Source of the DNA: Algoriphagus sp.
Lineage (GTDB): Bacteria; Bacteroidota; Bacteroidia; Cytophagales; Cyclobacteriaceae
Length of the DNA: 36,929 bases
Assembly (NCBI GenBank): GCA_021298245.1
Contig: JAJTDZ010000019.1
Location: 1-36,929 of the forward strand
Direction of reading: 5' to 3'
The first letter of the stretch is position 1; the number at the start of each line of letters is the position of its first letter. Below, one piece after another: positions 1 to 36,929 of this stretch. The notes under the pieces are model-generated. The model had not been told where the DNA came from. It ran no database searches and saw only the letters and a list, made by a program, of their open reading frames with translations. Made by a program: the position numbers and the translations under genes.

Positions 1-361
1 CTTGCAAGGCTTTGGCCAAATTGATGACCGATACAAGCTTATAAATCACGTAAAGCGGCCCTGTAAATAAATTGAGTTGGTGCCCCGTAGTGACGGTGAA
101 TGTTTTTTCAGAATTCAAAGCCTTGAGGTTTTCTATAACAGCTGGTTCTGGTGATACCCCCTGGTATTGTCGCTCCAAGACTTCGCTAAGTACCCGCCTT
201 TGTTGAATAGAAAATTTTTTCTGTTGTATTGCCGCATCAAAGCCTTCCTCTCGAGGAGGATGTGAATAAAACGGCTTCAGGGCTTCTTTACCGCTGAGGT
301 AATCCAAAAAAAAGGGAGAAAATTGACCCGTTTTTTCTAAATCTACGCAGTGTTTTTTCAT
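1..361 (-). CDS. bshC: Bacillithiol biosynthesis cysteine-adding enzyme BshC, N-terminal part (cut by window edge)
   Basis: BshC is taken to add cysteine to glucosaminyl-malate in the last step of synthesis of bacillithiol, a cytoplasmic low-molecular-weight thiol. About 120 residues are visible from an ATG at 359-361; the frame stays open to the window edge. The family signature TTGHQLNLFTGPLYVIYK lies near residues 91-108, and the N-terminal GQFSPFFLDYL stretch is also typical. Full-length members are around 530 residues, so most of the gene is outside the window. It is divergent from the M16/IspF frame, with about 170 bases between the two starts. The assignment rests on the recognisable N-terminal motif only; the C-terminal coiled-coil part cannot be checked. 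Confidence 0.88.
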   Translation of the reverse strand, partial: MKKHCVDLEKTGQFSPFFLDYLSGKEALKPFYSHPPREEGFDAAIQQKKFSIQQRRVLSEVLERQYQGVSPEPAVIENLKALNSEKTFTVTTGHQLNLFTGPLYVIYKLVSVINLAKALQ

Positions 362-534
362 CTAGGAGCTGAGAAGTCTACTTTAGCGGATTAACTTAGC
401 GCTTGGAACCAAAGTTCGTTCTTTTTTACAACATTTAAGACTTCTTAGGCCAAGGGCAGCTAACAAAATTTCCTAAAGGGTTGCTACCTTGGTTATTTTC
501 AGCTCCTTAAACCCGATTTTACTAGGCTTTGCCC

Positions 535-2064
535 ATGCTAAATTACCAAACCTTTACCCTTGACAACGGATTGGAAGTCATCGTGCACGAAGACCATAGC
601 TCCAAAATCGCCGTGGTCAATCTCCTCTACAAGGTAGGATCTAGGATGGAAGAGGAAGGGAAAACAGGCTTGGCTCATTTTTTTGAGCACCTGATGTTTG
701 GCAGCTCCGCCCACGTTCCTGTTTTTGACCGGGAACTGGAGCGAGTGGGGGGATCATGCAATGCATTTACCAGTCCTGACATCACCAACTATTACATGAC
801 CTTGCCCTCCTCCAACCTAGAAACTGCCTTTTGGCTGGAATCGGACCGCATGGGATTTCCCAGCCTTACCGAAAAAACCATTGAAACCCAGCGGAAGGTG
901 GTCATAGAAGAATTTAAGCAACGTTACCTCAACCAGCCTTATGGGGATGTCTGGCATCACTTACGTGGCTTGAGTTATGAAAAACACCCCTACCGCTGGC
1001 CTACCATCGGAGAAAAGATCGCAGACATAGAAGGATATACTCCAGACCAAGTTTGGGATTTTTATGAAAGACACTATCATCCCGGCAACGCCATCCTGGT
1101 CGTGGCAGGGGATGTCACCAAAGACCAAGTAGCCAGGTTGGCCAGCAAATGGTTTGGCCCCCTTCCTTCCAAAACTAGTGCCAAGCCTAGAATTGCAATT
1201 GAGCCACTGCAAACCAAAAAGAGAGAGAAAGAAGTACAGGCGCAAGTTCCTACCGACGCACTCTACAAAGCCTTCAAGATGCCTGCCAAGGGAGCCCCTG
1301 GGTACCTAGAGGCCGATGTGATCAGCGATTTGTTGGGCTTGGGAAAATCTTCCCCTTTGGAGCAGCGCTTGGTCAAGCAAGGAAAACTTTTTGCTTCCAT
1401 AGGAGCTTACATCACAGGATCCGTAGATCCAGGATTACTGATTTTTTCAGGAAAAATGGAACAGGGAATAACTGCCCGAGAAGCAGAAGAAGCATTGCAG
1501 GAAGTGATTGTTGATTATTTTAGCCAAGAAATAGCAGAAGAGTCCCTTCAAAAAATCACCAACCAGGGGGAAGCCATGAAGGCCTACGAATCCATTCATA
1601 TCCTGACTCGTGCGATGAACCTAGCGTATTTTGCCCATTTAGGTAATCCTGACTTATATTGGAAAGAATTTGAGGAAAAGTCTGCCTGTAGTCCAAAACA
1701 AATTAGTTCCTGGGCCAGACAATTGCTATCAGAAGAATCCGCCTCCGTGCTTTATTACATAGGATACCATTTTTCAGACCAAGACCCTACCTACAAAGGA
1801 GTGGATAGCAAAATCCTCCTTCAAGAAGTCATGAAAATGATTCGTAAGGAAGGGTATGAACTTGGCAACGTGGATGCCACCGTGTGTTTGCAAGTCCCCA
1901 AACTGAATCCCCATATTCCTGCCATGAAAACCTGCTTGTCAAAAGTCATGGAGGTGGAAGAAAATTCGATTTCGATCAAAGCCACTACCTCGGAGCACCT
2001 GGGATTTGTGGGTAGGCAAGAGGGAGTAGCCGCCTACTGTACTGCCTTGATTTATCGCGTATGA
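535..2064 (+). CDS. M16 zinc peptidase fused in frame to a C-terminal IspF fragment (chimeric frame)
   Basis: Residues 1-408 from the ATG at 535 are a nearly complete M16 (insulinase-like) peptidase. The inverted zinc motif HFFEH is at 48-52 and the third-ligand glutamate is near 125 in VVIEEFKQR. An upstream in-frame TTG at 529 is less likely as the start. The frame then changes identity at ASVLYY|IGYHF (about 1758/1759). The last ~101 residues match the C-terminal two thirds of IspF (2-C-methyl-D-erythritol 2,4-cyclodiphosphate synthase): YKGVDSK, YELGNVDATV, PHIPAMK and IKATTSEHLGFVGRQEG. The first ~56 IspF residues are absent, including the family's metal ligands (E. coli D8, H10, H42), so this IspF part cannot be active. 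Ordinary homologues are two separate genes, so this is probably a deletion, natural or from assembly. The TGA stop overlaps the mnmD ATG (ATGA). Both halves are assigned with high confidence. Confidence 0.9.
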   Translation: MLNYQTFTLDNGLEVIVHEDHSSKIAVVNLLYKVGSRMEEEGKTGLAHFFEHLMFGSSAHVPVFDRELERVGGSCNAFTSPDITNYYMTLPSSNLETAFWLESDRMGFPSLTEKTIETQRKVVIEEFKQRYLNQPYGDVWHHLRGLSYEKHPYRWPTIGEKIADIEGYTPDQVWDFYERHYHPGNAILVVAGDVTKDQVARLASKWFGPLPSKTSAKPRIAIEPLQTKKREKEVQAQVPTDALYKAFKMPAKGAPGYLEADVISDLLGLGKSSPLEQRLVKQGKLFASIGAYITGSVDPGLLIFSGKMEQGITAREAEEALQEVIVDYFSQEIAEESLQKITNQGEAMKAYESIHILTRAMNLAYFAHLGNPDLYWKEFEEKSACSPKQISSWARQLLSEESASVLYYIGYHFSDQDPTYKGVDSKILLQEVMKMIRKEGYELGNVDATVCLQVPKLNPHIPAMKTCLSKVMEVEENSISIKATTSEHLGFVGRQEGVAAYCTALIYRV

Positions 2065-2753
2065 CTACTCCACAAGTAAAAATCATTACCACGGAGGACG
2101 GTTCGCATTCTCTATACCACGAAGGCTTACAGGAAACCTACCATAGCTTTCACGGGGCATTTAAGGAATCTATCCACGTTTTTATGCTGTATGGGCTAGA
2201 CTCTTGGCTGGCTAGAAATCCAAAAAAATACCCTATACGAATTTTTGAAGTTGGGTTTGGCACAGGCTTGAATGCCTGGCTTACCTTGGTCTGGGCCGAA
2301 CAAAATCAAATTCCCGTCCTTTACCACAGCATAGAACCTTTTCCTTTGGGTCCGGAGATTTACTCCCAGCTCAACTACATAGAGCAAGACCACGGGATTT
2401 GGCATTACCATAAGTATTTTTCAGCCTTGCATGAAGTTGCCTGGAACCAAGGAGGTCCCCTATCGGATTATTTCAATATCAAAAAAGATCAGGTGCGCTT
2501 AGAAGACTCGGACTTATATCCTTCTGACGTGGTTTTTTATGACGCTTTTGCTCCTAGCAAACAACCGGAACTCTGGACCAAAGAAATACTAGCCCCTGTG
2601 GTGGATGCCATGAGACCTGGAGCCGTATTTACCACCTACTGCGCCAAAGGCCAATTGAAAAGGGATTTAAAGGAATTGGGACTCCAAGTAGAAACCCTCC
2701 CTGGCCCTCCTGGAAAAAAGGAAATGACTCGGGCTTGGAAGGGGATGTTGTGA
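2061..2753 (+). CDS. mnmD: tRNA (5-methylaminomethyl-2-thiouridine)(34)-methyltransferase MnmD
   Basis: This cytoplasmic SAM-dependent methyltransferase would complete the mnm5s2U modification at wobble position 34 of tRNAs. It corresponds to the methyltransferase half of E. coli MnmC without the FAD oxidase half. The SAM-binding loop FEVGFGTGLN is at residues 62-71. The family motif DVVFYDAFAPSKQPELW spans about 156-172, and the C-terminal GPPGKKEMTRA stretch is also characteristic. Its 230 residues are normal for stand-alone MnmD. The ATG at 2061 overlaps the stop of the upstream frame by four bases, indicating translational coupling. In relatives the upstream partner is expected to be ispF, which fits the IspF remnant seen here. 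Confidence 0.93.
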   Translation: MTTPQVKIITTEDGSHSLYHEGLQETYHSFHGAFKESIHVFMLYGLDSWLARNPKKYPIRIFEVGFGTGLNAWLTLVWAEQNQIPVLYHSIEPFPLGPEIYSQLNYIEQDHGIWHYHKYFSALHEVAWNQGGPLSDYFNIKKDQVRLEDSDLYPSDVVFYDAFAPSKQPELWTKEILAPVVDAMRPGAVFTTYCAKGQLKRDLKELGLQVETLPGPPGKKEMTRAWKGML

Positions 2754-2983
2754 TTTTGAAACCAATGTTCAAGGCACGAAGTAGAAATACGAAGTACGAA
2801 ATACGGGATTTTGTAATCATAAGAAGCTCATATGACCACAATTTAGTCTCGTTTCTTGCTTCTCGGCTCTTGTATCTTGTCAGCATTTCGGCTCTTGCTT
2901 CTTTTAAATGTCAAATGCCGAGTGATGAAGAAAGAAGAGGTCAGAGCAGTAGCGGCTGTGGACAGTGGACTGTTAGCCTTTGA
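2754..2983. repeat. Intergenic repeat-rich spacer between mnmD and psd
   Basis: This spacer between two convergent genes contains short, imperfect, A/G- or C/T-biased reiterations: ACGAAGTA twice near 2776-2796, CTTGCTTCT twice, and CGGCTCTTG twice near 2863-2898. It ends with GTGGACAGTGGACTG near 2957-2971. A related GTCGACGGTGGACTG occurs near 29460-29474. The composition does not look coding, and the frames across it have no recognisable product. It probably belongs to a dispersed intergenic repeat family of this genome; that is inference from two sites only. Confidence 0.45.
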
Positions 2984-3649
2984 TTAGTTTTTTAGTCGTG
3001 CGATTGGCGTTCTTGCCCCTTTGGTTACTTGGTCCATCTGGCAAAGGATCTCCGCATCCAGAGGCAAGAAAATATCCACTCGGGAACCAAACTTAATAAA
3101 CCCAAACTCTTCCCCTTGTTGAAGTGTTGATCCCTGAGATACATACCATTTGATCCTCCTTGCCAAGGCCCCAGCAATTTGGCGAACCATCAGGGTAGTG
3201 CCCCTCTCATCGCGTATGACCATGGAAGTACGTTCGTTTTCTGTGCTGGATTTGGGATGCCATGCTGCTAAATATTTTCCAGGATGGTAGTGGAAATAGT
3301 CCACTGTGCCCGCGATGGGCGCCCTATTGACATGAACGTTAAATGGAGACATGAAAATGGAAACTTGCTTTCGCTTGTCCTTCAGGTATTCGGATTCAAA
3401 AGCTTCTTCGATGACAACAACTTTTCCATCTGCTGGAGCAAATACTAGGTTTTTGTCTTGAGGAATTGGAAAAATAGGATGTCTAAAAAACTGTAAGAAA
3501 AGTAAAAAAATAATTGTACTTAAGATAAAGGAAAGGCTAAACAAAACTCTTTCCTCTGGAAGATAATAATACAAGAGAAAGTTGCCTACGGAAAGCAGAA
3601 GGAGCATCCAAAACAGCAGCGTTCTTCCTTCTTTGTGAATCGTCATCAT
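2984..3649 (-). CDS. psd: Phosphatidylserine decarboxylase family protein
   Basis: This enzyme converts phosphatidylserine to phosphatidylethanolamine at the inner membrane, using a pyruvoyl group made by self-cleavage. Two membrane segments lie near residues 10-30 and 36-56. The catalytic region carries PADGKV (72-77), SPFNVHVNRAPIAGTV (101-116) and the processing site FGSRVD (187-192), where cleavage is expected between Gly188 and Ser189. At 221 residues it is the short class found in Bacteroidota and archaea-like forms. Two adjacent ATGs (3647-3649 and 3644-3646) are equally good starts. It follows gdhA on the same strand, but a strong hairpin separates them, so it probably has its own promoter. 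cdsA, which makes the CDP-diacylglycerol precursor, is just beyond gdhA. Confidence 0.92.
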   Translation of the reverse strand: MMTIHKEGRTLLFWMLLLLSVGNFLLYYYLPEERVLFSLSFILSTIIFLLFLQFFRHPIFPIPQDKNLVFAPADGKVVVIEEAFESEYLKDKRKQVSIFMSPFNVHVNRAPIAGTVDYFHYHPGKYLAAWHPKSSTENERTSMVIRDERGTTLMVRQIAGALARRIKWYVSQGSTLQQGEEFGFIKFGSRVDIFLPLDAEILCQMDQVTKGARTPIARLKN

Positions 3650-3724
3650 GTGGCGCTTACGGTTAATTGCTACCCCATTTCATTCCCAAAAGCCTACTAA
3701 ATAGGTCATTGGTTGGGAATTATA

Positions 3725-3752
3725 TAGGCGTGGTAAGGAATTACCACGCCTA
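3725..3752 (-). terminator. Hairpin terminator downstream of gdhA
   Basis: A perfect 12-bp inverted repeat (3725-3736 with 3741-3752) encloses the 4-base loop GGAA. It sits 29 bases beyond the glutamate dehydrogenase stop. The tract after the stem on the minus strand is AT-rich but not a clean T-run. The position and perfect stem support termination between gdhA and psd. Confidence 0.6.
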
Positions 3753-3780
3753 AAGGTATACTTTTTCAGTAAAAATACTG

Positions 3781-5058
3781 TTAGAATCCTCCTCGGAAGG
3801 TATAGGTTTTTGCCACTTTGTCGATCGCTACAATGTAGGCAGCAATTCTCAAAGGGACTTTGTACTTAACAGAAGCCTGATACACCGTATCAAAAGCATC
3901 TTTCATGATTCGGTCAGAGCGGCGATTGACTCGATCTGCCGTCCACTTATAACCAAGGCGGTTTTGTACCCATTCAAAATAGGAAACGGTAACACCTCCT
4001 GCATTGGCCAAGATATCTGGGACAGCCATTATACCCTTTTCGTTGATAATGGCGTCTGCCTTGGCGGAAGTTGGCCCATTGGCTCCTTCCACAATAAGCT
4101 TGGCCTTGATGTGATCTGCATTGGAAGTGGTAATGACATCCTCGACTGCAGCAGGCACAAGTACATCTACTTGCAAGGTCAACAAATCACCGGCTTGCTG
4201 CATGACATCTCCCCCTTTAAATCCTTCTAGGGTGCCATTGTTGCTATCTCTGTAGGCAATCGCCTCCGAGATGTTGATCCCTTTTTCGTTGTAGAACGCC
4301 CCGGTATGATCTGAAATGGCAACAATTTTTAGGCCTCGCTCTTCGAGCAATAATGCGGCCCAGCTGCCCACATTTCCAAAACCCTGCACGGCGCAGGTGG
4401 CTTGGAATGGATTAATTTTAAGTTTTTGCATGGCCGCCAAGGTAGACACCATCACTCCTCTTCCCGTGGCTTCAGTTCTTCCCAAAGAACCTCCCAAAAC
4501 CAATGGCTTGCCGGTGACTACTGCAGGAATGGTCATTCCGTGTGCCTTGGAATATTCGTCCATCAACCAGGCCATTTCTCTAGGACCTGTCCCCATATCA
4601 GGAGCTGGAATATCTTTGTCTGGCCCAAATACATCAATCATGGCCATGGTGTAGGCCCGCACCAATCGCTCAATTTCTCCTTTGGACATTTCGCGTGGAT
4701 TGCATCGCACCCCTCCTTTACCTCCTCCATAGGGAATATCTACCACGGCACATTTCCAAGTCATCCAAGCGGCCAAGGCCCTTACCTCGTCCAAATGAAC
4801 GTCAGGCGCAAAGCGAATCCCCCCTTTGGCAGGGCCAAGGATATTGGAATGAATCACTCGAATCCCTTCAAATACTTGGATTTTACCACTATCCATGGTG
4901 ATGGGGAGGGAAACAATCACTTGTTTGGCTGGATTTTTAAGTACGTTGTAAACTTCGTCTGAAAGACCGAGCTTTTCTGCTGCAAGGTTAAACCTCTCCA
5001 TCATAGACTCCAATGGATTTTCTCTATCCATAATTGGAGCCGGTTCTATGTAAGCCAT
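3781..5058 (-). CDS. gdhA: Glu/Leu/Phe/Val dehydrogenase family protein, probable glutamate dehydrogenase
   Basis: This cytoplasmic NAD(P)-dependent enzyme is expected to interconvert glutamate and 2-oxoglutarate plus ammonia. GPAKGGIRF (75-83) and the catalytic-lysine motif PYGGGKGGVRCNP (around K114) are intact. PAPDMGT is at 151-157, and the dinucleotide-binding motif QGFGNVGSWAA is at 225-235. The 425-residue length is normal for the hexameric class. The ATG at 5056-5058 is the only sensible start. The gene lies between cdsA and psd on the same strand, with a hairpin terminator after it, so it is probably transcribed separately from psd. Coenzyme preference and exact substrate cannot be read from the motifs with confidence. 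Confidence 0.93.
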   Translation of the reverse strand: MAYIEPAPIMDRENPLESMMERFNLAAEKLGLSDEVYNVLKNPAKQVIVSLPITMDSGKIQVFEGIRVIHSNILGPAKGGIRFAPDVHLDEVRALAAWMTWKCAVVDIPYGGGKGGVRCNPREMSKGEIERLVRAYTMAMIDVFGPDKDIPAPDMGTGPREMAWLMDEYSKAHGMTIPAVVTGKPLVLGGSLGRTEATGRGVMVSTLAAMQKLKINPFQATCAVQGFGNVGSWAALLLEERGLKIVAISDHTGAFYNEKGINISEAIAYRDSNNGTLEGFKGGDVMQQAGDLLTLQVDVLVPAAVEDVITTSNADHIKAKLIVEGANGPTSAKADAIINEKGIMAVPDILANAGGVTVSYFEWVQNRLGYKWTADRVNRRSDRIMKDAFDTVYQASVKYKVPLRIAAYIVAIDKVAKTYTFRGGF

Positions 5059-5127
5059 ATTGGGTTTTTTAGATTAAGTGAACTGGAAGACAAACTTAAG
5101 TAGATTTTTAATTGCCCCCCTTGAAAA

Positions 5128-5967
5128 TTACCAGATTTTCAAAAAAGCAGTGATAAATGGCACCGAAAGTAGCAAACCATCAAATCTATCCAAAAACCCA
5201 CCGTGACCTGGTAATATAGTACCCGAGTCTTTGATGGAGATAGATCTTTTGAATAAGGATTCAATGAGGTCTCCATAAGTGCCTGCAATGATGATGATGC
5301 CTGCGATCACCAACCATTTCCAATCTTCCAAAACGGTAAAGTACTGGGAGATGAGGAAAGCAACAGCAATAGCGGCAAAAACACCCCCTAAAAACCCTTC
5401 CCAAGACTTTTTAGGAGATACTCGCTCGAATAGTTTGGTTTTCCCAAAGCGTGTACCTGCAAAATAGGCGCCGGTATCGCTTGCCCATAAGATCGTCAAG
5501 CAGCCCACCAGGATTTCAAACCGGTAGGCCCCATCTACAGAAAACACGGCCATGTTGAGCAAGGAAAAAGGGACGGCCACATAAAAAATCCCCAAATAAG
5601 TATACGCAATCCCAGTAAAGGGTTTTTTATCTGTTTTTTTGTAGAGCTTGATAAAAAAGGTAAGAGACACCAAAGGGAAAATCAAAAACAAATAGGGCTG
5701 AGGTAGAATTTCTTTTTCCACCAAAAATGTCAAAATAAAGATGATCAAACCCAGAATGGTCCCAAAACTCTTCAGAGGAAGCATGCCGTCTAGGCCAGAC
5801 AATTTGTAAAATTCCATTTGCGAAAAACCTAGAATGGTGGCAAAAATTAAAAAATAAGCCCAATCGGAATAAATGGATGCTAAAATCACAATCACCCCTC
5901 CTACCAAAGCTGTAACGGAGCGCTGGACCAAATTGCTATACTTGTTGATATTAAAACGAGATCTCAT
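5128..5967 (-). CDS. cdsA: Phosphatidate cytidylyltransferase CdsA
   Basis: CdsA makes CDP-diacylglycerol from phosphatidic acid and CTP in the inner membrane, the precursor of all major phospholipids. The 279-residue protein is strongly hydrophobic with about seven or eight membrane segments. It ends with the full family signature: KRSISIKDSG begins at residue 240 and GHGGFLDRFD ends at 263. SPKKSWEGFLGGV is also present. The ATG at 5965-5967 lies inside the end of the DUF2007 gene (17-base overlap), so translation is probably coupled in the order CPBP, DUF2007, cdsA. Confidence 0.95.
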   Translation of the reverse strand: MRSRFNINKYSNLVQRSVTALVGGVIVILASIYSDWAYFLIFATILGFSQMEFYKLSGLDGMLPLKSFGTILGLIIFILTFLVEKEILPQPYLFLIFPLVSLTFFIKLYKKTDKKPFTGIAYTYLGIFYVAVPFSLLNMAVFSVDGAYRFEILVGCLTILWASDTGAYFAGTRFGKTKLFERVSPKKSWEGFLGGVFAAIAVAFLISQYFTVLEDWKWLVIAGIIIIAGTYGDLIESLFKRSISIKDSGTILPGHGGFLDRFDGLLLSVPFITAFLKIW

Positions 5968-6157
5968 GCTGAATCAGTTGACAAGCAAACAGGGTTTGAT
6001 CCTTGGGAACCAACACATCAAACGTTCCGATGACTTGGTATACCGATTCTTTTTTATTGATTACGAAAGCAGCGATGCCTCTTTCCTCTAAAATTCCTTT
6101 CACAATTAATGCCCGAATCTCTTGTTGATCCTCAAATACTTTGGTCCAATTATTCAT
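5951..6157 (-). CDS. DUF2007-type putative signal-transducing protein (68 aa)
   Basis: A small soluble protein of 68 residues that resembles DUF2007, a short alpha/beta fold related to PII-like regulators; its biochemical role is unknown. Visible features are a WTKVFEDQQEIRALIVKGIL start, a central Y-Q-V-I segment and a final V-P-K-D-Q-T-L-F-A-C-Q motif. I choose the ATG at 6155-6157, eight bases inside the end of the CPBP gene, over an upstream start that would overlap much further. Its end overlaps cdsA by 17 bases. This three-gene overlap suggests a fixed stoichiometry or a shared membrane-lipid context, but that is inference. Confidence 0.8.
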   Translation of the reverse strand: MNNWTKVFEDQQEIRALIVKGILEERGIAAFVINKKESVYQVIGTFDVLVPKDQTLFACQLIQHEISF

Positions 6158-7085
6158 CCTTGACTCGATTGACTTTTTTAAAGTAAAGAAATCCAAGGCT
6201 AAGAACCAAAAATCCTCCTAGAGCTGCAGGAATTGAAACTGTATCTGTAGATTCCATATCTATGCTCAAGTGTCCCTGATTGCTCAGGTATACCGCCAAA
6301 AGGGTAAGGGAATTGTTGAGAATATGTGCGAGAATGGGATAAATTAAGCTACCCGTGTAATGGTACATGTACCCAAATAAGGCTCCTAAAAATAACCTGG
6401 GCAAAAATCCATAAAATTGAACATGAATGGCGGAGAAGATGATGGCGGTAAGCCAAATTCCCCAATGGGGGGATCGTAAATATCCTTGCAACTTGGGTTG
6501 GATTACCCCTCTAAAAAAAACTTCTTCCCCTATTCCAGCTAAAACTCCAATCACCAAGATCCCTGCCAGCAACTCAGAAATGGATTGAAAATCGGTAAGA
6601 AATCGGGTAAGCTCCATGAGTTGCGTCTCCATCTCTCGCATCCACTGCTCCAGGGGCGCTAAGGCAGAAGGGAGTACCAAGTGGGAATTCCAATACACCA
6701 AAAATCCATTGAAAAGCATTCCTCCTAGGGTCATGGCTAGAATAAGACCCAAGTTTAGGCCCGAGACCCTAGACCATTGGATTTTCCAGCGGAAACTTGC
6801 TTTTTCCAGCAGAACTACAATAATCCAAGTGGCAAAGCAAAACCCTAAACCTGAACCAATGCCTTGGGTAAAGAGCAAGGCCATACGTCCATTGGGAATT
6901 TGGTAGTTTCCTTCAATCAGAGCCACTAGGTCATCTAAGGACACCTGAAACAATACAGGAATAAGCAAAGTAGCAATTCCCTGAAGGAATACTAAGGTCC
7001 CAAAGGTGATCAATGTAATGACCACCAAAGACAATACCCAGTTTTTTCTTGAGGCTATTTCAGCCTGAGTTTCGTAAATCTCCAT
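6150..7085 (-). CDS. CPBP family intramembrane glutamic endopeptidase (CAAX protease-like)
   Basis: This is a polytopic inner-membrane protein of 311 residues from the CPBP/Rce1-like protease family. Family members cleave within or beside membranes; the substrate here is unknown. The catalytic motifs are all present: EEVFFR at 187-192, FSAIHVQF with His221, and HILNN with His254 and Asn258. About eight hydrophobic segments are visible, the first near residues 17-47. The gene starts at an ATG at 7083-7085, only 36 bases from the divergent dusB start, so the two promoters must be packed into or overlap the coding ends. It is the first gene of the CPBP-DUF2007-cdsA overlap chain. Confidence 0.92.
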   Translation of the reverse strand: MEIYETQAEIASRKNWVLSLVVITLITFGTLVFLQGIATLLIPVLFQVSLDDLVALIEGNYQIPNGRMALLFTQGIGSGLGFCFATWIIVVLLEKASFRWKIQWSRVSGLNLGLILAMTLGGMLFNGFLVYWNSHLVLPSALAPLEQWMREMETQLMELTRFLTDFQSISELLAGILVIGVLAGIGEEVFFRGVIQPKLQGYLRSPHWGIWLTAIIFSAIHVQFYGFLPRLFLGALFGYMYHYTGSLIYPILAHILNNSLTLLAVYLSNQGHLSIDMESTDTVSIPAALGGFLVLSLGFLYFKKVNRVKDE

Positions 7086-7121
7086 AATTGGGCTAAATTT
7101 ACATCAAATTTAGAATTCGCT

Positions 7122-8117
7122 TTGGTAAAAATTGGAAATATAACACTTGGGGAATTTCCCTTGCTCTTGGCACCCATGGAAGACGTGAGCGATCCGCCTT
7201 TTCGTGCAGTATGCAAGCAAAACGGGGCTGACCTCATGTATACCGAGTTTATAAGTTCGGAAGGACTCATACGAGATGCTGCGAAAAGCGTGCAAAAACT
7301 CGATGTGTATGACTACGAACGCCCCATAGGCATTCAAATTTTTGGCGCCGAAATAGAATCCATGAGAGAAGCCGCAGCCATAGCGGAAGCAGCAGGCCCA
7401 GATATTTTGGACATCAATTACGGTTGTCCTGTACACAAAGTAGCCTGTAAAGGGGCTGGCGCGGGAATCCTTCTTGATATCGATAAAATGGTGGCCATGA
7501 CTGCGGAAATCGTGAAACGGGTAAAGCTTCCCGTCACGGTAAAGACCCGCTTGGGATGGAGCCACGATACCATTCGAATTGTAGAAGTAGCAGAGAGGTT
7601 GCAGGATGTAGGTATACAAGCCATCTCCATCCATGCCCGTACTCGCCAACAAATGTATAAGGGCGAAGCAGATTGGTCCTGGCTCAATTTGGTCAAAGAC
7701 AATCCCCGTCTGCACATCCCTGTGTTTGGCAATGGAGACATCGATACTCCCGAAAAGGCAGAGGAATACCGCAAAAAATACCAGGTAGATGGAATGATGA
7801 TTGGGCGGGCCTCTATCGGGTATCCCTGGATTTTTAATGAAATTAAGCACTATCTTCAAACAGGAGAAAAAATGCCTGCTCCCGACCTTGCAGAAAGAAT
7901 AGCAGTCACCAAACGCCACTTGGATTTTTCCATCTCTTGGAAAGGCGAAAAACAAGGAATTTTAGAGATGCGCCGGCATTATACCAATTACTTCAGGGGC
8001 ATGCCCAATTTTAAACCTTACCGCACCGAGTTGGTCACAGCTGAAAGCTACCAAGAAGTAGAAGAAATCCTACTTCAAATCGCCGATGTGTTTGCAGATT
8101 ATGAATTTCATGCCTAA
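7122..8117 (+). CDS. dusB: tRNA-dihydrouridine synthase DusB
   Basis: This FMN-dependent enzyme reduces uridines in the tRNA D-loop to dihydrouridine. The flavin-binding LLAPMEDVSD motif is at 15-24. The catalytic cysteine is C102 in INYGCPVHKV, VKTRLGW is in the barrel, and MIGRASIGYPWIF is the phosphate-binding end. Its 331 residues are a normal length. The start appears to be TTG at 7122: no in-frame ATG lies upstream, and the protein begins exactly where relatives begin (VKIGNITLGEFPLLL). Only 36 bases separate it from the divergent CPBP gene. The EamA gene begins 48 bases downstream and may be co-transcribed. Confidence 0.94.
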   Translation: MVKIGNITLGEFPLLLAPMEDVSDPPFRAVCKQNGADLMYTEFISSEGLIRDAAKSVQKLDVYDYERPIGIQIFGAEIESMREAAAIAEAAGPDILDINYGCPVHKVACKGAGAGILLDIDKMVAMTAEIVKRVKLPVTVKTRLGWSHDTIRIVEVAERLQDVGIQAISIHARTRQQMYKGEADWSWLNLVKDNPRLHIPVFGNGDIDTPEKAEEYRKKYQVDGMMIGRASIGYPWIFNEIKHYLQTGEKMPAPDLAERIAVTKRHLDFSISWKGEKQGILEMRRHYTNYFRGMPNFKPYRTELVTAESYQEVEEILLQIADVFADYEFHA

Positions 8118-8165
8118 GGCAGGCATCCAACTTACTACCCAAAGATTTTCTTTTATTCCTCTTCC

Positions 8166-9062
8166 ATGACCCAAAACGCTACCGAAAAATCACTTTTAAA
8201 CTGGGTGTTGCTCTTGGTCTTAACGGTGATTTGGGGAAGTTCCTTTATCTTGATTAAGAGGGGATTGGAAGTATTTACTCCGGGAGAAGTGGGAGCCTAC
8301 CGCATGGTAGCTGCAGCCAGCCTTTTGCTTCCTTTATCCCTTCCCCGCATCAAGCAACTAAGTAAGACTCAAGTCATCCATTTATTAATTACAGGATTGC
8401 TTGGAAGTTTTATTCCAGCCTTTCTTTTTCCCATAGCCCAGACCCAGTTGAGCAGTTCACTCACTGGAGTATTGAATGCACTCACCCCCCTTTTTGTGGT
8501 GTTAGTAGGAGCCTTATTTTTCAATACCTCCATTACCCGAAGAAATGGACTAGGCTTGGCCATCGCCTTTGTAGGGGTGCTGGTGCTGGTGACCTTTAAG
8601 GAGGGGGGGAGTTTGGAATCCTTGACAGATATCAATGCCTATGCCTTGTTTGTCATAGCGGCATGTGTATGCTACAGCATCAATTTGCATTTCATCAAAG
8701 CCCGATTTTCCCAGCTGAAATCCATAGAAATCTCCTCGATTTCTTTATTGCTAATTCTCCCCCTAGCCTTGGTGTACTTATTGGCCGGCACAGAATTTTC
8801 AAGCAAGCTTTCTACCCAGCCCCAAGCCTGGGAAGCCTTAGGATATGTTACTATTTTAGGCATGATAGGCACAGCTACGGCTTTGATCCTATTCAATATC
8901 ATGATCAAAAGCGCCAGCCCCTTTTTTGCAAGTTTGGTCACCTATACCATCCCTATTGTAGCTATTCTTTGGGGGGTTTTGGATGGAGAAGTGCTCCTAT
9001 TTGGGCACTACCTGGGCATCGCCGCGGTAATTCTTGGCGTTTGGATTGGCAATAGAAAATAA
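8166..9062 (+). CDS. EamA/DMT family membrane transporter
   Basis: A 298-residue drug/metabolite transporter-superfamily protein with about ten membrane segments arranged as two EamA repeats. The first repeat has VIWGSSFILIKRGLE near the N-terminus, and the second opens around SINLHFIKARF. Family members export or import small metabolites such as amino acids or nucleosides; the substrate cannot be told from sequence. The start is the ATG at 8166. It lies 48 bases after dusB on the same strand and converges on the DUF3810 gene, with 43 bases between the stops. Confidence 0.88.
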   Translation: MTQNATEKSLLNWVLLLVLTVIWGSSFILIKRGLEVFTPGEVGAYRMVAAASLLLPLSLPRIKQLSKTQVIHLLITGLLGSFIPAFLFPIAQTQLSSSLTGVLNALTPLFVVLVGALFFNTSITRRNGLGLAIAFVGVLVLVTFKEGGSLESLTDINAYALFVIAACVCYSINLHFIKARFSQLKSIEISSISLLLILPLALVYLLAGTEFSSKLSTQPQAWEALGYVTILGMIGTATALILFNIMIKSASPFFASLVTYTIPIVAILWGVLDGEVLLFGHYLGIAAVILGVWIGNRK

Positions 9063-9105
9063 GCTCTTTTCTTGTTGAACTAGACCAAGCCTTTTTTTCA
9101 GGAAT

Positions 9106-10185
9106 TTACTCTTTATTTCTTTTTGAGTCCTTGCTCCAAGCATGTACCAGCATGGGTAGTTCTTGGTAGGAGGTAATGCCAGCCTCTATCCCTTGAGACT
9201 TGAGAAAAAGGTCATTGATCCATCGGCTGAATTCCAAAAAAAATGGCTTATAGCGCTCGTTTGCTTTTTGAATGGCTATCAAATCCTGTCTTAATCCAGG
9301 AGGCAAGTTTTTAATCCAAAGCTCCATGCGCTCGGGGGATTCTCTGCGGTAGTCTCTGAGCTGATAGAGAAGCAACCGAAGCTGTGCCGAATACCTCAGC
9401 CGAGGATCGTCTGCATGGGAACAAATCACCCAGGCAAGGAAATTGGCTTCCCCCTCATCGGTCACTCCAAAGCTATGTGCCATTTCATGGGCTATGGTGA
9501 AGGGCTGCTCCAAAGGATGCAAGCTAGGATCAATATAACTTTCTCCAGAATAAGGAAAGTAAATTCCTAAAATCCCTATTCTTCTCATAAACCCTGAAGG
9601 TGGAACTAGCTTGGTACGTGGATTTCCCGTATAATTTATCCCCAAGAGGAAAAGATTTTTACGCATGTTATTCCTTACTACCTCCTCCAGGAGTGCGTAG
9701 TCCATCCACTCATTTATGGCAGCAGTATCCTCTTTTATTTTTAATCGTTCTTGAAAAGCTAAATTTCGGGTGAGCTCCAATTCGGTTTCTAAAATTTCTA
9801 GGGAGAGAGTGGTAGGCAAAAGCCCCAATTGCTGGACGATGGGAGTGCGCTGGTAATTGTATCCCCAAAGCACTAAAAAAAAGAAAATTAGGGCTCCAAG
9901 CGCATTGCAAAGGAAGCGCAAAGAATAATGAAGCTTCTGCTTTCTCCCTACTTGAGCCTTTAGCCGAAAAATAAAAATAATTAGGATTACCCCTATGAGA
10001 ATAAAAAATAAGTAAATGCTCGGAAAGGGCAATTTCCCTAAACTCAGGTCTAGAAGGTTGCGCAGGAAAGGAAAAATTGAACGGGAATATACCCGGTCTG
10101 TAGTCTCGGGAAATTGGGATGCTAGAAAGCGCAGGGCCAAAGCCAAAAGCCCCAAAATGGCCCATGACCAATTTTTCTTGCCCAT
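9106..10185 (-). CDS. DUF3810 membrane protein with HExxH metalloprotease-like motif
   Basis: This 359-residue protein matches DUF3810, a family of unknown function. Three hydrophobic segments lie near residues 8-25, 55-75 and 92-110, followed by a large soluble part. The soluble part contains IAHEMAHSFG (H233, E234, H237) and a downstream DEGEANF segment with E245. This is the arrangement of a gluzincin-like zinc protease, so membrane-bound peptidase activity is plausible but not shown. The ATG at 10183-10185 lies nine bases after the stop of the Nfu-type gene, so the two are almost certainly one operon. Confidence 0.85.
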   Translation of the reverse strand: MGKKNWSWAILGLLALALRFLASQFPETTDRVYSRSIFPFLRNLLDLSLGKLPFPSIYLFFILIGVILIIFIFRLKAQVGRKQKLHYSLRFLCNALGALIFFFLVLWGYNYQRTPIVQQLGLLPTTLSLEILETELELTRNLAFQERLKIKEDTAAINEWMDYALLEEVVRNNMRKNLFLLGINYTGNPRTKLVPPSGFMRRIGILGIYFPYSGESYIDPSLHPLEQPFTIAHEMAHSFGVTDEGEANFLAWVICSHADDPRLRYSAQLRLLLYQLRDYRRESPERMELWIKNLPPGLRQDLIAIQKANERYKPFFLEFSRWINDLFLKSQGIEAGITSYQELPMLVHAWSKDSKRNKE

Positions 10186-10194
10186 ATGTATGGT

Positions 10195-10776
10195 CTATAT
10201 GCCTTCCGCTTGCACTTCCTTTACTTCAGGCAGCATACGGGTGAGTAAATTTTGAATGCCCGCCTTCAAGGTTACAGTACTGGATGGACAGCCAGAACAA
10301 GATCCCTGTAGGAGCACCTTCACTACTCCATCGGCAAAGGAGTGGAATACGATGGCTCCTCCGTCTTGCTCTACGGCGGGCCGGATGTATTCGTCCAGGA
10401 TCCCCTTAATTTTTTTTACTATCTCGGAGTCATTCTCATCAAAAAGAGGATCCTTATCGATAGCTACTTGAACTGCCTTTTGACCAGATTCTAAGTATTG
10501 ACGGATGTGCTCCCGTAGCACCTGCTGAATCTCTGTCCACTCTACCTCCTGGTCCTTGGTGATGGTCACAAAATTGGAGGCGATAAACACCCGCTGAACC
10601 GCAGCAAAATTAAAAAGCTCCTTAGCTAGCTGGCTGTGCTGCGCACTCGCTGCATCAGGAAAATCATAACTGACCCCCTCCTCCACCAACATAAAATTGG
10701 CTACGAATTTTAGGGAGTTAGGATTTGGATTGGCCTCCATGTAGAGGTGAACCGGTCTAGCTTGAGCTTTTAGCAT
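10195..10776 (-). CDS. Nfu/NifU-type iron-sulfur cluster carrier protein
   Basis: This cytoplasmic scaffold or carrier is expected to deliver Fe-S clusters to client enzymes. Residues 8-95 form an Nfu N-terminal domain (MEANPNPNSLKFVAN). Residues about 115-190 form the NifU C-terminal domain, with cluster cysteines C160 and C163 in GSCSGCPSS. I choose the ATG at 10774-10776 (MLKAQARPVHLY), giving 193 residues. The longer frame back to 10878 begins inside the ThuA gene and adds a segment foreign to the family. It is followed after nine bases by the DUF3810 gene. Confidence 0.9.
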   Translation of the reverse strand: MLKAQARPVHLYMEANPNPNSLKFVANFMLVEEGVSYDFPDAASAQHSQLAKELFNFAAVQRVFIASNFVTITKDQEVEWTEIQQVLREHIRQYLESGQKAVQVAIDKDPLFDENDSEIVKKIKGILDEYIRPAVEQDGGAIVFHSFADGVVKVLLQGSCSGCPSSTVTLKAGIQNLLTRMLPEVKEVQAEGI

Positions 10777-10846
10777 GGTGTAGAAGATATGTTTCTTGCA
10801 AAAACCAATTTGAGGGATAGAAGTTCCCCAGGGATTAAAATTTTGA

Positions 10847-11596
10847 TTACTTTTTTGGAAGCTTGCCCTTGGCAGCATACCAAATGCCTCCGTAGAGATG
10901 CTTCAAGAAATCAGCATCTTCCCATACCGCATCCACATGACCCAAGGCAGTATAAAATACCCTTCCTCCTTCAAAGTCATGGTACCAGGCCATAGGGTGA
11001 AAGGCTCCCATGGCCTTGGCTGGCTCGTAGGTACTCTCATCTGCCTGAATCAATACCTTGATGTCGGGGTTCAAACTTTTAAATTCGTATAACTCATCGG
11101 TCCATAGCCAATTTACTGGCAAATGCCAAGTCGCAGGATGCTCTCGATTGACTACTTCCAACCTAAGGGTTTGTTGTCTTGGATGGGCAAGAAAATATCC
11201 CCCAATCATGCGGTTGTACCAAGGCCACTCGTACTCTGTATCTGTGGCAGAATGGATACCCACTACTCCCTTTCCCGATTGTACAAATTTCTGAAAAGCG
11301 GCTTTTTGGGCCTCATTAAAAATTGTTCCCGTAGTACTCATCAACACGACTACGTCGTATTTAGCTAGGTTTTCGTCGTTAAATTGCGAGGCGTCTTCTG
11401 TGGTGTATACAGAAAAAACATGCTTTTCTGCCATTTTTTTAATTGCCATAACTCCGTTAGGAATGGACTGGTGACGAAAACCTGCAGTTTTAGAAAATAC
11501 AAGGACACGAAATTGTCCCCCTTGCTGAGCCAAGCTGGTCAGAGAAATTGACAGAAACAGAATGGCTACCAGAGCGATGGATTTACCTGTGTTCAT
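10847..11596 (-). CDS. Secreted ThuA-domain protein
   Basis: A 249-residue exported protein of the ThuA (trehalose-utilisation) fold, a class I glutamine amidotransferase-like domain of unsettled function common in Bacteroidota. The N-terminal signal peptide MNTGKSIALVAILFLSISL ends near an SLAQQ cleavage site. The mature part has VLVFSKTAGFRHQSIPNG, GVVGIHSATDTEYEWPW and GRVFYTALGHVD, all typical. I choose the ATG at 11594-11596, which gives a clean signal peptide; the earlier start at 11632 would be TTG. It is the third gene after the short-chain dehydrogenase and the VanX-like dipeptidase, 28 bases past the latter. The true substrate is unknown. Confidence 0.88.
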   Translation of the reverse strand: MNTGKSIALVAILFLSISLTSLAQQGGQFRVLVFSKTAGFRHQSIPNGVMAIKKMAEKHVFSVYTTEDASQFNDENLAKYDVVVLMSTTGTIFNEAQKAAFQKFVQSGKGVVGIHSATDTEYEWPWYNRMIGGYFLAHPRQQTLRLEVVNREHPATWHLPVNWLWTDELYEFKSLNPDIKVLIQADESTYEPAKAMGAFHPMAWYHDFEGGRVFYTALGHVDAVWEDADFLKHLYGGIWYAAKGKLPKK

Positions 11597-11624
11597 GGGT
11601 GGTTGGATGGAGGTTAGATGGGGT

Positions 11625-12374
11625 TTATTCAATTATAGTAAATTTTTCTTCTACTTTATTTCTGGAGAAAGCATTGAAATGCCACCATTCGCTACCAATC
11701 CCCGTAAAGCCCGCCCCTTTCATCACCTTCCTTAGAATTTCGCGGTTGGCAACCTGAGCCTTGGTAATACTTCCCTCCGCCAGCATTTGAAGTTCCCGAT
11801 CTGGATAGGCCGGATATCCAAAATAATCGTAAGGAGTTCCCATATCCAAGGGTTTTCCGGATTTCACATCCATCAGGGTAAGGTCGACTGCAACTCCAAA
11901 ATTATGTAGCCCTCCTATTTTGGGATCAGAAACGTACAGTGTCTTGAGACTATCTGGCTTGTCTAGGCCATCCCATAAAATTTGCTGTACACTCCTGGGG
12001 CGTGCCCCATCGTATACCAGTAAACTCAAGTTGGGATAATCCTTTTGCAAGTCTTGTTGTGCTTTGGCTAGCATATCTGCTACCACGGGCTGTAGGTAAC
12101 ATCGGGTGAGGTCCCCGTATACATCTTTTTTGAAAAAATTATCTTCGGTAGAATACTTCAATTCTACCCGGATACCTGGAATGGTCGCTTCAATATCTAC
12201 TAGCCCTTGTTCCAGTAGCATCTTTTCAAGAGCTGTACTTCCTGTAGTTTCATCCAGCGAGTCCTCCCCAGCAAAAAGAGAATCTCTTTGAGCTTCTGTA
12301 AAGTCAGCTTGATCACTTTTGGGGGTAGAGCAGGCCATCAGTATTCCAAAAACCAGGTAGGTGATATTTCTCAT
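11625..12374 (-). CDS. VanX-like D-alanyl-D-alanine dipeptidase, lipoprotein (peptidase M15D)
   Basis: This is predicted to hydrolyse D-Ala-D-Ala outside the cytoplasm, for cell-wall recycling or use of peptidoglycan fragments. A lipobox (GILMAC) puts the lipidated cysteine at residue 15. The VanX catalytic set is complete and correctly spaced: R125/R127 in DGARPRSVQ, zinc ligands H157 and D164 in LHNFGVAVD, catalytic E229 and zinc ligand H232 in SEWWHF. At 249 residues it is full length. The ATG overlaps the stop of the upstream dehydrogenase gene by four bases (ATGA). Nothing nearby (no VanA/VanH) suggests glycopeptide resistance. Confidence 0.92.
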   Translation of the reverse strand: MRNITYLVFGILMACSTPKSDQADFTEAQRDSLFAGEDSLDETTGSTALEKMLLEQGLVDIEATIPGIRVELKYSTEDNFFKKDVYGDLTRCYLQPVVADMLAKAQQDLQKDYPNLSLLVYDGARPRSVQQILWDGLDKPDSLKTLYVSDPKIGGLHNFGVAVDLTLMDVKSGKPLDMGTPYDYFGYPAYPDRELQMLAEGSITKAQVANREILRKVMKGAGFTGIGSEWWHFNAFSRNKVEEKFTIIE

Positions 12375-13135
12375 AGCAAAATATTTTTTTTGATGACTTG
12401 GGCGGAAGCTTGGGCTGTCGGCAATACCACCACGTCGGCCAGCACCACATGTGCAGGACGAGTAAGTGCAAATGCTACGATGTCGGCAATATCTTGGGCG
12501 ACCAAGGGGGTATAGCCCTGATAAACGGTACCAGCGCGTTGAGCATCTCCCTTAAAGCGGACCAAGGAAAATTCTGTTTCTACCAATCCTGGGTGAATTC
12601 CCATCACTTTGATGCCAAATGGGTTCAGATCCATGCGCATGCCCTGAGTTAGTGCATCCACGGCATGCTTGGAGGCACAATAGACGTTGCCATTGGGATA
12701 GACTTCCTTTCCGGCAATGGACCCTATATTGATGATGCACCCTGAATTTCTCTGGGTCATGCCTGGGATAATGGCTTTGGAGACGTATAGGAGTCCCTTA
12801 ACGTTGATGTCCAGCATGGCATCCCAATCGGAAATGCTTCCTGTTTGAATAGGATCTAGCCCGTGGGCATTGCCGGCATTATTGATGAGGACATCTATCT
12901 CGGACCACTCCTTGGGTAGATTCCCTAGAATTTTTTCCACTTGCTCCCGGTCTCTCACGTCAAAAACTAAGGACAGACATCGAATTCCTTGAGGCAATTT
13001 CTTTTCGAACTCCTCCAAACGCTCTGCCCTTCTACCGGTTACGATCAAGTCGTATCCCAATTTGGCAAGGGTCAAGGCACAGGCTTGTCCAATTCCAGAT
13101 GTTGCCCCAGTAACCAGCGCAATTTTATTTTTCAT
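12371..13135 (-). CDS. Short-chain dehydrogenase/reductase (SDR)
   Basis: A 254-residue cytoplasmic NAD(P)-dependent oxidoreductase of the classical SDR type. The cofactor motif TGATSGIG is at 9-16 and NNAG is at 85-88. The catalytic Ser139, Tyr152 and Lys156 are in GSIAGKEVYPNGNVYCASK. RR at 35-36 after the second strand suggests NADP(H) preference. The overall pattern is close to YdfG-like 3-hydroxy acid (serine/malonic semialdehyde) dehydrogenases, but the substrate is not certain. I prefer the ATG at 13133-13135 to a GTG two codons earlier. It overlaps the dipeptidase gene by four bases, so the two are translationally coupled although their chemistry is not obviously linked. Confidence 0.92.
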   Translation of the reverse strand: MKNKIALVTGATSGIGQACALTLAKLGYDLIVTGRRAERLEEFEKKLPQGIRCLSLVFDVRDREQVEKILGNLPKEWSEIDVLINNAGNAHGLDPIQTGSISDWDAMLDINVKGLLYVSKAIIPGMTQRNSGCIINIGSIAGKEVYPNGNVYCASKHAVDALTQGMRMDLNPFGIKVMGIHPGLVETEFSLVRFKGDAQRAGTVYQGYTPLVAQDIADIVAFALTRPAHVVLADVVVLPTAQASAQVIKKNILL

Positions 13136-13148
13136 TTCCACAAGTTAG

Positions 13149-13224
13149 CAGGAAAGCAATTATTTCCTGTTTTCTTCAGCTTGAATTTTGGAAGATGGGA
13201 AAAAGAAAACGTGAAACAGGAAAT
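13149..13224. repeat. Nested inverted repeats between ccmB and the SDR gene
   Basis: Three related arms lie in the spacer. CAGGAAA (13149-13155) can pair with TTTCCTG (13163-13169). The longer ATTTCCTGTTT (13162-13172) can instead pair perfectly with AAACAGGAAAT (13214-13224). The two pairings exclude each other, which is the layout of an attenuator, although it may simply be repeat debris after ccmB. No T-run follows either stem on the minus strand. Confidence 0.45.
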
Positions 13225-13241
13225 GCGCTACTCCAGGTGAC

Positions 13242-13907
13242 TTAACTCCTCCACAAGTAGGGAAACAACAGGTAGGAGGTCGCTGAGACCAAGAAATTGA
13301 TGGCGACCAAACTCAAGATTTTATCTCCGCTCACACTCCAATCTAATCCATCTAGAGCATTTTTAGAAATGCGAATGGCCATCAGCAGGATGGGGATGAT
13401 GACTGGAAAACTTAAAATCGCCATCAAGGTAGCATTGTTGCCTGCCTTTGAAGCAATCCCGCTCACCATAGTCAAACTAGACGCAAATCCTACTGTGCCC
13501 AAGATCAAGTTGAGTAGAAATAGACCTTGATCCTGCACTGGATTTCCGAGAATGACCGAGAAAACTCCGTATCCCAAAAGCCCAAGGAACAAATTGAGAA
13601 AAGAGTTGTAAATAATTTTAGATAAAATGATGGATTCAGGAGAAGCGATGGTGTAGTAATACAATTGCCTACCGGCATGCTCCTGCACAAAACTTTTGGC
13701 CACTGCATTGACGGAAGAAAATAGGAGAATGATCCAAAAAAGTGCATTCCAAGTAGGAATAGATAGACTCCCTGTCTTGGCTCCCACACTGAGGTAAACG
13801 ATAAAAACCGCAGAAATTACGTAAAGTAAAATCCCGTTGAGCGCAAATTTTTGCCTCCACTCTAGAGTGATTTCCTTTTTTAATAAAGCGGCAATTTCCT
13901 TTCGCAT
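13242..13907 (-). CDS. ccmB: Cytochrome c biogenesis heme exporter subunit CcmB
   Basis: CcmB is the membrane subunit of the CcmABCD ABC complex that handles heme for cytochrome c maturation. The 221-residue protein has about six membrane segments. It carries the family's N-terminal KKEITLEWRQKFALNG and the VNAVAKSFVQEHAGRQLYYY stretch. The ATG at 13905-13907 gives the usual length; the frame extended to 14078 runs through the divergent promoter region and is not credible. No ccmA, ccmC or ccmE is visible: downstream on the same strand is a 100-base spacer and then the SDR gene. Confidence 0.9.
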   Translation of the reverse strand: MRKEIAALLKKEITLEWRQKFALNGILLYVISAVFIVYLSVGAKTGSLSIPTWNALFWIILLFSSVNAVAKSFVQEHAGRQLYYYTIASPESIILSKIIYNSFLNLFLGLLGYGVFSVILGNPVQDQGLFLLNLILGTVGFASSLTMVSGIASKAGNNATLMAILSFPVIIPILLMAIRISKNALDGLDWSVSGDKILSLVAINFLVSATSYLLFPYLWRS

Positions 13908-14025
13908 AAAGCAAAGGTAGAAACTTTCTACTTCCTTGCCACCCGCTACCGTACCCCCTGCTCCCTTGTATTCCAAATCCTTAGCCCTTAATTTTACTTT
14001 ATTATTTAAAAAAATCGTTTGGAAC

Positions 14026-14787
14026 ATGGGATGGGAAAAATTTTTTGAGGTATGGATGCGAATTGCAGGAACCACCACCTTGAGGTATTTTGGAATTGCA
14101 GGGGTGGTATTTCTAATTTTTTATGTGCTATTGAAGAAGCCCATGCAACACAGAAGAATTCAGCCCCTGATTCAAAAATGGAAAAACTACCGAAGAGACA
14201 TAGGTTTTTCCCTTTTGACAGTGATCATCTTTGCCACCATAGGCTCCCTAGTATTTGTGGTATTTCGTCCTTATACCCAACTTTTTAGAGATCCTCTTCA
14301 GTATGGATGGGGGTATTTTATCCTCAGCTTTCCTACGATGCTTTTGATTCACGACGCCTACTTTTACTGGGTCCACCGCATCATGCATCATCCCAAGCTT
14401 TACAAAAGAATACACCACGTTCACCACCTTTCTACCAATCCATCTCCTTGGACAGCCTATGCTTTTCATCCTTTGGAGGCTATTCTTGAGGCAGGCATCA
14501 TTCCTTTGATTGCCTTTTGCCTTCCGGTTTCCCAAACAGCATTGGGGTATTTTCTACTTTTCCAATTCATCTACAATGTCTACGGCCATTTAGGTTATGA
14601 ACTATATCCCAAAAATTTTCACAAGCATTGGCTGGGAAGATGGATCAATACGGGCACCGCTCACAATCAACACCACCAGTATTTTCATGGGAATTACGGT
14701 TTGTACACCCTGATCTGGGACCGGCTATTTGGAACCTTACGGGCAGACTACTCCCATAAATACGAAGAAGTCACCCAAAATTCTTGA
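14026..14787 (+). CDS. Fatty acid hydroxylase / sterol desaturase family protein
   Basis: A 253-residue inner-membrane di-iron oxygenase-type protein. The histidine clusters of the family are present: H109, H117, H121 and H122 (HDAYFYWVHRIMHH), HHVHH at 130-134, and HNQHHQYFH with H213, H216, H217 and H221. Hydrophobic segments lie near residues 22-36, 60-80, 93-110 and 152-185. Members hydroxylate or desaturate lipids such as fatty acids, carotenoids or sterol-like compounds; the substrate here is unknown. I choose the ATG at 14026; the longer frame back to 13936 would start at TTG and cross the ccmB promoter region. The gene is divergent from ccmB and converges on the S9 peptidase gene, sharing a hairpin. 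Confidence 0.9.
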   Translation: MGWEKFFEVWMRIAGTTTLRYFGIAGVVFLIFYVLLKKPMQHRRIQPLIQKWKNYRRDIGFSLLTVIIFATIGSLVFVVFRPYTQLFRDPLQYGWGYFILSFPTMLLIHDAYFYWVHRIMHHPKLYKRIHHVHHLSTNPSPWTAYAFHPLEAILEAGIIPLIAFCLPVSQTALGYFLLFQFIYNVYGHLGYELYPKNFHKHWLGRWINTGTAHNQHHQYFHGNYGLYTLIWDRLFGTLRADYSHKYEEVTQNS

Positions 14788-14795
14788 GCGCATTT

Positions 14796-14830
14796 GACAA
14801 AAAAATATCCCTTACCGCCGGCAAGGGATA
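14796..14830 (-). terminator. Rho-independent terminator between convergent genes
   Basis: The stem TATCCCTT (14806-14813) pairs with AAGGGATA (14823-14830), with an inner CC/GG pairing. On the minus strand the stem is followed directly by a run of seven T residues, making a strong terminator for the S9 peptidase gene ending at 14854. In the + direction the same hairpin lies 18 bases past the hydroxylase stop but lacks a T-run, so it is weaker there. Confidence 0.85.
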
Positions 14831-14853
14831 GGTACTAAGGTCATGAGGTTGAC

Positions 14854-17655
14854 TTAAAATGCCCTCTCTTCCAAGTGCTCACCTAGCTTCAATCTAGGGA
14901 CTCCCTGCAGCATCCAATCAGGTGCGGGTAGCCCTTTGAGGTGATGGTCAAAAAATTCCATCATGCGTACACTGTAGTCCTTTCGATTTTCCATTTTCCC
15001 GAGACCGTGATTTTCTCCCAGGTATTGAACCAGGATGACGGGTTTTTTAAGCCGACGCAAGGCATTGTAAAATTCTACTCCCTGTGTAAAGTCCACCGCC
15101 CCATCTTTATCGTTGTGAAGCAGGAGTAGGGGTGTCTCCACATTTTTCACGTGGTAAATGGGGCTATTTCTTTCGTAAGCCTCCCAGTTTTCCCAGGGTC
15201 CTCCTAAAAATCTACCCTGAGAGGCTTCAAAGATCGACATGTTGCCAGCTCCGGTATTCCAATAGATCAGGTCATACATGGAAATCATGTTGGTCAAGGG
15301 AGCGCCAGCAGCAGCAGCTTTAAATCGCTTCGTTTGGGTAATCAAAAAGGATGTTTGGTATCCTCCCCAACTGTGTCCATGAAGCCCCATTTTTTCTGGG
15401 TCAATCACGCCCGTTTTCAAAGCAGCATCCACCGCAGGAAGTACCGACCAAACTGCCGACATGCCTGGATCATCCAAGGTGTACACAATGTCGGGAACGA
15501 GCACTGCGTAGCCGTTGCTGGTATACAAACTTGGATTCCACCCCGTGCCACTGTAGGCAGGATTGGACCAATTGTGCAAGGTTTGGGAGAGTTTTTCGTA
15601 GTAATACACCACGGTAGGATAACGCATGCCTTCTTGATACCCTGCAGGCAGAAACAGTGCCGCTTGAAGAGAGTCCCCTTTGGCAGAAACATAATCCACC
15701 AACCTCACCCCAGCGGACCAGCTGTATGTATTGAAAGCAGGGGCATTTTCTGTGACTTGCTTGGCTTGACTAAGGGAAGCATCTCCCAAATAAACTTGGG
15801 TAGGCTCGTTGAACTTCTCTTTGGTGTAGGTAAACACGTTTGCTTTTTTGGCTTTGGCCAAACCTTGGATATTGGCATCCTCCCAAAGCAAAATTTTTGC
15901 TCCTTTAGCCAGTCCTGCCTTGGATGGATTTAGGGTGGCCATCCCGCTTTTTTTCGTTCGCTCCCCATAGAGACGCAGGTACACGGGCTTACTCAGATCA
16001 ATGCCTTTTTCTTCAGGATCCAAGTTGATGCGGTATTGGTATCGGATGCCCTGTGACCTTCCCGTTTGCGTCACGTTGGTAGGACTTTCCTTAGGAGAGA
16101 GTGGTACTTGCCAGATGTCCCAACCGTCACGCAAGAGAAGGTATTTGCCATCGCTGCTCCAGCCCAAGGGGCTGAGCAATGCAAGTTTCAGGTTGCGATC
16201 TTCTTCCTCATCTACAAAAGAAACAGGTAGATTCTCGGTAAGGTTACGATGGGTATTTGAAAGGATATCATATACAAAAAAGTGCCCCTCTTTCCCATAT
16301 AATAATTTCTTACCGTCTGTAGAAGGGCGAGGCATGGAGGCTACCGTGGGCTGGTAAAATTTCTCAAAAAGTAATTTTTTTTCTCCAGTCTTCAAATCCA
16401 CAACGTAATAATCCAGATAGCTTTGACCATTGAGGTTGATGTCCAATTCATAGGCTCTTTGGTCAGAACCTAGACCAAAATGCTGCTGGGGCAAAATATT
16501 GAGTTCCCGCATGCTGCTGTCCTGGAGGGCCAGGTGTTTTTTGCTCAGAATGTCGTAGCTAGCCCAGAAACTGTAATTTTTGTCCATGCCTTCCATCACT
16601 TGCTGTCGTGACTGCAGGCGTTCGTCTTGCCAATGCCAGATAGTCATCTCTGGCTTTTTAGCATCCTTTGGTTTTGGAATAGAATCGGCACCGACTTCTT
16701 TTTTAGGGGTTTCTTTTTCAACCAAAACCAGAGGGTGGATGCCATAAAAAAGTCTGCTCAAATCATCTGACCACATGGGACGACGGTTGGGGCTGATGGT
16801 ATATTTTTGATCAAATCCTAAAGAATCCTTCTCAGGGTCGTAGAGGGTAATTTGAGGATTGCTGAGGTTTTTAACACCTACTACAGCACCTTTTTCCTGC
16901 TTGTACTTTTTGTCCTCTTTAAATTTTAGGGCGGCAAAACCATCCCCTTTTTCTGTCCAATTGATGCTTTGATAAGCTGCCTCATCCGAATCTAACACCT
17001 GAATGGCATTACTGGCCAATTGTAGCAAATACAGGCCGTTGCCTTGGGAATTGGCAGCATCCACCGCATAAGCAAGATGCGTCCCGGTTTTGTTTACGGC
17101 GTGTTCTCGCACATTTCCCAGGTTTTGGGACTTGCCTGTTTTGAGGTGATGAATAAGCAAATCGGTGCCTTTGGCATCACTGTCTCCAGATTTGGGAAGG
17201 GAGATAAGGAGGTGCGAAGAGGCTTCCCCATTGAAATAAAATCCCCCTATATCTTCAAAGGTTTTTTTCTCACCCGTACCCAAGTGTACCAAATGAAGTT
17301 TTTCTTTTGGAGAATTTTCATTGGCCTTTTTTTCGGCAAACTTAGGTAACTCTTTGAAGGCCATCCATTGGCTATCTTCACTAAATTCAAAGCTGGCAAA
17401 GGAAGTATTCCCAATGGGGTACGATTTTTTGCTATCCAAATCAGCTAGTTTTTGGAGAATCAATTCTCCATCGGCTTCTACTCCGGTGAGCACGTAAGCC
17501 ATCCATTGCCCATCAGGAGAGAGTTTGAAGCCAGAGTTGGGCATGGATTTCCAAGTGGCTACATCTTTCCAGGAAATGGGACGGGTATCTTGGGCTTGTG
17601 CCTGGCTAAGTGTGGCGCAAGCCAATGCCAAAAAGAGGAGCAGGTATTTTTTCAT
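14854..17655 (-). CDS. Secreted S9 family peptidase (prolyl oligopeptidase fold)
   Basis: A 933-residue exported serine peptidase of the S9 clan, probably periplasmic and acting on oligopeptides. The signal peptide MKKYLLLFLALACATLSQAQ begins at the ATG at 17653-17655. Residues about 30-600 look like an irregular beta-propeller, with segments such as SPDGQWMAYV and WSSDGKYLLLRDGWDIW. The C-terminal alpha/beta hydrolase domain holds the catalytic triad: Ser762 in GLHGHSWGGYQTS, Asp851 in HNDKDGAVDFTQ and His883 in LGENHGL. Length and triad indicate an intact gene. It stands alone, with a strong terminator after it. Confidence 0.93.
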   Translation of the reverse strand: MKKYLLLFLALACATLSQAQAQDTRPISWKDVATWKSMPNSGFKLSPDGQWMAYVLTGVEADGELILQKLADLDSKKSYPIGNTSFASFEFSEDSQWMAFKELPKFAEKKANENSPKEKLHLVHLGTGEKKTFEDIGGFYFNGEASSHLLISLPKSGDSDAKGTDLLIHHLKTGKSQNLGNVREHAVNKTGTHLAYAVDAANSQGNGLYLLQLASNAIQVLDSDEAAYQSINWTEKGDGFAALKFKEDKKYKQEKGAVVGVKNLSNPQITLYDPEKDSLGFDQKYTISPNRRPMWSDDLSRLFYGIHPLVLVEKETPKKEVGADSIPKPKDAKKPEMTIWHWQDERLQSRQQVMEGMDKNYSFWASYDILSKKHLALQDSSMRELNILPQQHFGLGSDQRAYELDINLNGQSYLDYYVVDLKTGEKKLLFEKFYQPTVASMPRPSTDGKKLLYGKEGHFFVYDILSNTHRNLTENLPVSFVDEEEDRNLKLALLSPLGWSSDGKYLLLRDGWDIWQVPLSPKESPTNVTQTGRSQGIRYQYRINLDPEEKGIDLSKPVYLRLYGERTKKSGMATLNPSKAGLAKGAKILLWEDANIQGLAKAKKANVFTYTKEKFNEPTQVYLGDASLSQAKQVTENAPAFNTYSWSAGVRLVDYVSAKGDSLQAALFLPAGYQEGMRYPTVVYYYEKLSQTLHNWSNPAYSGTGWNPSLYTSNGYAVLVPDIVYTLDDPGMSAVWSVLPAVDAALKTGVIDPEKMGLHGHSWGGYQTSFLITQTKRFKAAAAGAPLTNMISMYDLIYWNTGAGNMSIFEASQGRFLGGPWENWEAYERNSPIYHVKNVETPLLLLHNDKDGAVDFTQGVEFYNALRRLKKPVILVQYLGENHGLGKMENRKDYSVRMMEFFDHHLKGLPAPDWMLQGVPRLKLGEHLEERAF

Positions 17656-17830
17656 AGAGTTGTGTGCTAACCAAAGGGAATATTATGAGATTTTCACAAT
17701 ACCACAAAACAGAAAGCAACAACCCTTGCAGAAAAGTGTACAGCAAAAGGTGATAGACCTTACCTATTCTCCAAAAAAACCAAGGATTAAAAGGAAAGGG
17801 CAAAGGGTAAGGCAATACGATAAACAACCC

Positions 17831-17870
17831 TAAAAAAGATTCTGAAAATCACATCTAGTCGCTTTTTCAG
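17831..17870 (-). terminator. Possible terminator of the AT-rich five-gene run
   Basis: On the minus strand, CTGAAAA (rc of 17864-17870) pairs with TTTTCAG (rc of 17842-17848) around a 15-base loop, followed by AATCTTTTTT. The stem is only seven base pairs and the loop is large, so the call is tentative. It lies about 50 bases beyond the stop of the last small gene, where an operon end would be expected. Confidence 0.4.
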
Positions 17871-17916
17871 CCAATTACTGAGCCCGATAAGAATGGAAGG
17901 ATCATTTAGGCCAGCC

Positions 17917-18120
17917 TCAACTTCGAAGAATCAACCTATCCATTTTTTCTTTGGTTAAAAAATAAATCAAAGATCCTGACCCTTGGAAAAGAATCACCAC
18001 CCAAATCCAGCCAGTCTTCACTTGCCTAGGATTATGAAAGTTACTTTTCACGATGTCAATTAGGGCATAAATTATTGCTCCAATATTCAGAGCCAAAAGA
18101 AGTCCAATTAAAAGTTCCAT
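17917..18120 (-). CDS. Small PLDc_N-like membrane protein (67 aa)
   Basis: A 67-residue protein with two hydrophobic segments (about 3-22 and 38-56). It resembles the N-terminal membrane domain of cardiolipin synthases and nisin-immunity-like proteins (PLDc_N): ALIDIVKSNF, then a W-I-W-V-V segment, a G-S-L-I-Y-F-L turn and basic ends. No phospholipase domain follows, so it is not an enzyme by itself. PLDc_N-type proteins are sometimes found as immunity or accessory membrane proteins, which would fit its place at the end of the AT-rich run; that is inference. It begins 38 bases after the 69-aa membrane protein gene. Confidence 0.72.
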   Translation of the reverse strand: MELLIGLLLALNIGAIIYALIDIVKSNFHNPRQVKTGWIWVVILFQGSGSLIYFLTKEKMDRLILRS

Positions 18121-18158
18121 AGGTTTTTTCCAATTAGTTTAAGAATCTAAATAGTACG

Positions 18159-18368
18159 CTACTTATGCCTTGTGCTTTTTTCCTTGAGTTTATTAGTTTT
18201 TAAAATCGCAAACCCAAAATTAGTAAGGTGGTAAAAGAGAATTCCAGCAAGTATAGAAGTATAGAAACCAACTTTAGTGGGATTAAATGAGCCATTCGAT
18301 CCCAATAACATGAAGAGCAAGGCAAATCCGATGCTTGCGAGTAAAAGCCTTCTATTGAAATTTTCCAT
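18159..18368 (-). CDS. Small two-segment membrane protein of unknown function (69 aa)
   Basis: I do not recognise a family. The 69-residue product has a basic N-terminus (MENFNRRLL), two hydrophobic segments (about 8-23 and 34-56) and a strongly basic tail with lysines and arginines. That topology puts both ends in the cytoplasm. It starts six bases after the stop of the glycine-zipper lipoprotein gene, so it is certainly co-transcribed and perhaps coupled with it. An immunity or accessory role for the preceding lipoprotein is possible but has no direct support. Confidence 0.65.
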   Translation of the reverse strand: MENFNRRLLLASIGFALLFMLLGSNGSFNPTKVGFYTSILAGILFYHLTNFGFAILKTNKLKEKSTRHK

Positions 18369-18374
18369 ATCTTT

Positions 18375-19238
18375 TTATCTAAAACAAGAGGTTAAAAGTT
18401 GTGAGGCAATTCCGTAAGCGATGCCGGAGATAAATCCACCGGCTCCTCCCACAACCCCTGCACCTACACATCCAGTCACTGTTCCAACCAATGGAAATGC
18501 AACAGTTCCGGCGGTTGCTCCTGCATAACACCCTCCAGCAGCACCCCCAACTAACCCAACAACTCCATCAGCAAATATACTTCTTGTACTTATGGAACAT
18601 CCGGTAACTCTGTCAAAAGCGCCATCTACCCCAAGTTCAATTGCAAGAATTCTACGAATATCATCAATACCCCCGCTTTCAAGAAATTCAATTAAACTGG
18701 TCACTCCCGTACTAAATGCAAGCAATTGAAATTTTTCATCATAAGAAAGAGAAGAAGAAACTACAGCTGTTTGAAATTCGGATGTTTTGGACCTCCCTAA
18801 ACTAATGCCATCATCATTTAACAAGTCGTCTACAAAGGGCTGAACTAAATTTAATTGATTTTCGCTATAAACCCCAAAAGCGGAAAGATCTACAGAACCA
18901 CCCGATCTTAAATTTGAAGGATTATGGGTCAAATTTAAATGGCTGTAATTGTTTGAAAGATTTAAAATAACCTCCTGATTTGCGTCGAAATAGTGCCCAT
19001 TCATTCCTGTTAGGACATCCTTAACTAACTCTTTTTGATCCAAATTGATTTCATTTCTCCCATTAGATTTTAGGTTTTTAGCTAAATTTGAAACTGCCAA
19101 ATTCAATCCATCTGAATTCATTTCTTGCAGTAGTGAAATTTCTTGTTCCAAATTAGAATTGGGAACCAAATCCTGATTTTGTTCACATGAAGAAATGAAA
19201 ATAATTAGCGAGAAAATTGGAAAAAATAACTTTTTCAT
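18375..19238 (-). CDS. Lipoprotein with glycine-zipper C-terminus, function unknown
   Basis: A 287-residue protein with a lipoprotein signal (FISSC, lipidated Cys18). A mostly helical, polar middle part (about 25-210) contains no family I recognise. The C-terminal part (about 224-276) is dominated by Gly, Ala and Val with G-x3-G spacing, for example VGLVGGAAGGCYAGATAG and GAGVVGGAGGFISG. Cysteines lie at 214, 237, 257 and 285. Such glycine zippers insert in or cross membranes and occur in pore-forming toxins, hydrophobic bacteriocins and outer-membrane lipoproteins. Its ATG overlaps the stop of the 68-aa gene by four bases, and a small membrane-protein gene follows after six bases. It could be a secreted or surface effector, or a structural envelope protein. 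Confidence 0.75.
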   Translation of the reverse strand: MKKLFFPIFSLIIFISSCEQNQDLVPNSNLEQEISLLQEMNSDGLNLAVSNLAKNLKSNGRNEINLDQKELVKDVLTGMNGHYFDANQEVILNLSNNYSHLNLTHNPSNLRSGGSVDLSAFGVYSENQLNLVQPFVDDLLNDDGISLGRSKTSEFQTAVVSSSLSYDEKFQLLAFSTGVTSLIEFLESGGIDDIRRILAIELGVDGAFDRVTGCSISTRSIFADGVVGLVGGAAGGCYAGATAGTVAFPLVGTVTGCVGAGVVGGAGGFISGIAYGIASQLLTSCFR

Positions 19239-19441
19239 GGTTTAAAAAATTTAAAATTTGGGTATGTTTCTTTTTTTCGGATGCCTTTGAGCCACTTCAA
19301 GCAATCTACACCTAGACTTATCCCAATCAAATTGGAAGAGATTTTCCAATTTGATCTTTTGCTTGACTCGGAAAAAAAACTTTCGCTTTCCTTGAGATGA
19401 ATTTCCAAACAACCCACTGCAATTTCCTTGCGGTCAATCAT
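19235..19441 (-). CDS. Possible 68-aa protein overlapping both neighbours
   Basis: A 68-residue frame starting at the ATG at 19439-19441, eight bases inside the end of the HTH gene. It ends with a TGA that shares four bases with the lipoprotein ATG. Such double overlap is typical of real, coupled genes and unlikely by chance. No family is recognised; the product is mixed in character, with two cysteines (11 and 47), a short hydrophobic stretch (SNLIGISLGV) and a basic C-terminus. Against it, a perfect 12-bp inverted repeat lies within it (19326-19355), so the stretch could instead be a regulatory leader. The frame also extends upstream to 19525, but inside the HTH gene. Confidence 0.45.
   Translation of the reverse strand: MIDRKEIAVGCLEIHLKESESFFSESSKRSNWKISSNLIGISLGVDCLKWLKGIRKKETYPNFKFFKP
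19326..19355. promoter_or_regulatory. Perfect 12-bp inverted repeat, possible operator or leader hairpin
   Basis: ATCAAATTGGAA (19326-19337) and TTCCAATTTGAT (19344-19355) form a perfect inverted repeat with a 6-base spacer GAGATT. It lies between the winged-helix regulator and the lipoprotein start, inside the possible 68-aa frame. No T-run follows on either strand, so a simple terminator is unlikely. An operator for the adjacent regulator, or an RNA hairpin in the operon leader, would fit. Confidence 0.5.
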
Positions 19442-19646
19442 TTCTATCAGAAAAATAATAGGAATTCTCTTCAGTAGAATAGCTGATGTCAATTTCCAGA
19501 TAAAGTCGTAAATCATCGAGCACATTGTAGACCATTCGTTCTTTTATGCCCAGTTTTAGTGCTAATTCCTTGGGATTTCCTGTCTTCTTCTTTTCAATCA
19601 ACTCAATCAAGAGCTTGTATCGCTCGTAATACTTCAATCCAGTCAT
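19434..19646 (-). CDS. Small winged-helix HTH protein (70 aa), probable operon regulator
   Basis: A 70-residue protein that is essentially a single HTH_11/DeoR-like winged helix. A lysine-rich first helix (YYERYKLLIELIEKKKTG) is followed by the helix-turn-helix NPKELALKLGIKERMVYNVL and a wing ending SYSTEENSYYFS. It has no sensor domain, so it probably acts as a simple DNA-binding regulator, perhaps of its own operon. The start is the ATG at 19644-19646, preceded by a roughly 230-base, extremely AT-rich region that probably holds the promoter. It is the first gene of the five-gene run. Confidence 0.8.
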   Translation of the reverse strand: MTGLKYYERYKLLIELIEKKKTGNPKELALKLGIKERMVYNVLDDLRLYLEIDISYSTEENSYYFSDRND

Positions 19647-19821
19647 AGTGGTTTTGCAAAAAAAATACGCTCCTTAAAAAATCCGAATCCAAAAATCAAA
19701 GAATTTTAAAAATAAATATTTTAAAAGTATAAATAAAAATTAGTTTTATTTAATATTTAATTTTTTTAAGCCATTTAATTACTTTAAATAAACGTTAATT
19801 AATTTAAATTCCAAAACTAGT
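19647..19821 (-). promoter_or_regulatory. Very AT-rich upstream region of the HTH-led gene run
   Basis: The stretch is almost pure A and T around 19690-19800, with repeated TTTAAAT/ATTTAA-like tracts, far more AT-rich than the rest of the window. It separates the HTH gene from the amidohydrolase terminator. It is the likely promoter region of the HTH-led run and may be bound by a nucleoid protein; no exact promoter element can be fixed. Confidence 0.4.
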
Positions 19822-19866
19822 TGATAAAAAAAAGCCTGTCAGTATTAAAATCTGACAGGCCTTAAT
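19822..19866 (-). terminator. Rho-independent terminator of the amidohydrolase gene
   Basis: GCCTGTCAG (19834-19842) pairs perfectly with CTGACAGGC (19852-19860) around a 9-base AT-rich loop. On the minus strand the stem is followed by eight T residues. It sits just past the amidohydrolase stop at 19879. Confidence 0.85.
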
Positions 19867-19878
19867 TTTTTTATACCC

Positions 19879-21582
19879 CTACTTCTTCTGGTACACCACT
19901 TTTCCTCCCACCACGGTCATCTGCACCTTGGTTTGAAGAATTTCATCTTCCGGGATTTCCATGATGTTTTTGTCAAATACCGTAAAGTCTGCCGCCTTGC
20001 CAACAGCAATAGATCCTTTAAAATTTTCTTCAAATTCCGCATAGGCTCCATCCAAGGTATATGACTTCAAGGCCTGTTCCCTTGTCATTTTTTGATCCCC
20101 CTCGTATCCGCCTTCAGGTAATCCTTGCAGGGTCTTGCGGGTCACGGATGCATAAAAGGAAGGGATAGGATCTACGGGCTCTACGGGCGCATCGGTGCCA
20201 TTTGCAATGCGAGCCCCGGTTTGGAAGAGCTTCTGCCATACGTAAGCCCCATCGATGATGCGCTTTTCCCCCATGCGATCGATGGCCCAAGGGCGGTCGG
20301 AACTCAAATGAATGGCCTGCATGGCGGCTATCACCCCCAACTTTCCAAATCTAGGGATATCGTCTGGGTGCAAATGCTGGGCATGCTCAATGCGGAAGCG
20401 ATGGTCTTTGGCTTCAGGAAACTTGGCAAAAGCCGCCTCGTAGCGATCCAATATTTCCTGATTGGCACGATCTCCAATGGCGTGTGAACACACTTGAAAT
20501 CCCAATGGTAAGGCCTTTTCCGACACCTCGGTTACCACCGACATGGGCAAGGTCTCATGCCCCCGGTGGCCAGGCTTGTCTGAGTAATCCTCTAGCAACC
20601 AAGCCCCCCAAGGGCCCAAAGCCCCATCGCAATTGAGCTTGATGGAGCGTACCGTTACCCAGTGATTGGGATCTATCATGGGCCCTTTTTTATACCAGGC
20701 TTCCAACAAGTCGGGCTGTCTGCCCGTCAGCATGATGTACATGCGGGCGGTCAGTTTGCCCTCTTTTTGAAATTTTTGCACCAAATCAATGACCTCCTGG
20801 CCTGAACCTGCATCGTGGAAGGAAGTAATTCCTTTTTCAGCCAATTCTTTCAAGGCCAAGGTCAATGCCTCTTCATTTTTTTCTGGGGTAGTTTCAGGGA
20901 TCAATTTGCTCACTAGGGTGGACGCACGCTCTACCAAAACCCCTGTAGGATTGCCTAGCTCGTCTCTCAACACTTCTCCTCCCTCTACTTCTTGGGTGGG
21001 CTTTTCGCTGCGCAAAGGAGTGATACCAGCCAGCTCCATGGCTTTTTGATTGACAAAAGAGGCATGTCCAGAGGCATGAGCAAGGTATACAGGGTTATTG
21101 GGACTTACCGCACTTAGGGCTTCGTGGGTTTGAAAACCCTTGATCGTTTTTTCAGGCATTTTGAGCCACTTGTCTTGGTGCCATCCCCTGCCCGTAATCC
21201 AATCCCCAGGCTTGGCTACCGCTGCGGCTTCTGCTACTTTTTCGATGAGCTCTTCGTAGGTCTGAATTCCCATCAAATCGATTTCCAATTTGTTGTAACC
21301 AATCCCCATCAAATGGGCATGGGATTCGATAAATCCTGGAGTCATGGTTTTGCCTTGAAGATCAATGACCTCGGTAGCTGTACCAACATAGGCCTGTATC
21401 TCAGCGGTCGTCCCCAAGGCTAGGATCAAACCATCTTTCACCGCCACGGCCTCTACTTTCGGGTTGGCTTCGTCTACCGTATAAACGATTCCATTGATGA
21501 AAACTTGATCAGCAGGCTCAGGACCCGCATGGCAGCTCCAAAGTAGGAAACCTAAAAAAAGCGAAAAGAGAATGGATTTCAT
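19879..21582 (-). CDS. Amidohydrolase family lipoprotein (YtcJ-like, amidohydrolase 3)
   Basis: A 567-residue metal-dependent hydrolase, predicted to be anchored outside the cytoplasm by a lipobox (LLWSC, Cys17). The N-terminal beta-sandwich strand DQVFINGIVYTVDE precedes the barrel metal motif ESHAHL (H88, H90). Later markers are a GRGWHQDKW segment, SHAIGDRANQEILDRYE, RIEHAQHL and ANGTDAPVEPVDP with the catalytic-type aspartate. This is the amidohydrolase 3/YtcJ pattern; such enzymes hydrolyse N-acyl or cyclic amide bonds, but the physiological substrate is unknown. The gene is intact and monocistronic, bounded by a strong terminator. Confidence 0.9.
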   Translation of the reverse strand: MKSILFSLFLGFLLWSCHAGPEPADQVFINGIVYTVDEANPKVEAVAVKDGLILALGTTAEIQAYVGTATEVIDLQGKTMTPGFIESHAHLMGIGYNKLEIDLMGIQTYEELIEKVAEAAAVAKPGDWITGRGWHQDKWLKMPEKTIKGFQTHEALSAVSPNNPVYLAHASGHASFVNQKAMELAGITPLRSEKPTQEVEGGEVLRDELGNPTGVLVERASTLVSKLIPETTPEKNEEALTLALKELAEKGITSFHDAGSGQEVIDLVQKFQKEGKLTARMYIMLTGRQPDLLEAWYKKGPMIDPNHWVTVRSIKLNCDGALGPWGAWLLEDYSDKPGHRGHETLPMSVVTEVSEKALPLGFQVCSHAIGDRANQEILDRYEAAFAKFPEAKDHRFRIEHAQHLHPDDIPRFGKLGVIAAMQAIHLSSDRPWAIDRMGEKRIIDGAYVWQKLFQTGARIANGTDAPVEPVDPIPSFYASVTRKTLQGLPEGGYEGDQKMTREQALKSYTLDGAYAEFEENFKGSIAVGKAADFTVFDKNIMEIPEDEILQTKVQMTVVGGKVVYQKK

Positions 21583-21816
21583 GGGGAGGTATTTAAATTC
21601 CTAAACTAGCGGATTTGATTTATGTTGGCAAGCCAATAGAAGAATTGTGAAACATCAAATTCATCCTCTTGCATTGTGAAGCATGGCGAAAAAATCTATT
21701 TGATCAAAAAAAGGATGAAGTTTATTCATTAAAGGGTTGAACACCGCTTAAAATAATAGGGATGGCGCCCTACAAAGATGGGCCGAATGCGTTATTTTGT
21801 AACAAAATTTCCACTA

Positions 21817-23112
21817 ATGAAACTGGATCTTCTTTATTCCCTATTTTTAAAAAGCTCAGGAGTAAGTACCGACACTAGAAAAATTGATCTAGGAAACCTC
21901 TTTTTTGCTTTAAAAGGACCAAATTTCAATGCAAACGAATTTGCGAGCAAAGCATTAGAAATGGGGGCCTCGGCGGTGGTAATAGATGAAGAACAACATG
22001 CAGTCCCAGGAGATGCAAGGTATTTTTTATGTGAAGACACCTTGAGTGCTTTACAACAACTGGCAACTTACCATCGGAGAAAGTTTACCATTCCCATCAT
22101 TGGCTTGACCGGATCCAATGGCAAGACCACGTCCAAAGAGTTGTTGTTTAGCGTCCTAAAGCAAAAATTCAACACCCTTGCGACCCAAGGTAACCTGAAC
22201 AACCACATCGGCGTACCCTTGACTTTGCTTCGTTTGAACGCATTGCATCAAATCGCCATCATCGAGATGGGGGCCAATAAACAAGGAGATATTGAAGAAC
22301 TTTGCGGCATTGCAGAACCTACGCATGGATTTATCACCAACATTGGAAAGGCTCACTTGGAAGGCATGGGAGGCCCTGCGGGAGTTTTGAAAACAAAAAC
22401 TGAACTGTTCCAATTCCTTAAGACCCACCAGGGAACCGTATTTATCAATACCCAAGATCCAAATTTGGCACCTCTGATTGCTCGATTTGAAAGCCCAGTG
22501 CTGTATCCTTCGCCTGGGGATTTCTGTGAAGTTCAATTCCATGGTGCAGATCCCTTTGTTGCCTTTTCTGTTCCTGGCGTAGCGGGAATCCAGGTCAGCT
22601 CCTTGGTTGGTGCCTATAACTTTGGAAATATTGCCAATGCACTGACTATTGGCGCCTACTTTGGCGTAACGATGGAAGATGCCGTTCGCGGAATCTTGGA
22701 ATACACTCCAGAAAACATGCGTTCCCAGCTCGTGGAAAAGCGCAGCAATGTGATTGTCTTGGATGCTTACAATGCCAACCCCTCCAGCATGGAAGTGGCC
22801 ATTCGCACCTTTGGAAAAATGACAGGGAAAAAACACAAGATGGTCATCCTAGGGGACATGTTTGAGTTGGGGAACTATGCGGAGGAAGAACACCGCAAGT
22901 TGGGTGAGCTGGTGAGTGAATTTGCCTTTGACAAGGTCTGCTTTACGGGCAAATTGATCGTGTCCGCCCTGGAAACCGCCCCTTCGGCCTTGTATTTTCC
23001 TGACCCTTTTTCTTTCCGCAACTGGCTACAGGACAGCAAGCTGGAAGACTACCTGATCCTGATTAAGGGAAGTCGAGGCATGAAGCTGGAAACGCTGGTG
23101 GAGTTTATTTGA
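21817..23112 (+). CDS. murF: UDP-N-acetylmuramoyl-tripeptide--D-alanyl-D-alanine ligase MurF
   Basis: MurF adds D-Ala-D-Ala to the UDP-MurNAc-tripeptide, the last cytoplasmic step of peptidoglycan precursor synthesis. The N-terminal domain has SGVSTDTRKI and GNLFFALKG. The ATP loop GLTGSNGKTTSKE covers about residues 97-109. Mid-domain HIGVPLTLLRL and IIEMGANKQGDIEEL, and the C-terminal LDAYNANPSSM motif, are all present. I choose the ATG at 21817 (431 residues); the frame is open from an ATG at 21778, but the extra 13 residues are not family-like. It is divergent from the amidohydrolase gene across about 230 bases. Unusually for murF, no other mur genes are adjacent. Confidence 0.94.
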   Translation: MKLDLLYSLFLKSSGVSTDTRKIDLGNLFFALKGPNFNANEFASKALEMGASAVVIDEEQHAVPGDARYFLCEDTLSALQQLATYHRRKFTIPIIGLTGSNGKTTSKELLFSVLKQKFNTLATQGNLNNHIGVPLTLLRLNALHQIAIIEMGANKQGDIEELCGIAEPTHGFITNIGKAHLEGMGGPAGVLKTKTELFQFLKTHQGTVFINTQDPNLAPLIARFESPVLYPSPGDFCEVQFHGADPFVAFSVPGVAGIQVSSLVGAYNFGNIANALTIGAYFGVTMEDAVRGILEYTPENMRSQLVEKRSNVIVLDAYNANPSSMEVAIRTFGKMTGKKHKMVILGDMFELGNYAEEEHRKLGELVSEFAFDKVCFTGKLIVSALETAPSALYFPDPFSFRNWLQDSKLEDYLILIKGSRGMKLETLVEFI

Positions 23113-23117
23113 TGAGA

Positions 23118-23152
23118 AAGACCTTTGAGGTCTTGCAGACCTCGAAGGTCTT
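23118..23152. repeat. Palindromic intergenic repeat after murF
   Basis: Arms 23118-23133 and 23137-23152 pair over 16 positions with a single T-G wobble and a 3-base loop TGC; the core is AGACCT(T/C)...AGGTCT. It starts five bases after the murF stop. The position suits a transcript-end stabiliser or weak terminator, but there is no T-run. Repeats built on AGACCTT/AAGGTCT are common in Bacteroidota intergenic DNA. Confidence 0.6.
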
Positions 23153-23173
23153 AAAAAGTGGAATTTAATCTTA

Positions 23174-23203
23174 AACCTTCGCTTTTTTAAAAAAGCAAAG
23201 GTT
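23174..23203. repeat. Near-perfect loopless inverted repeat
   Basis: AACCTT-C-GCTTTTTT (23174-23188) is followed immediately by AAAAAAGC-A-AAGGTT (23189-23203). It is a 15-bp palindrome with one mismatched position. In the spacer between murF and the DUF2461 gene, it could be a cruciform-forming element or a repeat-family member. Confidence 0.55.
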
Positions 23204-23295
23204 AGCTGGCTACGCGACTACTTCTTCCAAAGTTTTAAACTCCATACGGTTTTTGCAGTTCTATTAGAAAATCAAGTATACTACTCTTCAAAACC

Positions 23296-23973
23296 ATGCG
23301 TCCCTACTTAGATTTTCTTTCCGCCTTGAGTGAAAACAACCACAAAGACTGGATGGATGCTAACAAAAAATGGTACTTAGACACTAAGGCCACCCTAGTG
23401 GAGGACGTCGAGGTACTACTAAAAACCATGGTAGACCTTGAACCTGATTTGGCCTCTTTCAAAGCCAAAGATTGCCTGTTTCGACAAAATCGAGACGTAC
23501 GCTTCTCGGCCAACAAAAACCCCTACAAAACCAATTTTGGGGTATATTTTTCCCCAGGAGGCAAGAAATCTCCAGGGCCAGGCTACTACCTCCAAATCCA
23601 ACCAGGAAATTCATTTTTGGCAGGAGGAATCTGGATGCCAGAAGCAGATACACTCAAGAAAATCAGGAAAGAAATCGACTTCAGTGGAGCCGAATTGGAG
23701 GGAATTGTGGAAAATCCCGACTTCAAAAAACTTTTTCCTAGCCTGGAAGGGGAAAAACTCAAAACTTGCCCCCGAGACTACGATGCCTCCCACCCTTACC
23801 TAGAATACCTCAAACTTAAGAGCTTTACGGTATCCCATCCCATTTCTGACAAAGCCGTGGGAAATGGAGAATTTCTAAGCTTGGCTTTGCATGGATTTTT
23901 CCAGATGAAACCCTTGATTGACTTCTTGGGGCAAGCCTTGGAAGAAGTAGAAGATGGATCCGGAATTTTATAA
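23296..23973 (+). CDS. DUF2461 family protein
   Basis: A 225-residue soluble protein of the DUF2461 (TIGR02453) family, which is widespread and has no established function. Typical segments are LSALSENNHKDWMDANKKWY at the N-terminus, FRQNRDVRFSANKNPYKTNF near the first third, and GPGYYLQIQPGNSFLAGGIW in the middle. The length is as expected. The ATG at 23296 follows a spacer of about 180 bases that contains two palindromic repeats, so it probably has its own promoter rather than being read from murF. Confidence 0.9.
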   Translation: MRPYLDFLSALSENNHKDWMDANKKWYLDTKATLVEDVEVLLKTMVDLEPDLASFKAKDCLFRQNRDVRFSANKNPYKTNFGVYFSPGGKKSPGPGYYLQIQPGNSFLAGGIWMPEADTLKKIRKEIDFSGAELEGIVENPDFKKLFPSLEGEKLKTCPRDYDASHPYLEYLKLKSFTVSHPISDKAVGNGEFLSLALHGFFQMKPLIDFLGQALEEVEDGSGIL

Positions 23974-24022
23974 AAATGGCATCTATTAGCTTGAAACCCC
24001 CTAGCAAGCTATAAATTCTAAC

Positions 24023-24030
24023 TACCTTTG
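24023..24030 (+). promoter_or_regulatory. Bacteroidota -7 promoter box upstream of the MarC-family gene
   Basis: TACCTTTG matches the Bacteroidota primary sigma -7 consensus TAnnTTTG exactly and ends four bases before the ATG at 24035. Transcription would then begin close to or at the start codon, giving a very short or absent leader. A well-spaced -33 TTG element is not visible. Confidence 0.5.
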
Positions 24031-24034
24031 TCCC

Positions 24035-24616
24035 ATGTTCGACCTCAAACAAATCCTTTCCGTTTCCCTTATCCTGTTTTCAGTCATAGATATCCTAGGT
24101 TCTATCCCTATCATCATCAATCTAAGGAAAAAAGTAGGACATATTCAATCTGGAAAAGCTACGCTTGTGGCAGGGGTATTGATGATTGCCTTCCTTTTGG
24201 TTGGAAAATCAATTTTGAATTTGTTTGGCATAGGCGTAGAGGACTTTGCCATTGCAGGAGCGCTGATCATTTTTGCCTTAGGTGCAGAAATGATTTTGGG
24301 GATCGAACTTTTTAAACCTGACCCAGACGCCACAGCAAGTGCTTCCATTGTGCCTATTGCATTTCCTTTGATTGCCGGAGCAGGTACACTCACGACCATT
24401 TTGACCTTGAAGGCCGAGTTTGAGCAGGTCAATATTGCCATCGGTATCTTGCTCAATTTGATTTTTGTGTATATCGTCTTGAAAAGTACCACGTGGCTGG
24501 AACGGAAATTAGGAAAAACAGGCGTGGACGTGCTTCGTAGGATTTTTGGAATCATCCTGCTTTCCATAGCGGTGAAAATCTTTAAAACCAACGCATTTCC
24601 GATCACCCTAGGATAG
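24035..24616 (+). CDS. MarC family integral membrane protein
   Basis: A 193-residue inner-membrane protein with about six hydrophobic segments, matching the MarC family. Markers are SLILFSVIDILGSIPIII near the N-terminus, GALIIFALGAEMILGIE in the middle and SIVPIAFPLIAGAGTLTTIL in the second half. MarC proteins were once linked to multidrug resistance, but that link is not well supported and the transport substrate is unknown. The full family length is present. An exact -7 box lies directly upstream, and rnhA begins 34 bases downstream. Confidence 0.9.
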   Translation: MFDLKQILSVSLILFSVIDILGSIPIIINLRKKVGHIQSGKATLVAGVLMIAFLLVGKSILNLFGIGVEDFAIAGALIIFALGAEMILGIELFKPDPDATASASIVPIAFPLIAGAGTLTTILTLKAEFEQVNIAIGILLNLIFVYIVLKSTTWLERKLGKTGVDVLRRIFGIILLSIAVKIFKTNAFPITLG

Positions 24617-24650
24617 TTGGCCTTAAGCCCTTTTTTCATTTCTTTGTACC

Positions 24651-25103
24651 ATGATCCAAATTTTCACTGATGGAGCTGCCAAAGGCAATCCAGGCCCGGG
24701 GGGCTATGGTGCAATCCTCAAATTTGGAGCCCATTCCAAAGAACTTTCGGAGGGGTTTCGCTTGACCACCAACAACCGCATGGAGCTATTGGCAGTCATT
24801 CGCGCCTTGCAGGAGTTGAAGTCTTCCTCCTACGCCATTCAGATTTATTCGGATAGCAAGTATGTCGTGGATGCTGTAGAAAAAGGTTGGATTTGGAACT
24901 GGCAAAAAAAAGAATTTAAGGACAAAAAAAATCCTGACCTTTGGCAAATTTACATCCCTTTGCACCAGCAATTCAAACCCAAGTTCATTTGGATAAAGGG
25001 ACACAACGGGCACCCTGACAACGAACGTTGCGATCAACTTGCAGTAGCCGCCGCAGAAGGCAATAGACTGCAAATCGACCACGGTTACGAGCAACTAGGC
25101 TGA
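24651..25103 (+). CDS. rnhA: Ribonuclease HI
   Basis: RNase HI cuts the RNA strand of RNA-DNA hybrids and removes R-loops and primers. The 150-residue protein has every catalytic residue: D7 in IFTDGAAKGNPGPGGYG, E45 in NNRMELLAVI, D68 in IYSDSKYVVD, H118 in WIKGHNGHPDNERCD and D128. A basic, tryptophan-rich segment near residues 75-95 corresponds to the substrate-handle region. It converges on the sugar-isomerase gene with ten bases between stops; those bases plus the stop form the palindrome TGAGCGCTCA (25101-25110). Confidence 0.95.
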   Translation: MIQIFTDGAAKGNPGPGGYGAILKFGAHSKELSEGFRLTTNNRMELLAVIRALQELKSSSYAIQIYSDSKYVVDAVEKGWIWNWQKKEFKDKKNPDLWQIYIPLHQQFKPKFIWIKGHNGHPDNERCDQLAVAAAEGNRLQIDHGYEQLG

Positions 25104-25113
25104 GCGCTCAAAT

Positions 25114-26247
25114 TCATCTCCCTCCAAGAAGTTGATCTATGGTCACCCCTGGGATTTCTTTAGGTTGACCCTCCTGTAACGGGCGATAGGCTGAAGAGGG
25201 GTACGTCCACCCATCGTCGGTAAGATTCCAAAGAAGAGGAGCTAAATTTTGTACTGCAGCTTTGCATCCCTGAACGATAGCCCCCATTTTTCCCGTTTGC
25301 TTGGACAGCACGGCTTCGTTTTCAATTTCAAAAGGCCCATGAAATCCTTTCTTCTGTAACACCTCCACAAAGGATCTCCAATCCATACTATCTCCCAGGC
25401 CAAAGCCAGGAAGGGTGGCTTCGTAATGGTGGCGGTCCCAAGGATTTTTGCTAGAGGTAATTCCTATTTTTTCTGCCCATTCGGGACGAATTTGTTGAAT
25501 AGGATACATATTGCCCCAGAAGGGATCCGCTACGTTTCGAGTGGACTTGACATGGATCCTACGCACTCGACTGATGTCCGTGTGCTGCATGACCTCCACA
25601 GGATCGGTATGCTGCCATACGTCGTGGGAAGGATCGTAGATCTCCCCATGATTTTTTTCTGGGACCAATTCATACATGAGCTTACGCGCAGCAAGTACCC
25701 CACTGAGATTGTTGAATGTTCCCGTAAATCCAGAGCTTCTCCAACCTTCCATGGGACAATTTTCATAGACCACGGTGACACCTAGATCCGCGGCATAGCG
25801 AATGATGGGTCCAAAAATACGCTGGTACTCCAGTAAATTTTTTTCAAATCCCCCCTCTTGGTTGCCAAGTTCGTGATTGTATCCCACAAAAGTGCCTACC
25901 GTGACGTCGTTGGCATCCCCTCCCAAATAATGAGCCATTCGAATCAACTGCAGGAGGTGGTTTTGATTCTTGACCCGATGGATGGGATCTCCACCGATGA
26001 GATTTTCAAAAGCGCCTAGGGAAAGTCGTAGCCTGGCAGAATTAAATTTTTCGATCAACGCTTGGGCCTGCTCAGGACCAAAATGCAAGTAATCCAAATG
26101 GGTGGCAACAAAATCGTCTCGGGTACCGTCTTTGCGGAATACACAAAGGTCTAATCCTTGAACACCAATTTCCTGGGCTTTTGCTATAGTTTCCTCCAAA
26201 CTGAGTTGATCAAAGGCGGAGGTCATGATCCAAATGGGATGTGCCAT
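25114..26247 (-). CDS. Sugar phosphate isomerase/epimerase family protein (TIM barrel)
   Basis: A 377-residue cytoplasmic xylose-isomerase-like TIM barrel (AP endonuclease 2 superfamily). Segments include PIWIMTSAFDQLSLEETI at the start, LGVTVVYENCPMEGW with a metal-binding type glutamate, GEIYDPSHDVWQ with aspartate and histidine, RRIHVKSTRNV, and GPFEIENEA near the end. It is longer than the usual 280-300 residues because of insertions and a C-terminal tail. Members isomerise or epimerise sugars or inositols; the substrate cannot be assigned. The start is the ATG at 26245-26247, and no signal peptide is seen. Confidence 0.87.
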   Translation of the reverse strand: MAHPIWIMTSAFDQLSLEETIAKAQEIGVQGLDLCVFRKDGTRDDFVATHLDYLHFGPEQAQALIEKFNSARLRLSLGAFENLIGGDPIHRVKNQNHLLQLIRMAHYLGGDANDVTVGTFVGYNHELGNQEGGFEKNLLEYQRIFGPIIRYAADLGVTVVYENCPMEGWRSSGFTGTFNNLSGVLAARKLMYELVPEKNHGEIYDPSHDVWQHTDPVEVMQHTDISRVRRIHVKSTRNVADPFWGNMYPIQQIRPEWAEKIGITSSKNPWDRHHYEATLPGFGLGDSMDWRSFVEVLQKKGFHGPFEIENEAVLSKQTGKMGAIVQGCKAAVQNLAPLLWNLTDDGWTYPSSAYRPLQEGQPKEIPGVTIDQLLGGR

Positions 26248-26314
26248 GGGAGAGCTTTTTTTTAAAATTACACAAAGGCTAGCAATGTGAAAATAGGTAA
26301 GAAGAGGAGTTCAC

Positions 26315-26620
26315 TCATTGGGAGGAATAGCGCCGACGGAGCAACACTTTTTGTTTTTGGCGTTCCCAAAGTGCCTTTGCCAAGTCTTTGGCCAGCTGCT
26401 CGGGTGCCGACTCGTGCAAAATCTGCTTCAATTGCTGTTCGGGCAAGTCTACTCGGTAGCAAATCTGAAGTAATTTTTCCAAGTGTCGATCCAATAATTG
26501 TCCCACGGCTTTGGATAGCTCCACTAGGGCTTCTTCTTCAGTAAACTCCGCTTGAGAATCCGACAGCTGTAGTTCTTTGGCTACCAGGGAAAAGGTTTCT
26601 TGAGGAATGGAAGGAAGCAT
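26315..26620 (-). CDS. Conserved hypothetical protein (101 aa)
   Basis: I do not recognise a named family. The 101-residue product is soluble and almost wholly helical, with acidic and hydrophobic repeats (ELQLSDSQAEFTEEEALVEL) and a basic, glutamine-rich C-terminus (ERQKQKVLLRRRY). It has no signal peptide or membrane segment. The start is the ATG at 26618-26620, 45 bases after the DUF5606 gene. The pattern and neighbourhood look like a lineage-specific conserved protein. The stop at 26315 is followed by 67 bases before the isomerase gene. Confidence 0.65.
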   Translation of the reverse strand: MLPSIPQETFSLVAKELQLSDSQAEFTEEEALVELSKAVGQLLDRHLEKLLQICYRVDLPEQQLKQILHESAPEQLAKDLAKALWERQKQKVLLRRRYSSQ

Positions 26621-26665
26621 GGGAGTCCAAAAAAATGCCCTGATTAACCTGGGCGAGCGGAAAAA

Positions 26666-27079
26666 TTAATTCGTGTTTTCGGTGTCTACAAGAACCTCAG
26701 GAGCAAATTTTTTAATAAGGAGGTACCATGCATTGAGCTTTTTAATGTCCGACACATACACTCGGTCTTGATCAAATTCAGGCAAGACAGATTTCAAAAA
26801 AGCCCTCAATTCCGTATCCGTAGCAGATGCATCTACTCCTGTATCCCCTTGGTAAGTCTCTTCGATTTTTTTCATGACCTCGGCCAAAGGGACGGCACCT
26901 TCTTCTGTCAACGCATAGATGGAGATGTCGTTGAGTACAGATACGCGCATGGACATCCCGGCGACTAATTTGGATTTTTTTTCATCCAAAGATTCTAAAA
27001 TAACTCCCGATCGGGTAGGTTTGATGATTTTGAACAAGCCGGGTTTGCCTGCAACAGAGGCAAGGTCTTTAAAATTCAT
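26666..27079 (-). CDS. DUF5606 family protein
   Basis: A 137-residue soluble protein matching DUF5606, a Bacteroidota family of unknown function. The N-terminal MNFKDLASVAGKPGLFKIIK and the later segments FLKSVLPEFDQDRVYVSDIK and WYLLIKKFAPEVL are characteristic. The first half looks like a small beta domain, possibly RNA- or nucleic-acid-binding in character, but nothing catalytic is visible. It lies 37 bases after engB on the same strand and is probably co-transcribed with it, so a link to ribosome assembly is a reasonable guess and no more. Confidence 0.85.
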   Translation of the reverse strand: MNFKDLASVAGKPGLFKIIKPTRSGVILESLDEKKSKLVAGMSMRVSVLNDISIYALTEEGAVPLAEVMKKIEETYQGDTGVDASATDTELRAFLKSVLPEFDQDRVYVSDIKKLNAWYLLIKKFAPEVLVDTENTN

Positions 27080-27116
27080 AGAATGTAGTTTTCAGATGTA
27101 AATATAAAAGGATCCC

Positions 27117-27728
27117 TCAATTTGTGTGATCTTGTTCAAATTCAAGCACTAGCTCTTGCATGTAGGCAAGCAAGGCTTCTTTTCCCGTTCCCTTTTCGGC
27201 AGAAGTCACAAAGTAATCCGGATTGTCTCCAAAGATTTCTTGAAGTTTAGACAGAAAAGCTTTTACACGGGCATCGGTTTGGGATTTGGATTGCTTGTCT
27301 GCTTTGGTAAAAATGACAGCGAAAGGAACCTCATGTTCCCCGCACCAGTAAAGAAATTCCAGATCTATCGTTTGGGGTTCTAGCCTGCTGTCTACCAATA
27401 CAAACACTCCGCAAAGATTTTTACGAGTGGTGAGGTAGTTGCTAATCATTTTTTCCCATTTCACTTTTTTCTCCTTGCTCACCTTGGCAAAACCATAGCC
27501 TGGAAGGTCTACCAAATACCAGCGATCATCGATCATAAAATGATTGATAAGTTGCGTTTTACCAGGTTTTTGAGAGGTTTTTGCCAGTTCCTTTACTCCG
27601 GTCAACATATTGATTAGAGAACTTTTGCCCACATTGGACCTTCCTATACAGGCAATCTCTGCCCTTTCTGGTTTGGGGCATTTGGATACCTCGGTATTGC
27701 TGACTAAAAAGGTGGCTTTGCGTATCAT
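27117..27728 (-). CDS. engB: Ribosome biogenesis GTPase EngB (YsxC/YihA)
   Basis: An essential-type small GTPase that helps assemble the large ribosomal subunit. The G motifs are in order: G1 GRSNVGKSS at 29-37, the G2 threonine in PGKTQ, G3 DLPGYG at 74-79, G4 TKAD and G5 TSAEKGTGK near residues 173-182. At 203 residues the length is normal. The start is the ATG at 27726-27728; it is divergent from ubiE with about 120 bases between the starts. DUF5606 and the 101-aa gene follow on the same strand. Confidence 0.95.
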   Translation of the reverse strand: MIRKATFLVSNTEVSKCPKPERAEIACIGRSNVGKSSLINMLTGVKELAKTSQKPGKTQLINHFMIDDRWYLVDLPGYGFAKVSKEKKVKWEKMISNYLTTRKNLCGVFVLVDSRLEPQTIDLEFLYWCGEHEVPFAVIFTKADKQSKSQTDARVKAFLSKLQEIFGDNPDYFVTSAEKGTGKEALLAYMQELVLEFEQDHTN

Positions 27729-27849
27729 GACTCTGTAAAGGAATTCAAAAGTAGGGTTTTATTTTGGATAGCTTTGGCAGCTAGGAGATCAACAATTTTC
27801 CATTCCTAAGGTTTGTGTAGTAATATTGTACCTCCAAAGAAGATTCGTG

Positions 27850-28572
27850 ATGACTGTAGTTCCTTACAAAGATAAGCAAGACCCCAAAAAAGAGCAGGTC
27901 GCTGAAATGTTTAACAACATCAGCCCCAAGTACGATCTGCTCAATCACGTGCTCAGTCTAGGGATAGATATCGTTTGGAGAAAAAAGGCCATCAAAATGT
28001 TGAAAAAAGATGACCCCAAATTGATTTTAGATATAGCCACAGGCACGGGGGATTTTGCGCTAGAAGCACTTGCCTTGCATCCTGACAAAATCATTGGCGT
28101 AGACATTTCTGAGGGCATGCTTCAGGAGGGGCGCAAAAAAATGATCAAGCGAGGCCTTCAAGATAAAATCGAAATGCTGCTTGGAGATTCGGAAGTCCTA
28201 CAGTTTGAAGACAATAAATTCGATGCCGTCATCGTTTCCTTTGGGGTGAGAAATTTTGAAAACTTGGAGAAGGGATTGGCAGATATGTATAGGGTACTGA
28301 AGCCAGGAGGGAAAACGGTCATTTTGGAATTTAGCAAGCCTAGCTCCTTTCCCATGAAACAAGCTTATGGTTTTTATTCCAAAGCGATCTTGCCCCAAGT
28401 AGGAAAAATTGTATCCAAGGACAATTCTGCTTATACTTACTTACCTGAGTCAGTTCAAGCCTTTCCTGATGGAGAGGATTTTCTAGCAGTATTAAAAAAA
28501 GTAGGCTTTCATAGCACCACATGCACACCTCTCACTTTCGGCATAAGTTCGATCTATGTGGGGCTAAAATAG
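27850..28572 (+). CDS. ubiE: Demethylmenaquinone methyltransferase UbiE/MenG
   Basis: This SAM-dependent enzyme makes the final C-methylation of menaquinone, the respiratory quinone of Bacteroidota. The SAM motif [11 protein letters not shown] spans about 60-70. Family signatures are [13 protein letters not shown] at 29-41, [34 protein letters not shown] and the late [19 protein letters not shown] choose the ATG at 27850 (240 residues) over the in-frame TTG at 27826. Its last 52 bases overlap the porT-like gene in another frame. Confidence 0.95.
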
Positions 28573-29324
28573 CCCTTATCCTGATCCTATTTTTTGGCTT
28601 AGGCACGCAGGGATTTTCCCAAGGTTATTTTGGATTGACCAACAATTCGGGTTCGGACGATAAATTGACTTCCTATGGTTTTTTTCTTGGCATGCATACT
28701 GCCAGCTACCAACTCAGGTACTCTCCAGAATTTTTAAATCCTGCAAATGCTTCCACGGCAGCTATCTATTCCATTTATCCCAAATTTACGCCAGGCTTTT
28801 CTCTAGGATTTATCGGAATCTTTCGGTTTCACGACCAAGTCAACCTCATCTTTACCCCTAAAATTGGCTTTTACGAATACAAAGTAGATGTCAACTACGC
28901 TAACGGGAGTACAACAACGAATTCCAATTCGAGTACCGGTTCGGCCTTGCCCGATCTTGGCTACCGCAGTGAAGAGTTGGTCAATGAAGCCACCTTGGTA
29001 GAGCTCCCTGTGCTTTTCAAGTACCGATCCATGCGGTTCAACAATACCCGCATGTTTTTTATAGGCGGAGGAAGTTATTTGTTCAATACCAAATCTCAGG
29101 AAGAAATCTTCCTTGATCCCTTGGTCACTGCCAGTAGAGACTTTACGGTAGAAGCAGGAATGGGTTTTGAAATCTATTTCAAGTATTTCAAGTTTGCCCC
29201 CGAGATCCGATTCTCCCATGGAATCAACAACATCTACCTTCCAGAGAGAAATGCCCCTGAGATTCGAGATGCCATCTCTTCCTTAAGGAGAAAAGGGATT
29301 AGCATTTATCTCAATTTTCAGTAG
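28521..29324 (+). CDS. porT: PorT-family outer-membrane beta-barrel protein
   Basis: An exported 267-residue beta-barrel protein. The signal peptide follows an unusually long polar start: [16 protein letters not shown], then the hydrophobic [12 protein letters not shown], then a GFSQG cleavage area. Alternating strands end in a C-terminal aromatic (ISIYLNFQ), as outer-membrane proteins do. PorT is a component of the type IX secretion machinery, and the position directly after ubiE is typical of porT in Bacteroidota; the assignment rests as much on this as on sequence. The ATG at 28521 lies 52 bases inside ubiE and no later ATG precedes the signal segment, so the overlap is probably real. Confidence 0.78.
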
Positions 29325-29520
29325 TCTTTTTAATTCTTATTGTCAACGGCCGATTTACCTCGGTACACAGGCAGTCCATGGTTCACCACAACTTATTATT
29401 CTTCAAAACTAGCTGCTAACAGCTCCCAATTTTTTTTGAATACCAATTTGCTGTTGACCGTCGACGGTGGACTGATCATCTTATTTTTTTATCTCGGATA
29501 CAATTGGCTATTTTGAGTCC
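29325..29520. repeat. Intergenic repeat remnants between porT and the NCS2 permease gene
   Basis: This spacer has no plausible gene. It holds AGCTG-CTAA-CAGCT (29411-29424), a small hairpin, and the stretch CTGTTGACCGTCGACGGTGGACTG near 29451-29474, built on the palindrome ACCGTCGACGGT. The final part resembles GTGGACAGTGGACTG near 2957-2971, suggesting one dispersed repeat family. The last ~40 bases before 29521 probably contain the permease promoter. Confidence 0.4.
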
Positions 29521-30816
29521 ATGAAGACGAACGCCAAAACCGAAATTCTTGCAGGCCTGAGTACCTTTTTGGCATGTTTTTATATCGTCATCGTCAATCC
29601 AGCGATTTTATCTGTCACCGGGATGTCCTTTTCTGCCGTGCTGACCGCCACGGTACTTGTAGCTGGATTTGGGAGCTTGATGATGGGGTTGTATGCAAAA
29701 AACCCAATCGTAGTCGCCCCAGGCATGGGAATTAATGCTTTTTTTACCTATACCGCGGTTTTGGATTTTGGTCTTAGCTTTGAAGAAGCTTTAGGGTCTG
29801 TATTTTGGTCTGGGGTAATTTTTCTGCTGTTGACTCTTTTTAAGACCCGAGAAAAAATTATTCAAGCCATCCCCCATTCCCTCAGACATGCCGTCTCCGC
29901 AGGAATTGGAATATTTATCTGTTTTATCGGGTTTCAAAACGCTCATTTTATTGTCTCAGATCCAGCCACTTTGGTGAGCATGGTCGGTCTTCGAGATCCT
30001 GTAGCCCTAACTTTCTTGTCAGGATTAGTTTTGACGGCAATTTTGTCCATTAGGAAGGTGCCTGGAGCACTTATCTTAGGGATCGTTTTCACCACACTTC
30101 TCGCATGGCCCATCGGGCGCTGGTGGGGCGATGCTTCTGCCATCCAGTTGGGTTCTCCCACCTTGGTCAACTTCACAGGAGTTTTTTCCTGGCCAGACTT
30201 TAGCCTCATCGGGAAGGCAGACCTTGTAGGTTCCCTACGCTATGCTTACCTACCCGTCCTCTTTGTTTTCACCTTTACCATTCTTTTTGATGGAATAAGC
30301 ACTTTTGTAGGCCTTTCAGAAGCTTCTGGCCTAAAAGACTCCGATGGAAGTCCAAAAAACATGCGTAAATCTTTACTTACAGATGCCTTTGCCACCTTAC
30401 TGGCTGGATGGGTAGGCAGTAGCTCAGGCACCGCCTATATCGAATCGGCTGTTGGCATTCGAGAAGGAGGTAGGACCGGACTTACCGCAATTACAGCTGG
30501 CTTACTTTTCTTGCCCTGCATGTTTTTTTCACCTTTGCTATCCTTGGTACCCAGTATCGCAAGTTCCATCGCTTTGGTCTTGGTGGGCACTTTCATGGTA
30601 ACGCCTCTCCTGCAGATCCAATGGAAAGACCCGGAAGAAGCCTTGCCTTGTTTTCTCACCCTAGTGCTTATTCCTTTTACCTTTAGTCTTTCCATAGGCA
30701 TTTCTTTTGGGTTTATTACCTGGACGCTACTCAAAATTGCCTCTGGAAAAAGAAAAGAAATCCACCCTATCCTAGTGATCATCAGTCTTCTATCTGCCTT
30801 CTTTTTATGGATTTAA
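29521..30816 (+). CDS. NCS2 family permease, AzgA-like purine transporter
   Basis: A 431-residue inner-membrane nucleobase permease with about 12-14 hydrophobic segments. The NCS2/AzgA signature NPIVVAPGMGINAFFTYTAV lies near residues 61-80. LFDGISTFVGLSEASGL and GTAYIESAVGIREGGRTGLT in the middle match the substrate-binding helices of adenine/guanine/hypoxanthine permeases. The stop overlaps the start of the broken nucleosidase gene by ten bases, which links adenine release and adenine uptake. The start is the ATG at 29521. Confidence 0.92.
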   Translation: MKTNAKTEILAGLSTFLACFYIVIVNPAILSVTGMSFSAVLTATVLVAGFGSLMMGLYAKNPIVVAPGMGINAFFTYTAVLDFGLSFEEALGSVFWSGVIFLLLTLFKTREKIIQAIPHSLRHAVSAGIGIFICFIGFQNAHFIVSDPATLVSMVGLRDPVALTFLSGLVLTAILSIRKVPGALILGIVFTTLLAWPIGRWWGDASAIQLGSPTLVNFTGVFSWPDFSLIGKADLVGSLRYAYLPVLFVFTFTILFDGISTFVGLSEASGLKDSDGSPKNMRKSLLTDAFATLLAGWVGSSSGTAYIESAVGIREGGRTGLTAITAGLLFLPCMFFSPLLSLVPSIASSIALVLVGTFMVTPLLQIQWKDPEEALPCFLTLVLIPFTFSLSIGISFGFITWTLLKIASGKRKEIHPILVIISLLSAFFLWI

Positions 30817-31539
30817 AACCCCTAGTACTGAGCATCATCCTCTTCTTTTTTTTACAACCTGCCCAGGCGCAGCGGACGGCTATACTTGGGGCCTTGGACC
30901 AAGAAATAGAAATTTTGCTAGATTCCTTGCGTGGTGGTAGGAAAGTCAGGGGTAGGAAAGGTAAACGCCGCCTACACCACTGCCATTTTGCTGGATCGTT
31001 TTCGCCCCGATCAGGTTATTTTCACCGGTGTAGCCGGTGGACTTCATCCAGAAGCTTTACCCGGGGATGTGGTGATAGGTTCTCACTTACTCCAATTTGA
31101 TTTTGGTCAAATAGACTCCTTGGGCTTTCATCTTTCACCCTTTCGTAAACTCAAGGGAGGTAGGCACGAACAACTACTGATTGCCTCAGATTCCCTGCTG
31201 GTACAAAAAGCACAAGGTGCAGCAGCTCAAGTTTCTTTCCTTAGCATTTCCTCCAGAGCCCCAAGGATTTTTTCAGGGGTAATCGCTACCGGGGATGTAT
31301 TTGTAAGTGATCAGGCTACCGCCCAACAACTTTACCAAGACCACGCGGCCCTGGCGACCGAAATGGAAGGTGCAGCTGTGGCGCACCTCTGTCGCTCTCT
31401 CGGGGTTCCCTTTGTGGTGATTCGAAGCTGCAGCGACAATGCCAATCAAAATGCGCGAGTCAGTTTCAATCAATTTATAAGGCCAGCCGCCATCAACTCG
31501 GCATCTTTGGTCCTTCATCTTCTTGAGGAAATGGACTAA
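30807..31539 (+). pseudogene. Exported MTA/SAH nucleosidase (MTAN-like), internal deletion and frameshift
   Basis: The frame starting at 30807 encodes a signal peptide (PLVLSIILFFFLQPAQAQ) and the MTAN start AILGALDQEIEILLDSL, whose glutamate corresponds to E. coli E12. At about 30930 the homology moves to another frame: VVVGKSGVGKVNAAYTTAIL, FTGVAGGLHPEALPGDVVIG, the catalytic ATEMEGAAVAH, and VIRSCSDNAN with the catalytic aspartate. About 20-25 residues that normally join the two parts, between the E12 helix and KSGIGKV, are absent. The lesion is therefore a deletion of roughly 60-75 bases that also shifts frame. An intact relative would release adenine from 5'-methylthioadenosine or S-adenosylhomocysteine, unusually in the periplasm. 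It overlaps the NCS2 permease gene by ten bases. As written, no functional protein can be made. Confidence 0.85.
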
Positions 31540-31711
31540 CAAGTTTTTTTACCTGATTTTATTCTTCCCATTTTTGATTTTTTTCCTGACTCTTTGTGCC
31601 TTTGCACGGAATATTTCCCACTTGTCAAAAACCCTAGACCCAATTTGGGTTTTCGATTAATTTTAAGTGAAGGTGTGGATTGCCCACCTTTTTTCCTACT
31701 TTAACTTTTGC

Positions 31712-33971
31712 ATGAAGCTTTTTACCCCCTTATTTTATTGCCTTTTTTCCTTGGGTTTAGTCTTGTGTTGCTTTTCTCAAAGCCAGGCACAGGGCAGAAT
31801 CAAGGGAATAGTCCATGAATTGGCCACTGCCCAGCCTCTACCCTTCGCTACCGTGAGCGTATATAGCCCACAAGACAGCTTGGTAGGTGGAGGGATTACA
31901 GATGAAAAAGGGCGCTACGAGATTGAATTGCCCTTGGGTACGTATTACGCTTTGGTAGAATTTATGGGATTCGAATCCATAACATCTGACCCTTTTACCC
32001 TAACTCGCGACAAAGCTACCTTAGAATTGCCCCTACTATCCCTTCAGGCTCAGGCCTCCGACCTAGAGGAGGTGCTGGTCCAAGGCGAAAAAACCCTGAT
32101 GGAATTATCCCTAGACAAAAGGATCTTCAATGTGGGAAAGGACCTGGCCAATGCTGGAGGTAATGCTTCGGACATTCTCATGAATCTCCCCTCGGTAGCA
32201 GTAGACCCAGAAGGAAATGTACGCTTGAGAGGCTCTGCCAATGTACGGATCCTGATCGACGGAAAACCCTCGGGTCTGGTAAGCTTTAAGGGAAGTAGTG
32301 GACTCAGGCAACTCCCCGCCAACTTGGTGGAGCGGGTGGAAGTAATCACCAATCCTTCTGCGAGGTACGAAGCCGAAGGGATGGCAGGGGTCATCAACAT
32401 CATTTTAAAGAAAGACAACAAGCAAGGCTTCAATGGCTCGGGGGAGGTGGTGACCGGATCTCCATTGAATTTGGGAATCACTGCCAACGTGAACTATAGA
32501 AAAAACCGCATCAATTGGTTTATCAACTACGGAATCGCCCATAGAAAAGGCCCGGGTCGAGGAAACTTGTCACAGGAAGTGTACAATGAAAATGGTACTA
32601 CTTCCCTACTTCAGCAAAGCGTCAGGAGTACGGTAACTAGCCTCAACAATTCCCTACGAGGGGGCTTGGATTATTTCTTTAGCGAGCAAAGCATCCTTAC
32701 CGCTTCTTACGTTTGGAGGAGGAGCGATGCCCACCGCATCACCGATACAAGGCCATGAGCTGAATGCTTCTTTCACCTACCTCAATTATTGGGAAAGGTC
32801 AGACCAACTCTTTACAGAAAATGCATTTGACCCCATGGGACAAACTCGCCCCAAGGGTTCGCTCATCCAAACCTCCCTCAATGACGAATACGAAAATCAA
32901 TTTCTCTTACAAGTAGATTATACCCAGCCCTTTGCTACCAAAGGCAAAATTGAAACTGGGATTCGGACTAGTTTTCGAGAAATGGAAAACGACTACTTGG
33001 TCCAACAAAAAATGCCCTCGGGAAATTTTGAAACCTTGGAGGGTTTGGACAACGTGTTTTTGTACGATGAAAATATCCTTGCTGCCTACGGCATTCTAGG
33101 CAACGAATCAGGGGCCTGGAGCTACCAAGCAGGCCTGAGAGCCGAGTATTCCGATATTGAGACGAGACTGGTAGAAACCAAGGAATCGAACCCTAGAACC
33201 TACACCAATCTATTTCCTAGCGGACACCTCAACTACAAAGCCAACGAAAAAAATGCATTCCAGGTGAGCTACAGCCGTAGGGTGAGAAGACCGGTTTACA
33301 ATGACCTAAGCCCCTACGTGACCTTCTCTGACCAGCGCAATTTCTTTTCCGGCAATCCCAACTTAAATCCAGAATTTACCGATGCCTTCGAAATGGGATA
33401 CATTCGCTATGGAGAAAAAAGCACCCTATTCTCCACCTTGTACTACCGCAATACCCTGGATAAAATTCAACGGATTAGAAGCGTACAACCCAATGGTTTT
33501 TCGATAACAGCCCCCTACAACCTAGACCGAGAAGTGTCCTATGGATTGGAATTTAGCGGGGATTACGCGGCTACCCGATGGTGGAAATTGGATTTCAATG
33601 CCAACTTCTTTTATGCCGACGTAGATGGGAGCAATCTGGATCAAAACTTCCAAGCAAGCACTACTTCAGTGCTCTTTCGGCAGAGTTCCCGATTTACCCT
33701 TCCCAAAAGTTGGGACTTGCAGCTGAGGGCCAATTACGAAGCAAAGAGAAGAACAGCACAAGGAATACAAAAAGGAATATTTTTCTTAGACCTATCGGCG
33801 AGCAAAAAAATATTACAGCAGCGGGGAACCCTAATTTTAACGGTAGCTGACGTGCTTAACTCTCGAATCAATCGCTACCTTACCGAAGGAGCAAATTTTC
33901 TCACGGAAGGAGAATCTCAAATGATCCTAAGACAAACTAACCTCACCTTTTCTTACCGCATCAATCCCTAG
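31712..33971 (+). pseudogene. TonB-dependent receptor-type outer-membrane beta-barrel protein, broken near 32745
   Basis: The 5' part (31712-32758) has a signal peptide (FSLGLVLCCFSQSQAQ) and a carboxypeptidase-regulatory beta-sandwich (RIKGIVHELATAQPLPFATV onwards). It continues with a plug domain (SDILMNLPSVAVDPEGNVRLRG, SARYEAEGMAGVINIILKKD) and the first barrel strands, then stops at TGA after AHRITDTRP. The rest of the barrel continues in another frame from about 32745 (GHELNASFTYLNYWERSDQL) to 33971, ending in an aromatic-rich strand (LTFSYRINP). Some 35-60 barrel residues seem to be missing at the break, by comparison with the usual family layout. Intact members (outer membrane beta-barrel family, about 800 residues) import or bind unknown ligands. 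I take the ATG at 31712 as the start; the earlier GTG at 31667 is less likely. Confidence 0.85.
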
Positions 33972-33997
33972 TTAACCTTACCTGAATCAATTTTTCC

Positions 33998-36178
33998 ATG
34001 CGTTGCTTGCCTTTTTGTTTAGTCGCTTTTCTCCTTTTGGGAAGTACCGCCTTGGCACAAAAAATAAATAGCGCCTACCGGCTAGGTATTCGAGAAATTA
34101 TGGATCCCATCACCGTAGATGGGAGAATGGACGAACAAACTTGGAAAGAGGCAGAGGTAGCCAGCCATTTTTTTATGATTACCCCCATGGATACCAGTTT
34201 TTCAAAGGTGCAAACCGAAGTGCGCATGGCCTACGATGCCCAGCACCTCTATTTGGTTGTAATCAATCACCATGCCATGGCAGGGCCCTATGTGGTAGAG
34301 TCCCTGCGCAGGGATTTTAATTTTGGAAAAAATGACAATTTTTTAGTTTTCATGGATCCCTTCGATGACCTAACCAATGGCTTCACTTTTGGTGCCAATG
34401 CAGCTGGAGCCCAGTGGGATGGGCAAATGTATAATGGAGGGGCTGTGGACCTGAGCTGGGACAACAAGTGGGTGTCCAAAGTGAAGAACTACGAGGACAA
34501 ATGGGTATTTGAAGCAGCTATCCCCTTCAAATCCATACGATACAAAAAAGGAATCACCGAATGGGGTATCAATTTTTCAAGACTTGACCTGAAGACCACC
34601 GAAAAATCAGGATGGGCTCCAGTCCCTCGACAATTTCCGTCCGCCTCACTGGCTTACACAGGTACTTTGGTATGGGACAGGCCTCCCCCTGATCCCGGCG
34701 CCAACATATCGTTGATTCCTTACACCTTGGGAGGACTAAGCCGAACCCAATCTAGCGGTGAAAAACCAAGCTTAAGAAGCGAGATTGGCTTAGATGCTAA
34801 AGTTTCTCTGACTTCCTCCTTGAATTTGGATTTGACCCTGAATCCCGATTTTTCCCAGGTCGAGGTAGACCGACAAGTCACTAATTTGGACAGGTTTGAA
34901 CTCTTTTTTCCTGAAAGAAGGCAATTTTTTCTGGAAAACGGGGATGTGTTTGGAGGATTTGGATACAGCACCCTGAGGCCTTTTTTCTCTAGAAGGATTG
35001 GATTAAATGCTCCCATTCAATTTGGGGCAAGATTGAGCGGTAAACTCAATAAGGATTGGAGGATTGGTGCCATGAACATGCAGACTGGGGAGGTAGATGC
35101 CCTAGGACTTCCCGCACAGAATTTCTCTGTCATGGCCTTGCAGCGACAGGTGGGCGTGCGATCCAACATTGGGGCTTTGGTAGTCAACAAACAGTCCCTG
35201 TCCTATGACCCGCTCACTGTACCCAAGGATCAAGCCCGCTACAGTACATTTAATCGAAATGTAGGCTTAGAATACAACTTGGCTTCTGCCAACAACCTTT
35301 GGACGGGGAAAGTTATGGTTTTGAAATCTTTTGCCCCAAATGCCATAGGGCAGGGCATAGCTCATGCTGCCAATTTGCGGTATGCAAGTGGCAACCTAAG
35401 TTGGAACTGTCAACACGAATACGTTTCAAAAAATTTCACGGCTGAGGTAGGGTTTGTTCCAAGAACAGGATATTACAAACTAAGCCCATCGGTGGGGTAC
35501 CGCTGGTTTCCCAAAAGTGAACGTATCCTGAGCCATGGCCCTGAACTCAACTCGATCTTATATTATAACACGCAGGGAGATCATACGGACAACACCACTT
35601 ATGCTACCTACAGCATTCGATTTAGAAGTCAAAGCAATTTCCTGGCTTGGGCAGCCTACGATTTTATAAAGCTCCAACGCGCATTTGATCCCACCAACTC
35701 CTTAGGAGTGACCTTACCCTCAGGCAGCAAGCATCACTGGACGGCCTACGGGATGGAATATACTTCCAAGCCGCAAGCTAACTTTACCTATGCCCTAAGT
35801 GGGAGAATGGGAGGATATTATGCCCAAGGAAAGCGATACAATGTTACCACTGACTTGGGGTATCGTTTTCAGCCCTACGTAAGTTTGGCTTTGAGTGCAA
35901 ATTTCAATCACATAGAATTGCCCCAGCCCTGGGGTCAAACCCAGTTTTGGCTGGTTGGACCTAGGGTAGATGTAACCTTGACCAATACTTTATTTTTCAC
36001 AGGATTCTTGCAGTACAATGAGCAGATTAAAAACATCAACTTAAATACCCGCTTTCAATGGAGATTTAAGCCGGCCTCTGACCTCTTTATTGTCTATACC
36101 GACAATTATTTACCCTCCCCTTTCTCCATGAAAAACCGTTCCCTAGTGCTAAAATTTACCTACTGGTGGAACGTCTAG
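33998..36178 (+). CDS. Exported CBM9-like / DUF5916 protein
   Basis: A 726-residue exported protein. The signal peptide MRCLPFCLVAFLLLGSTALA precedes a carbohydrate-binding family 9-like domain at about 30-225 (ITVDGRMDEQTWKEAE, VRMAYDAQHLYLVV, WGINFSRLDLKT). A DUF5916 domain at about 240-726 follows, beta-strand rich and ending in KFTYWWNV, consistent with an outer-membrane barrel. FFPERRQFFLENGDVFGG is a family hallmark. Its function is unknown. It begins 26 bases after the broken receptor gene, so the pair were probably one operon and one uptake or surface system. Its stop is one base from the stop of the convergent DUF5686 gene. Confidence 0.88.
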   Translation: MRCLPFCLVAFLLLGSTALAQKINSAYRLGIREIMDPITVDGRMDEQTWKEAEVASHFFMITPMDTSFSKVQTEVRMAYDAQHLYLVVINHHAMAGPYVVESLRRDFNFGKNDNFLVFMDPFDDLTNGFTFGANAAGAQWDGQMYNGGAVDLSWDNKWVSKVKNYEDKWVFEAAIPFKSIRYKKGITEWGINFSRLDLKTTEKSGWAPVPRQFPSASLAYTGTLVWDRPPPDPGANISLIPYTLGGLSRTQSSGEKPSLRSEIGLDAKVSLTSSLNLDLTLNPDFSQVEVDRQVTNLDRFELFFPERRQFFLENGDVFGGFGYSTLRPFFSRRIGLNAPIQFGARLSGKLNKDWRIGAMNMQTGEVDALGLPAQNFSVMALQRQVGVRSNIGALVVNKQSLSYDPLTVPKDQARYSTFNRNVGLEYNLASANNLWTGKVMVLKSFAPNAIGQGIAHAANLRYASGNLSWNCQHEYVSKNFTAEVGFVPRTGYYKLSPSVGYRWFPKSERILSHGPELNSILYYNTQGDHTDNTTYATYSIRFRSQSNFLAWAAYDFIKLQRAFDPTNSLGVTLPSGSKHHWTAYGMEYTSKPQANFTYALSGRMGGYYAQGKRYNVTTDLGYRFQPYVSLALSANFNHIELPQPWGQTQFWLVGPRVDVTLTNTLFFTGFLQYNEQIKNINLNTRFQWRFKPASDLFIVYTDNYLPSPFSMKNRSLVLKFTYWWNV

Positions 36179-36179
36179 G

Positions 36180-36929
36180 CTAGTCTACAGAAAAGTTAAG
36201 AAAGGTAGCTATGCCAAATAAAGGTCTAGCACGAAGAAGCTGTCCATTTTCAAATCCAGCCGCTAGTTCCACGCGAAAAATGCGAAAGAGGTTATCCAAT
36301 GAATAGCCAATTTCTACGTAGTGCGGCGAATGTTCTGTTTTGAGGTAATTGATAAATAGGTTTTCTCTAACTCCCGAAAAGCGGAGCATGGGAAGTTGGG
36401 TAAATAGAAATTTTCTGAACTGGTAATGGGCGATGCTGGACACATAAGAACTCGAGGTACTGTAGCGGTAATAGTCCATCACGCGGTAATTGGAGGCAGC
36501 ACCCATGCTGGAAAAAAGGGTGCGGTTGCCTCCAAAATGTTTGAAGTCTGGGAAAAACACTTGTTTTGAACTCAGAAATGACCCTCCCGAGATATTAAAA
36601 GCAAAAGTTCCGCTTACTCCAAATTCAATCTCATGCTGCATGGATGCTTCCACATGATCAAAGTTTGCCGAGCGACTGGAAGAGGTGAGCTGAGGCAATG
36701 CTTTTTGATAGGTAAAGGTAAGTAGAGGAGCTCGGTCCAAGTTGGCAATTTTTCGCCCGTTTCGGATGGTGTAAGTCAACCCAGGTCTCCATTCTAGGAT
36801 AGCTTGTATTCTTGAGATCTGATGGTTGGCAAATGCTCCGTCCTCTGCCTCCACGGAAAAAGGTCTGTTGGAGGAATAGGCTTGTTCTGGAGATTTAGAA
36901 AAACTAAAATCACTGCTGTTGTTCAGTTG
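36180..36929 (-). CDS. DUF5686-type outer-membrane protein, C-terminal part (cut by window edge)
   Basis: The last 249 residues of a larger frame that remains open to the window end. The alternating aromatic/polar strands (FTYQKALPQLTSSSRSANFD, FSSMGAASNYRVMDYYRYST, HYVEIGYSLDNLFRIFRVEL) and the ending GIATFLNFSVD fit the C-terminal barrel of DUF5686/carboxypeptidase-regulatory-like proteins of Bacteroidota. The GTG at 36854 is internal rather than a start, since coding homology and an open frame continue upstream. Function unknown; the N-terminal regulatory domain would be outside the window. Confidence 0.75.
   Translation of the reverse strand, partial: QLNNSSDFSFSKSPEQAYSSNRPFSVEAEDGAFANHQISRIQAILEWRPGLTYTIRNGRKIANLDRAPLLTFTYQKALPQLTSSSRSANFDHVEASMQHEIEFGVSGTFAFNISGGSFLSSKQVFFPDFKHFGGNRTLFSSMGAASNYRVMDYYRYSTSSSYVSSIAHYQFRKFLFTQLPMLRFSGVRENLFINYLKTEHSPHYVEIGYSLDNLFRIFRVELAAGFENGQLLRARPLFGIATFLNFSVD

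Follow-up and report, generated by a model that had tools for sequence, protein, structure and literature searches.

IspF is a cyclase that forms a homotrimer with active sites between its subunits, and its gene is found next to those of an M16 peptidase and an mnmC2-like protein in Algoriphagus relatives (e.g. VGMU01000024.1). The window, that is, the whole stretch of 36,929 nucleotides analysed here, shows the same cluster in the same order and orientation. In the relative, however, the M16 gene and ispF are separate and overlapping, and the cluster holds 191 bp more than the window, in which M16 and IspF parts share a single reading frame. Bifunctional IspD/IspF enzymes likewise carry IspF at the C-terminal end of a longer protein, but their partner domain is IspD, while that of the window's frame is a peptidase. 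Furthermore, the solved chains of these bifunctional enzymes match nearly all of the relative's IspF (residues 6-153 and 6-151), whereas the window is devoid of the N-terminal part. Another point of comparison is provided by the missing-sequence errors of draft metagenome assemblies, which, as here with losses of 38-217 bp, are clean, fall in conserved genes and leave no runs of N. A difference is that the frames in the window happen to form one long open reading frame (ORF).

The M16-ispF frame and its counterpart in the closest genome

In a draft genome (G000) of 96 contigs and 2.48 Mb, rated 83.4% complete, the window makes up contig 85. The named genomes closest to this draft are mostly called Algoriphagus. 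On the forward strand, an ORF extends without interruption from 535 to 2064 and encodes 509 amino acids counted from the ATG at 535; the ORF lister places the start of this frame at a TTG at 529. The N-terminal portion follows the M16 architecture, with Pfam matches to Peptidase_M16 (PF00675, residues 15-129, 6e-24) and Peptidase_M16_C (PF05193, residues 169-343, 7.9e-27). HxxEH is the zinc motif of M16 peptidases, and HFFEH in the translation fits it, so that both domains and the motif are present. The C-terminal portion matches YgbB/IspF (PF02542, residues 403-506, 1.7e-35) with 123.1 bits against a cut-off of 26.7, covering only positions 51-154 of the 155 in the profile, and the NCBIfam model TIGR00151 gives 111.8 bits, under its cut-off of 116.45. 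The E-values exclude chance as the source of the Pfam matches. The first-pass annotation, which had described an uninterrupted frame reading as M16 and then as IspF, is borne out by these matches. Its in-frame chimera is true of the letters, but very probably no such gene exists in the organism.

The closest genome (G002, the metagenome-assembled genome K_Offshore_40m) carries the locus on its 35,279-base contig 24, VGMU01000024.1. Positions 422-1756 of the window align to it at 93.0% DNA identity and positions 1757-2764 at 95.8%. Between 1756 and 1757, 191 bp of G002 are missing, with 2 bp common to both flanks. The first-pass annotation had advised a comparison with the M16-ispF region of relatives; in G002, the M16 gene (413 codons), ispF (160 codons) and the mnmC2-like gene are separate and overlapping, the M16 stop overlapping the ispF ATG.

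On the basis of the domain matches and the G002 alignment, the window can be divided into four features, all on the forward strand. The M16 zinc peptidase gene occupies 535-1756 and is without its last five codons and stop, which are lost with the 191 bp. The join at 1756-1757 is followed by the last 101 codons and stop of ispF at 1759-2064, whose start codon, first 59 codons and metal-ligand motifs are absent. The gene at 2061-2753 encodes an MnmC2-type tRNA methyltransferase (170 bits with NCBIfam NF033855, whose cut-off is 136), and its ATG overlaps the ispF stop in the ATGA at 2061-2064. The dimensions proposed in the first-pass annotation hold up well against G002. The M16 part, described as ending within a few residues of its normal end, is five residues short, and the missing DNA, put at no less than about 170 bases, amounts to 191 bp. 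The N-terminal loss in IspF is present, with a slightly different size, namely 59 of 160 residues instead of about 56.

In G002, IspF has the motifs GYDVH and VGHSD, both of which can be aligned gap-free with IspF chains of solved structure and fall in the absent stretch. As had been proposed, the metal ligands are part of the missing sequence, and the fragment has neither the N-terminal Asp-x-His nor the subsequent His. PMC5821942 gives Asp9, His11 and His43 as the metal ligands of B. subtilis IspF; GYDVH and VGHSD should be their counterparts, the chains aligned here being others than that of B. subtilis.

Distribution in the genus and the MEP pathway of the draft

Across 72 genomes of the genus, a search with PF02542 gave one match each in 67 and none in five. 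The match covers profile positions 1-154 in 66 of these 67, and only that of the draft is shortened (51-154). Of 29 loci read for the M16 end, 28 have an ORF that ends at 410-415 residues, the remaining one being cut off. In a set of 29 loci from relatives (L063-L091), a full-length ispF ORF was recovered at 27. The fusion thus recurs neither in the M16 ends at the 29 loci nor in the ispF matches of the 72 genomes. A candidate M16-IspF fusion of 596 amino acids in G005 and G006 was rejected, as the two genes share a frame but are separated by a stop. Among the five genomes with no ispF match, the M16 match reaches within 4 bases of a contig edge in two (G001 and G068) and spans residues 3-211 only in a third (G048). 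In the remaining two (G010 and G065), all M16 proteins found were more distant ones. Although rated 100% complete, G065 has neither a PF02542 match nor a close M16 protein, yet IspG, DXR, IspH and IspD are present; its ispF region possibly lies between contigs.

A search for a plasmid source returned 272 records, all below 60% identity, of which the best two are confined to the M16 part. In viral_contigs, the pattern of the junction is absent, an uninformative negative, and none of the papers searched contains both 'ispF' and 'M16 peptidase'.

In the MEP pathway, IspG and IspH act downstream of IspF, and an inactive IspF would be lethal unless isoprenoids were supplied by another route. All four further MEP enzymes searched for, namely IspD, DXR, IspG and IspH, are encoded in the draft, the IspH family by two genes, likewise in G002. 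HMG-CoA reductase had no match in any of nine genomes searched, including the draft, while five of 14 control genomes were matched. The fragment is the only PF02542 match in the 83.4% complete draft, and a search of the draft with 211 bp of G002 spanning the missing stretch gave nothing better than E = 0.45. As these MEP enzymes are kept and the searches revealed neither an HMG-CoA reductase nor another copy of ispF, a real loss of ispF should be lethal. The first-pass annotation had offered a second copy, a bypass or an assembly deletion as ways to reconcile the remnant with this pathway, and its interpretation stands in part: neither a second copy nor an HMG-CoA reductase was found in the draft, and the assembly deletion is backed by a draft-wide excess of similar deletions.

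Clean losses in the draft and the origin of the frame

To survey such deletions, 0.57 Mb of the draft (40 stretches and the window) was aligned against 1.63 Mb of G002. At more than 85% identity, 273,256 letters from 24 of the 41 stretches aligned, corresponding to 0.27 of 2.48 Mb, or about a ninth of the draft. We call an indel clean when the two genomes differ by 30 bp or more in net length and no more than 10 bases of the shorter side are unmatched; events in which each side has over 10 unmatched bases were not counted. Relative to G002, the draft contains 17 clean indels, comprising 14 losses (38, 63, 75, 85, 99, 99, 104, 108, 111, 145, 173, 191, 202 and 217 bp) and three gains (34, 39 and 72 bp). 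All ten losses of at least 90 bp lie inside ORFs of G002; four of their lengths are divisible by three and six are not. Ten losses against no gains in this size range correspond to p of about 0.002 in a sign test that assumes independent events, which is not quite satisfied because four of the ten sit in one stretch, L172 (G000:C12:1-20000). The 14 losses are spread over eight stretches, six of them in L172, and owing to this clustering are likewise not independent. Parts of L172 are 82-87% identical to G002, and the stretch may be poorly assembled or mixed in origin.

Six of the ten affected G002 proteins, IspF not among them, were run against NCBIfam. UvrB, MnmE, TrpB and ribosomal protein L15 (rplO) were named above cut-off and are nearly full length in G002; of the other two, one shows a below-cut-off likeness to metal ABC transporter permeases and one is unmatched. 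With a single close relative as the yardstick, the direction of change rests on the near-completeness of the family members in G002, which was tested against named families for these four genes as well as ispF. At the nine places outside the window, the ORFs of the draft are shorter or split. For nine of the ten places, dN/dS could be obtained for the 3' part past the break and ranges from 0 to 0.087, and the tails after frame-changing losses in L171 and L270 carry 9 and 32 synonymous changes, respectively, with no nonsynonymous change in either. The coding sequence past the breaks is still under purifying selection.

The flanking matches at the 14 loss places have at most 6 bp in common, and at four of the 14, 2-4 bases fit neither flank; collapse of long repeats was rejected as a cause on these grounds. 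The only run of N in the fetched stretches of the draft (33 bases, L266) lies at none of the loss places. One of the three gains (L175:13640-13770) is an exact 34-bp tandem copy of a segment that is single in G002, the outcome to be expected when pieces that overlap are placed end to end; of the remaining two, one is located in a repeat-rich stretch and the other is short and unclear. The joins may have been produced by scaffold gaps that were dropped, by chimeric reads or at some other step.

Given such clean losses elsewhere in the draft, in conserved genes and regardless of frame, we are confident that the M16-ispF frame is an artefact of assembly. In the real genome, the M16 gene, ispF and the mnmC2-like gene are very probably three distinct genes that overlap, like those of the sister genome G002. 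Joining two sequence pieces in the metagenome draft would have dropped about 191 bp, comprising the M16 end and the first 59 codons of ispF, and a chance agreement of the two frames would have created an unbroken ORF that is fictitious. The sampled cells would then presumably carry an intact ispF. We infer that the losses in this draft share one cause, faulty joins, and consider this far likelier than a set of gene-breaking losses all too young for decay. As UvrB, MnmE and TrpB are, to our knowledge, not generally essential, lethality does not speak against real decay at those genes.

The remnant itself bears on how old a real event could be. Compared with G002, its 101 ispF codons differ by 12 synonymous and two nonsynonymous changes (dN/dS 0.041), against dN/dS values of 0.176 for the M16 part and 0.054 for the methyltransferase. 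With a remnant free of decay, any real deletion must be very recent. Such a deletion, either compensated by another ispF in the part of the genome that is unassembled or present in some cells only, seems to us very unlikely. More than one ispF match occurs in none of the 67 matched genomes among the 72, although a copy could be absent from an assembly that is 83% complete. The unbroken ORF and the 2 bp shared at the join, as microhomology deletions may show, are consistent with a real event, but the compared part holds 13 other clean deletions, for which one recent event does not account. The lack of decay past the breaks at nine of ten places also speaks against it.

Still less probable is a functional M16-IspF fusion, in which the IspF part would have acquired a new role while isoprenoids are made by another route or another enzyme performs the cyclodiphosphate step. 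The openness of the frame throughout and the conservation of its IspF part agree with such a function, yet frameshifted gene tails in the same draft are equally conserved. In addition, the metal-ligand part is absent, IspG and IspH are retained although they act after IspF, HMG-CoA reductase is without a match, and no other of the 72 genus genomes has the fusion. Least likely of all, we consider it highly improbable that a freshwater Algoriphagus-like bacterium truly lost the metal-binding part of its sole ispF, with the remainder fused to M16 and the substrate of IspG made in some unknown way. Were the fusion real, the organism would use the MEP pathway while lacking a normal IspF.

As an assembly artefact, the M16-ispF fusion is very probably of no importance as biology; its value is that of a warning. 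The compared part contains about one clean loss of 38-217 bp per 20 kb, at joins free of N, and at that rate apparent fusions, truncations and losses in this draft are not trustworthy without reads.

Other differences from G002 and an apparently split gene

Less clean length differences, with unmatched bases in both genomes, run in both directions. Net losses in the draft include 51 bp in L168 and 6 bp in L261, and net gains include 100 and 69 bp in L279 and 21 bp in L172. Within the window, positions 2806-2982, past the methyltransferase gene, are unaligned and comprise 177 bp compared to 346 bp in G002 (net loss 169 bp). Positions 17572-19891 comprise 2,320 bp, as opposed to 161 bp in G002 (net gain 2159 bp); two ORFs within this segment, at 18381-19241 and 19241-19543 on the reverse strand, have no Pfam match. 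Finally, an outer-membrane receptor-like gene at 31667-33968 on the forward strand is seemingly split over two overlapping frames, the first with CarboxypepD_reg and Plug domains and the second with a full OMP_b-brl_3 barrel; a frameshift or one more faulty join may be responsible.
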